Below are positions 1 to 64,000 of a stretch of 64,000 bases of DNA, one piece after another. This DNA is from Pararhizobium sp. YC-54. GTDB taxonomy: Bacteria > Pseudomonadota > Alphaproteobacteria > Rhizobiales > Rhizobiaceae. Each line of letters starts with the position of its first letter. Position 1 is the first letter of the stretch. The position numbers were made by a program, and so were the translations under genes. Where the stretch lies: NCBI RefSeq assembly GCF_025847205.1, contig NZ_JAOYTH010000013.1:1-64000 (forward strand), given 5' to 3'. Below the pieces are notes generated by a model that saw only the letters and a program-made list of their open reading frames with translations, made no database searches and had not been told where the DNA came from.

Positions 1-278
1 CCTTCCCAAACCCGCTTGGCGACGCGCTCGACGATCTCGTCGGACACGGCGCCATGATCCTTGTGGCCCCACCAGAGCAAGACGTCGGTCTTGGCCAGCC
101 GCTCGACGCTCAAGCCATGTTCAGGCTCCTGCAATGTCGCCGTCGTCGCTTCGATGCCTGGATCGGTGTTCAGCGCCGCGGCGATCGTGTTGTGCATGCC
201 GTTCGGGTAGATGCTTCTGACCACCTCATTGGTCTGCTCATGGATATTTTCGCCCCAGACAACTGCCTTGATGGTCAT
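1..278 (-). CDS. thuA: ThuA-family trehalose utilization protein, 3' end outside window
   Basis: Only the N-terminal ~92 codons are present; the gene runs off the left edge on the minus strand. The translation begins MTIKAVVWGENIHEQTNEVV and contains the LLWWGHKDHG stretch typical of ThuA proteins (glutamine-amidotransferase-like fold). In Sinorhizobium, ThuA acts with the dehydrogenase ThuB in trehalose, maltitol and sucrose catabolism through 3-keto intermediates, and is usually co-transcribed with the thuEFGK ABC transporter. The ATG at 276-278 follows an AAGAAGGA ribosome site at a normal distance, which fixes the start. A LacI-type palindrome lies about 45 bp upstream, consistent with control by a ThuR-like repressor. 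No thuB is visible because the sequence ends. Confidence 0.85.
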   Translation of the reverse strand, partial: MTIKAVVWGENIHEQTNEVVRSIYPNGMHNTIAAALNTDPGIEATTATLQEPEHGLSVERLAKTDVLLWWGHKDHGAVSDEIVERVAKRVWE

Positions 279-320
279 AACCAATCCTTCTTTCGACGCT
301 TCTTAGATCAGCATTCGATA

Positions 321-342
321 AAATTGAAACCGCTTTCAATTT
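321..342. promoter_or_regulatory. LacI-family operator candidate upstream of thuA
   Basis: Inverted repeat with 9-bp arms AAATTGAAA / TTTCAATTT around a CCGC centre. The core (TTGAAACC..TTTCAA) matches the usual LacI/GalR-family operator shape. It sits 43-64 bp upstream of the thuA start inside the 333-bp gap (279-611) between thuA and the CBS-domain gene. thuEFGKAB operons in rhizobia are controlled by the LacI-type ThuR, so that assignment is likely but inferred. The rest of the gap holds an EcfG-type promoter (532-556) and no gene. Confidence 0.6.
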
Positions 343-531
343 CAAGCGATAGAATCCGCCCGTAGCTTTTGCAAGCGAAAATCGGTGACCGAATACCAAG
401 TCTCGCTCTGAAATTCCCTGCAAGCAGACCCAAAGGCAACAGCCGGCCTGCGATGTGACACCCTCCGCATCGGAAGCGGCTTTTCCCAAACGGCCTGCCC
501 CCTTCGACGAGACGGCGCCTCGCATGACAAT

Positions 532-556
532 GGAACATTTCCGGCCGGCGCGCGTT
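532..556 (+). promoter_or_regulatory. EcfG-dependent promoter of the CBS-domain gene
   Basis: GGAAC (532-536), 16 nt, CGTT (553-556) is a perfect match to the alphaproteobacterial general-stress sigma factor consensus GGAAC-N16/17-CGTT. It points at the gene starting at 612, giving an expected leader of about 50 nt. The sigma factor itself is encoded at 12569-13135. Confidence 0.8.
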
Positions 557-611
557 GATTCACTCACCCATCAGCAGTGGCCAAACGCGCCACACCCAAA
601 GGGAGGTTATC

Positions 612-1049
612 ATGAGAGTTAGCAGCTGCATGACCAAAGACGTTCAGATTGCCGATCCGGAGCAGACTTTGCGCGATGCCGCGCTTTCAATGGGCCGTCT
701 CGATGCCGGCTCACTGCCGGTGGGCGAGAATGACCGGCTCGTCGGCATGATCACCGATCGCGACATCGCTATCCGTGGCGTTGCCGAGGGCAAAGGACCC
801 GACGCGAAGATTCGCGATGTGATGAGCACCGACGTCAGATACTGCTTCGAGGACGACGATATCGACGATGTGCTTCACACCATGGGAGCCCTTCAAGTAC
901 GGCGCCTACCGGTGCTTAATCGTGACAAGCGGCTCGTCGGCATTATCTCGCTCGGCGATATCGCCACGAATGGGCCGGCGCCCGAAACGGGCGAGGCACT
1001 GAGCGGCATCTCGCAGCCCGGCGGCGAGCATTCGCAGATCGTTCACTGA
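612..1049 (+). CDS. CBS-domain protein, stress-controlled
   Basis: A 145-residue protein made almost entirely of a CBS-domain pair (about residues 8-62 and 72-125), with the repeated pattern V..CMT.DV....P..T and RLVGMITDRDIA / RLVGIISLGDIA. CBS pairs bind adenosyl ligands and usually regulate an enzyme or channel; no effector domain is attached, so this is a stand-alone sensor or adaptor of unknown partner. The start at 612 follows GGGAGGTT at ideal spacing; an in-frame ATG at 555 would lie inside the promoter and is rejected. The upstream EcfG-type promoter makes it a predicted member of the general stress regulon, in which small CBS proteins are common among rhizobia. The C-terminal ~20 residues are low complexity. 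Confidence 0.9.
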   Translation: MRVSSCMTKDVQIADPEQTLRDAALSMGRLDAGSLPVGENDRLVGMITDRDIAIRGVAEGKGPDAKIRDVMSTDVRYCFEDDDIDDVLHTMGALQVRRLPVLNRDKRLVGIISLGDIATNGPAPETGEALSGISQPGGEHSQIVH

Positions 1050-1122
1050 CGACTGCCGGCGGGGGTCGATTCATCAAACCCTCACACAGGGGAACCCCGG
1101 TCGCATTGTACTGACAAACCAT

Positions 1123-1149
1123 GTGGCTCGCGCCTGAAGCGCGTGCCAC
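1123..1149. terminator. Hairpin between convergent genes
   Basis: An 11-bp stem with one mismatch (GTGGCTCGCGC / GCGCGTGCCAC, loop CTGAA) lies between the CBS gene and the 3' end of the SMR transporter gene. Neither side has a strong T-run, so it may be a weak bidirectional terminator or a processed 3' end. Confidence 0.35.
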
Positions 1150-1159
1150 GTGGGCTTGG

Positions 1160-1501
1160 TTAGTGAAACGTGGACTTGGAAAAAACGTTGAGCACGACAA
1201 CCCCGGCAATGATCAATCCGAGCCCGAGAACAGCAGCAAGATCAAGCTTCTGTCCGAAGACGAAATAGCCGGCGAGCGAAATCAGGACGATGCCGAGGCC
1301 ACTCCAGATCGCATAGGCGATCCCGACAGGAATGACCCGCAGCGTATAGGACAGGAAATAGAAGGCAATCGCATAGCAGACCACCATGATCAGCGTCGGC
1401 ACCAGCCTCGTGAAATGCTGGGCGGCCTGCATGGCTGACGTGCCGAGCACTTCGAAAACGATTGCAGCAACAAGCACAGCATAGAGCATGGCGGGATTCA
1501 T
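1160..1501 (-). CDS. Small multidrug resistance (SMR/EmrE-type) transporter
   Basis: A 113-residue protein with four hydrophobic helices and the family hallmark glutamate in TM1 (AIVFEVLGTSAM), plus IPVGIAYAIWSGLGIVLI in the TM2-TM3 region as in EmrE/QacE. SMR proteins work as dual-topology dimers in the inner membrane, exchanging protons for cationic drugs such as quaternary ammonium compounds; guanidinium export (Gdx subgroup) is the other possibility, but the TM2-3 sequence looks more EmrE-like. It lies 18 bp downstream of a TetR regulator on the same strand, so the two form a likely operon and drug-inducible pair. Substrate not determinable. Confidence 0.88.
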   Translation of the reverse strand: MNPAMLYAVLVAAIVFEVLGTSAMQAAQHFTRLVPTLIMVVCYAIAFYFLSYTLRVIPVGIAYAIWSGLGIVLISLAGYFVFGQKLDLAAVLGLGLIIAGVVVLNVFSKSTFH

Positions 1502-1519
1502 CTGAAGCTCCGAGGCCGG

Positions 1520-2080
1520 TCATTGAAGAGAAAGCGCGAGCATCTGGGCCCGCATGGCCTGACGCGTCGGCTGGTCGATGTCATGGCTTTTGAGGATATC
1601 CGCCAGCCACAGGCCATCGGCGGCAAAGCGCGCCAGCAGGCATCCGGGCGAGGAATCGGTGCCGACGAATTCATCCGCATGATCCGTCACCCACAACCGC
1701 CAGCGCTCGCGCAACTGCGGCTCGGAGAGAAGCGCAATGGTCAGGACCTGCCAGCCTTGCGCATCGGCTTCGTCCGTCATTGCGAACACGCAGGACAAAT
1801 AGGCGCGGGTGAAGCGGCCGTGGGCAACCGGATCGCTACGCATCTCCAGCTCGATCGTCCGGTCGAGCTTCTCCGTCAGATCGTCGAAAAGCCCGTTCAG
1901 AAGCGCCATCTTGTTAGGAAAATGATGCAGCAACCCGCCTTTACTGACGCCTGCGGCCTGCGACACGGCGTCGAGCGTTACGCCGGCAGCACCCTGCTCG
2001 AGCGACAGGCGTGCAGCGACCTCAAGCAGTTGCTGGCGGACCAATTCCGGTTGTTTGCGGCGGTGGTGGGCGATTGACAT
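1520..2080 (-). CDS. TetR/AcrR-family repressor of the SMR pump
   Basis: A 186-residue regulator. Its N-terminal helix-turn-helix (about residues 15-60) reads RQQLLEVAARLSLEQG..VTLDAVSQAAGVSKGGLLHHF, a clear TetR DNA-binding domain; the C-terminal ligand domain is of the TetR_C type common in regulators of small efflux pumps. The start at 2078-2080 is the first ATG. It precedes the SMR gene by 18 bp, and an inverted repeat (2094-2107) sits 14 bp upstream of its own start, indicating autorepression together with the pump. Confidence 0.9.
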   Translation of the reverse strand: MSIAHHRRKQPELVRQQLLEVAARLSLEQGAAGVTLDAVSQAAGVSKGGLLHHFPNKMALLNGLFDDLTEKLDRTIELEMRSDPVAHGRFTRAYLSCVFAMTDEADAQGWQVLTIALLSEPQLRERWRLWVTDHADEFVGTDSSPGCLLARFAADGLWLADILKSHDIDQPTRQAMRAQMLALSLQ

Positions 2081-2093
2081 GGAGCTATAAGAT

Positions 2094-2107
2094 ACCGTCT
2101 GGACGGT
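2094..2107. promoter_or_regulatory. TetR operator candidate
   Basis: Inverted repeat ACCGTC-TG-GACGGT immediately upstream of the tetR-SMR pair. This matches operators commonly seen before TetR-controlled efflux genes in Proteobacteria. Its position would block transcription initiation of the operon. Confidence 0.65.
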
Positions 2108-2231
2108 TTGTCAAGATAATTCGAATTCCCTGCCACCGGCGCGATCAATCGACGCAACCCTTGTCACCCGGTGAAAAACGCTTGGAATGGCTTGGCGCGG
2201 CACGCTAGAAGTGACGGCAATCAGGAAAGCG

Positions 2232-2630
2232 ATGATGACGGACGGCCAGACGGAAACACTCTACAACGCGATCGGCGGCGACGGCGCGGTGCGGGCGCTC
2301 ACCCGCCGTTTCTACGAATTGATGGATGAGCTGCCGCAAGCCGCCCTCTGCCGGGCGTTGCATCCGGCCGATCTGTCCGGCAGTGAAGAGAAATTCTATG
2401 AATATCTGACCGACTGGCTCGGCGGACCGCCGCTCTATACCGACAAGCGCGGCCATCCGCGCCTCAGAAGCCGCCATTTTGGCGCGGCGATCGGAGCACA
2501 GGAACGCGACGAGTGGCTGCTTTGCTTTAGCCAAGCACTGGAAGAGACCGTGTCGCATCCGCAATTGCGGTCGATCATTCTGGAGCCGGTGACACGGCTT
2601 GCCCATCACATGCAGAACAAGGACGAATAG
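2232..2630 (+). CDS. Group II truncated hemoglobin
   Basis: A 132-residue globin of the 2-over-2 fold. Visible features are TLYNAIGG near the N-terminus, the CD-region tyrosine, the SGSEEKFYEYLTDWLGGP helix E segment, and GHPRLRSRHF, whose histidine is the proximal heme ligand in group II proteins. Such globins bind O2 or NO and are linked to NO or peroxide detoxification and low-oxygen metabolism. An AGGAAAG site just upstream of 2232 supports that start; an ATG at 2187 lacks one. The following DUF423 gene begins 2 bp after the stop, indicating co-transcription. Confidence 0.88.
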   Translation: MMTDGQTETLYNAIGGDGAVRALTRRFYELMDELPQAALCRALHPADLSGSEEKFYEYLTDWLGGPPLYTDKRGHPRLRSRHFGAAIGAQERDEWLLCFSQALEETVSHPQLRSIILEPVTRLAHHMQNKDE

Positions 2631-2632
2631 AC

Positions 2633-3001
2633 ATGCAGAGCGGGCAGTTTCGGCCGGTTACCCTTTTCATTGCCGGCTTGATGGGCCTGTTCGGCATCAT
2701 CAGTGCCGCCGCCGCGTCGCATGGAGCCGATCCGCGCCTGCTGGGTGGCGCCTCGGCAATGTGCCTGGCGCATGCCCCTGCCCTCATCGCCCTTTATGCC
2801 GCCTGGCCAACGATGCGCACGGCAGCGATCGCGGCACTGCTCATGTCAGCGGGAACGGCCCTGTTCGCCGCAGACCTGACGGCACGGCATTTCCTTGGCC
2901 ACGGATTATTCCCGATGTCGGCACCCACCGGTGGCGTGTTGATGATGCTCGGCTGGCTTTCGGTCGCTGCCGGCGCATTCTTCATGCGCAAGGAAAACTA
3001 G
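2633..3001 (+). CDS. DUF423 small integral membrane protein
   Basis: A 122-residue protein with four predicted membrane helices (about residues 9-27, 40-60, 64-84 and 98-117). The C-terminal pattern with PTGGVLMMLGWLSVAAGA and the HG motif after TM1 fit the DUF423 family (YgdD-like). Its biochemical function is unknown in the family. It starts 2 bp after the hemoglobin gene and is probably translationally coupled to it. Confidence 0.78.
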   Translation: MQSGQFRPVTLFIAGLMGLFGIISAAAASHGADPRLLGGASAMCLAHAPALIALYAAWPTMRTAAIAALLMSAGTALFAADLTARHFLGHGLFPMSAPTGGVLMMLGWLSVAAGAFFMRKEN

Positions 3002-3118
3002 GCGAACCGGCGATTTCGCAAGGCTTGAATCGCGGTTCTTCCAGACGTTTTCAAACGCCGTTTCGTGGCCGGTCGCGCTCCTGAACCTGTTTCACGGCGA
3101 AATGTCTACCGGCAACTC

Positions 3119-3382
3119 TCAAGCCCGGTCTTTGGCCGGTGCTGCAGCGGCAGCGCCGGACGGGAACGGCAGAATATTGTCTCTCGGCTCAGGCGCAAGC
3201 CCCGGGCGGGCCGGCGGACGCACCTGCCAGGCCGGAAATTCCGTGACGTTCGGATTGTCTTCAGCCATGCGCGCACGGCGTGACAGAAGTTCGTACAGTT
3301 CGGGAACCAGCCCATCGCCGAACTGCGCGGCCAGCTTATGCAGTCCGATCATCATGAACTGATCGGGACGCTCGTTGCTCAT
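3119..3382 (-). CDS. Small conserved-type protein, function unknown
   Basis: An 87-residue protein beginning MSNERPDQFMMIGLHKLAAQ. The N-terminal half is predicted helical (GDGLVPELYELLSRRARMAE) and the C-terminal half is proline/alanine-rich and probably disordered. I do not recognise a named domain. Start choice: the ATG at 3380-3382 has GGAG about 7 nt upstream; ATGs at 3388 and 3394 lie on or beside that site. It sits just downstream of the DUF2325 gene on the same strand, with a 59-bp gap, and is likely co-transcribed. Confidence 0.6.
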   Translation of the reverse strand: MSNERPDQFMMIGLHKLAAQFGDGLVPELYELLSRRARMAEDNPNVTEFPAWQVRPPARPGLAPEPRDNILPFPSGAAAAAPAKDRA

Positions 3383-3441
3383 TGTCATCTCCATTGGAAA
3401 CCGGCAGCAAAAATGCGCCGGACATCGGCCCTGACTGCAGA

Positions 3442-3861
3442 TCAACCGGCGTTGCTGCGGCTCGCCTTCAGATCCAGGAAAGCGCGCTCCAGGCTCGACT
3501 TGCTGCCGTTGCGCAGGGGCACGAAGGCCTTGCCCCACTTCTTGCAGCCGGTTTTTACCCGCAGGCACGCATCATGGCTGATACAGTCGATCGGGCAGAA
3601 AACGCAGTCGACCGAGGGCAGGATATTGTCGATGCGGGAAACCGCCTCGCGCAGCCCGCCGTCATGATGGATCAGTTCGGCGCCATGCGAGCTGGCGATC
3701 TGGCGCAGATGCGCCACCTGGCAATCGCGGCCGCCGACATAGAGGAAGCTGCGGCCTTCCAGCCGGGTTTCCTGCGTCTTGGCAGAACCCGAGGCATTGC
3801 GTGTTTCTGCCTCCCGGCTCTGCTTCTGCTTCGGCTTGAGCTGATGCCGTTTGTCACCCAT
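3442..3861 (-). CDS. DUF2325 domain protein
   Basis: A 139-residue protein with a basic, lysine-rich N-terminal tail (residues 1-35) followed by a DUF2325 domain: FLYVGGRDCQVAHLRQIA, LIHHDGGL, then VFCPIDCISHDACLRVKTGC and WGKAFVPLR. The conserved cysteines suggest metal or redox chemistry, but the family function is not established. It is transcribed away from tonB across a 175-bp AT-rich gap (3862-4036) that contains an imperfect ATGA..TCAT repeat (3948-3964) and probably its promoter. Confidence 0.8.
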   Translation of the reverse strand: MGDKRHQLKPKQKQSREAETRNASGSAKTQETRLEGRSFLYVGGRDCQVAHLRQIASSHGAELIHHDGGLREAVSRIDNILPSVDCVFCPIDCISHDACLRVKTGCKKWGKAFVPLRNGSKSSLERAFLDLKASRSNAG

Positions 3862-4036
3862 GTCAGTCTCCGCGTGTTTCGGAATCGGCCGTTCGGCTGA
3901 TCGTGCGGGAACCCTATTTAACTTGATAAAAAGAGTAAAGTATAAACATGAGTTTTTTTATCATATTTTATGCGGGCGTTTTGCCGCAGTATTTAACAAG
4001 CGGCGCACGCCCGTATTGTGCAGGACAAACCGGGCT

Positions 4037-4951
4037 CTAACGACCGAACTGAAGCGGGATGACGAAGGGCCAGCTGCTGCGATTGGCAGCCTGCGGAATT
4101 TTGGGGAAAGGCTCCGCCTTCTGCACTGCGCTCACTGCGGCGTCATCGAGAACCGGCGATCCCGATCCCTTGACGATCCGGACACCGGAGACACCGCCAC
4201 CAGCAGATATGATGAAGCTCACCGTCACCGTTCCGCTCAGCCCCGCACGATCCGCCGATTTGGGGTAGCGGAAATGCCGCTGCACTTTCGAGCGGACCTT
4301 GCCCTTGTAGTTGCTTTCCGCCGCATTTCCGAAGGCCTGTGCGACCTTGCCCTTCTTGCCGGTACTTGCTGTGGCGACGGCGCCTTCTACACCGTCGGCC
4401 TGACCTTTCGTCACGGTCTCGACCTGCTTGCCGGCATCGCCGGCCTTCTTGCGGACCGGCTTCTTCTTCGGTTTTTCCTTGTCCGGTTCCTTCTTCGGCT
4501 CCGGCTTCTTTTCAGGTTCGGGCTTTATCTCCGGCTTTTCCTCCGGAACGACGGTTTCAACCGGCGCAACGGTTGCCGTGATCTCCGGCTGCCCGGTGGT
4601 AACCGGCGGCATTTCCTCGGCTGGAAGAACCACATCGGCTTGCGTGGGGACGATGTCCGCGGGCGTCTCGGCAGTCACTTCGGACTGGACGGGCGGTATC
4701 TCCGCCACTTCCATCGGCTCCGGCGCCACTTCCTGCGGCTCCTCCTCCTCCGGCTCGATCGCTTCCGTGGGATCGCCCGCCAGCACGGTCTCTTCGAAGG
4801 CGTTGCCGAGAACGGCGATTTCCATGGCTTCGCCGCCCGCGACCTGCTCCTGCTCTACCGGCTTTTCGTTCGGCTCGAACAGTTGCGTCGCCCCTGCATG
4901 CGCAAGCAGCGAGAGGAGGATCGCCCCGGTCCATTTGATCGTATTGTTCAT
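4037..4951 (-). CDS. tonB: TonB-family energy transducer
   Basis: About 304 residues in three parts: a short N-terminal membrane anchor (TIKWTGAILLSLLAHAGATQLF), a long periplasmic spacer rich in Pro, Glu and Lys (about residues 45-205), and a C-terminal TonB domain (KVQRHFRYPKSADRAGLSGTV..., VKGSGSPVLDDAAVSAV). TonB couples the inner-membrane proton gradient, via ExbBD, to outer-membrane receptors for iron complexes or heme. The ATG at 4949-4951 directly follows a GTG that could also serve. The heme transport genes lie just to the right on the opposite strand, as in other rhizobia. No exbBD or receptor gene is present in the window. Confidence 0.88.
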   Translation of the reverse strand: MNNTIKWTGAILLSLLAHAGATQLFEPNEKPVEQEQVAGGEAMEIAVLGNAFEETVLAGDPTEAIEPEEEEPQEVAPEPMEVAEIPPVQSEVTAETPADIVPTQADVVLPAEEMPPVTTGQPEITATVAPVETVVPEEKPEIKPEPEKKPEPKKEPDKEKPKKKPVRKKAGDAGKQVETVTKGQADGVEGAVATASTGKKGKVAQAFGNAAESNYKGKVRSKVQRHFRYPKSADRAGLSGTVTVSFIISAGGGVSGVRIVKGSGSPVLDDAAVSAVQKAEPFPKIPQAANRSSWPFVIPLQFGR

Positions 4952-4976
4952 CACAGATACCGATGCGAAATCCGCA

Positions 4977-5414
4977 TCAGCCCTTCAACTCGACAGCCGA
5001 CCTGGAGCCGGTCTTCAGCGCCTTCATGCAGGCGTCCTTGGCAACACCGTCGCCGCTGCAAACCGGAGCATCATTGATCAAAAGGCTCTTCACAGCCTCG
5101 CATTTTGTTCCCGGCAGATCGAACTGCCGAACCTTTGTCTTGCCCGCCGGCAGATCGCGGAAATCGAGAACGGCCATCCGCTCGACCAGGCCTTTTCCAT
5201 CAAAAAGCACGAATTCGAAGGAGACCTTTGACAGCGCTTGCGGCAGTTCGTTTGCCGCGACAAATGTCAACTTGCAGCCTTTTTCGGATGGAGTGAGATC
5301 GTTGATCTCGATCGACAAATTGCCGGACGTCCCGGCATCCTGCGCCAATGCCGCCGTGCCCGAACAGAAGACAGCCAGAAGCGCCAAAGGCGGCAGACGA
5401 ACAAATTTCATCAT
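4977..5414 (-). CDS. Secreted protein of unknown function upstream of tonB
   Basis: A 145-residue protein with a clear Sec signal peptide (MMKFVRLPPLALLAVFCSGTAALA, cleavage probably after ALA). The mature part is beta-rich with four cysteines, plausibly in two disulfides (GCKLTF, GTKCEAV, APVCSGD, KDACMK). I do not recognise a domain. It ends about 25 bp before tonB on the same strand, so they likely form one transcript. Its position in a heme/iron locus suggests, but does not prove, a periplasmic role in iron acquisition. Confidence 0.75.
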   Translation of the reverse strand: MMKFVRLPPLALLAVFCSGTAALAQDAGTSGNLSIEINDLTPSEKGCKLTFVAANELPQALSKVSFEFVLFDGKGLVERMAVLDFRDLPAGKTKVRQFDLPGTKCEAVKSLLINDAPVCSGDGVAKDACMKALKTGSRSAVELKG

Positions 5415-5661
5415 AGTCTATCCATTCTCTAAAGGGCGGTGGCGCAGCAAAGGGTGGTGGCGCAGCGCCGGAGAAATCAGCCCGCATGACCCGCCCCAGA
5501 CGCAACGCATTTCAGCCCTGCAGTTAAACTGGACTACAAAAATCCAGTATTGCGTCCATAATAAAAGATGAGTAATGAAGTCAAGATACTAATCGCAGTG
5601 ACCCGGCTCAAGAAGGGGAGAAACCCCTGTTTTCGGCCGCCATGATCAGGACCGGAAGCCT
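5415..5661. other. Divergent promoter region between the tonB unit and the hmu operon
   Basis: A 247-bp gap between the leftward tonB unit and the rightward heme operon. It holds an 11-bp direct repeat GGTGGCGCAGC and an AT-rich block with a 6-bp inverted repeat ACTGGA-N9-TCCAGT (5528-5548). Iron regulation by Irr or RirA would be expected here, but I do not see a clean match to their consensus sites. Confidence 0.4.
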
Positions 5662-5835
5662 GTGACACCGAATGAACCAGACGCCGTGCCGGTCGCTTTG
5701 CCGGTAGGCCAGACGCAGCGCATCTTTGAAAGCCACGAGCTTTTTCGCGGCGGAAACGAAATCCTGATCACCCATGAAGGCGCGATCTACCGCATGAAGA
5801 TCACCCGTCAGGGCAAACTTATTCTGAACAAATAG
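5662..5835 (+). CDS. hmuP: HemP/HmuP family small protein
   Basis: A 57-residue protein whose C-terminal half carries the HemP pattern: LFRGGNEILITHEGAIYRMK followed by ITRQGKLILNK. In Sinorhizobium and Bradyrhizobium HmuP is needed for expression of the outer-membrane heme receptor gene and acts with Irr as a positive regulator. The only in-frame start after the upstream stop is GTG at 5662, with GGAAG a few bases upstream; an ATG at 5672 is out of frame. It lies 9 bp before hmuS, so it is the first gene of the hmu operon. Confidence 0.85.
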   Translation: MTPNEPDAVPVALPVGQTQRIFESHELFRGGNEILITHEGAIYRMKITRQGKLILNK

Positions 5836-5844
5836 GCCAGACAC

Positions 5845-6903
5845 ATGACACAAACATCCCGCCCGACCCCGTCCGAAATCCGCGCCTACCGGGCTGCCAA
5901 TCCGAAGATGCGCGAGCGCGACATCGCCGCTCAGCTTGGCATTTCGGAAGCAGCACTCGTTGCCGCCGAATGCGGCCTGACCAGCATTCGGATCGATGGC
6001 AGCGCCAACCGTTTTCTGGAACGGGCAGCGGAACTTGGAGAAGTGATGGCGCTGACCCGCAACGAAAGCGCGGTTCATGAGAAGATTGGTGTCTTCGAGA
6101 ACATCACCCCCGGCAAACATGCCTCGATCGTGCTCGGCGAGAATATCGATCTGCGTATCTTCCCGGGCACCTGGGCACATGGCTTTGCCGTGACCAAGAC
6201 CGATGGCGACGACGTGCGCCGCAGCCTGCAGTTCTTCGACAGGCAGGGGACCGCCGTTCACAAGGTGCACCTGCGCCCGGCCTCCAGTCTTGACGCCTAT
6301 CACAGCATCGTCGAAGCGTTCCGCCTCGACGATCAGTCACAGGAATTTGTCCCCGAGATAAAGATCGAGAGCATCGCCGATGGCGAAACCGCATCGGTCG
6401 ATGTCCCGGCGCTGCGCGACGAGTGGAGCAAGATGACCGATACGCACCAGTTCCATGGACTGCTGCGCAAACTGAAGCTTAGCCGGCGCCAGGCATTGCA
6501 ATCGGTCGGCGAGGATTTCGCCTGGAAACTGCAGCCCGAAGCCGTCGAAGACATGCTGCGCGGCGCGGCGAAGATCGAGGTGCCGATCATGTGCTTCGTC
6601 GGCAATCACGGCATCATCCAGATCCATTCCGGACCGGTTGCCAATATCCAGACGATGGGTCCCTGGCTCAACATCATGGACCCGACCTTGCATCTGCACC
6701 TGCGCAGCGATCACCTCGCCGAAATCTGGGCGGTTCGCAAGCCGACCGCCGACGGCCACGTGACCTCGCTGGAAGCACTCGACGCCAGGGGCGAAATGGT
6801 CATCCAGTTCTTCGGCAAGCGCAAGGAAGGTTTTGCTGAGCGGGAGGAATGGCGCGCCATCATGGAAAACCTCGCCCGGCTCGATATCACTGAAGCTGCC
6901 TGA
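5845..6903 (+). CDS. hmuS: Heme-degrading/heme-transfer protein HmuS
   Basis: A 352-residue cytoplasmic protein of the HemS/HmuS family, built from two structural repeats, each about 170 residues. The N-terminal EIRAYRAANPKMRERDIAAQLGISEAAL segment is the conserved family start; HEKIGVFENI and the FVGNHGIIQIHSGPV region are characteristic. HmuS receives heme delivered by HmuTUV and passes it on or releases its iron. It is the second gene of hmuPSTUV, with short spacing to both neighbours. Confidence 0.93.
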   Translation: MTQTSRPTPSEIRAYRAANPKMRERDIAAQLGISEAALVAAECGLTSIRIDGSANRFLERAAELGEVMALTRNESAVHEKIGVFENITPGKHASIVLGENIDLRIFPGTWAHGFAVTKTDGDDVRRSLQFFDRQGTAVHKVHLRPASSLDAYHSIVEAFRLDDQSQEFVPEIKIESIADGETASVDVPALRDEWSKMTDTHQFHGLLRKLKLSRRQALQSVGEDFAWKLQPEAVEDMLRGAAKIEVPIMCFVGNHGIIQIHSGPVANIQTMGPWLNIMDPTLHLHLRSDHLAEIWAVRKPTADGHVTSLEALDARGEMVIQFFGKRKEGFAEREEWRAIMENLARLDITEAA

Positions 6904-6914
6904 AGGACCCGGTG

Positions 6915-7865
6915 ATGAACGCTCCCTATGATTTCAACCGGCTGCGGTCCTGGGAACTGGCCCTGGCGATCTTCGCGGTGTCGACCCCCTTCGTGCTGCC
7001 GGCCACCCTGCCGGACGGCGCGTCCTTCGTTCGTGCGGCTGTCGCACAGGAAATACAGAAGGCCGACACCTCCCGGCTCGTTTCCGTTGGCGGCGCCATC
7101 ACCGAGATCATCTATGCACTCGGCGAAGAAGGAAAGCTCGTCGGCCGCGACTCGACCAGCCTTTATCCGGAAGCGGCAACCAAGCTTCCCGATGTCGGCT
7201 ACATGCGGCAATTGTCGCCGGAAGGCGTGATCGCCATCAATCCGAGCGCCATCATCGCCGTCGAAGGCAGCGGCCCGGCCGAAACGCTTGCGGTTCTGAA
7301 AGACGCCAACATCCCCTTCCAGACCGTTGCGGAAACCTACGATCGCGACGGCATTCTGTCGAAGATCCGCGCGGTCGGCGATTTCCTCGGCGTGCCTGAA
7401 AAGGCATCCGTCCTTTCCGAAAAGGTCAAGGCCGACCTCGACGCCGCCGTCACGGATGCCGCCAAACGCCCGGAAAGCGAACGCAAGCGCGTGATCTTTA
7501 TCCTGAGCACCCAGGGCGGAAAGATCATGGCCTCCGGCACCGGCACGGCCGCCGACGGCATCATCGCACTTTCCGGCGCCGTCAACGCCACCGGCACATT
7601 CCAAGGCTACAAGCCGCTGACCGACGAGGCGATCATCGAAGCCAAACCCGATGTCGTCTTGATGATGACCCGAAGCGGCGGCCATGCTGCAAGCGACGAT
7701 GAACTCTTTGCCCATCCGGCGCTTAGCCTGACCCTGGCGGCAAAGACCAGGACGGTTATCCGCATGGATGGCCTGCATATGCTGGGCTTCGGGCCGCGCA
7801 CAGCAAGCACGGTGCGCGAACTCAACGCCGCCATCTACGGAAAAAAGCCGAATGCATCGCAGTGA
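6915..7865 (+). CDS. hmuT: Periplasmic heme-binding protein HmuT
   Basis: About 316 residues: an N-terminal signal region (ELALAIFAVSTPFVLPATLPDG..VRAAVAQ), then a class III periplasmic binding fold beginning RLVSVGGAITEIIYALGE, with GRDSTSLYPEAATKLPDVGYMRQLSPEGV, the region carrying the heme-ligand tyrosine in the family. It delivers heme to HmuUV. The ATG at 6915 follows AAGGA; a GTG at 6912 is less likely. The 3' end overlaps hmuU by 14 bp. Confidence 0.92.
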   Translation: MNAPYDFNRLRSWELALAIFAVSTPFVLPATLPDGASFVRAAVAQEIQKADTSRLVSVGGAITEIIYALGEEGKLVGRDSTSLYPEAATKLPDVGYMRQLSPEGVIAINPSAIIAVEGSGPAETLAVLKDANIPFQTVAETYDRDGILSKIRAVGDFLGVPEKASVLSEKVKADLDAAVTDAAKRPESERKRVIFILSTQGGKIMASGTGTAADGIIALSGAVNATGTFQGYKPLTDEAIIEAKPDVVLMMTRSGGHAASDDELFAHPALSLTLAAKTRTVIRMDGLHMLGFGPRTASTVRELNAAIYGKKPNASQ

Positions 7866-8976
7866 AATGGTAGCGGGTGACGGCCGGTCCCAGTCCTTTG
7901 CGGCACGCCTGAAATCCGAATGGCATATGGGCGACCGTTCGCGGCTCGCTCAATTGCTGATCCTCGTGCTCCTCGTCGCCGCCGCCGCGATGTTTGCGGC
8001 CTCGATCATGACCGGCGCGGCGGATGCCTCGCTCGGCAACGTTCTGCGTTGGCTCCTGGGCATGGAAGGCGCCGAGCAGGCTTTGAGCGTCCGCGACCGG
8101 ATCATCATCCTCGATATCCGGCTGCCGCGCGCCGTGCTCGGCATGCTGGTCGGCGCCTCGCTTGCCGTCTCGGGCGCCGTGATGCAAGGCCTGTTCCGCA
8201 ATCCGCTGGCCGACCCCGGACTGGTCGGCGTCTCCTCCGGCGCCAGCCTTGGCGCTGTGCTGCTGATCGTGCTTGGCAGTTCCTTTTTCGGCCCGCTCTT
8301 TGCAATCTTCGGCTTCTACGCGCTGCCGGTCGCGGCGTTCTGCGGCGGCCTCATCACGACCTTGCTGCTCTACAAGATCGCCACCCGCAGCGGCCAGACA
8401 TCGGTCGCCACCATGCTGCTTGCCGGCATTGCGCTCGGCGCCCTGGCCGGGGCTGTCACCGGTGTGCTGATTTTCATGGCCGACGACAAGCAATTGCGCG
8501 ACCTGACCTTCTGGGGCCTAGGGTCGCTCGCCGGCGCCAACTGGATGAAGATCCTGTCGGCCGGGCCGATTATCCTCGTCTCGCTCGCGGTTGTTCCTTT
8601 CCTTGCTCGCGGCCTCAACGCCCTGACGCTCGGAGAAGCCGCGGCCTTCCACATGGGCATTCCGGTTCAACGGCTGAAAAACATCGCCATCGTCAGCGTC
8701 GCGGCCTCGACCGGCGCTTCGGTCGCCGTCAGTGGCGGCATCGGCTTTGTCGGCATCGTCGTTCCGCATGTGCTGCGGATGCTGATAGGCCCCGACCACC
8801 GGTACCTTTTGCCCGCATCCGCGCTGCTCGGCGGCACATTGCTGATCTTTGCCGATATGATCGCCCGCACCATCGTTCCGCCGGCGGAATTGCCGATCGG
8901 CATCATCACCGCGTTTGCCGGCGCGCCGTTCTTCCTTTGGATCCTGCTGCGCGGGCGCGCCCATATGGGGCTTTAG
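7852..8976 (+). CDS. hmuU: Heme ABC transporter permease HmuU
   Basis: A 374-residue FecCD/BtuC-type permease with about ten membrane helices. Conserved segments include DIRLPRAVLGMLVGASLAVSGAVMQGLFRNPLADP and GGIGFVGIVVPHVLR, the latter near the ATPase coupling helix. The ATG at 7852 has GGAAAA upstream and overlaps the end of hmuT, which fits tight coupling; ATG 7867 is the alternative. Works as a dimer with HmuV in the inner membrane. Confidence 0.92.
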   Translation: MHRSEMVAGDGRSQSFAARLKSEWHMGDRSRLAQLLILVLLVAAAAMFAASIMTGAADASLGNVLRWLLGMEGAEQALSVRDRIIILDIRLPRAVLGMLVGASLAVSGAVMQGLFRNPLADPGLVGVSSGASLGAVLLIVLGSSFFGPLFAIFGFYALPVAAFCGGLITTLLLYKIATRSGQTSVATMLLAGIALGALAGAVTGVLIFMADDKQLRDLTFWGLGSLAGANWMKILSAGPIILVSLAVVPFLARGLNALTLGEAAAFHMGIPVQRLKNIAIVSVAASTGASVAVSGGIGFVGIVVPHVLRMLIGPDHRYLLPASALLGGTLLIFADMIARTIVPPAELPIGIITAFAGAPFFLWILLRGRAHMGL

Positions 8977-8979
8977 ACC

Positions 8980-9765
8980 ATGATCAAGGCCAGTCATCTT
9001 TCCGTCCGGCTTTCCGGCACTCAGGTGCTGCACGGCGTCAGCATCGAGGCGGCGGCCGGGCAGTTGACCGCAATCGTCGGCCCCAACGGTTCCGGCAAGA
9101 CCACCAGCCTCAAGGCCATTGCCGGGGAGCTGCCCTATGCCGGTACCGTCCATATCAACGGCCACGACATCAAGACGCTGAAGCCCTGGGAACTGGCGCT
9201 GAAGCGTGCCGTACTGCCGCAGTCCACCGTCATCTCCTTTCCCTTCACCGTGCGCGAAATCGTCCGCATGGGTCTTTCCGTCGGAGCAAAGGCAGACGCT
9301 GAAGAAACAGACCGCATCGCCAGCGACGCATTGGAGGCGGTAGACCTGTCCGGGTTTGCCGGACGCTTCTACCAGGAGCTTTCCGGTGGCGAGCAGCAGC
9401 GTGTCCAGCTCGCGCGTGCGCTGTGCCAGATCTGGGAGCCGGTTGGATACGGCGAGCCCGCCTTCCTGCTGCTCGACGAGCCGGTGTCGAGCCTAGACAT
9501 CCGCCATCAGCTGACGATCATGCGGCTCGCCCGCAACTTCTGCGAACGCGGTGGCGGCGTCATCGCCATCATGCATGACCTCAACCTGACGGCGATGTTT
9601 GCCGACCGGATGATCATGATGAAGGCCGGGCGTGTCCATGCGACGGGACATCCCAACGAGGTGATGACCAATGCCGTGATGGAGGCGGTGTTCGGCTGCG
9701 CCATGCGGGTCAACGCAACCCCCGGGGGCAACATCCCGTTCGTCCTGCCGCACACGGCGGCGTAG
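8980..9765 (+). CDS. hmuV: Heme ABC transporter ATP-binding protein HmuV
   Basis: A 261-residue ABC ATPase: Walker A GPNGSGKTT (about residues 34-42), signature LSGGEQQR, Walker B FLLLDEPVSSLD and the H-loop IMHDLN. The insertion between signature and Walker B (LCQIWEPVGYGEPA) is typical of HmuV. It starts 3 bp after hmuU and closes the operon. No heme receptor gene follows, so the cognate receptor must lie elsewhere. Confidence 0.93.
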   Translation: MIKASHLSVRLSGTQVLHGVSIEAAAGQLTAIVGPNGSGKTTSLKAIAGELPYAGTVHINGHDIKTLKPWELALKRAVLPQSTVISFPFTVREIVRMGLSVGAKADAEETDRIASDALEAVDLSGFAGRFYQELSGGEQQRVQLARALCQIWEPVGYGEPAFLLLDEPVSSLDIRHQLTIMRLARNFCERGGGVIAIMHDLNLTAMFADRMIMMKAGRVHATGHPNEVMTNAVMEAVFGCAMRVNATPGGNIPFVLPHTAA

Positions 9766-9783
9766 AGCCCTTCAGGGTTAAAT

Positions 9784-9808
9784 GGAACCAAACCCCTTGC
9801 TACGCGTT
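9784..9808 (+). promoter_or_regulatory. EcfG-dependent promoter of the YqjD/YqjE-like pair
   Basis: GGAAC (9784-9788), 16 nt, CGTT (9805-9808): perfect general-stress promoter consensus. It is followed by about 100 nt of leader before the gene at 9911 and places the two membrane-associated genes in the predicted EcfG regulon. Confidence 0.8.
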
Positions 9809-9910
9809 GAGGTGGTGAACCGCTGACACGGTGATGATGTCACCTGCCGGCACTATCGCACTCTGGGGCGGGCATTGGCCCCGCTCCCGCCGCATGAAGG
9901 AGTTTTCTCC

Positions 9911-10306
9911 ATGGCCACAGGTCTCTTTTCCGGCTCCAGCGCCAAGAAGCGCAATGGCAGCCTGCTTGATACCCCGATCGAAGATCAGATCAGCGAACTC
10001 CGCGACGAGATCGCATCGCTGGCCAAGCTCCTGTCGCAGCGCGGCACAGAAGCATCGAAGGAGGCGCGGTCAAGGGCATCCGAAGCTTCCAGGGATGTTC
10101 GGGCAAAGGCTCATGACGCACGCGATCAGGTCGAAGCAGGCCTGCAAGACCTTCTGGAAAATGGCGAGGCGCTGTTTGCCGAACTGCGCAGCCGCTATTC
10201 GTTGACAGAAAAACAGGTCCGCCAGACCGTCCGCCAGCACCCGTTTGCCACTTTGGGCGCCGCCGCCGCACTTGGCCTGCTCGTCGCTGCGCTGATCCGC
10301 CGATAA
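9911..10306 (+). CDS. DUF883 (ElaB/YqjD-like) membrane-anchored protein
   Basis: A 131-residue protein: a long amphipathic, probably coiled helix (EDQISELRDEIASLAKLLSQRG...ASEASRDVRAKAHDARDQV), then a single C-terminal membrane anchor (HPFATLGAAAALGLLVAALIRR). This is the architecture of ElaB/YqjD proteins, which in E. coli bind ribosomes at the inner membrane in stationary phase. The ATG at 9911 has GAAGGAG 9 nt upstream, so the earlier in-frame ATG at 9875 is rejected. A perfect EcfG promoter precedes it. Confidence 0.85.
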   Translation: MATGLFSGSSAKKRNGSLLDTPIEDQISELRDEIASLAKLLSQRGTEASKEARSRASEASRDVRAKAHDARDQVEAGLQDLLENGEALFAELRSRYSLTEKQVRQTVRQHPFATLGAAAALGLLVAALIRR

Positions 10307-10430
10307 CCACATCGACCCTGACGGGGCGGTCGATAAACGGCGGCCGCCTGTTTCCCTTTCGAAGGCTGGCGAAGCAACATGGTTGTCAGCCGGCCTTTGT
10401 GTCATCCGCCTCTGCCTTCTGGAGAAAAAA

Positions 10431-10862
10431 ATGGGTCCTTTGGCCGCAATGCTTTCGGCTCTCGTGATGACGGATGTCGGCGTCGCCCTATCGCGCTACA
10501 AGCGCAACGGCGCCATGTGGGCGGTTGCAGCGCTGTTCTTCCTGACTGCCTACATTTTCGCACTCGTTGCAGGCGCAATCTATTTGAGCGCGCTGTACAC
10601 ACCCTTGACGGCCACGATCATCCTTGCCGCGATTTCCCTCGTCATTGGCCTCGTCGTCATCGGCATCATGCATGCGCTCAATGCCCACGATCGGCGCATC
10701 GCAGCTCAAAAACGCCGCCGCTCGCAGGCGCAGGCGACCTTTGCCATTGCCACGGCGTTGACGCTTTTCCGCAGACAGCCGCTTCTGGCCGCCGGCCTTG
10801 CGGTCGGCGTTGGCACCGTCCTCGGACTGATGCGAAAGTCAGGTGACAGCGATCGATCCTGA
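10431..10862 (+). CDS. YqjE/holin-like small membrane protein
   Basis: A 143-residue protein with two strong central membrane helices (AVAALFFLTAYIFALVAGAIYL and ATIILAAISLVIGLVVIGIM), a basic stretch (AQKRRRSQAQ), and a third hydrophobic segment near the C-terminus. Size, topology and position after a YqjD-like gene mirror the enterobacterial yqjD-yqjE pair (putative holin superfamily); function unproven. The ATG at 10431 follows GGAGAAAAAA. It ends 21 bp from the convergent kinase gene. Confidence 0.7.
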   Translation: MGPLAAMLSALVMTDVGVALSRYKRNGAMWAVAALFFLTAYIFALVAGAIYLSALYTPLTATIILAAISLVIGLVVIGIMHALNAHDRRIAAQKRRRSQAQATFAIATALTLFRRQPLLAAGLAVGVGTVLGLMRKSGDSDRS

Positions 10863-10883
10863 CACAGGGGCAGGAAGAGGTTT

Positions 10884-12416
10884 TCAGAGCGGCAGGCGGA
10901 CAATCGCTGTCAGGCCTGCCGGCAGATATTCGACTTTCACCGAACTGCCCATCACCTTGTCAAGGCTCCGCTCGATCAGGATGGAGCCGAAACCACGCCG
11001 CGCCGGCTGTTCGACCGGCGGACCGCCGACCTCCGTCCAGGTCAGATGCAAGACGTGACGGCCATCTTCCTCGACACTGCGCGCAGTCAAAACCACCCTG
11101 CCGCGAGAGACCGACAGCGATCCATATTTCGCGGCGTTGGTTGCCAACTCGTGCAGAACCAGGCCGAGGCCGACGGCCTGATCGGGTCCGAGGAGGATCT
11201 CGTCCTTGTGAACCTCGATCTGCTTTTGATAGTCCCGCACATGCGGCGCAAGCTGTTTGGCCAGCAACGCGGACAGGCGGATTTCGCCCCATTCATGGTC
11301 CGACAGAAGTCCGTGGGCTTCGGAAATCGCCTGCAGCCTGCCGGCGAATGCCGTCATGAATTCCTGCGGGTCGCTTGTCTGCCGCAGCGTCTGACGAGCC
11401 AGTGATTGCAGCATGGCCAGCGTGTTCTTGACCCGGTGATTGAGTTCGCGCAACAAAAGCCGGGTTCGCTGGCTTGCTTCCTGCTCTTCGCTCACATCGA
11501 TATTGATCCCGAGAAAAACGGTCGGTTTGCCCTTGGCATCACGCTCGTGCACACGGCCACGGCCGAGCAGCCAGCGCCCCGTCGATGCAATGCGGAACGT
11601 TCCGTCATATTCCTGGTCTTGCGTCATGGCGGAACGCAGCTTCGACAGCGTCGCCACGCGGTCGTCCGGATGAATGGCGCCAAAGATATCCCGGGCCTGG
11701 ACGCTCTTGGTGGGCTCCATGCCGAACATGCGCAGCATCGGCGCATTGCAGGAAACATTGCCCGAGCGGATATCCCACAACCAGCTGCCGACATTGGCCG
11801 CATCCAGCGCCATTGCATGCCGCTGTTCCTCGCGCGAGAGCGCGGCTTCCTTCAGAGCGCGTTGATGCGCCTCGTGCTTCAGCGAGAAGAGAGAGGAGGC
11901 GACGCGTGACAGCCTTTGCAGCTGCACAATGAGCTGCGGAGCCGGGTCCTTGCGTGGCTCGACATCGAAAACACAGAGCGTGCCCACCGGCTGACCTTCG
12001 ATGACCAGCGGGACGCCGGCGTAAAACCGCAAGAAGGGCGCCCCCACAACACGCGGCTGATCAGAAAAACGGGCGTCTGTTGTGGCATCGGCGACCACCA
12101 GCGCGCCGTCCAAAGCTCCCGCGATCGTATGCACACAAAAAGAATCAGCAGCCGGCGCCTGTGTCTCGCTCACTCCGCTGGCCGCCTTGAACCATTGATT
12201 TTCTGCATCGACAAGGGTCACCAACGCAACCGGTGCATCAAAGAGACCGGCGGCGATATCGGCAAGATCGCGGAAATCGGCGTCCGGTTCTGCCATATCC
12301 GGGACGACCGCATGCAGGACATCAAGCCTTTGGGCCGACGTCCGAACGGCCGCCACAGCGGTCTGCAGATCGCAAGTCTCTTTGGTCATGAACTCCATAC
12401 CCAGCCCCGGCAGCAT
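10884..12416 (-). CDS. HWE-family sensor histidine kinase (GAF-PAS)
   Basis: About 510 residues and soluble. Order: GAF domain (about 40-175, ending PLVIEGQPVGTLCVFD), PAS domain (about 200-310, with PDDRVATL and VFLGINIDVSEEQ), HWE/HisKA_2 dimerisation box with phospho-acceptor His ~327 in RELNHRVKNTLAMLQSLA, and a catalytic domain with LVLHELATNAAKYGSLS. The start is uncertain: ATG 12416 has GAGG upstream; ATG 12398 and 12389 are possible. It lies directly downstream of ecfG on the same strand. Kinases of this class commonly phosphorylate PhyR, so it is a candidate input to the stress cascade. Confidence 0.88.
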   Translation of the reverse strand: MLPGLGMEFMTKETCDLQTAVAAVRTSAQRLDVLHAVVPDMAEPDADFRDLADIAAGLFDAPVALVTLVDAENQWFKAASGVSETQAPAADSFCVHTIAGALDGALVVADATTDARFSDQPRVVGAPFLRFYAGVPLVIEGQPVGTLCVFDVEPRKDPAPQLIVQLQRLSRVASSLFSLKHEAHQRALKEAALSREEQRHAMALDAANVGSWLWDIRSGNVSCNAPMLRMFGMEPTKSVQARDIFGAIHPDDRVATLSKLRSAMTQDQEYDGTFRIASTGRWLLGRGRVHERDAKGKPTVFLGINIDVSEEQEASQRTRLLLRELNHRVKNTLAMLQSLARQTLRQTSDPQEFMTAFAGRLQAISEAHGLLSDHEWGEIRLSALLAKQLAPHVRDYQKQIEVHKDEILLGPDQAVGLGLVLHELATNAAKYGSLSVSRGRVVLTARSVEEDGRHVLHLTWTEVGGPPVEQPARRGFGSILIERSLDKVMGSSVKVEYLPAGLTAIVRLPL

Positions 12417-12568
12417 CAATACCTCAACCCCGCCTTAGCGCAACAACCCGCCTGCCACAATTTATGCACGACCACAACTTTGCATGCAACCAAAAGGAAT
12501 GGCGCACCGCAGAAGGAGCGCACGCCAAACCCCAACTGCAAGGTTTCGAGCCGCAGACGATAGGGATG

Positions 12569-13135
12569 TCAAGAAATGAAAGCCCGCGACGTCATCGGTG
12601 CGGACGTGGCATCCGGGCCGTATTCGTTTTCGCCGGTCACCTGTAGGATATCCTGCAATCGCTGGCGCGCGCGATTGACCCGGCTCTTGATCGTGCCGAG
12701 CGCGCAACCGCAGATTTCCGCCGCCTCTTCATAGGAAAAGCCGGACGCACCGACAAGAATGATGGCTTCGCGCTGATCCGGCGGCAGCATTTCCAGCGCC
12801 CGCTTGAAATCCTGGAGATCCAGAGAGCCGTATTGCGCCGGGTGCTGAGCAAGCGACTCGGTAAAATAGCCGTCGCTATCTTGAACCTCACGGCCGCGCT
12901 TGCGCATCTGGCTGTAGAGTTCGTTGCGAAGAATGGTGAACAGCCATGCCTTCATGTTGGTGCCCATCTCGAAGTGGTCCTGCTTGGCCCATGCCTTCAT
13001 GATGGTATCCTGCACGAGATCGTCGGCCCGGTCATGCCGGCCGATCAGCGACATGGCAAAGGCACGCAGGCTGGGAAGGGCCGCCAGCATTTCACGCTTG
13101 AAACTGGGTTCCTCAGACGTCATTCCGCCACTCAT
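12569..13135 (-). CDS. ecfG: General stress ECF sigma factor EcfG
   Basis: A 188-residue ECF sigma factor. Region 2 contains GRHDRADDLVQDTIMKAWAK and TNMKAWLFTILRNELYSQMR; region 4 contains LPPDQREAIILVGASGFSYEEAAEICGCALGT..SRVNRARQRL. Linkage to nepR and phyR identifies it as EcfG (RpoE2-like), the sigma factor of the alphaproteobacterial general stress response, recognising GGAAC-N16/17-CGTT promoters. Its start overlaps the nepR stop (ATGA), so the pair is translationally coupled, as is usual. A second ATG at 13123 would shorten it by four residues. Confidence 0.93.
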   Translation of the reverse strand: MSGGMTSEEPSFKREMLAALPSLRAFAMSLIGRHDRADDLVQDTIMKAWAKQDHFEMGTNMKAWLFTILRNELYSQMRKRGREVQDSDGYFTESLAQHPAQYGSLDLQDFKRALEMLPPDQREAIILVGASGFSYEEAAEICGCALGTIKSRVNRARQRLQDILQVTGENEYGPDATSAPMTSRAFIS

Positions 13136-13326
13136 TTTGCCACATCCGGCATCGACCGGCGCTCGACCGCATCGAGCTTCTCAAGCAGGTCAAGGAACCG
13201 GTCCGGAATGGCTTCTTCCTGTACAGAAAGATAGAGAGCGCGAAGCTTCGTTGCAATCTGCGCGTTTGGATTATCGGTACGCGCCGGTCTCACGATCTCG
13301 CGCCCTGCCCCAAGTTTATCCGTCAT
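13132..13326 (-). CDS. nepR: Anti-sigma factor NepR
   Basis: About 64 residues from the ATG at 13326 (MTDKLGAGREIV). The core IATKLRALYLSVQEEAIPDRFLDLLEKLD is the conserved NepR region that clamps EcfG and is sequestered by phosphorylated PhyR. Upstream in-frame starts at 13362 and 13440 would cross the divergent promoter, so the short form is preferred, although the Shine-Dalgarno site (AAGG about 12 nt away) is not ideal. Co-transcribed with ecfG. Confidence 0.85.
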   Translation of the reverse strand: MTDKLGAGREIVRPARTDNPNAQIATKLRALYLSVQEEAIPDRFLDLLEKLDAVERRSMPDVAK

Positions 13327-13393
13327 CAATACCAAATACCTTCGATGTTCATCTGGCAGCATAATGCGCGGTGAAAAAAAATGTTCCGGCAAA

Positions 13394-13420
13394 GGAACCT
13401 TTTTTTTCACATCGCGTTCC
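13394..13420. promoter_or_regulatory. Overlapping divergent EcfG promoters (phyR / nepR-ecfG)
   Basis: On the plus strand GGAAC (13394-13398)-N16-CGTT (13415-13418) is a perfect EcfG promoter for phyR. The same segment read on the minus strand gives GGAAC (13420-13416)-N16-GGTT, one base off consensus, facing nepR-ecfG. The near-palindromic GGAACC...GTTCC ends let one site serve both directions, giving positive autoregulation of the whole partner-switch module. Confidence 0.75.
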
Positions 13421-13467
13421 TTCGCTGTCATGGCCGCCACCTCGGCCAGAGTGAGGGAGTCTTTTAC

Positions 13468-14262
13468 ATGTCACTTTCCACCCGGATCGCTCCGTTCCTG
13501 CCCTATTTGCGCCGGTACTCTCGCGCACTGACGGGATCGCAGACCTCGGGCGACGCCTATGTCGCAGCTGTTCTGGAAGCGCTGATCACCGATGTCAGCA
13601 TATTCCCGGAAGCCAGTAATGACAGGGTTGCTCTTTTTCAGCTGTACACCAAGCTTTTCGGCTCCTCGTCCGTCCTCATCCCAGAACCGGTTTCGCCATT
13701 TGCATGGGAAAAGCGCGCTTCGATCAATCTCGCTTCGGTCTCGCCGCTCGCCCGCCAGGCCTTTCTCCTGGTTTCCGTTGAAGGATTTCGCACAAGCGAG
13801 GCGGCTGAAGTTCTCGACACGACGGAAAGCGGCATGAACCAGTTGCTCGAGCGCGCGTCTGAAGAGATTTCGCGGCAGGTGGCAACGAACATCATGATCA
13901 TTGAGGACGAGCCGCTGATTGCCATCGACATCGAACAGATGGTCGAGAGCCTTGGACATACGGTCACCGGCATCGCCCGCACGCGTGACGAGGCCGTGGC
14001 CCTGTTCAAGGCAACGCGGCCGAGCATGGTGCTTGCCGATATCCAGCTTGCCGATGGCAGTTCCGGCATCGATGCCGTCAACGACATTCTGAAGAATACA
14101 GCTGTTCCTGTCATTTTCATCACTGCATTTCCCGAGCGCCTTTTGACCGGCGAGCGTCCTGAACCAACCTTCCTGGTCACAAAGCCGTTCAACCCGGACA
14201 TGGTCAAAGCGTTGATCAGCCAGGCGCTGTTCTTCAACGAATCCACCAAGGCTGCGGCCTGA
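13468..14262 (+). CDS. phyR: Response regulator PhyR (sigma-like domain plus receiver)
   Basis: 264 residues. The N-terminal part (about 1-135) is a degenerate ECF-sigma-like domain (SVSPLARQAFLLVSVEGFRTSEAAEVLDT); the C-terminal receiver (about 140-260) has acidic residues IIEDEP, phospho-acceptor Asp191 in VLADIQL and the conserved Lys in FLVTKPFN. Phosphorylated PhyR binds NepR through the sigma-like part and frees EcfG. The ATG at 13468 follows GAGGGAG; an in-frame ATG at 13381 lies upstream of the promoter -10 and is excluded. Confidence 0.93.
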   Translation: MSLSTRIAPFLPYLRRYSRALTGSQTSGDAYVAAVLEALITDVSIFPEASNDRVALFQLYTKLFGSSSVLIPEPVSPFAWEKRASINLASVSPLARQAFLLVSVEGFRTSEAAEVLDTTESGMNQLLERASEEISRQVATNIMIIEDEPLIAIDIEQMVESLGHTVTGIARTRDEAVALFKATRPSMVLADIQLADGSSGIDAVNDILKNTAVPVIFITAFPERLLTGERPEPTFLVTKPFNPDMVKALISQALFFNESTKAAA

Positions 14263-14408
14263 GATCTGTTCCGCCTGGAACATTCAGCTGAACGATCTCT
14301 TTGTAAAAGACGCTGGGTAAAGGACGCTGGGGGGATAAAGCGGCACCCCTGAGTAGGGATGGCGATATTCAAGCCGGTCCGATTTCCGGCCGGCATATGG
14401 ATCGGATC

Positions 14409-14448
14409 TTGGACGTTCTACTCCCGAGCCCGGGAATAGAGCGTCCAA
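14409..14448. repeat. 40-nt imperfect palindrome between phyR and the kinase gene
   Basis: Arms begin TTGGACG...and end ...CGTCCAA, pairing over most of 20 nt per side with a few G-U-type mismatches and a CCCGAGCCCGGG centre. No T-run follows, so it is not a typical terminator. It lies 28 bp upstream of the GTG start of the kinase and could be an RNA structure in its leader or a processing site. Confidence 0.5.
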
Positions 14449-14475
14449 TCGACTAGAGAGTGGAAGGCGCTTCGC

Positions 14476-15489
14476 GTGGGCAATGCAGGCAATTCAGCCT
14501 CAATCAGGACCGGCGCCAGTACCAGCAAGGTTCTGATGGACCTGGTCTTGAAGAAATCAGGCTCGGGCTATGTGTATCAATCGGACGATCTTGATACTGT
14601 TCTTTCGGGAAACCTGCCTGAAGGATTGCAACGGCTGGCGACGGCGCACCAGGCAGATGAATCGGTGTTTGGCGCAGACGACGGCACGCGTTTGATCGCC
14701 TTGAAACGCAGCGTCGCGAGCAACAACACGCCCGCCTCAACCGAAATCGATATAACGTCAGCGACCGGCGTGTTGACATACCGGATCGACATCGAACGCG
14801 TCGATACGCCCGGGATGACCGGAATTCTCTCCGTCATCACCGATATCTCGGAAACCCGGCATCGCGAGCGTATCTTGAAGACCCTGCTGCGCGAACTCAG
14901 CCATCGTTCCAAGAACCTGCTTGCCATCATTCAAGGGATCGCGACACAGACAGCCCGCCAGGCCCTGTCGCTGGACTATTTCCTCACCAAATTCCGCGGG
15001 CGCATCCAGTCGCTGTCCTATTCGCAGGATCTCGTCACCGATTCCAGCTGGCGCGGGGCCTATCTCTTTGCGCTGACGGAGCGCCAGTTCAGCGCCTATT
15101 GGCCGGATTCCGAAACGCCGATTTCCATCAATGGCATCAATGCACATCTATCGCCCAACGCGACGCTGCATATTGGCCTTGCGCTTCACGAACTGATCGT
15201 CAATTCAGCGTCCTATGGCGCGATCTCGGCGGGCGTAAATTCCCTGATGATCGATTGTTTCGAAACAATCCTTGACGAAAATGAAGCCATCGAACTGGCA
15301 TGGATCGAACACCTGCCGCCTGCGGCAACCCAGCGGGAGGCGGACGAGCCTACATTTGCGCGCACGGTGCTGGAGCGTGTCGTGCCCATGGCGATCGGCG
15401 GCAAGGCGATGTATCTGACGACACCCGACCGCATTGAATATCACCTGACCATTCCATCCCGGGAATACGAAATCGTAACCGGCGAATGA
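14476..15489 (+). CDS. HWE/HisKA_2-type histidine kinase of the stress locus
   Basis: 337 residues, soluble. A PAS-like N-terminal part (about 15-130, ending ILSVITDISETRHRER) leads to the dimerisation box LLRELSHRSKNLLAIIQGIA (His143) and a catalytic domain with LHIGLALHELIVNSASYGAIS. WIEH near the C-terminus corresponds to the WxE motif. GTG start at 14476 with GGAAGG 8 nt upstream. Placement next to phyR suggests it phosphorylates PhyR, as the PhyK/RsiB-type kinases do. No sensory ligand can be read from sequence. Confidence 0.85.
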   Translation: MGNAGNSASIRTGASTSKVLMDLVLKKSGSGYVYQSDDLDTVLSGNLPEGLQRLATAHQADESVFGADDGTRLIALKRSVASNNTPASTEIDITSATGVLTYRIDIERVDTPGMTGILSVITDISETRHRERILKTLLRELSHRSKNLLAIIQGIATQTARQALSLDYFLTKFRGRIQSLSYSQDLVTDSSWRGAYLFALTERQFSAYWPDSETPISINGINAHLSPNATLHIGLALHELIVNSASYGAISAGVNSLMIDCFETILDENEAIELAWIEHLPPAATQREADEPTFARTVLERVVPMAIGGKAMYLTTPDRIEYHLTIPSREYEIVTGE

Positions 15490-15543
15490 CGCCTGCAGTA
15501 CCGCTGCACGCTCTCTCGGAGTTGACCTTCCAGGAAAATGGTC

Positions 15544-15578
15544 AAAAAACAGCCAGCGCCGGGGGAAGGCACTGGCTG
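15544..15578 (-). terminator. Intrinsic terminator of the small RNA
   Basis: Stem CAGCCAGTGCC / GGCGCTGGCTG (minus strand, one mismatch; positions 15578-15550) followed immediately by TTTTTT (15549-15544). Strong Rho-independent terminator. It also ends any read-through from the upstream polyol operon. Confidence 0.85.
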
Positions 15579-15672
15579 ATATTGACAGCTCACCGAGGGG
15601 GTGTGTGAGCTGAGTGCCGGACATTTAAATGGGGTTCACATTGGGGGCGATGTGAACGGCTATCCGGACTTC
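15544..15672 (-). ncRNA. EcfG-driven small RNA, GsrN-like candidate
   Basis: Predicted transcript of about 129 nt. The start is inferred from the promoter at 15678-15702. Reading 5'-3' on the minus strand: hairpin 1 (15657-15634) has an 8-bp perfect stem GTTCACAT/ATGTGAAC and a C-rich loop CGCCCCCA; hairpin 2 (15612-15586) has an 8-bp perfect stem CAGCTCAC/GTGAGCTG and loop ACACCCCCTCG; hairpin 3 with a U-run is an intrinsic terminator. No reading frame is supported. GsrN, the stress sRNA of Caulobacter, is likewise transcribed by EcfG, is encoded near stress regulators in several Alphaproteobacteria, and pairs with mRNA leaders through C-rich loops. Identity with GsrN is inference; the promoter, hairpins and terminator are visible. 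Confidence 0.78.
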
Positions 15673-15677
15673 ACAGA

Positions 15678-15702
15678 AACGAGCCGGCAAAGAAAAAGTT
15701 CC
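15678..15702 (-). promoter_or_regulatory. Perfect EcfG promoter of the small RNA
   Basis: On the minus strand GGAAC (15702-15698), 16 nt, CGTT (15681-15678). No protein-coding gene lies downstream on this strand before the terminator at 15544, so the promoter can only serve a non-coding transcript. Confidence 0.85.
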
Positions 15703-15745
15703 GCGCAGGTTTCATTTTTTTTGTGGTTATAAAATCCGCCCTTTT

Positions 15746-17326
15746 TCAAAGCATTTCCAGCTCGGCGCGGTGCCTGTAGAGGCTAAGGAACTTGCGATAG
15801 TCGCGATCATAGGTTTCCCGCATGTCCGCATTCGGATATTGCGCATGGCCGCCGGGATACATGGCCGGTCCGGCGGCGCGCAGGTCCGGATAGAGGCCGC
15901 CGGCGACCGAGGCGACCATGGCCGTGCCGAGCAGGACGGCATCATTGGTTTCCGGCACGACGACCGTGCAGCCGGTCACATCGCAATAGAGTTCCATCAA
16001 CAGCACGTTGCGGACATGGCCGCCGGTCACATGCAGGGTATCGAGATCGTAACCCGCCTCCTTCATCATTTCCAGAATGTGGCGAACGCCGAGTGCTATC
16101 GCCACGCAGGTGCGCCAATACAGCCGGCAGAGCGCGTCGAACGAACTATCCAGCGTCAAACCGCTGATGACGCCGAGTGCATGCGGATCGGCAAGCGGCG
16201 AGCGATTGCCGTGAAAATCCGGCAGGACGTGCAGACGCGCGGCAAATTCACTGCCGTAAGCTGCGCGCAGTTCCTGAATGCGAAGCACGATCCGCGCGTG
16301 AACCTCGGCATCCGGCTCGCCGCCGGCACTGTGGCTGCGCACGACATGATCAAGCAGAGCGCCGGTTGCCGATTGTCCGCCCTCGATCAGCCAGCTGTCT
16401 GCAAACGCCGCCTCGAAGTAAGGCCCCCACATGCCGAAGCCCGGCTTCATCTCCTTGGAAAAGGCGACGATGCAGCTGGAGGTTCCCGCGATCAAGGCGA
16501 GTTGCCGCTCCAGCTTGTCCGGCTCGCCGGCAAAGCCGCCGAGCACGCCGATGGCGCCTGCATAGGCGTCGATCACCCCCGTCGCCACCTTGCAGGCCTC
16601 ATGCAGACCCAGTTCGGCCGCCGCCGCCGCCGTCAGATGCCCGACCGATTGCCCGACCGGCAGCGTCTTTTCCGGCAGCGCGCCGCGCGCGCGCAAGTCC
16701 TCAAGCCCGATCCTGGCGAGGAACTCATCCTGCCAGCCGTTCTCCTTATGGGAAAGATAGTTCCACTTGGCCGTCAGCGTGCAGCGCGACCGTGCGGCAT
16801 TGCCGGTTGCCCGCCAGGACATGAAATCGGCGAGATCGAAGAAATATCCCGTCTTTTCCCACTGTTGCCGCAGGTTCTGCTTCAGCCACATCAGCTTCGG
16901 CATTTCCATTTCCGGCGACATCACGCGGCCGGAATGGTTGAGGACAGGATGTTGCGTGGCCGTGCAGAAATCAGCCTGCTTCAGCGCCCGATGATCGAGC
17001 CAGACGATCGTATCCCAGCGCGGATCGCCCTTGCGGTTGACCGACAAAGGCGCACCGTCCATGCCCCGCACGACCAGCGAGCAGGTCGCATCGAACCCGA
17101 TCGCAGCGATCGCTTCGGAGGGCACGCCAGCCTTGGCACGCGCCGTTTTGACGGCAATGCAGACGGCAGACCAGATATTTTCGGAATCATGCTCGGCGTG
17201 ATTTTCTTCCGGCCGGTTCATCGCGATCGGATAGTCCGCGCGGGCCAACTGCTTGCCATGCCTATCGAAAATGCCGGCGCGTGCGCTGCCGGTTCCGACA
17301 TCGACAGCAACGATCAAATCAGCCAT
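15746..17326 (-). CDS. FGGY-family pentulose kinase
   Basis: A 526-residue sugar kinase of the FGGY family. N-terminal phosphate loop VAVDVGTGSARAGIFD, GFDATCSLV and DTIVWLDHRA (catalytic aspartate region) in the first half; LIAGTSSCIVAF and DTLHVTGGHVRNVLLMELYCDVTG (adenosine-binding) in the second. It resembles the D-ribulokinase/L-ribulokinase type; in polyol operons the likely substrate is a ketopentose or ketohexose formed by the dehydrogenases. Start overlaps the HAD gene stop (ATGA). Last gene of the smo-mtlK operon; substrate not certain. Confidence 0.85.
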   Translation of the reverse strand: MADLIVAVDVGTGSARAGIFDRHGKQLARADYPIAMNRPEENHAEHDSENIWSAVCIAVKTARAKAGVPSEAIAAIGFDATCSLVVRGMDGAPLSVNRKGDPRWDTIVWLDHRALKQADFCTATQHPVLNHSGRVMSPEMEMPKLMWLKQNLRQQWEKTGYFFDLADFMSWRATGNAARSRCTLTAKWNYLSHKENGWQDEFLARIGLEDLRARGALPEKTLPVGQSVGHLTAAAAAELGLHEACKVATGVIDAYAGAIGVLGGFAGEPDKLERQLALIAGTSSCIVAFSKEMKPGFGMWGPYFEAAFADSWLIEGGQSATGALLDHVVRSHSAGGEPDAEVHARIVLRIQELRAAYGSEFAARLHVLPDFHGNRSPLADPHALGVISGLTLDSSFDALCRLYWRTCVAIALGVRHILEMMKEAGYDLDTLHVTGGHVRNVLLMELYCDVTGCTVVVPETNDAVLLGTAMVASVAGGLYPDLRAAGPAMYPGGHAQYPNADMRETYDRDYRKFLSLYRHRAELEML

Positions 17327-18021
17327 CAGAGCCCTGCGTTCCCGTCCCTTTGTTCTTTGCGGACAAAATGGATCAATTCCCGCATATCGTCAAACAGCAC
17401 GTCCGGTGAAAGCCGCCGCAGTGTCTCCAGATGCCGTTCCGACTTTGCATGCGAAGCGCCGGCGAAGGCAAAAACCCGCATGCCAGCCGCCTTGGCGGCC
17501 TCGATGCCAGCCGGGCTGTCTTCGACGACGATGCAATTTTCCGGTGGCGTGGCCATCTCTGCGGCCGCATGCAGGAACAGGTCCGGCGCCGGTTTGCCGC
17601 GCTCGACCATCGACGAGCTGAACAGATAGGGTTCGAGCTTGCCGATCAGTCCGGTAATGGTCAGGGACAGCCGGATGCGCTCCATCTGGCTGGACGATGC
17701 CACGCAGCGCGGCAGATCGAGCTGATCGAGCGCTTCGGCAATGCCCGCCACCGGCTGCAATTCCTGGCGGAAGCGCTGGTAGAGATCGAGGCGCATCTGC
17801 TCCAGAAAATGATCGTCCACCGCCAGTCCGTAATCCTCGTGCAGGATATCCGACATGGTCTTCAAGCTCTTGCCGAGGAACCGCTCGGTTGCCTCTTCGG
17901 CATCCATATCGACGCCAGCATTGCGCAAGACGCGAACCAGGACGTCGAGTGACAAGGGTTCGCTGTCGACCAGAACCCCGTCGCAATCGAAAATCACCAG
18001 CTTTGGCGGATGCGTCTTCAT
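17326..18021 (-). CDS. HAD-superfamily phosphatase (beta-PGM-like)
   Basis: 231 residues. Motif I LVIFDCDGVLVDSEP, motif II VASSSQ, motif III lysine in ERGKPAPDLFLHAA and motif IV NCIVVEDSPAGIEAA define a subclass I HAD hydrolase of the phosphoglucomutase/sugar-phosphatase type. The ATG at 18021 (MKTHPPKLVIFDCDG) places motif I at the usual distance. Located between mannitol dehydrogenase and the FGGY kinase, it probably clears or interconverts a polyol-derived sugar phosphate. Confidence 0.85.
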   Translation of the reverse strand: MKTHPPKLVIFDCDGVLVDSEPLSLDVLVRVLRNAGVDMDAEEATERFLGKSLKTMSDILHEDYGLAVDDHFLEQMRLDLYQRFRQELQPVAGIAEALDQLDLPRCVASSSQMERIRLSLTITGLIGKLEPYLFSSSMVERGKPAPDLFLHAAAEMATPPENCIVVEDSPAGIEAAKAAGMRVFAFAGASHAKSERHLETLRRLSPDVLFDDMRELIHFVRKEQRDGNAGL

Positions 18022-18102
18022 GTCCGTCAGCCCTCTGCTTGCGCGCAAAGGTGGACGCCTGTTGCGGCCACGGCGTTGCGCGGGGGCTGAAGCGTCACGA
18101 CG

Positions 18103-19587
18103 TCATTCTCCAAGTTTTCCGTCAAGATAGAGCTGCAGCGTTGCTCGCGTGCCCTTGCCCCAAAGTGTTTGCAGCGCATGTGCGAACCGTTTCTGGAACA
18201 GCGTCGATTGCGCAACATCGCCGAAGATGTCCGAAAGCGCAAGAAAGGCCTGTGGATCGTCCTTGGCCTTGATGGCCGCCGCATGAAGCCGGTCTGCACT
18301 CGCATCGTTGAAGGTGATCGGCTTGCCGCTGTCCGTGGTTCCGGCAAAATACCGGCACCAGAGCGCCGATACCAGCGCGAGGCCGACGACATCCTCGCCG
18401 CGCCGCAGCCGGTCGGCTGTCGTCGGCAGGATGAACTTCGGCTGGCGGTTCGATCCGTCCTGTGCAAGCCGTGGAATGGTGTCGCCGATCTTCGGGTTTA
18501 GCAGGCGCGTCTCCACCTTCTTGAAATAGGCATTAAGATCAGTGTTCGGCACCGGCGGAATGACGGGAATGATCTCGTCGTGCTCCAGCTTCGCCAGAAA
18601 GGCACAGACCGTCGCGTCCTCCATCGCCTCATGGACGAAATGGATGTCGAGAAGCGCTGCCGGATAGGCGATTGCCGCATGGCCGCCATTCAGGATGCGG
18701 ATTTTCATGTGTTCGTAAGGTGCGACATCCGGTACGAACTGGACGCCGACGGTTTCGAGCGCCGGCCGGCCGGCCGGAAAGTGATCCTCCAGCACCCATT
18801 GCTTGAACTCTTCGCAAAAGACCGGCCAGTTGTCATCAATACCGTAATCGTCGGCGACGATGCCGACTTCGCGCGGGCCGGTCGCCGGCGTAATGCGGTC
18901 GACCATGCCGTTCGGGAAGGCAACATTGGCCTCGATCCATTCGGCAAGCGCCGGATCGGAAAGCCGTGCAAGACCACTGACGGCCGCATGCGTGACCTCC
19001 CCGTTGCCCGGGATATTGTCGCAGGACATCACCGTAAACGGCACGATGCCCTTGTCCTTGCGGGCTTTCAGCCCGGCAATGATGAGACCGAATACGGTCT
19101 TCGGATCGCCCGGGCTCTGGCTGTCGGCAACAATGGCGGGGTGTTTGGGATTGAACACGCCCGACGCCGGGTCGATGAAATAACCGCCCTCGGTGATCGT
19201 CAGCGAAACGATGCGGATCGCCGGGTCTGAAAGCACGGCGATTGTCGCTGCCGCATTGCCCGGACGCAGATAGTCGATCATCGGTGCGGTGACGCGCGCC
19301 GCACTCTTGTTGTTGTCCTGCTCGACCACCGTCGTCAGGAAATCCTGCTCTTCAAGCTTCGCCCGCATCGCCTCGTCCGAGAGCAAGACCCCTGCCCCGA
19401 TGATCGCCCAGTCGTGATCGCTGCCGGTGTTGAACAGGTCGTCGAGATAGATCGCCTGATGCGCCCGGTGGAAATTGCCGACGCCGAAATGGACGATACC
19501 CGCCTTCAGCGACGAGCGGTCATAGGCCGGGATCGCAGCGGTCGCCTTGATGGCAGAGAGATTGGCGAGCGAGAGTTTGGTCGTCAT
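18103..19587 (-). CDS. mtlK: Mannitol 2-dehydrogenase
   Basis: A 494-residue long-chain polyol dehydrogenase. GIVHFGVGNFHRAHQA is the N-terminal cofactor-binding segment; the family catalytic signature K-x4-N-x2-H is present in KIRILNGGHAA. Converts D-mannitol (also arabitol, sorbitol) to the ketose with NAD. ATG 19587 is 6 nt after AAGGA; ATG 19593 overlaps that site. It lies 27 bp after smoS in the same operon. Confidence 0.92.
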   Translation of the reverse strand: MTTKLSLANLSAIKATAAIPAYDRSSLKAGIVHFGVGNFHRAHQAIYLDDLFNTGSDHDWAIIGAGVLLSDEAMRAKLEEQDFLTTVVEQDNNKSAARVTAPMIDYLRPGNAAATIAVLSDPAIRIVSLTITEGGYFIDPASGVFNPKHPAIVADSQSPGDPKTVFGLIIAGLKARKDKGIVPFTVMSCDNIPGNGEVTHAAVSGLARLSDPALAEWIEANVAFPNGMVDRITPATGPREVGIVADDYGIDDNWPVFCEEFKQWVLEDHFPAGRPALETVGVQFVPDVAPYEHMKIRILNGGHAAIAYPAALLDIHFVHEAMEDATVCAFLAKLEHDEIIPVIPPVPNTDLNAYFKKVETRLLNPKIGDTIPRLAQDGSNRQPKFILPTTADRLRRGEDVVGLALVSALWCRYFAGTTDSGKPITFNDASADRLHAAAIKAKDDPQAFLALSDIFGDVAQSTLFQKRFAHALQTLWGKGTRATLQLYLDGKLGE

Positions 19588-19614
19588 GTTCATTCCTTTC
19601 GACGAGCTTTGAGC

Positions 19615-20384
19615 TCAGCTCATCCAGTTGCCGCCGTCGACATTGTAGGTCTGCGAAACGACATAGTTGCTGTCGGCGGAGGCGAGGAAGATCGCCATGC
19701 CCGTCAGGTCCTCGGCCGTGCCCATGCGCCCGAAGGGAACCTCGGCGCCGGCAAGCCTCTTCTTCTCGCCAAGCGGACGGTTTTCGTACTTGGCAAACAG
19801 CGCATCGACACCATCCCAGTGCTCGCCATCGACGACGCCGGGGGCGATCGCGTTGACGTTGATGCCGTGCTTGATGAGGTTCAGTCCCGCCGACTGGGTG
19901 AGGCTGATGACGGCGGCCTTGGTGGCGCAGTAAACGGCGACGAGAGCTTCACCGCGGCGTCCGGCCTGGCTTGCCATGTTGATGATCTTGCCGCCGCGGC
20001 CCTGCGCAATCATCTGCTTTGCAGCGGCCTGCATGGTAAAAAGCGTGCCGGAGACATTGATCGTAAAGAGCCTGTCGTAGCTTTCGCGGGTGATCTCGAC
20101 GATGGGTGCAAGATCGAACAGGGCCGCATTGTTGACGAGAATATCGAGACCGCCTGCCTTTGCGGCGACAGCGGCGATTGCCTCGTCGATCGACACCTGG
20201 CTGGTCACGTCCATTTCCACGGCATAGGCCGATGGGCCAAGCTCGCCCGCCGTCGTTTTCGCGCGCTCAAGGTTGATGTCAGCGATGGCGACGGTCGCCC
20301 CTTCGCGGATATAGGCCTCAGCGAAAGCGCGTCCGATCCCGCGCGCCGATCCCGTGATCAACGCGCTTTTACCCTTGAGCCGTG

Positions 20385-20388
<4 letters not shown>
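19615..20388 (-). CDS. smoS: Sorbitol dehydrogenase (short-chain dehydrogenase SmoS)
   Basis: A 257-residue SDR: NAD-binding TGSARGIG at the N-terminus, NNAAL structural motif, and catalytic YCATK (Tyr-x3-Lys) after the serine of the active site. In Rhodobacter and Sinorhizobium SmoS oxidises D-glucitol to fructose and galactitol to tagatose. The ATG at 20388 is the domain start; a longer upstream in-frame extension lies inside smoK. It overlaps the smoK stop by 4 bp. Confidence 0.9.
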
Positions 20389-21386
<998 letters not shown>

Positions 21387-21413
21387 GCGTGCCTCCCGAG
21401 TCTTTTCTTTGAG

Positions 21414-22238
21414 TTACTTCACGGCGCCAAAGGTCAGGCCGCGGACAAGTTGCTTCTGGCTGAACCAGCCCATGATCAGGATCGGCGCAATCGCAAGCGT
21501 CGAGGCTGCCGACAGCTTTGCCCAGAACAGACCTTGCGGGCTGGAGAAAGAGGCAATGAAGGCTGTGAGTGGTGCTGCATCGGTGGTCGTCAGGCGGATC
21601 GTCCAGAACGCTTCGTTCCAGGCAAGAATGATGTTGAGCAGCATGGTCGATGCAATGCCGGGTACGGCCATCGGCGTCAGCACATAGATGATCTCGCCCC
21701 AGAGCGACGCCCCGTCCATCCGCGCCGCTTCCAGGATTTCGCCCGGAATTTCGCGAAAGTACGTGTAGAGCATCCAGATCACGATCGGCAGGTTGATCAT
21801 CGTCAACATGGCAGTCAGACCGATTCTGCTGTCGAGCAGGCCAAAGTCACGGAACAACAGATAGATCGGAACAAGGACCGCGACGGCCGGCATCATCTTG
21901 GTGGAGAGCATCCACATCAGGATGTCCTTGGTCTTGTTCGTCGGCGAAAATGCCATCGACCAGGCAGAGGGAACCGCGATCAGCAGCGCCAGGATCGTCG
22001 AGCCGACCGACAGGATCACCGAGTTCATGAACGGCTTGAAGTAATTGCTTTGCGACTGGACCGCCACGTAGCTTTCGACGGTTCCAGACGGGATCAGGTT
22101 GAAGCCCTGGATCGCCTCGGTCTCGGACTTGAAGCTGGTGATGATCGTATAAAGGATCGGGAAAAAGATCACGAGCGCGATGATCCAGGCGGCGATCGTG
22201 AAGACTGCTGTTCTTCTGGTCGAAACTGCACGGGCCAT
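21414..22238 (-). CDS. smoG: Polyol ABC transporter permease
   Basis: A 274-residue MalG-type permease with six membrane helices. The coupling EAA motif appears as EILEAARMDGASLWGEIIYVLTPMA. ATG 22238 has GGGAGG 7 nt upstream and is chosen over an in-frame start at 22274 that lies inside smoF. Confidence 0.92.
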   Translation of the reverse strand: MARAVSTRRTAVFTIAAWIIALVIFFPILYTIITSFKSETEAIQGFNLIPSGTVESYVAVQSQSNYFKPFMNSVILSVGSTILALLIAVPSAWSMAFSPTNKTKDILMWMLSTKMMPAVAVLVPIYLLFRDFGLLDSRIGLTAMLTMINLPIVIWMLYTYFREIPGEILEAARMDGASLWGEIIYVLTPMAVPGIASTMLLNIILAWNEAFWTIRLTTTDAAPLTAFIASFSSPQGLFWAKLSAASTLAIAPILIMGWFSQKQLVRGLTFGAVK

Positions 22239-22251
22239 GGTCTTGCCTCCC

Positions 22252-23124
22252 TTATTTGTCGAGGTTCTTGCCAACGGCGCGCATCAGGAAGAAGGCGACG
22301 ATATTGGCGAGGATGACTGCGATGATGCCGCCTGCCGAAGCGCCGCCGACGTCATAGCCGAGAAGTGCTGTGCGATAGATCAGGAACGGCAGGTTCGTGG
22401 ATGCATAGCCCGGCCCGCCATTGGTGGTGACGAGGATTTCGGCGTAGACGCCCAGAAGGAAAATGGTCTGGATCAGGATAACGACGGTGATCGAACGGGC
22501 CAGATGCGGCACCGTCAGGTAGATGAACCGGCTGACAAAGCCGGCCCCATCCATTTCGGCGGCCTCCTTCTGCTCGCCGTCAAGCGATTGCAGGGCGGTC
22601 AACAGGATGAGCGTCGCAAACGGCAGCCATTGCCAGGCGACGATGATAATGATCGAAAACAGCGGATACTGGCCAAACCAGTCGACCGGCTGCAGGCCGA
22701 AGAAGCGGCTGATATCGGCAAACACGCCATATTGCGGATGCATGATCATGTTCTTCCAGACCAGTGCCGCCACCGGCGGCATGACGAAGAACGGTGAGAT
22801 CACCAGGATGCGGACGAGCCCCTGACCCCACATCGGCTGATCGAGCAGAAGCGCAATGGCGATACCGCCGATGACCGTGATAAAAAGCACGCCGACCACG
22901 ATGACCAGCGTGTTCCAGATGGACTGGAAAAAAGCGGGATCCGTATAGAAATATTCGTAGTTGAACAGGCCAGCGAAACTGACATTGCCGGGATTGAGCA
23001 GATTGTAATTCTGGAACGAAAACCACAGCGTCATGGCCAGTGGTACGATCATCCAGATGAGGAGAAGCCCGACGGACGGGGCCATCATCCAGCGCGCAAG
23101 CGCCCGCGTATTCTGCGTAGCCAT
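22252..23124 (-). CDS. smoF: Polyol ABC transporter permease
   Basis: A 290-residue MalF-type permease with six helices and EAA-type loop (EQKEAAEMDGAGFVSRFIYLTVP). ATG 23124 follows GAGGGAGG. Pairs with SmoG. Confidence 0.92.
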   Translation of the reverse strand: MATQNTRALARWMMAPSVGLLLIWMIVPLAMTLWFSFQNYNLLNPGNVSFAGLFNYEYFYTDPAFFQSIWNTLVIVVGVLFITVIGGIAIALLLDQPMWGQGLVRILVISPFFVMPPVAALVWKNMIMHPQYGVFADISRFFGLQPVDWFGQYPLFSIIIIVAWQWLPFATLILLTALQSLDGEQKEAAEMDGAGFVSRFIYLTVPHLARSITVVILIQTIFLLGVYAEILVTTNGGPGYASTNLPFLIYRTALLGYDVGGASAGGIIAVILANIVAFFLMRAVGKNLDK

Positions 23125-23214
23125 TTCAACACCCTCCCTCTGATGCCGGTACGGACACCCGCCCCGCCGGGAGGGCAGCAAACCGGCCGCCTTGGTATTC
23201 TTTTTTTGGAAAAG

Positions 23215-23264
23215 CCTGACGCCAACCGCAGCAACTATAGATATTCACGACGGTTGACGTCAGG
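23215..23264 (-). terminator. Stem-loop between smoE and smoF
   Basis: A 14-bp stem with one mismatch (CCTGACGTCAACCG / CGGTTGGCGTCAGG on the minus strand) followed by GCTTTTCC. It lies in the smoE-smoF gap (23125-23317). Likely a partial terminator or 3' stabiliser that lets the binding-protein mRNA exceed the permease mRNA, as in many sugar ABC operons. Confidence 0.65.
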
Positions 23265-23317
23265 TTCTAGTTGACGACCCGGATGGTAGTCCGGACCGTC
23301 TTTCCTTGGGAAGGAAC

Positions 23318-24628
23318 CTACTTGATGTAGCCGCCACGCGTCATTTCACGTGTGGTTACCTGCTGTGCTTGCGCCAGCGCATCGTCAACCGTCATCTGAC
23401 CGGCCAGAGCCGCCGAGAAGAGCTGTCCGACTGTCGTGCCGAGCCCCTGGAATTCCGGGATCGCGACGAACTGGACACCGACGTAAGGGACCGGTTTCAC
23501 GGTCGGTTTGGTCGGGTCAGCCGCATTGATCGATTCCAGCGTCATCTTGGCGAACGGAGCCGCCTTCTGATACTCGGGATTGGCATAGAGCGAGGAGCGC
23601 GTGCCAGGAGGAACATTTGCCCAGCCTTCCTTCTCTGCAACCAGATCGGCATAGTGCTTGCTGGTGGCCCAGGACACGAACTTCTGGGCCGCTTCCGCCT
23701 TCTGCGTTCCGGCAGGAACGCCGAGCGACCAGGCCCACAGCCAGTTGCCGCGCTTGCCAAGACCAGTGTCTGGAGCAAGAGCGAAACCGACCTTGTCGGC
23801 AACGGTCGAGTCCTTCGGATTGGTCACGAACGAAGCAGCCACCGTGGCATCGATCCACATGCCGCACTTGCCCTGCTGGAAGAGCGCCAGGTTTTCGTTG
23901 AAGCCGTTGGACGACGCGCCCTGCGGGCCGGCATCGTTCATCAGCTTGACGTACATGTCGAGCGTGTTCTTCCATTCCGGCTGATCGAACTGGGGCTTCC
24001 AGTTCTCGTCGAACCAGCGTGCGCCGAAAGCGTTGGACGTGGCGGTCAGGAACGCCATGTTCTCACCCCAGCCGGCCTTGCCGCGAAGGCAAATGCCGTT
24101 GATGCCGGCCGCGCGGTCGGTCATCTTGCGGGCTGCGTCACCGATGAACTCCCAGGTCGGGGCATCAGGCATGGTCAGCCCCGCCTTTTCCATCAGGTCC
24201 TTGCGGTACATGACCATCGAGCTTTCGCCATAGAACGGCGCGGCATAGAGCTTGTTGTCCATGGTCAGGCCCGAACGGATGGCGGGCAAAAGGTCGTCGA
24301 CGTCATAATCGGCGCCGAGGTTGTCGAGCGGCAGCAACCAGCCCTGCTTGGCCCAGATCGGAACTTCGTAGGTACCGATCGTCAGCACATCGTACTGGCC
24401 GCCCTTGGTGGCGATGTCCGTGGTGACGCGTTCGCGCAGGACGTTCTCTTCGAGGGTGACCCATTCCAGCTGAATGTCGGGATTGGCCTTGGTGAAATCG
24501 TCCGTCAGCGTCTGCATCCGGACCATGTCGCCGTTGTTCACCGTGGCAATGGTGAGGGTTTCTGCCTGGGCCAAACCCGCAATGACGACTGCCGAGCATG
24601 TGCCCAGCAAAAAAGTTTTCAAGTTCAT
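23318..24628 (-). CDS. smoE: Sorbitol/mannitol-binding protein
   Basis: A 436-residue extracellular solute-binding protein family 1. Signal peptide NLKTFLLGTCSAVVIAGLAQA, then ETLTIATVNNGDMVRMQTLTDDFTKANPDIQLEWVTLEE, typical of SmoE. ATG 24628 has GGGAGGAAGA upstream; an earlier in-frame start at 24676 lies in the operator. First gene of the transporter set. Confidence 0.92.
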   Translation of the reverse strand: MNLKTFLLGTCSAVVIAGLAQAETLTIATVNNGDMVRMQTLTDDFTKANPDIQLEWVTLEENVLRERVTTDIATKGGQYDVLTIGTYEVPIWAKQGWLLPLDNLGADYDVDDLLPAIRSGLTMDNKLYAAPFYGESSMVMYRKDLMEKAGLTMPDAPTWEFIGDAARKMTDRAAGINGICLRGKAGWGENMAFLTATSNAFGARWFDENWKPQFDQPEWKNTLDMYVKLMNDAGPQGASSNGFNENLALFQQGKCGMWIDATVAASFVTNPKDSTVADKVGFALAPDTGLGKRGNWLWAWSLGVPAGTQKAEAAQKFVSWATSKHYADLVAEKEGWANVPPGTRSSLYANPEYQKAAPFAKMTLESINAADPTKPTVKPVPYVGVQFVAIPEFQGLGTTVGQLFSAALAGQMTVDDALAQAQQVTTREMTRGGYIK

Positions 24629-24662
24629 ATTCTTCCTCCCAGAAGAGTTATGAGCATTTGCC

Positions 24663-24676
24663 TTGCTCGTGAGCAA
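24663..24676. promoter_or_regulatory. Operator candidate upstream of smoE
   Basis: Inverted repeat TTGCTC-GT-GAGCAA, with further TGAGCA and TTACTCA half-sites on either side, 35-48 bp upstream of smoE. The same half-site recurs at 24774-24792. Candidate target for the adjacent SorC-family regulator. Confidence 0.6.
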
Positions 24677-24773
24677 TTACTCACACATTTGCAAAAAATG
24701 TCAATTGCATTCGTTACTGCAGCGCAGAACGGCAGCCTATTGATTTGATTTTATTAATGAAAAATTCTGGGCA

Positions 24774-24792
24774 TTTGCTCAGTTATTGAGCA
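24774..24792. promoter_or_regulatory. Second operator-like repeat at the 3' end of the regulator gene
   Basis: TTGCTCA-N5-TGAGCAA, overlapping the last codons of the regulator gene and about 110 bp from the first site. Two spaced sites would allow looping or cooperative binding by a tetrameric SorC-type protein. Confidence 0.5.
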
Positions 24793-25732
24793 AAAACTCC
24801 GCAGTCGTCTCGTCGGTGATCAAACCGTTGATCACCCGGCCTTTGAGAGCAGCTCTGAGGGCGACGTATTTTCGCTGCCCCTTGGCGATGCCGATCACAG
24901 TCGCAGAATCACGCGACGGCAAGGGCACGCTGGCGACACGCCTGTTAATGCTGCCGGACATCATCTGCCCATCGCGATCAAACATCCAGCCGCAGATTTC
25001 GCCTGCAGCCCCCTCGTCCACCAGGCGAAGCATTTCGTCCTGGGCAAGGAAGCCGTCTTCGCACAGAGGCGCCCGCTCGCCCAGTTCACCGACGCCGACG
25101 AAAGCGACATTTGCCTCGGAGCCGAGCTGCAGGGCGAACTTCACCAGCGCCTGATTGTGCAGCACCGCCCGCTCCTCCGGCGAAGACACAAGAACCGGCA
25201 ACGGCATGGGAAAATGCCGCGCCTTGATGGCGTCCGCCATCGAGAAGATGACGTTGTAATAGGCAGCCGATCCGTCCAGCCTGATATTGCCGGTCAAGGA
25301 CACGATGCGGTGTTGGGGACACTCCATCGCCGGCAGCTGGTCGATCGCAGCCTTCAGCGTTCGCCCCGTACCGATCGCCAGGATGATCGGATCGGCCGAT
25401 TTCAGCCAGCGCTCGATCTCGGCGGCCCCCGCCTCGGCGATGCCGACCGTCGTCGATGACGAACCGGGATCGCTCGGCACGACGTCCACATGCCGGAGGT
25501 CGAATTTTTCCTTGAGGCGAAGCCCGAGTTCGAGACAGGCGGCGATCGGATGGTCGAGACGGACCTTGATCAGGCGTTCGGCCATCGCCAGCGAAACCAG
25601 CCGCTGCGCCGATTGACGGGAAATGCCCATGATGGAGGCGATTTCATCCTGGGTGCGCCCGGCGACATAATAAAGCCAGCCCGCACGCGCGGCGTCATCG
25701 AGCCTGTTATTGCCTTCCGGTCTGCGCGCCAT
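24779..25732 (-). CDS. smoC: SorC-family transcriptional regulator of the polyol operon
   Basis: A 317-residue regulator. N-terminal HTH (LDDAARAGWLYYVAGRTQDEIASIMGISRQSAQRLVSLA) and a large C-terminal sugar-phosphate-sensing domain (AIGTGRTLKAAIDQLP, SLTGNIR, FVGVGELGERAPLCEDGFL, ALRAALKGRVINGLITDE) define the SorC/DeoR-like family. ATG 25732 follows AGGAG; a 17-residue longer form is less supported. It is upstream of and co-directional with smoE and likely responds to a polyol-derived phosphate. Confidence 0.88.
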   Translation of the reverse strand: MARRPEGNNRLDDAARAGWLYYVAGRTQDEIASIMGISRQSAQRLVSLAMAERLIKVRLDHPIAACLELGLRLKEKFDLRHVDVVPSDPGSSSTTVGIAEAGAAEIERWLKSADPIILAIGTGRTLKAAIDQLPAMECPQHRIVSLTGNIRLDGSAAYYNVIFSMADAIKARHFPMPLPVLVSSPEERAVLHNQALVKFALQLGSEANVAFVGVGELGERAPLCEDGFLAQDEMLRLVDEGAAGEICGWMFDRDGQMMSGSINRRVASVPLPSRDSATVIGIAKGQRKYVALRAALKGRVINGLITDETTAEFLLNN

Positions 25733-25864
25733 TTTCCGTACTCCTAGAGGAATGTGCTGACACTTTTTCCGCCCTTCTGTCAAACACTGGCCATGGCCAA
25801 CCCCGCTACAGAGGCTGCAAAACCCCTACAGCGCCGGGATTTTCAACGATCTTCATTTTAAAAT

Positions 25865-25880
25865 TTTACCGTTTGATAAA
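25865..25880. promoter_or_regulatory. RutR-like operator candidate upstream of preT
   Basis: TTTACC-GTTT-GATAAA is a degenerate inverted repeat about 57 bp upstream of preT. It resembles the RutR box TTGACCA-N2-TGGTCAA with four mismatches. A closer match lies before the ureidopropionase gene (31390-31405). Confidence 0.45.
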
Positions 25881-25936
25881 AAAATAAAGCGTGGTACCGT
25901 TTCTATATCCTGAGGCACGACATTTGGGAGCAAAAA

Positions 25937-27298
25937 ATGGGAACGACTGAAACTGGAATAGTGAGCGGGCGCCTGTCTCCCGTCGAATACGAGAAGAATT
26001 TTTCCGACCTGCACCCGCCGCTGGATGAGCACGAAGCGCTGGTCGCCTCCGACCGCTGTTACTTCTGCTATGACGCGCCGTGCATGACGGCCTGTCCCAC
26101 CTCCATCGATATCCCGCTGTTCATCCGGCAGATATCGACTGGAAACCCGCTCGGGTCGGCAAACACCATCTTCGACCAGAACATTCTCGGCGGCATGTGC
26201 GCCCGCGTCTGTCCCACCGAAACGCTCTGCGAACAGGCCTGCGTGCGCAACGATGCCGAGCACAGGCCCGTCGAGATCGGCCGCCTTCAGCGCTATGCCA
26301 CGGATATCGCCATGCGCGAAAACCGGCAGTTCTATCAGCGCGCCGAACCGACAGGAAAATCCATCGCCGTCATCGGTGCCGGACCGGCCGGCCTTGCCTG
26401 CGCCCATCGCCTTGCCGTCAAGGGCCATGACGTCGTCATCTACGACGCCCGCGAAAAGGCCGGCGGCCTCAACGAATATGGCATCGCCACCTACAAGGCT
26501 GTCGATGATTTCGCCCAGGCCGAAGTCGATTATGTTCTGGAGATCGGCGGCATCGAAATCCGCAACCGCATGATGCTCGGCCGCGATTTTTCGCTGAGCG
26601 ACATGCTGGCCAGCCATGACGCTGTATTCCTCGGCCTTGGTCTTGCCGGCGTCAATGCGCTGCGCACCGAGGGTGAAACCGCAGAAGGCGTCGAGGACGC
26701 CGTCGATTTTATCGCCGCACTCCGGCAATCGGAAACCAAGTCGGACATTCCCGTCGGCCGCAGGGTCGTGGTGCTCGGCGGCGGTATGACCGCAGTCGAT
26801 GCGGCCGTGCAGGCCAAGCTGCTCGGCGCCGAGGAGGTGACCATCTGTTATCGCCGCGGCAAGGAGAACATGAACGCCTCCGAGTTCGAACAGGACCTTG
26901 CTGCCGCCAAGGGTGTCACCATCCGTCACTGGTTGCAGCCCAAGCGCATCATTGCCCGTGACGGCAAGGTGGCCGGCATCGAGCTCGACTATACGACAAT
27001 CGCCGATGGCCGCCTGACGACCACAGGCGAAACCGGCGTCATCACCGCCGACCATGTGCTCAAAGCCATCGGCCAGACGTTCGAGGCCGACGGCCTCGGC
27101 ATCATCGCGCTGCAATCCGGCCGCATCGTCGTCGATGGCGAAGGCCGCACGTCGCTTGAGCGCGTCTGGGCCGGCGGCGACTGTGTTCTCGGCGGCGAGG
27201 ACCTGACGGTTTCGGCCGTGGCACAAGGCCGCGATGCCGCCGAATCGATCAACCACGTGCTCGCCGCTGCATCGCAGCCGGCCGTTGCCGTCGCTTGA
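25937..27298 (+). CDS. preT: Dihydropyrimidine dehydrogenase (NAD+) small/electron-transfer subunit
   Basis: A 453-residue protein of the GltD-like type. N-terminal cysteine clusters (RCYFCYDAPCMTACP and GGMCARVCPTETLCEQAC) bind two [4Fe-4S] clusters; then FAD-binding VIGAGPAGLACAHRLA and NAD-binding VVVLGGGMTAVDAA. PreT passes electrons between NAD(H) and PreA in uracil/thymine reduction, the first step of reductive pyrimidine breakdown. preA follows after 14 bp. Confidence 0.93.
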   Translation: MGTTETGIVSGRLSPVEYEKNFSDLHPPLDEHEALVASDRCYFCYDAPCMTACPTSIDIPLFIRQISTGNPLGSANTIFDQNILGGMCARVCPTETLCEQACVRNDAEHRPVEIGRLQRYATDIAMRENRQFYQRAEPTGKSIAVIGAGPAGLACAHRLAVKGHDVVIYDAREKAGGLNEYGIATYKAVDDFAQAEVDYVLEIGGIEIRNRMMLGRDFSLSDMLASHDAVFLGLGLAGVNALRTEGETAEGVEDAVDFIAALRQSETKSDIPVGRRVVVLGGGMTAVDAAVQAKLLGAEEVTICYRRGKENMNASEFEQDLAAAKGVTIRHWLQPKRIIARDGKVAGIELDYTTIADGRLTTTGETGVITADHVLKAIGQTFEADGLGIIALQSGRIVVDGEGRTSLERVWAGGDCVLGGEDLTVSAVAQGRDAAESINHVLAAASQPAVAVA

Positions 27299-27312
27299 AG
27301 GGAGAATGAACA

Positions 27313-28626
27313 ATGGCTGATCTGCGCAACAATTTCGTCGGCATCAAGTCTCCGAACCCCTTCTGGCTGGCGTCGGCACCGCCGACCGACAAGGCCTACA
27401 ATGTCGAGCGCGCCTTCAAGGCGGGCTGGGGCGGCGTCGTCTGGAAGACGCTCGGCGAGGAAGGCCCGCCGGTCGTCAACGTCAACGGCCCGCGCTACGG
27501 CGCGATCTGGGGTGCCGACCGCCGGCTTCTCGGCTTGAACAATATCGAGCTCATCACCGACCGCGACCTCTACACCAACCTGCGCGAAATGAAGCAGGTG
27601 AAGATGAACTGGCCGGATCGCGCCCTGATCGCCTCGATCATGGTGCCCTGCGAGGAGAATGCCTGGAAATCGATCCTGCCGCTGGTCGAAGAGACCGGCG
27701 CCGACGGCATCGAGCTCAACTTCGGCTGTCCGCACGGCATGTCGGAACGTGGCATGGGGGCTGCGGTCGGACAGGTGCCGGAATATATCGAGATGGTCGT
27801 GCGCTGGTGCAAGCAGTACACCCGCATGCCCGTCATCACCAAGCTGACGCCGAACATCACCGATGTGCGCAAGCCGGCCCGCGCCGCCAAATCCGGCGGC
27901 ACCGATGCCGTGTCGCTGATCAACACGATCAATTCGATCACCTCGGTCAATCTCGATACGTTCTCGCCGGAACCGTCGATCGACGGCAAGGGCAGCCATG
28001 GCGGCTATTGCGGCCCGGCGGTCAAGCCGATCGCGCTCAACATGGTGGCCGAGATCGCCCGCGATCCCGAGACTTACGGCCTGCCTATTTCCGGCATCGG
28101 CGGCATCACCACCTGGCGGGACGCTGCCGAATTCCTCGTGCTCGGCGCCGGCAACGTCCAGGTCTGCACGGCGGCAATGACCTACGGCTTCAAGATCGTC
28201 CAGGAAATGATCACCGGTCTTTCCAGCTGGATGGACGCCAAGGGCCATCGCACCCTTGACGATATCTGCGGCCGGGCGGTGCCCAACGTTTCGGACTGGC
28301 AGTACCTCAACCTCAACTATGTCGCCAAGGCTCACATCGATCAGGATGCCTGCATCAAGTGCGGCCGCTGTCACATTGCCTGCGAGGATACCTCGCACCA
28401 GGCGATCACCCAGTTCGTCGATGGCAAGCGGCATTTCGAGGTGATGGAAGACGAATGCGTCGGCTGCAATCTCTGCGTCAACGTCTGCCCCGTACAGGAT
28501 TGCATCACCATGGTCGGCCTTGAGCCGGGCGCACTGGACGAGCGCACCGGCAAGGTGGTCGATGCGAACTACGCCAATTGGACGACCCACCCGAACAATC
28601 CGATGGCCCGCCAGGCCGCCGAATAA
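27313..28626 (+). CDS. preA: Dihydropyrimidine dehydrogenase catalytic subunit
   Basis: A 437-residue protein: a dihydroorotate-dehydrogenase-like FMN barrel (about 1-330; FGCPHGMSERGMG, KLTPNITDV, GIGGITTWRDAAEF) with two C-terminal [4Fe-4S] motifs CIKCGRCHIAC and CVGCNLCVNVCP. Reduces uracil and thymine to dihydro forms. A TCAGCCGC..GCGGCTGA hairpin at 28646-28678 follows the stop and may end the preTA transcript; the remaining gap to 28865 shows nothing else. Confidence 0.93.
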   Translation: MADLRNNFVGIKSPNPFWLASAPPTDKAYNVERAFKAGWGGVVWKTLGEEGPPVVNVNGPRYGAIWGADRRLLGLNNIELITDRDLYTNLREMKQVKMNWPDRALIASIMVPCEENAWKSILPLVEETGADGIELNFGCPHGMSERGMGAAVGQVPEYIEMVVRWCKQYTRMPVITKLTPNITDVRKPARAAKSGGTDAVSLINTINSITSVNLDTFSPEPSIDGKGSHGGYCGPAVKPIALNMVAEIARDPETYGLPISGIGGITTWRDAAEFLVLGAGNVQVCTAAMTYGFKIVQEMITGLSSWMDAKGHRTLDDICGRAVPNVSDWQYLNLNYVAKAHIDQDACIKCGRCHIACEDTSHQAITQFVDGKRHFEVMEDECVGCNLCVNVCPVQDCITMVGLEPGALDERTGKVVDANYANWTTHPNNPMARQAAE

Positions 28627-28865
28627 TCAGGAAATACAAACCGTGTCAGCCGCTTCGCCGAAAATGCGAGGCGGCTGATCGTCATTCAAAGCGGCGAAGA
28701 ATCTGCCGTGAACCGTGGCGCGATTTTACGGGAATGACGCAGACAAGGTATTGGACACGAAATTGCGACGATGCGTCCACAAAAACGTGCGTTGCCCCTT
28801 ACCGCGAACTCGTCAATAAGAGGGAATGACGAGACGCGGCGTGGCCGCCAACACCGGATGTCTGC

Positions 28866-30533
28866 TTGAAGATCGCCTCCTCACGAACCCGCAAAAGGCT
28901 GCACCTCCTGACGGGCGCCTGCCTGGGCTTTTTCCTGCTGACGCATTTTTCCAACCACGCGCTCGGCCTCGTTTCCGTCGAGACCATGGAAGACGCGCGC
29001 CGGATTTTCAATTTGGTCTGGCGAAGCTGGCCGGGCACGGTGCTGCTTTACGGATCGCTGCTCGTTCACTTCATACTCGCCCTTGAAAGCCTCTACCGGC
29101 GGCAGACCCTGCGCATGCCGGTCCGCGAAGCGTTGAAGATCATCTTCGGCCTTGCCTTCCCCTTCCTCATAGTCGGGCATGTGGTCAGCACCCGGGTCGA
29201 GTGGATGATCACCGGCTACGGTGACGGTTATTACCAGGTGCTGCCGCTGCTCTGGTCGGATACCTTCATCGCCACGCGACAATCGCTAGCGCTGATCCTC
29301 GCCTGGGCGCATGGCTGCCTGGGCGCATGGTTCTGGATGCGCGGCCGCGACTGGTATCCGCGCTATTTCTTGTTTTTCTATTCGTTCGCCGTCCTCGTCC
29401 CGCTCCTGGCCCTTCTCGGCTTTGCCGCGGGTGCCCGGTCGCTGGAGGTCGGGATACCATCGACGAGCTGGTTCATGCCAGCGCGTGCCGCACCCGAAAC
29501 CATGGGACAGATCAGGACGGCCATCACCGCCGCCCTGCTCGCCATGATCGGCGGAACCTTGATCCTGCGCGCCATTCCGGTCAGGGGAAAGATCCGTATC
29601 ACCTATCCTGATCGTGCCATCTCGGTTGCAAAAGGTTTCAGCGTACTCGAGGCAAGCCGCGCTGCGGGCATCCCGCATCTGTCGATCTGCGGCGGACGTG
29701 GGCGCTGCTCGACATGCCGGGTGCGGGTGACGGAAGGCCTGGAGCGGCAGCCACCGGCCAACGAAGCAGAGCGGGCAACGTTGAACCGTATCCGCGCGCC
29801 GGACAATGTACGCCTTGCCTGCCAGTTGCGGCCAAACCACAATCTGTCGATCTCGCCCATTCTCGGCGGCGACAATGTCGGCCTCAGGGCAAATCCGACC
29901 GAACAGGAAGCAGCCGGCCGCGAACGCCGCATCGCCGTGCTTTTCTGCGACTTGCGCGACTTCACGCTGCTCGCCCAGAAACAACTGCCGTTCGATACCG
30001 TCTTCCTGCTCAACCGCTATTTCGAAACCATTGGCGAGGCGGTGGAAGCCTCAGGCGGGGTCATCGACAAGTTCATTGGCGACGGCGCTCTGGCGATCTT
30101 CGGGCTGAACAACACAATCGAGGAGGCCTGCGCGCAGGCGCTGACGGCGACGGCGCGGATCGCCAAGGGCATCGATGTCCTCAACCGCAATTTCACGAGC
30201 GAGCTGGACAAGCCGTTGCGCATCGCCATGGGCATGCATGCCGGCCCGGCAATCATCGGCCAGATCGGCTATGGCAAGGCGTCGTCGCTGACAGCCGTCG
30301 GCGACACGATCAACGCGGCAAGCCGTCTGGAAGGCTTTGCGAAGGAGTATGACGCCCAGCTCGCCGTTTCCGCCGATCTGGTGCGCTATGCCGGGCTCAA
30401 GGTCGATGATCGTGAAAGCTACAACATCTCCATACGCGGCCGTGCCGGCACGCTCGAAACACTGATCGTCCAGAACGCAGTGGAGGTTGAGGCCATGTTG
30501 GAGGCGAACCGCTCGCCGGATATACCTGCATGA
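28866..30533 (+). CDS. cyaC: Membrane adenylate cyclase with diheme anchor and [2Fe-2S] domain (CyaC type)
   Basis: 555 residues from a TTG start (no in-frame ATG or GTG between it and the upstream stop; weak ribosome site). Order: six membrane helices (about 12-235) carrying His27/31, His68, His105 and His149, suited to two b hemes as in succinate-dehydrogenase-like anchors; an adrenodoxin-type ferredoxin domain (about 240-335; Cys275, Cys281, Cys284, Cys319); and a class III cyclase catalytic domain (about 350-535) with metal-binding Asp362 (VLFCDLRDFT) and Asp406 (FIGDGALAIFG). CyaC of Sinorhizobium meliloti, a quinone/redox-responsive cyclase, has the same heme anchor. It sits alone between preA and the RutR-like gene; a link to pyrimidine catabolism is not evident. 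Confidence 0.9.
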   Translation: MKIASSRTRKRLHLLTGACLGFFLLTHFSNHALGLVSVETMEDARRIFNLVWRSWPGTVLLYGSLLVHFILALESLYRRQTLRMPVREALKIIFGLAFPFLIVGHVVSTRVEWMITGYGDGYYQVLPLLWSDTFIATRQSLALILAWAHGCLGAWFWMRGRDWYPRYFLFFYSFAVLVPLLALLGFAAGARSLEVGIPSTSWFMPARAAPETMGQIRTAITAALLAMIGGTLILRAIPVRGKIRITYPDRAISVAKGFSVLEASRAAGIPHLSICGGRGRCSTCRVRVTEGLERQPPANEAERATLNRIRAPDNVRLACQLRPNHNLSISPILGGDNVGLRANPTEQEAAGRERRIAVLFCDLRDFTLLAQKQLPFDTVFLLNRYFETIGEAVEASGGVIDKFIGDGALAIFGLNNTIEEACAQALTATARIAKGIDVLNRNFTSELDKPLRIAMGMHAGPAIIGQIGYGKASSLTAVGDTINAASRLEGFAKEYDAQLAVSADLVRYAGLKVDDRESYNISIRGRAGTLETLIVQNAVEVEAMLEANRSPDIPA

Positions 30534-30601
30534 CCGGCGGCGGCAACTTTCGACGGGATGCTGCGCGGCGCCCTATCGCGAAACGGCCGCTGTAGCGCCG
30601 C

Positions 30602-31252
30602 TCACGCGCTGCCTTCCTTAATCTCCAGACCGCTGACGAACAGCTGTTCGAGAAACCGTGCTGCGTCTTCAAAGCGCCCTTCGCCGGAGCGCTCGTCTCC
30701 GAGCACGCCGCGCACCTGGACGTCGAAATCGGCATAGTGCTGCGTGGTCGACCAGATGGCGAAGATCAGGTGATAGGGGTCGCATTTGGCGATTTTGCCG
30801 GCCTTTATCCAGCTGCGGATGACCTCAGCCTTCTCATCGACAAGCAATTTCAAAGGCCCCTTCAACTCATCCTCGATATGGGGAGCACCCTGCAGGATCT
30901 CATTGGCAAACAGCCGGCTTTCGCGCGGAAAATCCCGCGCCATCTCCAGCTTGCGGCGGATATAGCTGCGGATTTCCGAAACCGGGTTTCCTTCCGCATC
31001 GAACTCGCGCAACGGGTCGAGCCAGCTGTCGAGCACCCGGTCGATCAGCGCCCGGTGCATCGCCTCCTTGGTGCGGAAATAATAGAGCAGGTTGGGCTTC
31101 GACATCCCCGCCACTTCGGCGATCTGGTCGATGGTGCTGCCACGAAAGCCGTGGGTTGCGAACACGTCGAGTGCTGCCTCCAGAATCAGTTCTTCCTTCT
31201 CCTCCTGGATGCGGGTTCGCCGTTGCGTTCGGGCTGCCCTCGGAAGTACCAT
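30602..31252 (-). CDS. rutR: TetR-family regulator, RutR-like
   Basis: 216 residues. HTH: ILEAALDVFATHGFRGSTIDQIAEVAGMSKPNLLYYF; the C-terminal domain (LDPLREFDAEGNPVSEIRSYIRRKLEMARDFPRESRLFANEIL..GAP) matches RutR, which senses uracil. Divergent from the ureidopropionase gene, with a RutR-box-like site between, so it probably represses the pyrimidine genes until uracil is present. Confidence 0.88.
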   Translation of the reverse strand: MVLPRAARTQRRTRIQEEKEELILEAALDVFATHGFRGSTIDQIAEVAGMSKPNLLYYFRTKEAMHRALIDRVLDSWLDPLREFDAEGNPVSEIRSYIRRKLEMARDFPRESRLFANEILQGAPHIEDELKGPLKLLVDEKAEVIRSWIKAGKIAKCDPYHLIFAIWSTTQHYADFDVQVRGVLGDERSGEGRFEDAARFLEQLFVSGLEIKEGSA

Positions 31253-31389
31253 CTTTCCCCCAGTCTTCTCACCAATCGCCGCCTGCGCGCGGCGTGAAAA
31301 CGTCCGAAAACCGCATGATCCAAAAATTCGGACGGCACCGACGTTTTTTCTGTTTTTCGTCTTGAGTGCGGCAACGGAAGTTGTAATGT

Positions 31390-31405
31390 TTTACCAACCG
31401 GTCAA
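31390..31405. promoter_or_regulatory. RutR-box candidate
   Basis: TTTACCAACCGGTCAA matches TTGACCA-N2-TGGTCAA at all but two constrained positions. It lies in the 288-bp divergent gap (31253-31540) between the RutR-like gene and the hydrolase gene, so it can control both. Confidence 0.65.
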
Positions 31406-31540
31406 ATTATCAGTCAGTTCAAACTCAAACGCAACGGCTGATCGCAGGGCAATCGAAAAAACCAGATGCCCCGATTTGACCACGGGAACGATGGGATGCA
31501 CCGATAAGTGCCTCCCCTAAAAAGAATGAGGAGAACCGTC

Positions 31541-32794
31541 ATGACTCATGCACCGGGCGAGAACATGCGCGTCAACGCCGACCGTCTGTGGGACTCACTG
31601 ATGGAGATGGCGAAGATCGGCCCCGGCATCGCCGGCGGCAACAATCGCCAGACACTGACGGACGAAGACGGCGAAGGCCGCCACCTGTTTCAAAAATGGT
31701 GCGAAGACGCCGGCATGACGATGGGCGTCGACAAGATGGGCACGATGTTTGCCACCCGCCCCGGCACCGACCCCGATGCCCTGCCCGTCTATGTCGGCAG
31801 CCACCTCGATACCCAGCCAACCGGCGGCAAATATGACGGCGTGCTCGGCGTACTCGGCGCTCTCGAAGTCGTGCGCACGATGAACGATCTCGGCATCAGG
31901 ACGAAACATCCGATCGTCGTCACCAACTGGACGAATGAAGAGGGCGCCCGGTTCGCGCCGGCCATGCTGGCCTCCGGCGTCTTTGCCGGTGTCCATACGC
32001 TCGACTATGCCTATGAGCGCAAGGACCCCGAAGGCAAGACCTATGGCGACGAGCTGAAGCGGATCGGCTGGCAGGGCGACGAAGAGGTCGGCGCGCGAAA
32101 GATGCACGCCTATTTCGAGTATCATATCGAGCAGGGGCCGATCCTCGAGGCGGAGGAAAAGACCATCGGCGTGGTGACGCACTGCCAGGGCCTCTGGTGG
32201 CTGGAATTCACCCTGACCGGCCGCGAAGCCCATACCGGCTCGACGCCGATGAACCTGCGCGTCAATGCCGGCCTTGCCATGGCGCGGATCATCGAGATGG
32301 TTCAGGGGGTTGCCATGGAAAACCAGCCGGGCGCCGTCGGCGGCGTCGGCCAGGTATTCTTCTCGCCGAATTCCCGCAACGTGCTGCCGGGCAAGGTCGT
32401 CTTCACCGTCGACATCCGCTCTCCCGACAAGGCCAAGCTCGACCGCATGCGCGCCAGGATCGAGGCGGAAGCGCCGAAGATCACCGATGCGCTCGGCGTC
32501 GGCTGTTCGATCGAAGCCATCGGCCATTTCGAGCCGGTGACCTTTGATCCAACACTGGTGACCGCCGTTCGCACCGCCGCCGAAAAGCTCGGCTACAGCC
32601 ACATGAACCTGATCTCCGGTGCCGGCCACGACGCCTGCTGGGCCGCCAAGGTGGCGCCTGCCACCATGGTCATGTGCCCCTGCGTCGGTGGCTTGAGCCA
32701 TAACGAGGCGGAAGACATTTCCAAGGAATGGGCGTCTGCCGGCTGTGATGTGCTGTTCCATGCGGTGGTGGAGACGGCGGGGATTGTGGGGTGA
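31541..32794 (+). CDS. Beta-ureidopropionase / N-carbamoyl amino acid hydrolase
   Basis: A 417-residue M20-family amidohydrolase (HyuC/PydC type). Metal site residues appear in GSHLDTQPTGGKYDGVLG, TNEEGARFAPAM, HIEQGPILE and GAGHDACW. Cleaves N-carbamoyl-beta-alanine (or the aminoisobutyrate analogue) to beta-amino acid, CO2 and NH3, the third step after PreTA and HydA. The allantoate amidohydrolase family is close, but context favours ureidopropionase. ATG 31541 follows GAGGAG; an in-frame start at 31508 is rejected. Confidence 0.88.
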   Translation: MTHAPGENMRVNADRLWDSLMEMAKIGPGIAGGNNRQTLTDEDGEGRHLFQKWCEDAGMTMGVDKMGTMFATRPGTDPDALPVYVGSHLDTQPTGGKYDGVLGVLGALEVVRTMNDLGIRTKHPIVVTNWTNEEGARFAPAMLASGVFAGVHTLDYAYERKDPEGKTYGDELKRIGWQGDEEVGARKMHAYFEYHIEQGPILEAEEKTIGVVTHCQGLWWLEFTLTGREAHTGSTPMNLRVNAGLAMARIIEMVQGVAMENQPGAVGGVGQVFFSPNSRNVLPGKVVFTVDIRSPDKAKLDRMRARIEAEAPKITDALGVGCSIEAIGHFEPVTFDPTLVTAVRTAAEKLGYSHMNLISGAGHDACWAAKVAPATMVMCPCVGGLSHNEAEDISKEWASAGCDVLFHAVVETAGIVG

Positions 32795-32808
32795 AGACTG
32801 TGGTCGTG

Positions 32809-32992
32809 GCCCCCTCATCCGGCCTTTCAGGCCACCTTCTCCCCGCTGGGGAGAAGAGGGCGTTTGCCGTTCTCACAAGGTCTATCTTTGCCTCTGTGCT
32901 TTCGAACCTATCCGTGATGCACGGGGCGAGCACGAGTCCCCTCTTCTCCCCAGCGGGGAGAAGGTGGCCCGAAGGGTCGGATGAGGGGGGCT
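32809..32992. repeat. RIME1-like inverted palindromic repeat pair
   Basis: Two inverted copies (32809-32871 and 32936-32992) of the rhizobial intergenic element containing CCCCTCATCCGGCC and CTTCTCCCCGCTGGGGAGAAG, separated by about 64 bp. Each copy is itself palindromic. This matches RIME1-type elements spread through Rhizobium, Sinorhizobium and Agrobacterium genomes. The right copy ends 4 bp before the next gene and supplies its G-rich ribosome-binding sequence. Confidence 0.8.
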
Positions 32993-32996
32993 TCCG

Positions 32997-33443
32997 GTGA
33001 ACGCGCAGAAGAACAACGACATCACCAAGCGCCGCAACGGAATAACCGCCAAGGCACGTCACCTGCGCCAGGAAGAGACAGAGGCTGAATACAAGCTCTG
33101 GAATGAACTGCGCAATCGCCTGCTCAACGGATACAAGTTCACAAGGCAAGTGCCGCTCGGAGCTTATGTTGCCGACTTCGTCTGTCGCGAAAAAAGCCTT
33201 GTGATCGAACTTGATGGCGCGCAGCATTCAGGCTCGCTTTCCGATTTAGTTCGAACACGCTGGCTGAGCGAAAACGGCTATTCAGTCTTGCGCTTCTGGA
33301 ATGACGAAATTCTGAGGGAACGGCGCGCGGTTCTCGACACCATACTCGCAGTCCTGTCCGGCGAGATTTCGGCACGCTGCGATGCGACCCGCTTTTCGCC
33401 TGCCGGATCCTTTGCGAACACCAAAGAGGTAACACGACAATGA
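32997..33443 (+). CDS. DUF559 (very-short-patch-repair-like) nuclease-fold protein
   Basis: 148 residues. Core: LRQEETEAEYKLWNELRNRLLNGYKFTRQVPLGAYVADFVC, then LVIELDGAQH and RTRWLSENGYSVLRFWNDEIL, the DUF559 pattern related to Vsr and the restriction-endonuclease fold. Function of the family is unproven. GTG start at 32997, with GAGGGG in the adjacent repeat as ribosome site. It overlaps hydA by 4 bp (ATGA), although it has no obvious role in pyrimidine breakdown; probably captured together with the repeat. Confidence 0.8.
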   Translation: MNAQKNNDITKRRNGITAKARHLRQEETEAEYKLWNELRNRLLNGYKFTRQVPLGAYVADFVCREKSLVIELDGAQHSGSLSDLVRTRWLSENGYSVLRFWNDEILRERRAVLDTILAVLSGEISARCDATRFSPAGSFANTKEVTRQ

Positions 33444-34894
33444 CCACAGTCATCAAGAACGGCACCATCGTCACCGCCGACCTCACCTACAAGGCGGACG
33501 TCAAGATCGACGGCGGCAGGATTGTCGAGATCGGGCCGAACCTTTCGGGCGATGAGACGCTGGATGCGAGCGGCTGTTACGTCATGCCCGGCGGCATCGA
33601 TCCGCACACCCATCTCGAAATGCCGTTCATGGGCACCTATTCCTCCGACGATTTCGAAAGCGGCACGCGCGCGGCCCTGTCCGGCGGCACGACCATGGTC
33701 GTCGATTTCGCGCTTCCTTCGCCCGGCCAGTCGCTGCTTGAAGCGCTGACCATGTGGGACAACAAGACGTCGCGGGCCAATTGCGACTTCTCGTTCCACA
33801 TGGCGATCACCTGGTGGAGCGAGCAGGTCTTCAACGAGATGCAGACCATTGTCCAGGACAAGGGCATCAACACCTTCAAGCACTTCATGGCCTACAAGGG
33901 CGCGCTGATGGTGGACGATGACGAGATGTTCCACTCGTTCCAGCGCTGCGCCGAGCTCGGCGCGCTGCCGCTGGTGCACGCCGAAAATGGCGACATCGTC
34001 GCCCAGATGCAGGCAAAGCTTTTGGCGGAGGGCAATAACGGTCCGGAAGCGCATGCCTATTCCCGCCCTGCCGCCGTCGAGGGTGAAGCGACCAATCGCG
34101 CCATCATCATCGCCGACATGGCCGGCAGCCCGCTCTATGTCGTGCACACCTCCTGCGAACAGGCCCACGAAGCCATCCGCCGCGCCCGGCAGAACGGCAT
34201 GCGCGTCTATGGCGAGCCGCTGATCCAGCATCTGACGCTGGACGAGAGCGAATATGCCAATCCCGATTGGGACCATGCTGCCCGCCGCGTCATGTCGCCC
34301 CCGTTCCGCAACAAACAGCATCAGGATTCACTCTGGGCGGGCCTTGCCGCAGGCTCGCTGCAGGTGGTCGCGACCGATCACTGCGCCTTCACGACAGCGC
34401 AAAAACGCTTCGGCGTCGGCGATTTCACCAAGATCCCCAACGGCACCGGCGGCCTTGAAGACCGCATGCCGATGCTGTGGACCCATGGCGTCGCCACCGG
34501 CCGCATCACCATGAACGAATTCGTCGCCGTCACCTCGACCAACATTGCGAAGATCCTCAACATGTATCCGAAAAAGGGCGCGATCCTCGTTGGCGCCGAT
34601 GCCGACATCGTTGTCTGGGACCCGAAGCGTTCGAAAACGATCTCGGCCGCCTCCCAGCAGTCGGCAATCGACTACAACGTCTTCGAGGGCAAGCAGGTCA
34701 CCGGCCTGCCGCGCTACACGCTGACCGGCGGCGTCGTTGCCATCGAGGAATCGACCATCAAGACCCGCGAAGGCCAGGGCAAATTCGTCAGCCGCGAACC
34801 GTTTACCGCCGTCAACAAGGCGCTGTCGACCTGGAAGGACATCACCGCGCCGCGCAAGGTGCAGCGCAGCGGCATTCCGGCAAGCGGGGTGTGA
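33440..34894 (+). CDS. hydA: Dihydropyrimidinase
   Basis: A 484-residue cyclic amidohydrolase. Zinc ligands in GGIDPHTHLEMP; the carbamylated lysine in FMAYKGALMVDDDE; and ATDHCAF with the metal-binding aspartate. Opens dihydrouracil/dihydrothymine to N-carbamoyl-beta-amino acids, the second step of the pathway. Start overlaps the DUF559 stop, giving translational coupling to an unrelated gene. Confidence 0.93.
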   Translation: MTTVIKNGTIVTADLTYKADVKIDGGRIVEIGPNLSGDETLDASGCYVMPGGIDPHTHLEMPFMGTYSSDDFESGTRAALSGGTTMVVDFALPSPGQSLLEALTMWDNKTSRANCDFSFHMAITWWSEQVFNEMQTIVQDKGINTFKHFMAYKGALMVDDDEMFHSFQRCAELGALPLVHAENGDIVAQMQAKLLAEGNNGPEAHAYSRPAAVEGEATNRAIIIADMAGSPLYVVHTSCEQAHEAIRRARQNGMRVYGEPLIQHLTLDESEYANPDWDHAARRVMSPPFRNKQHQDSLWAGLAAGSLQVVATDHCAFTTAQKRFGVGDFTKIPNGTGGLEDRMPMLWTHGVATGRITMNEFVAVTSTNIAKILNMYPKKGAILVGADADIVVWDPKRSKTISAASQQSAIDYNVFEGKQVTGLPRYTLTGGVVAIEESTIKTREGQGKFVSREPFTAVNKALSTWKDITAPRKVQRSGIPASGV

Positions 34895-35028
34895 TGGTGA
34901 GAGCGGCCGGCCGAGACTCAATTCTTGACGCCAGTGGGGCCAGCCGCCACGCTGGAGGCTTTACAATAAGTATCGATGTCGTTTTTCCCGCTTGTGGGTT
35001 TACAGCTAGAGAATGCAAATCGTGAGAA

Positions 35029-35601
35029 ATGGTTATGACTGTGATATATCAAGACTATTTCCCTAATGATCCGGACTCCCTGCCATTGCTGCATAACGCA
35101 GAAATAAATCGAGTATATTCGAAAATATTGTATGAAGTTCACAAGAAAAAAGGTGTGTACGAATATGGAGAATGCACAACCAAAATCTCTTTTGAGACTC
35201 GGCTAGAAGATGCAAAGAGGGAAGCTGAGCGCCACAGGGAGAAATCGTATTGGTTCGATATTATTGGCGTTCCCGTGCTGCTCTTTGAGCTGATTGGAGA
35301 AAAAATGGTTTTCTTCAGAAATCCCATCGAGAAATGTAAAATCGATATCCTTATCGTTGATAGTAAAATTCGCAAATTTGGCCCGATTGCGAAGCTCTTG
35401 GATAACAAATGCTTCGGAGCGATATTCGTTGAGGGGGAATGGGATAACGCGCCGAGAGATGCGGGAAGTTACCGAAACTACAGATCGACTTCAGATGGGG
35501 GCGCCTACGGTCTCAAATGGAACCCTTCGCCCCCCACTCGACGAGGTGTACGGACGATGCAACGATTGTCTTCACGAATTTCAATGCATTTTCCAACATG
35601 A
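35029..35601 (+). CDS. AT-rich orphan protein, function unknown
   Basis: 190 codons beginning MVMTVIYQDYFPNDPDSLPLL. The gene and its flanks (about 34960-35700) are clearly more AT-rich and use different codons from all neighbours, suggesting recent acquisition. The first ~150 residues look like a globular protein (charged helix ETRLEDAKREAERHREKSYW, hydrophobic strands IIGVPVLLFELIG and CKIDILIVDS). The last ~40 residues are Pro/Ser/Arg-rich and may come from a frameshift or junction. I do not recognise the family. The ribosome site is weak (GAGAA). The following 125 bp to the cupin gene shows nothing recognisable. Confidence 0.5.
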   Translation: MVMTVIYQDYFPNDPDSLPLLHNAEINRVYSKILYEVHKKKGVYEYGECTTKISFETRLEDAKREAERHREKSYWFDIIGVPVLLFELIGEKMVFFRNPIEKCKIDILIVDSKIRKFGPIAKLLDNKCFGAIFVEGEWDNAPRDAGSYRNYRSTSDGGAYGLKWNPSPPTRRGVRTMQRLSSRISMHFPT

Positions 35602-35726
35602 CTCAACGACGCGACACGGTGAGCCTTCGACCAAATGCAAGTGCAACTCTATTCTACTTGACTGCTTTCCCTTCTCCGTCCTTGTCGGTCGGAAATGAGG
35701 CAGGTCTTCTGGGATCTGTCGGTGCA

Positions 35727-36149
35727 TCAGCTCTGCTGAAGCGGAACCAACGCCTCCAGCTCCGGCAACAGGACAACGCTCTCCTGTTCGTTCGGGTCTG
35801 TCCGCGCAATCACCGCCGAACAGGGCTTGTCCGACAGATTGGCCGCCAGATGCGGCACGCCGGCCGGGATGTAGAACATCTCCCCTGCCCTGACGATCGC
35901 ATGCTCCTCCAGCCGGTCGCCGAACCAGGTATGCGCCTCGCCGGACAACACGTAGATCGCCGTTTCATGGGTCTCGTGTTTATGCGCCTTGGCCCGGCCA
36001 CCCGGCGGGATCGTCAAAAGATGCATGCAGATGCCGGTCGATCCGACTGCTTCGGCCGAAATGCCTTCAAAGTAACCGAACCCCTGTTTTCCGTCATACG
36101 GATGCCCAGGGCGCACGACCCGGCAGGCCGGTGTCGATGATTGCACCAT
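35727..36149 (-). CDS. Cupin-domain protein
   Basis: A 140-residue single cupin: motif 1 GGRAKAHKHETHETAIYVLSGE with metal-ligand histidines and a glutamate, motif 2 AGEMFYIPAGVPHLAAN. ATG 36149 lies downstream of GAGGAG; the longer in-frame upstream extension is antisense to the ABC gene and is rejected. Divergent from the ABC operon. Ligand unknown. Confidence 0.82.
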   Translation of the reverse strand: MVQSSTPACRVVRPGHPYDGKQGFGYFEGISAEAVGSTGICMHLLTIPPGGRAKAHKHETHETAIYVLSGEAHTWFGDRLEEHAIVRAGEMFYIPAGVPHLAANLSDKPCSAVIARTDPNEQESVVLLPELEALVPLQQS

Positions 36150-36234
36150 TTTCCCATCTCCTCGGCAGCAAAATCGCGCGCAGCATACCTCATTGGAAAA
36201 ATATGAAGTACGACTATCGGAGGCAAAGAGCCGG

Positions 36235-37083
36235 ATGACGTCACCCCAATCTTCCAGCCAATGGCATTCAGGACGGAGCGCACCGGATACAATGACAACA
36301 ACACCAGCATCCGTCGTTTCGGCCCGCGATCTCGGCCTGACCTTCGAGACCAGTGACGGCCCGGTCAACGCGCTGACGGGCGTCAATCTCGACGTCGACA
36401 AGGGCGATTTCGTCTCCTTCATCGGCCCGTCCGGCTGCGGCAAGACCACCTTCCTGCGCGTCATCGCCGATCTCGAAAAGCCGACATCAGGCTCGATCAC
36501 CGTCAACGGCACGACCCCGGAAGACGCCCGCCAGAACCGCTCCTACGGCTATGTCTTTCAGGCCGCCGCCCTCTATCCATGGCGCACCATCGAAAAGAAT
36601 ATCGCCCTGCCGCTGGAGATCATGGGCTACAGCGCAGCCGACCAGAAAGCCCGCATCGAGCGCACGCTGGATCTGGTCAACCTCACCGGCTTCGGCAAGA
36701 AATTCCCCTGGCAGCTTTCGGGCGGCATGCAGCAGCGCGCCTCGATCGCCCGCGCGCTCGCCTTCGATGCCGATCTTCTCCTGATGGACGAACCCTTTGG
36801 CGCGCTGGACGAAATCGTCCGCGATCACCTGAACGAGCAGCTCTTGAAACTCTGGGACCGCACAAACAAGACGATCTGCTTCGTCACTCACTCGATCCCG
36901 GAAGCCGTCTATCTCTCGACCAAGATCGTCGTCATGAGCCCCCGCCCCGGCCGCGTCACCGATATCATCGAGTCCACACTGCCGAGGGAGCGTCCGCTCG
37001 ACATCCGCGAAAGCCCCGAATTTCTGGAGATTGCCAGCCGGGTGCGCGAAGGCCTGAGAGCGGGGCATAGCTATGATGAGTAG
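36235..37083 (+). CDS. ABC transporter ATP-binding protein (nitrate/taurine/pyrimidine type)
   Basis: About 282 residues; the start is uncertain (ATG 36235 downstream of GGAGG, or 36292 without a site). Walker A GPSGCGKTT, Q-loop YVFQAAALYPWRT, signature LSGGMQQRASIARA, Walker B LLLMDEPFGALDE, H-loop FVTHSI: the NitT/TauT/SsuB family. First gene of a five-gene operon ending with an NMT1-type binding protein. Its position beside pyrimidine catabolic genes points to uptake of a pyrimidine or related base. Confidence 0.88.
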   Translation: MTSPQSSSQWHSGRSAPDTMTTTPASVVSARDLGLTFETSDGPVNALTGVNLDVDKGDFVSFIGPSGCGKTTFLRVIADLEKPTSGSITVNGTTPEDARQNRSYGYVFQAAALYPWRTIEKNIALPLEIMGYSAADQKARIERTLDLVNLTGFGKKFPWQLSGGMQQRASIARALAFDADLLLMDEPFGALDEIVRDHLNEQLLKLWDRTNKTICFVTHSIPEAVYLSTKIVVMSPRPGRVTDIIESTLPRERPLDIRESPEFLEIASRVREGLRAGHSYDE

Positions 37084-37122
37084 ACCGATTGTGCCGTGCC
37101 GCGGCACGGCGAGGTGCCAATC

Positions 37123-37458
37123 ATGACCCCCTCCTTCATCCTCTGGCTCGCCGCCTCTATGGCCATTTTCCTCAGCGCCGCGACTGCGTCGCGCTATTAT
37201 GTCTCCAACAACAACATCCTGATCCTGATCTTCTCGCTTGGCCTCTATTGCCTCGGCAACCTGATGATGGTGCGGTTGATGCGCGAAGGGGGGCTGGGAC
37301 TTGCCATTTCGGCATCGGCCATTGCCCAGCTGCTCCTGGTCAATTTCATCGCCTTTGCCGTCTTCGGCGAGCGGATGACCCTGCCGCAACTGGCCGGGGT
37401 GGCGCTTGGCATCGTGTCGATGGGATTGATGCTGCTGCCCGCCGGCGGGAAGGCCTGA
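37123..37458 (+). CDS. Small four-helix DMT/SMR-like membrane protein
   Basis: 111 residues with four hydrophobic helices: FILWLAASMAIFLSAATASRY, NILILIFSLGLYCLGNLMMV, LGLAISASAIAQLLLVNFIAF and LPQLAGVALGIVSMGLMLLP. It resembles half of a drug/metabolite (EamA-like) transporter, but TM1 lacks the SMR glutamate. ATG 37123 has GAGG 8 nt upstream. It lies within the ABC operon, 39 bp after the ATPase gene and 2 bp before the first permease gene, so it is probably part of the same uptake function, in an unknown way. Confidence 0.72.
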   Translation: MTPSFILWLAASMAIFLSAATASRYYVSNNNILILIFSLGLYCLGNLMMVRLMREGGLGLAISASAIAQLLLVNFIAFAVFGERMTLPQLAGVALGIVSMGLMLLPAGGKA

Positions 37459-37460
37459 CT

Positions 37461-38345
37461 ATGGAAAAACCGAACATCTTCAAGGACAGGATCATGCCGG
37501 TGGGCGTCATCCTCCTTGCCGTCCTCGTCATCTGGTATGTGGCGGTGGTCTTTCTCAATGCGCCCTACGAGCGCGATACGGCCGCACGGGCCGGAACCGA
37601 AATCACCTTCTCCGAAATCCTGCCGAAGACCATGTTCCAGCAACGGCCGGTTCTGCCCGCCCCGCATCAGGTGATCGCCGAGATCTGGGACACCACCTTC
37701 AACAAGCCGATCACCTCCAAGCGCAGCCTCGTCTACCATGCCTGGATCACGCTGTCGGCGACGCTGCTCGGCTTCGGTATCGGCACCGTGCTCGGCATTC
37801 TGCTCGCCGTCGGCATCGTCCATAACCGCGCCATGGACCGCTCGTTGATGCCGTGGGTGATCGCCAGCCAGACCATCCCCATCCTTGCCATCGCGCCGAT
37901 GATCATCGTCGTGCTCAATGCGATCGGCATATCCGGGCTTTTGCCTAAGGCGCTGATCTCGACCTATCTCAGCTTCTTTCCGATCGTCGTCGGGATGGTC
38001 AAGGGCTTGAGAAGTCCCGAGCAGATCCAGCTCGACCTGATGCACACCTATTACGCCAGTCCGGCGCAGACGTTCTGGAAGCTGCGCTGGCCGTCCTCCA
38101 TGCCCTATCTCTTCGCCTCGCTGAAGGTCGCCATCGCCATTTCGCTCGTCGGCGCCATTGTCGGCGAACTGCCAACCGGGGCCGTGTCCGGTCTTGGCGC
38201 CCGGCTTCTGGCCGGCTCCTATTACGGCCAGACGGTGCAGATATGGTCTGCGCTGTTCATGGCGGCGGCACTTGCCGCAACCCTTGTCATCATCGTCGGC
38301 TTTGCCCACACCGCCGTCCTCAAGCGCATGGGGATGAAGCCATGA
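37461..38345 (+). CDS. ABC transporter permease 1 (NitT/TauT type)
   Basis: 294 residues: an N-terminal helix followed by a periplasmic loop (APYERDTAARAGTEITFSEI), then a BPD-type permease core with KRSLVYHAWITLSATLLGFGIGTVLG and coupling loop LDLMHTYYASPAQTFWKLRWPSSMPYLF. The ATG at 37461 is 2 bp after the preceding stop. Partners with the next permease; overlaps it by 4 bp. Confidence 0.88.
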   Translation: MEKPNIFKDRIMPVGVILLAVLVIWYVAVVFLNAPYERDTAARAGTEITFSEILPKTMFQQRPVLPAPHQVIAEIWDTTFNKPITSKRSLVYHAWITLSATLLGFGIGTVLGILLAVGIVHNRAMDRSLMPWVIASQTIPILAIAPMIIVVLNAIGISGLLPKALISTYLSFFPIVVGMVKGLRSPEQIQLDLMHTYYASPAQTFWKLRWPSSMPYLFASLKVAIAISLVGAIVGELPTGAVSGLGARLLAGSYYGQTVQIWSALFMAAALAATLVIIVGFAHTAVLKRMGMKP

Positions 38346-39214
38346 ATTACGGTCTGCTCTTCGGTGCCATCGCCTTCTGGATCGCTGCCTGGGCAACCAA
38401 TGAATGGCTGGTGCGCCAGAAATTCAAGGACAGGTCGGCAAACAGCGTTGTTCGCCTCGCAGTGCCGCTGCTGTTCGGCGTCAGTATCCTGGTTCTGTGG
38501 GAGGGGCTCGTGCGCGGGTTCAATGTTCCCACCGTGCTCCTGCCACCGCCCTCGATGATCTGGACGCGGCTGATCAACTCCCTGCCCACACTCTGGGCCG
38601 ATTTCCAGCAGACTTTCCTGAAGGCCGTCATCACCGGCTATGCGCTCGGCTGCAGCCTCGGATTTCTCGTCGCCATCGCCATCGACCGCTCGCCTTTCCT
38701 GCAGAAGGGCCTGTTGCCGCTCGGCAATTTCGTCTCGGCGCTGCCCGTCATCGGCGTCGCGCCGATCATGGTCATGTGGTTCGGCTTCGACTGGCAGTCG
38801 AAGGTCGCCGTGGTGGTCATCATGACCTTCTTCCCGATGCTGGTGAACACGGTGTCCGGGCTTTCAGCGGCAAGTTCGATGGAACGGGACCTGATGCACA
38901 CCTATGCCGCCAGCTGGTTTCAGACGCTCGTCAAATTGCGTCTTCCGGCGGCATGGCCTTTCATCTTCAATGCGCTCAAGATCAATTCCACGCTGGCGCT
39001 GATCGGTGCCATCGTCGCTGAATTCTTCGGCACCCCGATCGTCGGCATGGGGTTCCGGATTTCCACCGAAGTGGGGCGCATGAATGTCGATATGGTTTGG
39101 GCCGAAATCGCTGTCGCGGCGGTGGCTGGCTCCGTCTTCTACGGGATAGTGGCGCTCATCGAGCGGGCTGTCACGTTCTGGCATCCGTCCGTGCGAAACG
39201 CGCGAACGGCTTGA
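38342..39214 (+). CDS. ABC transporter permease 2 (NitT/TauT type)
   Basis: 290 residues, six or seven helices. Conserved NVPTVLLPPPSMIW, coupling loop MERDLMHTYAASWFQTLVKLRLPAAWPFIF and GAIVAEFFGTPIVGMGFRI. ATG 38342 overlaps the upstream stop (ATGA). Heterodimer with permease 1 is likely. Confidence 0.88.
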   Translation: MNYGLLFGAIAFWIAAWATNEWLVRQKFKDRSANSVVRLAVPLLFGVSILVLWEGLVRGFNVPTVLLPPPSMIWTRLINSLPTLWADFQQTFLKAVITGYALGCSLGFLVAIAIDRSPFLQKGLLPLGNFVSALPVIGVAPIMVMWFGFDWQSKVAVVVIMTFFPMLVNTVSGLSAASSMERDLMHTYAASWFQTLVKLRLPAAWPFIFNALKINSTLALIGAIVAEFFGTPIVGMGFRISTEVGRMNVDMVWAEIAVAAVAGSVFYGIVALIERAVTFWHPSVRNARTA

Positions 39215-39263
39215 GAAATGCCTGTCCGTGGTGGACGGGTACAACAAAAAAGAGGGAACTGAC

Positions 39264-40256
39264 ATGAAGACAAGACTTGCATCATTGCTGCTGGCAAGCG
39301 CTTTTTCGCTGTCCGCATTCCATGCCATGGCCGCCGACAAGGTGGTTCTGCAGCTGAAATGGGTCACGCAGGCCCAGTTCGCCGGATACTACGTCGCCAA
39401 GGACAAGGGCTTTTACGAAGCCGAAGGCCTCGATGTCGAAATCAAGCCGGGCGGTCCCGACATCGCGCCTCCGCAGGTCATTGCCGGCGGCGGCGCAGAT
39501 GTTGTGGTCGACTGGATGCCTTCGGCGCTTGCAACCCGCGAAAAGGGCGTCGCCCTCGTCAACATCGCCCAGCCGTTCAAGACGTCCGGCATGATGCTGA
39601 CCTGCCTGAAGGAATCCGGCGTCGCTTCACCTGCCGATTTCAAAGGCAAGACGCTCGGCGTCTGGTTCTTCGGCAATGAGTATCCGTTCCTGTCGTGGAT
39701 GAGCCAGCTCGGCCTCAAGACCGAGGGTGGCCCGGATGGCGTCACGGTCCTGAAGCAGGGCTTCAATGTCGATCCGCTCATCCAGAAGCAGGCTGCCTGC
39801 ATCTCCACCATGACCTACAACGAATATTGGCAGGTCATCGATGCCGGCATCAAGCCGGAAGACCTGGTGACGTTCAAGTACGAAGACCAGGGCGTCGCAA
39901 CTCTGGAAGACGGGCTCTACGCGCTTGAAGACAAGCTCAAGGACCCGGCCTTCAAGGAAAAGATGGTCAAGTTCGTCCGCGCCTCGATGAAGGGCTGGAA
40001 ATATGCCGAGGAGCACACGGATGAAGCAGCCGGCATCGTTCTCGAAAACGACGCCACGGGCGCCCAGACGGAAGAACACCAGAAGCGCATGATGAGCGAA
40101 ATCGCCAAGCTGACGGCGGGTTCCAACGGCGCACTCGACGAAGCCGACTACAAGCGCACGGTCGCTTCGCTTCTGAAGGGCGGCTCCGATCCGGTTATCA
40201 GCAAGGAACCGGTCGGCGCTTTCACCCACGAGATCACCGACGCGGCTCTCAAGTAG
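39264..40256 (+). CDS. NMT1/THI5-like periplasmic binding protein
   Basis: 330 residues. Signal peptide KTRLASLLLASAFSLSAFHAMA, then VVLQLKWVTQAQFAGYYVAKDKGFYEAEGLDVEIKPGG, the standard start of NMT1/THI5-like proteins that bind pyrimidines, thiamin precursors or riboflavin. ATG 39264 is preceded by AGAGGGAA. The neighbourhood (preTA, hydA, ureidopropionase) favours uracil, thymine or a related pyrimidine as ligand; hydroxymethylpyrimidine is the alternative. Confidence 0.87.
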   Translation: MKTRLASLLLASAFSLSAFHAMAADKVVLQLKWVTQAQFAGYYVAKDKGFYEAEGLDVEIKPGGPDIAPPQVIAGGGADVVVDWMPSALATREKGVALVNIAQPFKTSGMMLTCLKESGVASPADFKGKTLGVWFFGNEYPFLSWMSQLGLKTEGGPDGVTVLKQGFNVDPLIQKQAACISTMTYNEYWQVIDAGIKPEDLVTFKYEDQGVATLEDGLYALEDKLKDPAFKEKMVKFVRASMKGWKYAEEHTDEAAGIVLENDATGAQTEEHQKRMMSEIAKLTAGSNGALDEADYKRTVASLLKGGSDPVISKEPVGAFTHEITDAALK

Positions 40257-40283
40257 ACTAGATAATACTTTTTGACCAAGAAG

Positions 40284-40313
40284 CGCGCGGGATGCCCCGC
40301 GCGTTTCTCATTT
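40284..40313 (+). terminator. Intrinsic terminator after the ABC operon
   Basis: 8-bp stem CGCGCGGG / CCCGCGCG with ATGC loop (40284-40303) followed by TTTCTCATTT, 28 bp after the binding-protein stop. Confidence 0.75.
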
Positions 40314-40617
40314 GCAACACTGGAAAAACACTTGCGTGCAACAAAACGACATAAAACAGAAGTTGCATTGATGGCACCCAACAAATAAAATAATGAGGCA
40401 CCATTCTTCTTTTCTATCATCTTGCATAGCTAAGTGGGCCTAACTAAATAGAGCCCCGAAGGCATTTTGAGGAGGATGCGGAGGACAATTTTCGCGCAAT
40501 AGAATTGCCATTGACGCGCTATTTCCTTCCCTTCCAGCACATGAGCGACACGCCCTTCCTGCAAGGTTTTCGGCGTCAGCGAACTTGATTTATCCGGAAT
40601 TCGAGGAAAATGAGCCG
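40314..40617. other. Gap upstream of the RND operon
   Basis: About 300 bp with an AT-rich middle (40330-40450). No convincing gene, no regulator gene nearby and no clear inverted repeat. Presumably holds the promoter and 5' leader of the efflux operon. Confidence 0.4.
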
Positions 40618-41808
40618 ATGGCCCGTAACACGACGTTTGCGTTTGGAGTTTCCACTGCCCTGCTGCTGACTTTGCTGTCCAGCGCTGCATCCGCGCAAGA
40701 GGCCGCCACGCCGAAAGCCGAGCAGACATTGCCGTCCATCGTCGTGACCCAGGTGGAAAACAAACCGGTCATCGACCGCGTCGTTGCCACCGGCGCCATC
40801 AAGGCGGTGGAAGAGACCTATGTCTCGCCGCTGGTCGATGGATTGTCGATCCGCACGCTGAACGCCGACGTCGGCGACCGGGTCGAGGCAGACACTACGC
40901 TGGCCGTGCTCAACGACGACATGCTGCTCTTGCAAAAGAGCCAGTATGCGGCAAGCCTTGCCAAGGCCAATGCCTCGCTCGCACAGTACCAGGCACAGCT
41001 TGCCGAAGCACGGGCCAATGCAGAGGAAGCGGTGCGGGTCAGCGAGCGCTCCAAGAAGCTATCGGAAGCCGGCTCTATTTCCACCGCCCAGCGGGATCAG
41101 GAGAAGGCCGCCGCGACCGCGGCCCTTGCCCGGCTCAATTCGGCCGAACAGCTCATCGCCGTCGCCAAGGCCGATATCAAGGTGGTCGAAGCCCAGATGT
41201 CCGATCTGGACCTGCGCCTTGCCCGTACCGAGGTCAAATCTCCGGTCAGCGGCATCGTTTCGGCAAGGGCCGCCAAGGTCGGTGCCATTGCCAATGGTAC
41301 CGGCGAGCCGCTGTTCACGATCATTCGCGACGGCGCGCTGGAAATGCGGGCCGATATCAATGAGGCAGATCTCATCAAGCTCGCCATCGGCCAGAAGGCT
41401 GTGGTCACGCTCGCCGACGGCAAGGCCAGGGTTGACGGTAGGATCCGCCTGATTTCGCCGATGGTCGATGCCCAGACCCGGTTGGGCGCCGTCTACATCT
41501 CGCTGAACGAGCCCGAAAAGGCACGTGTCGGGATGTATGCCGATGCGCAGATCATCATCGAGGAAAAACAGGCCATCGTCTTGCCGCTGACAGCCGTTAC
41601 TGTCGGCAACAACGAGACGATCGTGCGCAAGGTCGATGACGGCGTTGTTCACCTGACGAAAGTGACGACAGGCATTCAGGATGGTGAATTCATCGAGATC
41701 ACCACAGGTCTGAAACCCGGTGACAAGGTGGTTGCCAAGGCCGGCGCCTATGTGCGCGACGGTGACAAGATCAATCCGGTGACCTCCGCCGCCACGGCGA
41801 CCAATTGA
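40618..41808 (+). CDS. RND efflux periplasmic adaptor (membrane fusion protein)
   Basis: 396 residues. Signal peptide (FGVSTALLLTLLSSAASA), then biotinyl-lipoyl halves (VSPLVDGLSIRTLNADVGDRVEADTTLAVL and RTEVKSPVSGIVSARAAKVG) around an alpha-hairpin (about 115-190, ASLAQYQAQLAEARANAEEAV...), and C-terminal beta-barrel and membrane-proximal domains. Links the RND pump to an outer-membrane channel, absent here. The ATG at 40618 is used although the GAGGA site is 11 nt away. Confidence 0.9.
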   Translation: MARNTTFAFGVSTALLLTLLSSAASAQEAATPKAEQTLPSIVVTQVENKPVIDRVVATGAIKAVEETYVSPLVDGLSIRTLNADVGDRVEADTTLAVLNDDMLLLQKSQYAASLAKANASLAQYQAQLAEARANAEEAVRVSERSKKLSEAGSISTAQRDQEKAAATAALARLNSAEQLIAVAKADIKVVEAQMSDLDLRLARTEVKSPVSGIVSARAAKVGAIANGTGEPLFTIIRDGALEMRADINEADLIKLAIGQKAVVTLADGKARVDGRIRLISPMVDAQTRLGAVYISLNEPEKARVGMYADAQIIIEEKQAIVLPLTAVTVGNNETIVRKVDDGVVHLTKVTTGIQDGEFIEITTGLKPGDKVVAKAGAYVRDGDKINPVTSAATATN

Positions 41809-41821
41809 CGGGAAGAGCGGT

Positions 41822-44800
41822 ATGAATTTTTCAGCTTGGGCAATTCGCAATCCGATTGCGCCGATCCTCGCCTTCGTGTTGTTGATGTATCTCGGATATT
41901 CATCCTTCAACACGCTGCCGATCACGCGCTTCCCCAATATCGACGTTCCGATCGTCTCGATCAGCGTCAGCCAGAGCGGTGCAGCACCTGCAGAACTTGA
42001 ATCGCAGGTCACCAAGGAAATCGAGGATGCCGTTGCCGGCATTTCCGGGGTCGATCACATTACATCGACCATCAGCGACGGGGTCTCCAACACCGCCGTG
42101 ATGTTCATGATGGACGTTCCGACCAATCAGGCCGTTCAGGACACCAAGGATGCGATCGACCGCATTCGCGGCGACCTGCCCGCCTCGGTCGAAGAACCGA
42201 TCGTCTCCAAGGTCGATGTCGAAGGACAGGCGATCCAGACCTTTGCCGTCTCGTCTCCGGGCATGACGCTTGAGGAAATCTCCTGGTTCGTTGACGACAC
42301 CGTCAAGCGCGCGCTTCAGGGCAAGTCCGGCATCGGCCGGATCGACCGTTACGGCGGGGCTGACCGCGAGGTCCGCGTCGAACTCAACGATGCACGCCTG
42401 AATTCCTATGGCATTACCGCCTCCGACGTGAACAATCAGCTGCGCAAGATGAACACCGACCTCGGCTCCGGCCGCGGACAGGTGGGTGGCAGCGAGCAGG
42501 CGATCCGCACGCTCGGCGACGCCCGCTCGGTCGAGGGGCTGGCGAACACCATGATCGCCATGCCGAACGGCAGGTTCGTGCGCCTTTCCGAACTCGGCAC
42601 GGTGACCGACACCTACGAGGAGCCTAAGTCGTTCTCGCGTTTCAACGGCACGCCGGTCGTCACCTTCGCCGTCTTCCGCGCCAAGGGAGCAAGCGAGGTC
42701 TCGGTCGCAGAAACGGTTGAAAACACGCTTGTCGACCTCAGGGCGAAAAATCCCGACGTGTCGATCGAACTGGTTGATGATTCCGTCTACTACACCTACG
42801 GCAACTATGAGGCGGCGATCCATACTCTGCTCGAAGGCGCGCTGCTCGCCGTTGCCGTGGTCATGCTGTTCCTGCGCAACTGGCGCGCAACGCTGATCTC
42901 GGCGCTGGCACTGCCGCTGTCGGCCATTCCGACCTTCTGGATCATGGACCTGCTCGGCTTCTCGCTGAATCTGGTCAGCTTCCTCGCCCTGACGCTAGCC
43001 ACCGGTATTCTCGTCGATGACGCCATCGTCGAAATCGAGAATATCGCCCGGCATATCAAGATGGGCAAATCGCCATACAAGGCGGCAATCGAAGCGGCCG
43101 ACGAAATCGGTCTTGCCGTGATCGCAACGACGTTCACGATCATCGCGGTGTTCGTGCCGGTGTCCTTCATGCCCGGTATTCCCGGTCAGTACTTCATCCA
43201 GTTCGGCCTGACGGTCGCGGTCTCGGTATTCTTCTCGCTGATGGTCGCGCGGCTGATCACGCCACTCATGGCTGCCTATCTGATGAAGTCGGGTGATGGC
43301 GACGGCCATGACCACGATGACGACGGCGCAATCATGCGCGGCTACACCTGGCTGGTCAGCAGGACGACCAAGCGCTGGTACATGCGGTATGCGACGATGC
43401 TCGCCGCCGTCGGTTTCGTCATCGGATCGGTCATGCTTTTGATGACGGTTCCAGGCAGCTTCCTGCCGACCGAAGATGCGTCGCGTATCGTTCTGTCCGT
43501 CGAACTGCCGCCGGATGCGCGACTGGACGATACCGACAAGACGACCGAAGAAATCTACGCCCGTATCAAGGACCTGAATGGCGTCGAAGGCATCTTCGTC
43601 CTTGGCGGCGCCTCGCCGAAGGGCGATCTCGAGCTGCGCCGCGCGACGATCACCATCATGCTGGCCAAGCTTGACCATTCGCTGCTCAACAAGGTGGTCA
43701 ACGACGTTTTCGGCCGCATACCGGTGATCGGCGAGTATCTGCCGAAACTGCCGCCGGCGGGCCGCATCATTCCCCAGGCCGAAATCGAAAAGCAGGTTTA
43801 TGCGGCAGTTCGCCCCATTCCGGATGTCCGGATTTTGAAGTTGAACGACCGCGGCGAACGGGACCTGGCGTTCAATCTTCTGTCGAAGAGCGACGCTGCC
43901 CTCAACAAAGCCGTTGGCATGCTGGAAGCCAATCTGCGCAACGAGCCTCTGCTCGCCAATGTCAGCCCCGACGGCGCCTTGCCGCGGCCTGAACTGCAGA
44001 TTCGCCCGCGCGCCGACCAGATGTCGCGTCTCGGCATCATGACCGCACAGATCGCCGACGTCGTTCGTGTCGCCACCATCGGCGATATCGATGCGGCCCT
44101 GACGAAGATTTCGCTCGATGACCGGCAAATTCCGATCCGCGTCCAGGTGAATACGGATTTCCGCACCGATCTCGCCGCCATCCGCAATCTGAAAGTTCAG
44201 ACGGCGGCCGGTGCGCTGGTGCCGATTTCGACGGTTGCCGATATCAACTATTCGGAAGGCCCAAGCTCGATCAAGCGTTACGACCGCAGCCGCGTCGTTA
44301 CCATGGGCGCGGACCTGCCGATCGGCGTGGCGCTGAATACGGCATCGGATCGCTTCAAGGAGATTGCCAAGGAAACCAAGCTGCCGGCGGGCGTCGAGTT
44401 CCTCGAAAGCGGCGACGCCGAAGTTCAGGCGGAAATGGAACAGGGATTTGGCAACGCCATGCTGCTCGGCCTGATGCTGGTGCTGGTGGTGCTCATCCTC
44501 CTGTTCAAGAATGTCATCCAGCCGTTCACGATCCTGTTCTCGCTGCCGCTCGCCATCGGCGGCGTGGCGATCGGCTTGATCCTGACGCAGAACGCCATGT
44601 CGATGCCGGTGCTGATCGGCATCCTGATGCTGATGGGTATCGTTACGAAGAACGCCATTCTCCTGGTCGATTTCGCAATCGAGATGATGTACCGCGGCAT
44701 GGAGCGGACGGAAGCGATGATCGAGGCGGGACGCAAGCGCGCACGCCCGATCGTCATGACATCGATCGCGATGTCGGCGGGCATGTTGCCCTCGGCGCTC

Positions 44801-45124
44801 GGCGTCGGTGAAGGCGGTTCGTTCCGCGCGCCGATGGCTATTGCGGTGATCGGCGGCATTATCGTCTCGACGGTCATTTCGCTTGTCGTCGTGCCGTCGT
44901 TCTTCCTGATCATGGACGACCTGTCGCGCCTGCTCGGCAAGATCTTCGGCCGCTTCGTCGGTCGCAAGGATCACGAGACGGAAGTGCTGGAAAACGCCGC
45001 CTTGACCGACATCGTGACCGATCAGAGCAAGACGATCGACGCGTTGCAAAAGCGGCTCGACAAGCTGGAAGGCCCCAAGCGCGGCGGCAACGTCATCAAC
45101 CACCCGGCGCTCGCGGCCGAGTAG
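41822..45124 (+). CDS. RND family efflux transporter, inner-membrane pump
   Basis: 1100 residues, the size of HAE-1 RND pumps, with twelve membrane helices and two large periplasmic loops. TM4 contains the proton-relay pair in GILVDDAIVEIENIARH; the second half repeats this region as MGIVTKNAILLVDFAIEM. A cytoplasmic His/Asp loop (GDGHDHDDDGA) follows TM6, and an unusually long charged, coiled C-terminal tail (about residues 1048-1100) extends the protein. Starts 13 bp after the adaptor gene. Substrate unknown. Confidence 0.92.
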   Translation: MNFSAWAIRNPIAPILAFVLLMYLGYSSFNTLPITRFPNIDVPIVSISVSQSGAAPAELESQVTKEIEDAVAGISGVDHITSTISDGVSNTAVMFMMDVPTNQAVQDTKDAIDRIRGDLPASVEEPIVSKVDVEGQAIQTFAVSSPGMTLEEISWFVDDTVKRALQGKSGIGRIDRYGGADREVRVELNDARLNSYGITASDVNNQLRKMNTDLGSGRGQVGGSEQAIRTLGDARSVEGLANTMIAMPNGRFVRLSELGTVTDTYEEPKSFSRFNGTPVVTFAVFRAKGASEVSVAETVENTLVDLRAKNPDVSIELVDDSVYYTYGNYEAAIHTLLEGALLAVAVVMLFLRNWRATLISALALPLSAIPTFWIMDLLGFSLNLVSFLALTLATGILVDDAIVEIENIARHIKMGKSPYKAAIEAADEIGLAVIATTFTIIAVFVPVSFMPGIPGQYFIQFGLTVAVSVFFSLMVARLITPLMAAYLMKSGDGDGHDHDDDGAIMRGYTWLVSRTTKRWYMRYATMLAAVGFVIGSVMLLMTVPGSFLPTEDASRIVLSVELPPDARLDDTDKTTEEIYARIKDLNGVEGIFVLGGASPKGDLELRRATITIMLAKLDHSLLNKVVNDVFGRIPVIGEYLPKLPPAGRIIPQAEIEKQVYAAVRPIPDVRILKLNDRGERDLAFNLLSKSDAALNKAVGMLEANLRNEPLLANVSPDGALPRPELQIRPRADQMSRLGIMTAQIADVVRVATIGDIDAALTKISLDDRQIPIRVQVNTDFRTDLAAIRNLKVQTAAGALVPISTVADINYSEGPSSIKRYDRSRVVTMGADLPIGVALNTASDRFKEIAKETKLPAGVEFLESGDAEVQAEMEQGFGNAMLLGLMLVLVVLILLFKNVIQPFTILFSLPLAIGGVAIGLILTQNAMSMPVLIGILMLMGIVTKNAILLVDFAIEMMYRGMERTEAMIEAGRKRARPIVMTSIAMSAGMLPSALGVGEGGSFRAPMAIAVIGGIIVSTVISLVVVPSFFLIMDDLSRLLGKIFGRFVGRKDHETEVLENAALTDIVTDQSKTIDALQKRLDKLEGPKRGGNVINHPALAAE

Positions 45125-45142
45125 TTCTCCGGCAATCCCATG

Positions 45143-45179
45143 AAAAGCCTGGCCGCATCGATGATGCGGCCGGGCTTTT
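45143..45179. terminator. Bidirectional terminator between RND and urease genes
   Basis: AAAAGCC then GGCCGCATC / GATGCGGCC with loop GAT and GGCTTTT. The stem is flanked by A-run and T-run, so it can end both the rightward RND transcript and the leftward ureG transcript. Confidence 0.8.
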
Positions 45180-45199
45180 GCGTTGAGATATGGTGAAGC

Positions 45200-45811
45200 T
45201 CAGAGCCCGCCTTCGACCCTCAGGAAATCGACGATCATCTCGATGCCATCGCCGCGCTTCATGTCGGAAAACACGAACGGCCGCTCGGCGCGCATCCGGT
45301 TGGCATCACGCTCCATGACGTCGAGATCGGCGCCGACATAGGGCGCCAGGTCCTTCTTGTTGATGACCAGAAGGTCCGAGCGTGTGATCGCCGGCCCGCC
45401 CTTGCGCGGGATTTCCTCGCCCTGGCAGACGGAGATCACATAGATGGTGATATCGGCAAGATCGGGCGAAAAGGTCGCCGCCAGATTGTCGCCGCCGGAT
45501 TCGATGAAGATGACGTCAAGGTCCGGAATGCGGCGGTTGAGATCGGCGATGGCCTGCAGGTTGATCGTCGCATCCTCACGGATCGCCGTATGCGGGCAAC
45601 CACCGGTCTCGACGCCGACAATCCGGTCCGACGGCAGCGCCTGCATGCGCACCAGCGCTTCGGCATCTTCCTTGGTGTAGATATCGTTGGTGACGACAGC
45701 GACCGAATAGGTCTCCCGCATCGCCTTGCAGAGCTTGTCGGTCAGCGCCGTCTTGCCGGAGCCGACCGGACCGCCGATGCCGACGCGAAGAGGACCATTG
45801 GCAGATTTCAT
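45200..45811 (-). CDS. ureG: Urease accessory GTPase UreG
   Basis: 203 residues. P-loop [11 protein letters not shown] near the N-terminus, metal-binding [19 protein letters not shown] (Cys-Pro-His), [14 protein letters not shown] and guanine-specificity NKKD. Delivers nickel to apo-urease with UreDF and UreE. ATG 45811 has AAGGAA upstream; an earlier in-frame start at 45841 is less likely. Last gene of the urease cluster. Confidence 0.95.
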
Positions 45812-45847
45812 CGCAACATTCCTTTCAAAAAACGAGCTCACAAACCG

Positions 45848-46519
45848 TCAGGAACGGAAGAGCCGCGAATGCAGTGTCTCATGGCGCAGCGCCGCAATAT
45901 CGGCCGTCATTGTCGCCGAGCCGAGATCGTCCAGCGTGCTTGCCGAAGCCTTGGCCGCCGTCTCTGCGATCACCGGCTCCAGTTCGGCCAGCACCCCGAC
46001 GCCATGCGTCTGTCCGGTGACGCCACAGCGGATCGCCACCGAGACGAGGTTGGACGCGGTCGAATGCAGGTAGGCTGCCAAAGCAGGTTCCAGCCCGGTG
46101 CGATGCGCGCCGGCAACGGCACCGACCGCAACCGGATAGGCAACGGCACCGGTCAGCGTTTCCAGCGCCGGATGCGGCCAATGGGCAGCCGCCGTCAGGA
46201 AGGCCTCTCCCTGCAGCATCGTTTCCATATGGCGCTCGCGCGACCCGGCCAGGGCTTCGGCCAGCTGCTGCACTGCGCCAAGCCTCAAGGGATCGCCACA
46301 GGCACGATAGCTCTCAGCAAGAAGCACGGCGTCATTCCAGCTCGAACCATGCTGGATCAGCGCGCGCACCCATCGGGCAAGCCCGGAGGCGCCGGTCACC
46401 AGGCCATCGTGCACCGCCTGCTCGAGCCCGCCGGAATAGGAAAATGCCCCGACCGGAAACGCCGGCGACAACCATGTCACCAGCCGCAGCAACGCCCTGG
46501 TGCCGGTACGATCAGTCAT
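45848..46519 (-). CDS. ureF: Urease accessory protein UreF
   Basis: 223 residues, all-helical. LVTWLSPAFPVGAFSYSGGLEQAVHDG is the conserved UreF start; MLQGEAFL and QTHGVGVLAELEP further in. Forms UreDFG with UreD and UreG. ATG 46519 overlaps the ureE stop; the longer in-frame form would run through ureE's His-rich tail. Confidence 0.92.
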   Translation of the reverse strand: MTDRTGTRALLRLVTWLSPAFPVGAFSYSGGLEQAVHDGLVTGASGLARWVRALIQHGSSWNDAVLLAESYRACGDPLRLGAVQQLAEALAGSRERHMETMLQGEAFLTAAAHWPHPALETLTGAVAYPVAVGAVAGAHRTGLEPALAAYLHSTASNLVSVAIRCGVTGQTHGVGVLAELEPVIAETAAKASASTLDDLGSATMTADIAALRHETLHSRLFRS

Positions 46520-47006
46520 GGGCGTGATGGTGGCCGTCATGTCCATGGGCGTGTCCATGCGAGTGCCCGTCGGAACCATGATAGGCGCCGCGCATCGGCT
46601 GGAACGGTTCCATCACCTCACTGAGCGTGGCGCCCAATCCTTCCAGCATTGCCCGGATCACCGGATCGCGCTGGATCAGTATCCGGTCCAGCCGGATTTC
46701 AGCGGCGAGGTGCCGGTTGCCAAGATGCCACGCGAGTTCGATCAGGTGGAGCGGATCGCGGGCGCGAATATCATAGAGCGGCTCCTCGACGGCAGCGATG
46801 CGCACGTAGTCGCCGGTGTCCAGCACCAGAAGATCGCCATCGGCGAGCATGACGGCTTGCCTGAGATCGAGCATCACCACGTCGTCATTGTCGAGATGCA
46901 AAAGTTTGCGGCGCAGGTGCCGCTGGTCATGGGCGAGCGCGATCGTATGAAGGGCGGTCTTGTCCGCTGGGCCGGGCGACAGGATCTGGGTCGAGCGATA
47001 AGGCAT
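46512..47006 (-). CDS. ureE: Urease nickel metallochaperone UreE
   Basis: 164 residues: an N-terminal peptide-binding domain, a C-terminal metal-binding domain (GNRHLAAEI, DPVIRAMLEGLGATL) and a His-rich tail of about 16 residues (GHSHGHAHGHDGHHHAHD) that binds nickel. ATG 47006 is 8 nt after GAAGG; TTG 47021 is the alternative. The His-tail codons overlap the ureF start by 8 bp. Confidence 0.93.
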   Translation of the reverse strand: MPYRSTQILSPGPADKTALHTIALAHDQRHLRRKLLHLDNDDVVMLDLRQAVMLADGDLLVLDTGDYVRIAAVEEPLYDIRARDPLHLIELAWHLGNRHLAAEIRLDRILIQRDPVIRAMLEGLGATLSEVMEPFQPMRGAYHGSDGHSHGHAHGHDGHHHAHD

Positions 47007-47045
47007 TCGGAAAACCTTCAAATTTATTCATGGCACCTTAGCAAC

Positions 47046-47087
47046 AAAAAAATCCGGCGCCAGACCAAACAGGACCGGCGCCGGATT
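47046..47087 (-). terminator. Intrinsic terminator of the peroxiredoxin gene
   Basis: 11-bp perfect stem AATCCGGCGCC / GGCGCCGGATT (47051-47087) followed on the minus strand by a run of T (47052-47046). It lies between the peroxiredoxin gene and ureE, so ureEFG must be reached by read-through or start from their own promoter in the ~40-bp gap. Confidence 0.85.
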
Positions 47088-47112
47088 TCACGGAAATCAA
47101 ACGTGTCCCGGC

Positions 47113-47655
47113 TCAGGCCGCGATCTTTTCCGACTGCAGCGCACCGAGGATGTTCTGCGGCGATGACACGCCATAGGGATCGCTGTCGGCATTGTCGCTA
47201 TAGCCTTCTTCCTCGAACCACTGCTCGACGACACCGTCATTGATGACGGCGGCATAACGCCACGAGCGCATGCCGAAGCCGAGATTGTCCTTGGAAACGA
47301 GCATGCCCATCTTGCGGGTGAACTCGCCCGAACCATCCGGGATCAGCTTGACGTTTTCAAGGTTCTGCGACTTGCCCCAGGCATTCATCACGAAGGCGTC
47401 GTTGACGGAGATGCAATAGATGTCATCGATACCTTCGGCGCGGAAATCGGCAGCCAGCTTTTCGAAGTCGGGAAGCTGGAAGGTCGAGCAGGTCGGCGTG
47501 AAAGCGCCCGGCAGCGAGAACAGGACGACGCGCTTGCCGGCGAAATAATCGGCGGACGAGACATCCTGCCAGCGGAACGGATTGGCGCCGCCAACGGCTT
47601 CGTCGCGAACGCGCGTGCGGAACGTAACGGATGGCACTTTTCTGCCAATGATCAT
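47113..47655 (-). CDS. Prx5-type peroxiredoxin
   Basis: 180 residues. Peroxidatic cysteine in SLPGAFTPTCSTFQLPDFEKL, followed by ISVNDAFVMNAWG and MGMLVSKDNLGFGMRSWRYA, typical of the AhpE/Prx5 family, often glutaredoxin-dependent. Reduces H2O2 or organic peroxides. ATG 47655 has AAGGAG upstream. Inserted between ureC and ureE on the same strand with its own terminator; the 231-bp gap before it (47656-47886) presumably holds its promoter and contains a TGCTGC-GAT-GCAGCA hairpin. Confidence 0.88.
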   Translation of the reverse strand: MIIGRKVPSVTFRTRVRDEAVGGANPFRWQDVSSADYFAGKRVVLFSLPGAFTPTCSTFQLPDFEKLAADFRAEGIDDIYCISVNDAFVMNAWGKSQNLENVKLIPDGSGEFTRKMGMLVSKDNLGFGMRSWRYAAVINDGVVEQWFEEEGYSDNADSDPYGVSSPQNILGALQSEKIAA

Positions 47656-47886
47656 GATGGTTACTCCTTGAAAGACGAACACCCTGCGCGGCAGTCTTGG
47701 AAGGAGCCCGGCGCAGGAGGTGAACCGTTTTTCTACAGCAACTCCTGCTGCGATGCAGCACAAAGGGCGCGAAAAAGGCCGCATGCATGGCTGACCTGCA
47801 CCCTGTGCATGCCTGTCATGCCCTGCCTATGTTTAACGATTTCAATTATATACAGCCGGTGATTTCGACAGCGGATTCCCAGCCTC

Positions 47887-49596
<1,710 letters not shown>

Positions 49597-49601
49597 GGCT
49601 A

Positions 49602-50246
49602 TCAGGCTCCCTGAGCAAAGGCGGATAAAATATTCTGGTCGAGGCGGAAGAGCCGCCCCTTGGAAATCAGGTCATCGACATAGCGGCGCTCGGCGGCGAA
49701 CGGGTGCCACTCCCAGCCGGCGTGGCCGAAACCGGCAAGCACGACACGGTCGCCCGGCTGGCGCCAATGGGCAAGCACCTCGGCGATGACGATCAGGCCG
49801 CTGCTCGGCACGACATATTCGCCGGGATCGAAGCGATTCAACCCTGCATCGACCTCCTCATGCGTGGAAGGCGGGACGACATGGAAACTTCGACCCGTCG
49901 CCTTGGCGAAAGCCCGAAAGCCATCGGTATAATCGTCGCAGAGATCGTCAAGATCAGGGTGGCGTCTCTCGATTTCCGGCCGCAGCATCTCAAATTTTTC
50001 GGCTGCCCGGACGCACCAAATCGCACTTGCCTGCCGCACTGCCGCACTCGTCTTCCACCGGCCGCCGCCCAGCATCGCCAGCGCCGGGCGCCCGGTATTG
50101 CAGACGGCGACAATATCCGTCTTGCCTTCACCCGCGCCGCGGCAGTCGTTGAAGCGGATCACCAGATCGGCGGCATCGATGATCACCACAGCAGCGTCCG
50201 GCACCGGCCCGTTTCCGACGATCATGATGGTCCGGCTTGACGTCAC
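49602..50246 (-). CDS. Rhizobial urease-operon accessory protein, function unknown
   Basis: 214 residues. N-terminal glycine-rich [11 protein letters not shown] followed by [32 protein letters not shown], reminiscent of nucleotide-sugar/sialyltransferase-like folds; [27 protein letters not shown] closes the protein. It lies between ureB and ureC in rhizobial urease operons. Start: GTG 50246, with GAGG 5 nt upstream (overlapping the ureB stop), giving [17 protein letters not shown] 50225 is the alternative. Role in urease maturation is inferred only from position. Confidence 0.75.
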
Positions 50247-50253
50247 AGGCACC

Positions 50254-50559
50254 TCATAGCTTTCCCATGACCTTCTGGCGGAAACCATAGACCTCACGCT
50301 TGCCGGCAAACGGAATGAGCGTGACGCTGCGGGTCTGCCCCGGCTCGAAACGGACGGCGGTTCCAGCCGGAATGTCGAGGCGCTGGCCATGTGCCACCGC
50401 GCGGTCGAACAACAGGGCGGCATTGGTTTCGGCAAAATGATAGTGGCTGCCGACCTGCACCGGCCGGTCGCCGGTATTGGAGACGTCGAGCGAAACGGTT
50501 TCCAGCCCGGCATTCAGCTCGATATCGCCGTTTGCCGCAATGATTTCACCGGGGATCAT
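50254..50559 (-). CDS. ureB: Urease beta subunit
   Basis: 101 residues: MIPGEII at the start, [19 protein letters not shown] and [28 protein letters not shown]. Structural subunit of urease, separate from UreA and UreC as usual in Alphaproteobacteria. Confidence 0.95.
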
Positions 50560-50574
50560 GATTGTCTCTCCTGT

Positions 50575-50829
50575 TTACGCAGCCTTGATCGGCGCACAGC
50601 CCTCGGCTTTCAAAACCCGTTCGGTGGATGCCGGAAACTTGCCCAGCTTGGCAGCCGGACGAACCGGACGGCGGACGAGTTCACCGCCGCAGTTCGGGCA
50701 TTGTCCGTCCAGAACCTCGGAAACGCATTGGGTGCAGAAGGTGCACTCGAAGCTGCAGATCATCGCTTCACGGCTGCCGGGCGGCAGGTCCTTGTCGCAG
50801 CATTCGCAGTTGGGTCTCAGTTGCAGCAT
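50575..50829 (-). CDS. DUF1272 cysteine-rich small protein
   Basis: 84 residues, beginning MLQLRPNCECCDKDLPP and holding further cysteine pairs in CSFECTFCTQCVSEVL and CPNCGG. This is the DUF1272 pattern, a probable zinc-binding fold of unknown function. Lies between ureA and ureB with 11- and 15-bp gaps, so it is expressed with the urease subunits. The cysteine content invites a metal role but nothing in sequence proves it. Confidence 0.8.
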   Translation of the reverse strand: MLQLRPNCECCDKDLPPGSREAMICSFECTFCTQCVSEVLDGQCPNCGGELVRRPVRPAAKLGKFPASTERVLKAEGCAPIKAA

Positions 50830-50840
50830 GGAGTGCTCCT

Positions 50841-51143
50841 TCAGCGAATGGGTTCGTGGACGGTGACGAGCTTGGTGCCGTCCGGAAAGGTCGCCTCGAT
50901 CTGGATATCGTGGATCATTTCGGGGATGCCTTCCATGACCTGGGCCCGGGTAACGACATGGGCGCCCGCCTCCATCAGGTCGGGCACCGAGCGGCCGTCG
51001 CGGGCACCTTCGACGACATAATCGGTGATCAGCGCGATCGCTTCGGGGTGATTGAGCTTCACCCCGCGCTCCAGCCGCCTTCGGGCAACCATCGCCGCCA
51101 TCGAGATCAGCAATTTGTCTTTTTCACGGGGTGTCAGATTCAT
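50841..51143 (-). CDS. ureA: Urease gamma subunit
   Basis: 100 residues: [74 protein letters not shown]. Canonical UreA length. Confidence 0.95.
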
Positions 51144-51169
51144 GCGCGGTCACCAGGATTGCGGGTCGA

Positions 51170-52000
51170 TTACAGGTTCCAGACTTTCGGCACAGAGGCG
51201 CCCTTGCGCAAGTGCGAAATAACCGGGAGGAGGATTTTTCTCAAAGCGAAACCATCGGGTGCAACGACGCGGGCAATCAGCTTGTCCTCGCCCGCCACCC
51301 GGTAGGAACTCACACCGCCACGAGCGCCGCCAATCAGGCCGCGCAGTTTCTCGACCTGCAGCTCGCAATCGGCGCCGGTGTAGAGAAGCGTCGCAAAGGC
51401 CACCTGCCCGCCGAGCACGGCTGTCTCATCGGTCATCGCGGCGATATCCCCGGACAGCCGCAGGTTTTCCGCATGCAGGAGCACGCCATTCTTGCGGATG
51501 CGCCAGCAATCCTGAAACAACCCTTCCCGCATCGCTTCGCCCATCGCCTTGCGACCCAAAAGCACGGCTTCGACGGCCAGAAATTCTGCTTCCCCGGCGA
51601 TGTCCACCTCAAGCCTGCGCGACAGCGAAGCCCGGTCGAACAGAATGGTTTCCTGCGGCAGCCAATGCACCGCTGCACCTGCACCGGCCGAAATCTGCGT
51701 CGTCACATTCGCCGTTCCGGCGTTCGCCTTGTAGATTTTCTCGCAGGCCTGCGTGGTCAAGGTGAGATGCGTGCCTTCGCCCGCGGAAAACGACCATTCC
51801 ATATGATCCCCTCCCGTCAGACCGCCGGAACTGTTGATCAGCACGGCTTCCATCGTCACATCGAACGTGTTCGGAAGCCTGATCTTGGCGCAGCCTTCCT
51901 GGTAGAATTCGGCAAGCCGTGTGCGCCCGGCAAACGGCTTTGCCACCAGCCGTCCCTTGCCCCACGCCCTTTGCGGAGCGATTGCCGCTGCCTCAGCCAT
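51170..52000 (-). CDS. ureD: Urease accessory protein UreD
   Basis: 276 residues. [42 protein letters not shown] and [17 protein letters not shown] are UreD hallmarks. Scaffold for UreFG assembly on apo-urease. ATG 52000 is at the domain start; the longer in-frame form would be antisense-like sequence within urtE. Confidence 0.92.
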
Positions 52001-52013
52001 CAAAAATCCAACG

Positions 52014-52709
52014 TTAAACAGTGAGGTGGCGGCGCGCTTCCGGCGTATCCAGCGTCTCGGCCGGGCCTTCATGGACGATCTCGCCCCGGTCCATGATATA
52101 GACGTGGTCTGCAAGCTCGCGGCAGAAGTCAAGATATTGTTCCACAAGCAGAATTGCCATTCCGGTGGAATCGCGCAGATACTGGATCGCCCGGCCGATA
52201 TCCTTGATGATCGACGGCTGGATGCCCTCGGTCGGCTCATCGAGCACGAGGATTTTCGGTCGCGTCACCAGCGCCCTGCCGATCGCCAGCTGCTGCTGCT
52301 GCCCACCCGACAGATCGCCACCGCGCCGCCCGAGCATCGAGCGCAGGATCGGGAACAGGTTGAAGATATCCTCGGGAATGAAACGGTCCTTGCGCGCGAC
52401 AGGCGCATAACCCGATTCCAGATTTTCCTTGACCGTCAGCAGCGGAAAGACCTCGCGGCCCTGCGGCACGAAGCCGATGCCGTGCTTGGCGCGGTTGTAT
52501 GGCGCCATGCCGTTCAGCTGCGTATCGTTGAAGGTGATGCTGCCGGCGCTTAGCCCATGCTGACCGGTGATCGCCCTCAGCAGGCTGGTCTTGCCGACGC
52601 CGTTACGGCCGAGCACGCAGGTGATCTTGCCCATGGGTGCGATGATGGAAACGCCGCGCAGAGCTTGCGCCGCGCCATAGTGCAGATTGATGTTATCGAC
52701 CGTCAGCAT
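52014..52709 (-). CDS. urtE: Urea ABC transporter ATP-binding protein UrtE
   Basis: 231 residues, LivF-type. Walker [24 protein letters not shown], signature [16 protein letters not shown], Walker [22 protein letters not shown]. The IQP variant after Walker B is characteristic of UrtE. Starts after a repeat-filled gap downstream of urtD. Confidence 0.93.
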
Positions 52710-52737
52710 GGTTGAGCACCTTCGGAATTTGCAGCTT

Positions 52738-52905
52738 CACCCCCCTCTGTCGGCTGAGCCAGTCCTCGGGCTTGCCCAAGGCAAGACCCGGGGGCCGACA
52801 TCTCCCCCTCAAGGGGGGAGATCACCACGAGTCTTCGAGCGTATAGGGAAAAAGGACGATCTCCCCCCTTGAGGGGGAGATGTCGCAACGCGACAGAGGG
52901 GGGTG
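52738..52905. repeat. Nested palindromic repeat between urtD and urtE
   Basis: 168 bp bounded by 15-bp inverted ends CACCCCCCTCTGTCG / CGACAGAGGGGGGTG, with internal palindromes around CTCCCCCTCAAGGGGGGAG and its inverted copy. Structure is that of rhizobial intergenic mosaic elements; different from the RIME1-like pair at 32.8 kb. It fills most of the gap 52710-52950 inside the urt operon and would form a strong RNA hairpin between the two ATPase genes. Confidence 0.75.
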
Positions 52906-52950
52906 AAGCCGCAGGCATTGCACTCAAAGACAGGAAAACCGATCGCATCA

Positions 52951-53703
52951 TCACCGTCCCAAATAATTCTCGATCACTTTCGGATCGTTGCTGACGAAAT
53001 CGATCGAGCCTTCGGCCAGCACGGAGCCTTCGGCCAGGCACGTCACCTTGACGCCGAGATCGCGGATGAACCCCATGTCGTGCTCGACGACGACGACCGA
53101 GCGGGTCTTGGCGATTTCCTTGAGCAGGATGGCGGTTTCCGCCGTTTCAGCGTCCGTCATGCCGGCAACGGGCTCGTCGACCAGAAGCAGTTTCGGCTCC
53201 TGCGCCAGAAGCATGCCGATCTCCAGCCATTGTTTCTGACCATGCGAAAGATTGGCGGCGAGATCGTCCTTGCGTGCCGTCATGCGCACCGTTTCGAGGA
53301 TTTCCTCGATGCGCGCCTTGTCCGCGGGCGTCAGCCGGTAGAACAGTGTCGAAAACACGCCGCGCTTCCGGTTGAGCGCCAGCTCGATATTGTCCCAGAC
53401 GGTGTGGCTTTCGAACACCGTCGGCTTCTGGAACTTGCGGCCGATACCGAGCTGGGCGATGTCCGCCTCGTCCTTCTTGGTGAGGTCGATATCGCCGTTG
53501 AAGAACACTTGACCACTGTCCGGCCGCGTCTTGCCGGTGATGATGTCCATCATCGTCGTCTTGCCGGCACCGTTCGGGCCGATGATGGCCCGCAGTTCGC
53601 CGGGCTCGACCACGAAGGACAACGCGTTCAACGCCTTGAACCCGTCAAAGGAAACCGAAACACCGTCGAGATAGAGTAGGCTGCGGGAGGTTTTTGCATC
53701 CAT
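52951..53703 (-). CDS. urtD: Urea ABC transporter ATP-binding protein UrtD
   Basis: 250 residues, LivG-type. Walker A GPNGAGKTTMMDIITGKTRP, GRKFQKPTVFESHTVWDN, signature NLSHGQKQWLEIGMLL (the SHGQ variant typical of UrtD), Walker B LLLVDEPVAGMTD, VVVEHDMGFI. Confidence 0.93.
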   Translation of the reverse strand: MDAKTSRSLLYLDGVSVSFDGFKALNALSFVVEPGELRAIIGPNGAGKTTMMDIITGKTRPDSGQVFFNGDIDLTKKDEADIAQLGIGRKFQKPTVFESHTVWDNIELALNRKRGVFSTLFYRLTPADKARIEEILETVRMTARKDDLAANLSHGQKQWLEIGMLLAQEPKLLLVDEPVAGMTDAETAETAILLKEIAKTRSVVVVEHDMGFIRDLGVKVTCLAEGSVLAEGSIDFVSNDPKVIENYLGR

Positions 53704-53709
53704 CGGTCT

Positions 53710-54903
53710 TTACTCCGCAGCCTGGGGTTCGAGTGTTGCGAGCTGGCTTTCGGCCTTGGCAGCCGTCATGTCCCGATAGGCCTGCTCGACGGCGTCAGCT
53801 TGTCTCTGTTCGTTGCGCCGGGCCAGAAACTGCTGGACCGTGCCGACGACGCCCTTGGGCAGGAACAGGGTCGTTGCTACGAACAGTGCGCCGAGCGCGA
53901 ACAGCCAGAATTCCGGGAAAGCGGCGGTGAAGATGCTCTTGCCGAAATTGACGAGAATGGCGCCGATGATCGGTCCGATCAGCGTGCCGCGCCCGCCCAC
54001 CGCCGTCCAGATCACCACTTCGATCGAGTTTGCCGGTGCAAATTCGCCGGGATTGATAATACCGACCTGCGGCACGTAGAGCGCGCCGGCAACGCCGGCC
54101 ATCATCGCCGAAACGGTGAAGATGAACAGCTTCATGTTCTCGACGCGGTAGCCCAGGAACCGGGTGCGGCTTTCCGCATCGCGCACGCCGACCAGCACCT
54201 TGCCGTATTTGGAACGGACGATGGCCGAACTCAGCATGAGCGCCAGCGCCAGCGCAATGGCGGTGGCCGCAAACAGCGCCGCCCGTGTGCCTCCGGCCTG
54301 GACGTTGAAGCCGAGAATTTCCTTGAAATCGGTCAGCCCGTTATTGCCGCCAAATCCCATCTCGTTGCGGAAAAAGGCAAGCAGCAGCGCGTAGGTCATC
54401 GCCTGGGTGATGATCGACAGATAGACGCCGGTGACGCGCGAACGGAAGGCAAACCAGCCGAAGACGAAGGCAAGCAGCCCCGGCACCAAAAGCACCATCA
54501 GCGCCGCGAAGGCGAAATGATCAAAGCCATGCCAGTACCACGGCAGCTCGCTCCAGTTCAGGAACACCATGAAATCGGGCAGCAGCGGATTGGCGTAGAC
54601 GCCCCGGTCACCGATCTGGCGCATCAGGTACATGCCCATGGCATAACCGCCGAGCGCGAAGAACGCGCCATGGCCAAGCGAGAGAATGCCGCAATACCCC
54701 CAGACCAGATCAAGCGCCAAGGCCAAAAGCGCATAGCACAGGTATTTGCCGAGGAGCGGCACCAGATAGCCGGGCACATGAAAGGCGTTGCCTTCGGGGA
54801 CCAGCAGACTGGCGAGCGGCACGATGAGAGCAGCAGTAAGGATCAGGAACGCAGCCCAGAGGGTTTTCTTCTCGTGCCTGCGAAACAGCATTTGCGTGAT
54901 CAT
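53710..54903 (-). CDS. urtC: Urea ABC transporter permease UrtC
   Basis: 397 residues, LivM-type with about ten helices. VWGYCGILSLGHGAFFALGGYAMGMYLM and GGRGTLIGPIIGAILVNFGKS are characteristic; a charged tail follows the last helix. ATG 54903 overlaps the urtB stop (ATGA). A much longer in-frame upstream extension is not coding. Confidence 0.93.
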   Translation of the reverse strand: MITQMLFRRHEKKTLWAAFLILTAALIVPLASLLVPEGNAFHVPGYLVPLLGKYLCYALLALALDLVWGYCGILSLGHGAFFALGGYAMGMYLMRQIGDRGVYANPLLPDFMVFLNWSELPWYWHGFDHFAFAALMVLLVPGLLAFVFGWFAFRSRVTGVYLSIITQAMTYALLLAFFRNEMGFGGNNGLTDFKEILGFNVQAGGTRAALFAATAIALALALMLSSAIVRSKYGKVLVGVRDAESRTRFLGYRVENMKLFIFTVSAMMAGVAGALYVPQVGIINPGEFAPANSIEVVIWTAVGGRGTLIGPIIGAILVNFGKSIFTAAFPEFWLFALGALFVATTLFLPKGVVGTVQQFLARRNEQRQADAVEQAYRDMTAAKAESQLATLEPQAAE

Positions 54904-56507
54904 TGTTCGACCGCCCTTCCCTTGAGCGCGAACAGGCCGCGCGGTCGCCGCTGGATGAAGAGAATGATGAAGATGAGGATGAGAATCTTGCCGAGCACGG
55001 CTCCGGCATAGGGTTCGAGGAACTTGTTGGCGATGCCGAGCGTCAAGGCGCCGACCAGCGTTCCCCAGAGATTGCCGACGCCGCCGAAGACCACGACCAT
55101 GAAGCTGTCGATGATGTAGTTCTGGCCGAGATTGGGGGAGACATTGTCGATCTGGCTGAGCGCCACGCCGGCCATCCCGGCAATGCCGGAACCAAGACCA
55201 AAGGTCAGTGCATCGACCCACGGCGTGCGGATGCCCATCGATGAGGCCATGCGCCGGTTCTGCGTCACGGCGCGCATCTGCAGGCCGAACTTGGATCGCT
55301 TGAGGAGCAGCAGCAGCGCGACGAAGACGCCAAGCGAGAAGACGATGATCCACATGCGATTGTAGGTGATGGCAAGCCCGCCGACCTCGAAGGCGCCGGA
55401 CATCCAGCCCGGATTGTCGACCTGACGATTGGTCGGCCCGAAGATGGTGCGGATTGCCTGCTGCAGGATCAGCGAAATGCCCCAGGTGGCGAGCAACGTT
55501 TCCAGCGGCCGGCCATAGAGAAAGCGGATGACGCTGCGCTCAATGCCAACACCGACCAGGCCGGTAAAGAGAAAGGCGGCGGGAACCGAAAAGGCGAGCG
55601 AATAATCGGTCATGCCGGGGGCGACGGACGCGACCGTCTGCTGCACGACGTAGGTTGTGTAGGCGCCGAGCATGACCATTTCGCCATGCGCCATGTTGAT
55701 GATGCCCATGACGCCGAAGGTGATCGCAAGGCCTATTGCCGCGAGAAGAAGGACAGAGCCGAGCGACAGGCCGTACCAGACGTTCTGGACGACGTCCCAG
55801 ACGGCCAGGCTGCGGTTGATCGCATCGATATTCGTCTGGATCGCGGGTTTCAGATCTTCCGGCGCGTTTTCCATCGCCGCGGTCAGGATCGTCAGCGCAT
55901 CGCGGTTTCCGCGCGCTGCAATCGTGTCGATGGCCGCCTTTTTGTCGTTTGCGCTGGCATCGGTCTTCAACAGGATGACGGCCCGCGCCGCTTCCATGAT
56001 CGCCTTGACTTCCGCATCCTTTTCCAGCGCCAGCGCTGAATTCAACAGGCCGAGATTGTCCGGATCGGCGTCCTTGAGCAGATCCTGCGACGCCGTCAGG
56101 CGGGCGGTTCGATCGGGGCTGATGAGCGTCAGCTGGCTGAGCGCCGCGCCGATGGCGCCGCGCAGACCGTTGTTCAATCTGATCCTGGCCAGATTGCCAG
56201 GAACATCCGCCGCTGGCGCGCCGGTCAGAACATCGACATATGCGCCGCCCGCCGGGCCTTCGAGATAAACCGGGCCGCCGGTTTTCGGCGCGTAAAGTTT
56301 GCCGTCGCTGAGGTTTTGCAGGATTTCGGCGACCTTGGCGTCCCCTGACGCAGCCAGCGCCTTCACGGCTTCGATCTTCTGCGGAAAGCCGCTGGCGCCG
56401 AGCGCATCGACCAGCGGCCGGATATCTTCCTGCGCGCGCAGGCCGGTTGCAAGGCAGCTGACCAGCAGGCAGAAAGCGACAAGGAGGGTCTGGATGGCGC
56501 GATACAT
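54900..56507 (-). CDS. urtB: Urea ABC transporter permease UrtB
   Basis: 535 residues. A signal-like N-terminus (TLLVAFCLLVSCLATGLRAQ), a helical, repeat-like extracytoplasmic domain (about 25-240) typical of UrtB but not LivH, then a LivH-type permease (GIINMAHGEMVMLGAYTTYVVQ, GIRTPWVDALTFGLGSGIAGMAG). ATG 56507 has AAGAG close upstream. Confidence 0.92.
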   Translation of the reverse strand: MYRAIQTLLVAFCLLVSCLATGLRAQEDIRPLVDALGASGFPQKIEAVKALAASGDAKVAEILQNLSDGKLYAPKTGGPVYLEGPAGGAYVDVLTGAPAADVPGNLARIRLNNGLRGAIGAALSQLTLISPDRTARLTASQDLLKDADPDNLGLLNSALALEKDAEVKAIMEAARAVILLKTDASANDKKAAIDTIAARGNRDALTILTAAMENAPEDLKPAIQTNIDAINRSLAVWDVVQNVWYGLSLGSVLLLAAIGLAITFGVMGIINMAHGEMVMLGAYTTYVVQQTVASVAPGMTDYSLAFSVPAAFLFTGLVGVGIERSVIRFLYGRPLETLLATWGISLILQQAIRTIFGPTNRQVDNPGWMSGAFEVGGLAITYNRMWIIVFSLGVFVALLLLLKRSKFGLQMRAVTQNRRMASSMGIRTPWVDALTFGLGSGIAGMAGVALSQIDNVSPNLGQNYIIDSFMVVVFGGVGNLWGTLVGALTLGIANKFLEPYAGAVLGKILILIFIILFIQRRPRGLFALKGRAVEQ

Positions 56508-56699
56508 GAGCTCTTCTTGTTTCGTTGCCTGATTTCGTTGGCCGGCATCGCGAATTCCGCCGAAGCCGCTGGCGTCGCTGCTTAAAGTTTCAGCAAAGCG
56601 CCCGCTCAACGATCAGATCGAACGCTGCGGCATCAGGAACCTTGGACCGCCCTTGGCCGATGCAGAAAACATGCCAGGCACAAAGGAAAGGGATGAAAG

Positions 56700-56734
56700 C
56701 CCCTCCGTCCGGATCGGAGAACCGGACGGAGGGG
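56700..56734 (-). terminator. Stem-loop between urtA and urtB
   Basis: 13-bp perfect stem CCCCTCCGTCCGG / CCGGACGGAGGGG with a 9-nt loop, followed on the minus strand by GCTTTCATCCC. Located in the 305-bp gap 56508-56812, which shows no gene. Probably a leaky terminator or mRNA stabiliser giving more UrtA than the membrane subunits. Confidence 0.7.
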
Positions 56735-56812
56735 TATTCTTCGACGATGCCATGAATGACTTTCGGGAAACGGCCGCAAAGCCGCTTCCGGAATATACTG
56801 ACCTTGATGAAA

Positions 56813-58102
56813 TCAGGAGCCCTTGCCGCCGCACTTGCCCGTTGCAACATTGAAGTTGCCGCAGGACATCGGCTTGCGCCAATCGGAGATCAGGTCTTTC
56901 GAGTCGGGCAGATAGTCGGACCATTCGTCGCCGACGACGGCGGGCGTCTGCTGGACGATTTCGAACTGGCCGTCTTCCTGGATTTCACCGATCAGCACCG
57001 GCTTGGTGATGTGGTGGTTCGGCATGACGGTGGAATAGCCGCCCGAAAGGTTCGGAACGCTGGTGCCGATGATCGTGTCGAGAACGGCATCGGTGTCGGT
57101 GGTGCCGGCAGCTTCGACAGCCTTCACCCAGGCGCTGAAGCCGATATAGGCGGCTTCCATCGGGTCGTTGGTCACGCGCTTGTCGTTCTTGGTGAACGCG
57201 TGCCACTGCTTGATGAATTCGGCGTTGACTGGAGCATCGACGGACTGGAAATAGTTCCAGGCGGCCAGATGGCCGACCAGCGGCTTGGTGTCGAGGCCGG
57301 CAAGCTCTTCTTCGCCGACCGAGAAGGCGACGACCGGGATATCGGTTGCCTTGATGCCCTTGTTGCCGAGTTCCTTGTAGAAGGGAACGTTGGCGTCACC
57401 GTTGATGGTCGAGACGACGGCAGTCTTCTTGCCGGCCGAACCGAATTCCTTGATCTTGGCGACTTCCGTCTGCCAGTCGGAGAAGCCGAACGGCGTGTAG
57501 TTGATCAGGATGTCTTCCTTCGGAATACCCTTGGCGATCAGATAGGCTTCGAGGATCTTGTTGGTCGTGCGCGGATAGACATAGTCGGTGCCTTCAAGCA
57601 CGAAGCGCTCGACGCCTTCCGTATTCATCAGATAGTCGACGGCGGGGATCGCCTGCTGGTTCGGTGCTGCACCGGTGTAGAAGATGTTGCGCGAGGATTC
57701 TTCACCCTCGTACTGGACGGGATAGAAAAGCAGCGAGTTCAGCTCTTCGAAGACCGGCAGAACCGACTTGCGCGACGACGAGGTCCAGCAACCGAAGACG
57801 GCAGCGACCTTGTTGACGGAAATCAGCTCGCGGGCTTTTTCGGCAAACAGCGGCCAGTCGGACGCCGGATCGACGACGACGGCCTCGAGCTTCTTGCCGA
57901 GAAGGCCGCCCTTCTTGTTCTGCTCCTCGATGAGCATCAGCATGGCATCCTTGAGCGTGGTCTCGGAAATGGCCATGGTGCCGGAAAGCGAATGCAGAAC
58001 GCCGACCTTGATCGTGTCTTCGGCGGCAAAAACGCTGGAGAATGCGGTCGTGGCAAGCGCGCCAGCCAGGAACGCGCTCATGACATGAGATTTGATTTTC
58101 AT
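56813..58102 (-). CDS. urtA: Urea-binding periplasmic protein UrtA
   Basis: 429 residues. Signal peptide (HVMSAFLAGALATTAFSSVFA), then DTIKVGVLHSLSGTMAISET, AVFGCWTSSSRKSVLPVFEELNSLLFYPVQYEG and YVYPRTTNKI, the UrtA/FmdD pattern. First gene of urtABCDE; the adjacent urease genes support urea rather than short-chain amides as ligand. Confidence 0.94.
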   Translation of the reverse strand: MKIKSHVMSAFLAGALATTAFSSVFAAEDTIKVGVLHSLSGTMAISETTLKDAMLMLIEEQNKKGGLLGKKLEAVVVDPASDWPLFAEKARELISVNKVAAVFGCWTSSSRKSVLPVFEELNSLLFYPVQYEGEESSRNIFYTGAAPNQQAIPAVDYLMNTEGVERFVLEGTDYVYPRTTNKILEAYLIAKGIPKEDILINYTPFGFSDWQTEVAKIKEFGSAGKKTAVVSTINGDANVPFYKELGNKGIKATDIPVVAFSVGEEELAGLDTKPLVGHLAAWNYFQSVDAPVNAEFIKQWHAFTKNDKRVTNDPMEAAYIGFSAWVKAVEAAGTTDTDAVLDTIIGTSVPNLSGGYSTVMPNHHITKPVLIGEIQEDGQFEIVQQTPAVVGDEWSDYLPDSKDLISDWRKPMSCGNFNVATGKCGGKGS

Positions 58103-58142
58103 TGTGAACCCCTCTCGTTCTTTGACGACGGCTCTTGGGAGA

Positions 58143-58161
58143 CCTTTACCGTTCGTAAAGG
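58143..58161. promoter_or_regulatory. Inverted repeat in the urtA upstream region
   Basis: CCTTTAC-CGTTC-GTAAAGG, 41-59 bp upstream of the urtA start. Perfect 7-bp arms. Could be an operator or a 5' leader hairpin. Confidence 0.5.
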
Positions 58162-58191
58162 AACTATCCGCTGGGGTTTTCGAATTCTGTA

Positions 58192-58207
58192 TACGTCAAT
58201 TGACGTA
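58192..58207. promoter_or_regulatory. Perfect 16-bp palindrome between urtA and the sensor kinase
   Basis: TACGTCAATTGACGTA, about 90 bp upstream of urtA and 197 bp upstream of the divergent kinase gene. Perfect dyad symmetry and TACGT ends fit a dimeric LuxR/NarL-type regulator; the response regulator at 61786-62709 is the obvious candidate. The 301-bp gap also has a GTGTGC..GCACAC repeat at 58222-58239. No sigma-54 promoter is apparent. Confidence 0.6.
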
Positions 58208-58403
58208 GACGACGGGGCGAAGTGTGCAATGCAGCACACATCCGCGCATTTTCCGGAATCCCCGTCACGACCTGCCCTCCAGCAAGGTCGCATCTCCGCG
58301 CGGCTTTCCCCAATCAATCCACATCTCGCACTTGCAAAAGATCTCCGATCGGACGACATTGCCTAATCATTGATCACCTTACGCAGAGGAATAGAAATTA
58401 GGC

Positions 58404-61400
58404 ATGACAGCCCGCCAGCGCATCATTCCGGTCCGGCGCGAATATAATCGCTGGGTCGCCAACCAGACGCTGGAAGACTACGCGCTTCGCTTTACGGCAA
58501 AGAGCGCCCGGCAATTCTCCTCGCAACGCATCTCGCAGACGGCGATCGGAGCGATTTCGTTCCTGGCGCTGGAGGCGATCGGCGGCGCCATCACGCTCTC
58601 CTACGGCACAACCAATGCCATCATTGCCATCCTTGCCGCCAGCCTCGTCATGCTCGGCGTCGGCCTGCCGGTCAGCCGCTACGCGATCCGTCATGGCGTC
58701 GACATCGACCTGCTCACCCGCGGGGCGAGCTTCGGTTATATCGGCTCGACGATCACGTCGCTGATCTATGCCAGCTTCACCTTCATGCTGTTTGCCATCG
58801 AGGCCTCGATCATGTCGGCGGCGCTGGAACTGGCGCTCGGCATCCCCGTCTGGATCGGCTATATCATCAGCGCCGTGATGGTGATCCCGCTGGTGACGCA
58901 CGGTGTACGGCTGATCAGCAAGTTCCAGTTGATGACGCAGCCGTTCTGGATCGTCCTCAACATCCTGCCTTTCGTCTTCATTGCGCTTGCCGACTGGAGC
59001 AAGTTCGACCTCTGGCTCGCCTTCCCCGGCGCCAACAAAACCGCAGGGATGCCCGGCTCCATCGCTCCGTTTTCGCTCGTTGAGTTCGGCGCCGCCTCGG
59101 CTGTTATCCTCGCTTTGATGGCGCAGATCGGCGAGCAGGTGGATTTCTTGCGGTTCCTGCCGCCGGAGGGCCAGCGCAAGCTCCACCATCGCTTCGCCGT
59201 GTTCCTTGCCGGCGCCGGCTGGGTGATCCTCGGCGCACCGAAGCTTTTGGCAGGCTCATTCCTCGTCGTCTTGTGCCTCAGTGCCGGCGTTCCTGTCGAG
59301 GATGCGGCAGACCCGGCGCATATGTACCTGACCGCGTTCGGCTACATGATGCCCTGGCACAATGCAGCACTTCTGCTGATGGCGGCGTTCGTGGTCGTTT
59401 CGCAATTGAAGATCAACGTCATGAACGCCTATGCGGGATCGCTCGCTTGGTCGAATTTCTTCTCGCGCCTCACCCACAGTCATCCCGGCCGCGTCGTCTG
59501 GCTGATGTTCAACGTGGCGATCGCGCTTCTGCTGATGGAACTCGGCATCTACACGCTGCTGGAAGAGACGCTCGGCATCTTCTCGATCATCGCCATGTCC
59601 TGGCTCTGCACGATCTCGGCCGATCTGTTCGTCAACAAGCCACTGGGGCTTGCGCCACCCGATATCGAGTTCAAGCGCGCCCATCTCTACGACGTCAATC
59701 CGGTCGGCGTCGGCGCCATGGCGGCCTCGGCCCTGGCTGCGCTCGCCGCGCATTTCGGGCTGTTCGGCGCGCTGGCCTCCTCGCTCGCACCCTATATCGC
59801 CTTGATCACGGCCTTTATCGTCTCTCCCGCCATCGCCTTGGCGACGAAGGGCAAATATTACCTTGCCCGCAAGCCGCGCCAGAGCTGGAAGAAGCTCTCG
59901 ACCGTCACCTGCTCGATCTGCGAGCATCCGTTCGAACCGGAGGACATGGCCTGGTGCCCGGCCTATTCCGCGCCCATCTGTTCGCTCTGCTGCTCGCTCG
60001 ACAGCCGCTGTCATGACATGTGCAAGCCGCATGCGAGCTTCAACTATCAGACCGCCGTCGTTGCAAAGACCCTGTTGCCGCAGAAGGTCACGGAAACGCT
60101 CTCCACCCGGCTTGGCCGCTACGGCATTGCCGTTGTCCTTTCCGTTGCCGGCATCGGCATCATCCTGGCGATGATCGCCCACCAGACCGGGACAGCCTCG
60201 CCGGAGACCGCCTCGGTGATCAAGCGGACGATCGGCATCGTCTTCTTCGTCTTTGCGGTCGTCACCGGCATCGTCTGCTGGTTCTATGTGCTTGCCCATG
60301 ACAGCCGGCTGGTGGCGGAGGAGGAATCCTCGCGCCAGAACACGCTCCTGCTCAAGGAAATCGCCGCCCACAAGAAGACCGACGCCGCCCTGCAATATGC
60401 CAAGGAAACGGCGGAGGCTGCCAATCGTGCCAAGAGCCGCTATGTGGTGGGTCTGAGCCACGAACTGAGGACGCCGCTCAACGCCGTGCTCGGCTACGCG
60501 CAGATCCTTGAGCGCGACGAGACCATACCCGCTCCGCGCCAGTCGGCGATCAAGGTGATCAAGCGCAGCGCCGATCACCTGTCCGGCCTGATCGACGGCC
60601 TGCTCGACATTTCCAAGATCGAGGCCGGCCGCCTGCAGGTCTATTCCAACGAGATCAACATCCAGGATTTCCTCGACCAGATCGCCGATATGTTCCGCCC
60701 GCAAGCACAGGCAAAAGGCCTCGCCTTTGAACATCAACGCGCAGGTACGCTTCCCCAATATGTCCGCACCGATGAGAAGCGTCTGCGCCAGATTCTCGTC
60801 AACCTTCTGTCCAATGCCATCAAGTTCACCGACACGGGCGCTATCCGCTTCGATGTCGCCTATCGCAGCCAGGTGGCGACCTTCACCGTCTCCGATACCG
60901 GCCGCGGGATTTCGCAAGCCGACCTGCCGCGCATCTTCGAGCCGTTCCAGCGCGGCGAAGCCCAGCATGTCCGCCCGATGCCCGGTCTTGGACTGGGGCT
61001 GACAATCACGCAGCTGCTCACTCAAACGCTCGGCGGCGAGATTGTCGTCGAGAGCGAGCGTGACAAAGGCTCGGCCTTCCGCGTCCGGCTGATGCTATCG
61101 GCGATCGAAAGGCCGACCGCGTCCCTGCCCTCGATCCGCAAGATCGCCGGCTATGCCGGTCCCAGACGGACCATCGTCGTCGTCGATGACAACGAGGACC
61201 ATCGCGACCTGATGCGCGAGGTGCTGATGCCACTCGATTTCGTCGTGCTGACCGCTGCAGGCGGCACGGAATGCCTGACGCTGATCGAGGGCATCAGGCC
61301 CGACCTTTTCCTCATCGACATCTCGATGCCCGGCATGAGCGGCTGGCAACTGGCCACCCGGCTGCGCGATCACGAGCAGACGGCGCCAATCATCATGCTC

Positions 61401-61793
61401 TCGGCCAATATCGGCGACGGCACGGCCGCCGACACCCATACCGGCCACAACGATACGCTTGCCAAGCCTTTCGATATCCGCCAGCTGCACGACAAACTTG
61501 CCGTCCATCTGATGCTCGAATGGATCTACAGCGATACCGCGCAACCGCCGGTCAAAACAAAGATGAAGGCCACGGTGAAGACACCGGGTGCCGCTCATAT
61601 CGAAGAACTGATCCGGCTCGGCGAGATCGGTTATGTCCGCGGCATCGAGGCCAAGCTCGCCGATCTTGCGCGCCTGGAGGAAAACCAGCCTTTCACCGAT
61701 GCAGTCAAGACCTATGTCCAGGCTTTCGACCTTGCCGGCTATGCCAACTTCCTGCAAAACATCAACAAACAGGGGGGACCGGCTGGTGAATGA
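58404..61793 (+). CDS. NCS1-permease-like sensor fused to histidine kinase and receiver
   Basis: 1129 residues. Residues ~1-490 form a twelve-helix NCS1 (cytosine/purine/allantoin permease) domain: ALEAIGGAITLSYGT, GVDIDLLTRGASFGYIGSTITSLIYASF, MAQIGEQVDFLRFLPP. Then a cysteine cluster (~503-548; CSICEHPFEPEDMAWCP..., CSLCCSLDSRCHDMC), two more helices (~575-630), a HisKA domain with His686 (LSHELRTPLN), an ATPase domain (DTGRGISQADLPRIFEPF, GLGLGLTITQLL), a receiver with Asp972 (FLIDISMPGMSG) and a ~130-residue helical tail. A transporter fold joined to a kinase suggests substrate sensing (transceptor). Divergent from urtA; the partner regulator follows with overlap. Ligand unknown: urea, purine, pyrimidine or allantoin are candidates. 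Confidence 0.88.
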   Translation: MTARQRIIPVRREYNRWVANQTLEDYALRFTAKSARQFSSQRISQTAIGAISFLALEAIGGAITLSYGTTNAIIAILAASLVMLGVGLPVSRYAIRHGVDIDLLTRGASFGYIGSTITSLIYASFTFMLFAIEASIMSAALELALGIPVWIGYIISAVMVIPLVTHGVRLISKFQLMTQPFWIVLNILPFVFIALADWSKFDLWLAFPGANKTAGMPGSIAPFSLVEFGAASAVILALMAQIGEQVDFLRFLPPEGQRKLHHRFAVFLAGAGWVILGAPKLLAGSFLVVLCLSAGVPVEDAADPAHMYLTAFGYMMPWHNAALLLMAAFVVVSQLKINVMNAYAGSLAWSNFFSRLTHSHPGRVVWLMFNVAIALLLMELGIYTLLEETLGIFSIIAMSWLCTISADLFVNKPLGLAPPDIEFKRAHLYDVNPVGVGAMAASALAALAAHFGLFGALASSLAPYIALITAFIVSPAIALATKGKYYLARKPRQSWKKLSTVTCSICEHPFEPEDMAWCPAYSAPICSLCCSLDSRCHDMCKPHASFNYQTAVVAKTLLPQKVTETLSTRLGRYGIAVVLSVAGIGIILAMIAHQTGTASPETASVIKRTIGIVFFVFAVVTGIVCWFYVLAHDSRLVAEEESSRQNTLLLKEIAAHKKTDAALQYAKETAEAANRAKSRYVVGLSHELRTPLNAVLGYAQILERDETIPAPRQSAIKVIKRSADHLSGLIDGLLDISKIEAGRLQVYSNEINIQDFLDQIADMFRPQAQAKGLAFEHQRAGTLPQYVRTDEKRLRQILVNLLSNAIKFTDTGAIRFDVAYRSQVATFTVSDTGRGISQADLPRIFEPFQRGEAQHVRPMPGLGLGLTITQLLTQTLGGEIVVESERDKGSAFRVRLMLSAIERPTASLPSIRKIAGYAGPRRTIVVVDDNEDHRDLMREVLMPLDFVVLTAAGGTECLTLIEGIRPDLFLIDISMPGMSGWQLATRLRDHEQTAPIIMLSANIGDGTAADTHTGHNDTLAKPFDIRQLHDKLAVHLMLEWIYSDTAQPPVKTKMKATVKTPGAAHIEELIRLGEIGYVRGIEAKLADLARLEENQPFTDAVKTYVQAFDLAGYANFLQNINKQGGPAGE

Positions 61794-62709
61794 AACCGTG
61801 CATCCGCGCGACATCGTGCTCATCGTGGATGATTCGCCGGAAACGTTGGGCTTTCTCACCGATGCGCTGGAGCAATCCGGTTTTTCCGTCCTGATCGCAA
61901 CGTCCGGAAATGCAGCAATCAATGTCGTTGACCGCATCACGCCCGACGTCATCCTGATGGACGCCGTCATGCCGGGCATGGACGGCTTTGCCACCTGCCG
62001 GACGCTGAAAACAAATCCGGCCGTGGCCCAGGTGCCGGTGATCTTCATGACCGGGCTGACGGAAACCGAGCACGTCGTCCACGCGCTGGAATCCGGCGGT
62101 GTCGATTACCTTTCCAAGCCGATCAATATCGATGAGCTGCGCGCCCGCATCCGCGTCCATCTCGCCAATGCGCGCTCGGCGCAAAGCGCGCGTGTCGCAC
62201 TGGACGCGGCAGGGCGGCATCTGCTCGCCGTGCGAAGCAACGGCACCATCCAGTGGTCGACACCGCAGGCAACCCGGCTGGTCAATGCGGCGACGGGACG
62301 CGATGACGGACTGGACACGCTCGCCGTCCACATCCGTCAATGGCTGCGGGAGCGCGAGAAACACGGCGTGTCCAGGGACGGCCCGCTGATGATCCACCAG
62401 AATGGTCAGCCAGTGCTGCAGCTTGCCTATCTCGGCGTAATCGGCGGGGACGAGTTCCTGTTCCGGCTGACCGGCATCAGCCAGACCAGCGACGACGAAA
62501 TCCTCCGGCAGAATTTCTCGCTGACAGTGCGTGAGGCACAGGTCCTGCTGTGGATCGCCAAGGGCAAATCCAACCGTGACATCGGCGAAATCCTGGGCCT
62601 GAGCGCTCGCACGGTCAACAAGCATCTGGAACAGATCTACGTAAAGCTCGGCGTCGAAAACCGTGCATCTGCCGCCGTCAAGGCGGCGAATGCGCTGCGC
62701 CAGGAATAA
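61786..62709 (+). CDS. LuxR-type response regulator paired with the fusion kinase
   Basis: 307 residues. Receiver (about 8-125) with IVLIVDDSPE, phospho-acceptor Asp59 in VILMDAVMPGMDG and the lysine in YLSKPIN; a middle PAS-like region (about 135-235); and a LuxR helix-turn-helix (about 245-305; LTVREAQVLLWIAKGKSNRDIGEI, LSARTVNKHLEQIYVKLGVENR). GTG start 61786 follows GGGGGG and overlaps the kinase stop by 8 bp. Likely regulates the urt and urease genes. Confidence 0.88.
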   Translation: MNETVHPRDIVLIVDDSPETLGFLTDALEQSGFSVLIATSGNAAINVVDRITPDVILMDAVMPGMDGFATCRTLKTNPAVAQVPVIFMTGLTETEHVVHALESGGVDYLSKPINIDELRARIRVHLANARSAQSARVALDAAGRHLLAVRSNGTIQWSTPQATRLVNAATGRDDGLDTLAVHIRQWLREREKHGVSRDGPLMIHQNGQPVLQLAYLGVIGGDEFLFRLTGISQTSDDEILRQNFSLTVREAQVLLWIAKGKSNRDIGEILGLSARTVNKHLEQIYVKLGVENRASAAVKAANALRQE

Positions 62710-63684
62710 TCACGCGACCCTGTCGGGCGGCTCGCGGCCCTCGAAGAAAGCCGTGATGTTTTCCACGACCTTCATGCCCATGGCGGTACGCGTTTCTTCC
62801 GTCGCACTGCCCAGATGCGGCAGGAGAACGACATTTTGCAGAGCACGCAACCGCCCGGGAACGTTGGGTTCAACTTCGAAGACATCCAGTCCGGCGCCGC
62901 GGATAATACCCGTTTCCAATGCGTGGATCAGCGCCGTCTCATCGACAACATCGCCACGGGCGGTGTTGATGAGATAGGCTTCCGGCTTCATCACCGCCAG
63001 ACGTTGCGGATTGATCAGATGCCGGTTTTCACCGCCGCCCGGGCAATGCAGCGAGACGAAATCGGCGGCCGCCAGCACGTCCTCGACGGTTTCAAGCTGG
63101 CGTGCGCCACACCAGGCGGCTTCCGCCGGATCGATCCTCGACCGGTTGTAAAAGACGACATCCATGTCGAAACCGAAATGGCAGCGTTTCGCCATCGCCT
63201 TGCCGATCCGGCCGAAGCCGACGATCCCCAGCGTCTTTCCAGTCACCTTGGTGCCGATCATGTGTGTCGGACGCCAGCCGGTCCATTGCCCGGCGCGAAC
63301 TTCGCGTTCCCCCTCGCCCGTCCGGCGGGCAACCGACAAGAGCAGCGCCATGGCGATATCGGCGGTGCAGTCCGTGAGCACGCCTGGCGTATTGGTGACA
63401 GTAACGCCGTAATGCCCGGCCGCCGCGATATCGATATGATTGTAGCCGACACCAAAGTTTCCAAGGATCCTCGTGCGGATATCGCCGCCTTCGAACAGCG
63501 AAGCCGGCAGACGGTCGGACACCGTCGGCAGGACCGCATCGAATGACCGAAGCGCGCCGGCAAGAGCGGCGGCATCCATGGCCACATCCGATGCGTTGAA
63601 AGACGCATCGAACTGCGCGGCGAGCACGCGCTCGACCGCATCGGGCCAGCGGCGGGTGACAAGGATGCGTGGTTTTTCGGTCAT
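62710..63684 (-). CDS. D-2-hydroxyacid dehydrogenase (glyoxylate/hydroxypyruvate reductase type)
   Basis: 324 residues. NAD(P)-binding GIVGFGRIGKAMAKR; catalytic Arg in NTARGDVVDE, Glu in GLDVFEVEP and His in LLPHLGSATEETR. Substrate-domain NFGVGYNHIDIAAA precedes. Cofactor preference toward NADPH is suggested by YNRSRID after beta2. Reduces glyoxylate or hydroxypyruvate in most homologues. Convergent with the response-regulator gene. Confidence 0.9.
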   Translation of the reverse strand: MTEKPRILVTRRWPDAVERVLAAQFDASFNASDVAMDAAALAGALRSFDAVLPTVSDRLPASLFEGGDIRTRILGNFGVGYNHIDIAAAGHYGVTVTNTPGVLTDCTADIAMALLLSVARRTGEGEREVRAGQWTGWRPTHMIGTKVTGKTLGIVGFGRIGKAMAKRCHFGFDMDVVFYNRSRIDPAEAAWCGARQLETVEDVLAAADFVSLHCPGGGENRHLINPQRLAVMKPEAYLINTARGDVVDETALIHALETGIIRGAGLDVFEVEPNVPGRLRALQNVVLLPHLGSATEETRTAMGMKVVENITAFFEGREPPDRVA

Positions 63685-63721
63685 CGGCGGCTCCGAACAA
63701 GGTGGTCTTGCGCTGACAAAT

Positions 63722-63752
63722 AGAGCGCTTCGTCTTTAAACGGAAGCGCTCT
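63722..63752. repeat. Inverted repeat upstream of the hydroxyacid dehydrogenase
   Basis: Perfect 10-bp arms AGAGCGCTTC / GAAGCGCTCT with an 11-bp spacer. Lies 38-68 bp upstream of the dehydrogenase start, between it and the next gene's terminator. Could be an operator or a small rhizobial palindromic repeat. Confidence 0.5.
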
Positions 63753-63840
63753 AACACAGGAACGGCGTCAATCCACCGGCCCGTTTGGTTGAAACGTCAT
63801 CGCCGGAACCGGCCCATCGAACACGACGGGCAAGAACACA

Positions 63841-63866
63841 AAAAGGCCCGGCAATGCCGGGCCTTT
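63841..63866 (-). terminator. Intrinsic terminator of the binding-protein gene
   Basis: Near-perfect stem AAAGGCCCGGC / GCCGGGCCTTT; on the minus strand it is followed by a T-run (63844-63840). It lies 37 bp after the stop of the gene at the right edge. Confidence 0.85.
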
Positions 63867-63903
63867 CGCGGTCCACAAGGACCGATAAGCAGATCCGGAA
63901 CGA

Positions 63904-64000
63904 CTATTCGTTCTGGAAGTAGCTGTACTTGCCGTCGTCACCCTTCTTCCAGGTGTACATGACGTAGTCCGGACGGGTGATGTCGCCCTTGTCGTCATAG
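63904..64000 (-). CDS. Branched-chain amino acid ABC binding protein, C-terminal end only
   Basis: Only the last 32 codons lie in the window, on the minus strand: YDDKGDITRPDYVMYTWKKG..., ending YFQNE before TAG. This matches the C-terminus of LivK-type periplasmic amino acid-binding proteins, in which a YDxKGD segment precedes the final strands. The start lies beyond the right edge. A strong terminator follows. Confidence 0.7.
   Translation of the reverse strand, partial: YDDKGDITRPDYVMYTWKKGDDGKYSYFQNE

Follow-up and report, generated by a model that had tools for sequence, protein, structure and literature searches.

The window, as we call the whole 64,000-nucleotide stretch of DNA analyzed here, comes from Pararhizobium sp. 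YC-54, whose genome assembly comprises 54 contigs and 6.24 Mb. It carries a general stress locus made up of genes for an EcfG sigma factor (positions 12569 to 13135, minus strand; Pfam Sigma70_r2 and r4_2, with EcfG identity assigned from its place beside NepR and PhyR), the NepR anti-sigma factor (13132 to 13440, minus strand; Pfam NepR, 7.5e-15, start codon uncertain), the PhyR response regulator (13468 to 14262, plus strand; Pfam PhyR_sigma2, PhyR_sigma-like, and Response_reg), and an HWE histidine kinase in the TcrY position (14476 to 15489, plus strand; Pfam HWE_HK, 3e-22). A motif search also placed an EcfG-type motif upstream of phyR (13394 to 13418, plus strand). The gap after phyR-tcrY holds a small RNA that is transcribed toward tcrY and is thus convergent with it, and upstream of this RNA, on the same strand, lies a gene for an FGGY carbohydrate kinase (15746 to 17326, minus strand; Pfam FGGY_N and FGGY_C). 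The first-pass annotation of this DNA had proposed that the convergent gap after the stress kinase contains a perfect EcfG promoter, a pair of perfect 8-bp hairpins with CCCCC in their loops, and a strong intrinsic terminator, all within about 160 bp of one strand, and our analysis bore out each of these elements. The kinase stop lies at 15489 and the RNA end at 15544; the promoter (GGAAC-N16-CGTT, GGAACTTTTTCTTTGCCGGCTCGTT), supported by the motif search and by conservation among loci, runs from 15702 to 15678 on the minus strand; and the whole arrangement occupies 159 bp (15544 to 15702) of that strand. By eye, the kinase gene is followed by no obvious T-run terminator before the small RNA (window positions 15490 to 15580, plus strand), and read-through from phyR-tcrY past this region would yield an antisense transcript of the small RNA.

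The predicted primary transcript is about 125 nt long (15544 to 15672, minus strand), with a start inferred from promoter spacing to within 3 nt. In the predicted fold, an outer stem (P1), missed in the first-pass annotation, pairs 15669-15661 with 15623-15615, is supported by base-pair analysis with compensatory changes at one pair, and encloses hairpin 1 (P2; 15657-15634), whose 8-bp stem carries the loop CGCCCCCA at 15642-15649. Hairpin 2 (P3; 15612-15586) likewise has an 8-bp stem and exposes a CCCCCUC loop at 15595-15602 (loop region ACACCCCCUCG). The terminator (15578-15544) is an 11-bp hairpin followed by T6, and its loop, UUCCCCC, is a third C-rich loop that had also gone unrecorded. 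The three loops of the window RNA are therefore CGCCCCCA, ACCCCCUC, and UUCCCCC, with CCCCC in each. An additional claim, that the stretch has no reading frame, stands in substance and not to the letter: a mechanical 139-aa open reading frame (15624-15205, minus strand) begins within the RNA, but its frame is not kept among relatives because of indels in the linkers.

We compared these elements with chance expectations. A 137-nt segment folded at -56.5 kcal/mol (z of -8.0), and none of 200 shuffled sequences was equally stable. Two or more hairpin loops with CCCC appeared in 13 of 300 shuffles, so C-rich loops by themselves are not rare. The EcfG promoter motif occurs 4 times in the window against 0.98 expected, with as many in 1 of 100 shuffles, and 129 times genome-wide against 154 for the motif reversed; the promoter motif by itself is weak evidence. 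What lifts these elements above chance is their conservation, namely the genus-wide match and the promoter found upstream of the RNA at every one of 56 loci.

The region was matched by BLASTn in all 25 genomes of the genus that were searched, the source genome included, and in none of 16 genomes from other families of the order. All 25 congeners share UCGCCCCCAAUG in loop 1 and CCCCUC in loop 2 without change, and their linkers vary. The two-loop pattern is also present in 25 stretches of named records, which by their depositors' names include Pararhizobium polonicum, P. arenae, P. antarcticum, Rhizobium giardinii, R. herbae, Xaviernesmea oryzae, and Ferranicluibacter rubi, along with further Rhizobium or Rhizobiales strains. 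At each of the 56 loci, the RNA is immediately preceded by a GGAAC-type promoter when the -10 element is allowed to be CGTT (37 loci) or TGTT or CATT (19 loci). A second set of 29 loci, which overlaps the first in part since some genomes are common to both, has such a promoter in 27; the two misses (L143 and L165) keep GGAAC and have AGTT at -10. The terminator stem element CAGCC is invariant in 25 of 25 diverse sequences. Hairpin 2 exposes CCCC at all 56 loci and CCCCUC at 50, and loop 1 has CCCC at 52; the four exceptions are Rhizobium sensu stricto, and further Rhizobium loci in the 29-locus set agree in having a loop 1 that lacks CCCC. Loop 2 is thus more constant than loop 1 across the family. 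Conservation of the loops, which had been proposed as a check, accordingly holds throughout the genus but not for loop 1 in Rhizobium sensu stricto, where it reads ACCCAA with three C. Of the 56 loci, 55 have two or more predicted hairpin loops that contain CCC. Four loci of Rhizobium sensu stricto have a single predicted CCCC hairpin loop each, and four Shinella loci have one or two.

Base-pair changes support the fold. In an alignment of the 25 congeners (A1), consensus pairs are formed in 98.1% of cells, compared with 96.2% after shuffling and 27 to 38% when the partner was slid, and two-sided changes were seen in 16 cells against 4.3 in shuffles; the number of pairs showing a two-sided change (5 against 3.1) is only modestly above expectation, with 55 of 500 shuffles as high. 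In an alignment of eight divergent loci (A4), 96.5% of cells are paired, with two-sided changes in 12 cells against 3.4 and at 7 pairs against 2.7. For both alignments the comparison with shuffles can be inflated by relatedness of the sequences. A MAFFT alignment across genera (A3) was too poor at the outer stem and hairpin 2, with only 14 pairs kept by RNAalifold, and the structure counts therefore rest on the within-clade alignments A1 and A4. One further alignment (A2) has a false row (L035, plus strand), and the counts make no use of this alignment.

To follow the RNA beyond the genus, we used two covariance models: R1, built from the 25 congeners and without Rhizobium sensu stricto, and R2, built from the eight divergent loci only. 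R1 matches the window at 15544-15677 with 147.9 bits, the model having been built in part from the window RNA itself. R2 matches at 15544-15674 with 31.8 bits (E of 5e-4 in the whole genome), the sole match at E up to 0.01 in the source genome. Since R2, made from divergent loci only, recovers the window RNA, the finding is reciprocal between the two models. At E up to 1, R1 has matches in 74 of 297 Rhizobiaceae genomes, and we accepted the RNA in 38 of the 297, representing 13 of 109 genera; this answers the call for a check of conservation beside phyR in other Rhizobiaceae. All 38 accepted loci have phyR and/or a TcrY-type kinase, and one of them (G094) is found by R1 at E of 0.002 and by R2 at 112 bits. 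In Sinorhizobium, Ensifer, and Shinella, to which RNA-bearing genera were assigned by comparing their other contigs with named plasmids, phyR itself is the neighbor and a TcrY homolog was not found at these loci. Among 148 genomes of Rhizobium sensu stricto, R1 has a match in 146, and the RNA follows phyR and tcrY in all 17 of the loci that were read. The 12 kb compared from a plasmid record labeled Roseateles sp. XES5 (NZ_CP084753.1) is identical to a stretch of a genome in the window's family, with Shinella as the next best matches, and the organism label looks wrong.

The matches in the other 36 of the 74 genomes were all inspected with flanks of 700 to 1,000 bases and dropped. In 31 of them the match falls within the coding sequence of a single MFS transporter (Pfam MFS_1 in the source genome's own copy). 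The remaining five (G093, G118, G151, G166, and G305) lie outside the transporter, and neither a homolog of phyR, nepR, ecfG, or the kinase nor an EcfG-type promoter was found around them. The same transporter accounts for a putative paralog, as weak R1 matches of about 89 to 126 nt (for example, G000:C4:65374-65462) are transporter coding sequence and not a second copy, and for all 11 second weak R1 matches that were read in kept genomes. Outside the source genome, R1 gave nothing credible in 289 genomes of the class; none of the class-level matches (L106 to L110) has phyR or its neighbors, and the two that were read (L106 and L107) lack an EcfG promoter. Weak R1 or R2 matches near phyR in L078, L080, and L099 do not have the promoter in the right place, and R2 matches in G162 (E of 0.001) and G315 (E of 0.006), with neither neighbor gene nor promoter, were not counted. 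At 30 PhyR loci of other Rhizobiaceae (L076 to L105), R1 and R2 found nothing with a fitting promoter. By our count, in 26 of these 30 loci an EcfG-type motif stands shortly downstream of phyR and points away from it, without C-rich hairpins. No Rfam family matches the small RNA at the gathering cutoff.

An RNA already known from this position is ReC64 of Rhizobium etli, which lies downstream of phyR-tcrY with an EcfG1 motif and a RACE-mapped start (Jans et al. 2013, PMC3892343). Expression of its reporter was reported there to be abolished without ecfG1 and to be activated by EcfG1 or EcfG2 in Escherichia coli. On a Northern blot, ReC64 gave an 88-nt band and an unexplained larger one (Vercruysse et al. 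2010, PMC2881028), and it was raised under saline shock (Lopez-Leal et al. 2014, PMC4167512). R1 finds the R. etli CFN42 locus with 60.4 bits (E of 8.8e-12). A primer stretch from R. etli CFN42, with up to 3 mismatches, was present in four of four genomes of one genus in our collection (g46) and in 1 of 29 others, which identifies this genus as Rhizobium sensu stricto. The exact stretch occurs in 2 of the 148 Rhizobium sensu stricto genomes; in one of these (G637), 12 kb match the CFN42 plasmid NC_007762.1 (p42a) at 100%, as three other Rhizobium records do equally or nearly so, and we take G637 to be R. etli CFN42. The chromosome contig of G637 encodes EcfG, NepR, PhyR, and TcrY, followed by an R1 match with a GGAAC-N16-CGTT promoter and a terminator.

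By place, model score, and structure, the window RNA is orthologous to ReC64, with promoter, terminator, and C-rich loops conserved. Both RNAs sit convergently after phyR-tcrY behind an EcfG promoter, and both combine an outer stem enclosing a nested hairpin, a second C-rich hairpin, and a CAGCC-type terminator. They differ in their loops, as the predicted loop 1 and loop 2 of ReC64 read ACCCAA and UCCCCUC, whereas the window RNA has CCCCC in all three. They also differ in length, with 88 nt published for ReC64 against about 125 nt predicted from promoter to terminator in the window. The size mismatch counts against the ReC64 reading, although about 125 nt may correspond to the larger ReC64 band and 88 nt to a processed piece. 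On balance, we assign a probability of about 0.78 to the interpretation that the window RNA is the Pararhizobium ortholog of ReC64, an approximately 125-nt noncoding, EcfG-driven RNA that acts in trans through pairing of its C-rich loops with mRNA. The first-pass proposal that a small RNA under EcfG control, with C-rich loops, lies beside phyR is well supported, and for the R. etli ortholog ReC64 others have shown the dependence on EcfG1 (PMC3892343). The small RNA is real, but mostly not new.

The first-pass annotation had gone further and suggested that the RNA would be the rhizobial counterpart of GsrN of Caulobacter crescentus, one that protein annotation does not report. Such a proposal has already been published for Rhizobiaceae: in 2018, Tien et al. 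(PMC5869019) suggested that RNAs near the locus in R. etli, Sinorhizobium meliloti, Brucella, and Agrobacterium are GsrN homologs, mainly on the basis of place, promoter, and expression, together with an exposed C-rich loop. In that paper, the Agrobacterium RNA was found by BLASTn with the R. etli RNA, BLASTn matches of GsrN itself are given as ending at Caulobacteraceae, and pairing of the C-rich loop with G-tracts is the demonstrated mode of GsrN action. The window RNA resembles GsrN in its EcfG (SigT) promoter, in being a stress RNA proposed to act in trans, and in exposing a C-rich loop in its 5' portion (loop 1, CGCCCCCA, in the predicted fold). In contrast, the targeting loop of GsrN contains six C and acts on a G-tract in the katG leader, and in ReC64-type RNAs it is the second loop that is more constant. 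The katG leader of the source genome contains no run of four G, the longest being GGG (one genome; start codon uncertain). No sequence link to GsrN was found with R1 in the 289 class genomes, the katG leader lacks a G-tract, and loop 2 varies less than loop 1, so that the analysis does not show the RNA to belong to the GsrN family; GsrN fits as a possible mode of action and not as a family assignment. GsrN is processed to a stable 5' isoform and stabilized by Hfq; the two bands reported for ReC64 are compatible with such a pattern but are not evidence for it.

An explanation that we consider unlikely, though worth stating, is that the ReC64 class evolved independently in Rhizobiaceae and does not descend from GsrN. 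The constant loop 2 (CCCCUC or CCCCUCC) would then copy the anti-Shine-Dalgarno word of 16S rRNA, the RNA would serve under EcfG as a broad competitor for ribosome-binding sites in times of stress, and the extra C-rich loops would have been added in Pararhizobium. If this origin were true, general stress systems would have recruited C-rich RNAs more than once.

An anti-Shine-Dalgarno function would also follow if the RNA were a member of the ar14 family, whose CCUCCUCCC-type loops would make it a general blocker of ribosome-binding sites and not a stress-specific regulator. The Rfam ar14 model (RF02344) aligns with the RNA from end to end (26.4 bits, E of 0.0029 in a 281-base search), with the outer stem, C-rich hairpin, and terminator with its C-rich loop in the same order, and in Rhizobium, as in the Shinella clade, the sequence of loop 2 is CCCCUCC or CCCCCUCC and holds the anti-Shine-Dalgarno word CCUCC. 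However, 26.4 bits is far under the gathering score of 58.8, and a genome-wide search at E up to 1 lists four genuine ar14 copies at other places (95 to 122 bits) but not the candidate. For the R. etli ortholog, too, ar14 is absent from the matches at E up to 1 (the best Rfam match being ar35, with 15.7 bits and E of 0.69), and the Rfam ar14 consensus has CCUCCUCCC anti-Shine-Dalgarno loops, whereas the window loops (CGCCCCCA, ACCCCCUC, and UUCCCCC) lack CCUCC. We therefore regard membership in ar14 as very unlikely.

To look for possible mRNA partners of the ReC64 ortholog, we searched four congener genomes for sites no more than 28 nt from an ATG that carry the 9-nt loop 1 complement. Of the 56 places found, 5 were simply the complement of the RNA itself and 4 duplicated an overlapping site; the remaining 47 stretches were all read. 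Six-frame comparison of the 47 stretches between genomes yielded nine pairs, most of them in repABC plasmid operons. In L189, L194, L208, and L218, from three of the four genomes, the complement lies at the 3' end of repA (around base 300 of the matched strand), and repB starts between 6 nt (L194) and some tens of nucleotides past it. Because the word, by our reading of the frames, encodes the end of RepA, this recurrence is explained as coding, and we regard the repA-repB site as a lead from sequence and not as evidence. In another pair (L185 and L225) the complement lies at different places, and matches at a DeoR-type gene (L211) and a membrane-protein-like one (L203) are single and unsupported. 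Plain duplex energies, which ignore folding, were discarded. A G6 tract between phyR and tcrY in the window was rejected as a conserved target, since a run of at least five G is present in only 8 of 40 rows, which include some genomes twice. No convincing target thus emerged among the 47 loop 1 complement sites near an ATG in the four genomes, and the function of the small RNA accordingly rests on analogy.

Two points favor reading the RNA as a titrator, with three C-rich loops that do not pair with mRNA leaders but sequester a protein or G-rich RNA: this small test gave no convincing conserved mRNA complement, and in the genus each RNA has three similar loops, with loop and stem strongly kept. 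We find this reading improbable, given that CCCC loops drop to one in four Rhizobium sensu stricto loci and to one or two in four Shinella loci, and that pairing of a C-rich loop with G-tracts is the mode demonstrated for GsrN (PMC5869019). Finally, the FGGY kinase gene precedes the RNA on its strand and stops about 40 bp before the promoter motif, which could suggest a 3'-untranslated-region-derived or attenuator element of the kinase mRNA and not an independent gene. This notion is made extremely unlikely by the promoter directly upstream of the RNA at all 56 loci, by 15 Rhizobium sensu stricto loci and a longer R. etli stretch in which the RNA is present with no FGGY homolog (within about 1.5 kb for the 15 loci), and by the RACE-mapped start of the R. 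etli ortholog at its promoter (PMC3892343).

For a ReC64-type regulator, the likely course of events, by analogy, would begin with PhyR removing NepR, which would leave EcfG free to transcribe the small RNA up to its own terminator. The C-rich loops, above all CCCC(U)C of loop 2, would most probably base-pair with mRNAs at G-rich leaders or ribosome-binding regions, and such pairing would alter their translation or stability during general stress. We infer the pairing, the loop used, the targets, and the sign of regulation; as CCCC is kept in loop 2 at 56 of 56 loci and in loop 1 at 52, loop 2 would be expected to be the main pairing site. Conservation thereby points to the loop for a first mutation in R. 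etli, for which promoter fusions and ecfG mutants already exist (PMC3892343).

What is known of the general stress response in Alphaproteobacteria mostly concerns a transcription switch; the RNA layer is documented in Caulobacter (GsrN) and no more than sketched in rhizobia. To this, our analysis adds a calibrated model, base-pair evidence, homology-based family borders, and the prediction for loop 2. The outcome is a family that is supported by its structure, has borders sampled across Rhizobiaceae (13 of 109 genera), and lacks an Rfam match at the cutoff, and the model can be used to annotate Rhizobiaceae genomes.

Two further observations concern other parts of the source genome. A separate stretch (G000:C5:40500-60000, L156) contains ten EcfG-type motifs (GGAAC-N16/17-CGTT) in 18.6 kb, where about 0.4 would be expected from a baseline of 129 motifs per 6.24 Mb, the stretch having been picked after the motif list was seen. 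It encodes a second PhyR (265 aa), a NepR-like piece, BON-domain and PRC-barrel proteins, and FAD oxidoreductases and is a possible general stress island. In the window itself, positions 49155-49443 (plus strand) match the Rfam family 5_ureB_sRNA (RF02514) with 135 bits, antisense inside a frame that by eye resembles urease alpha (47890-49671, minus strand); this match most likely just reflects the conservation of urease.
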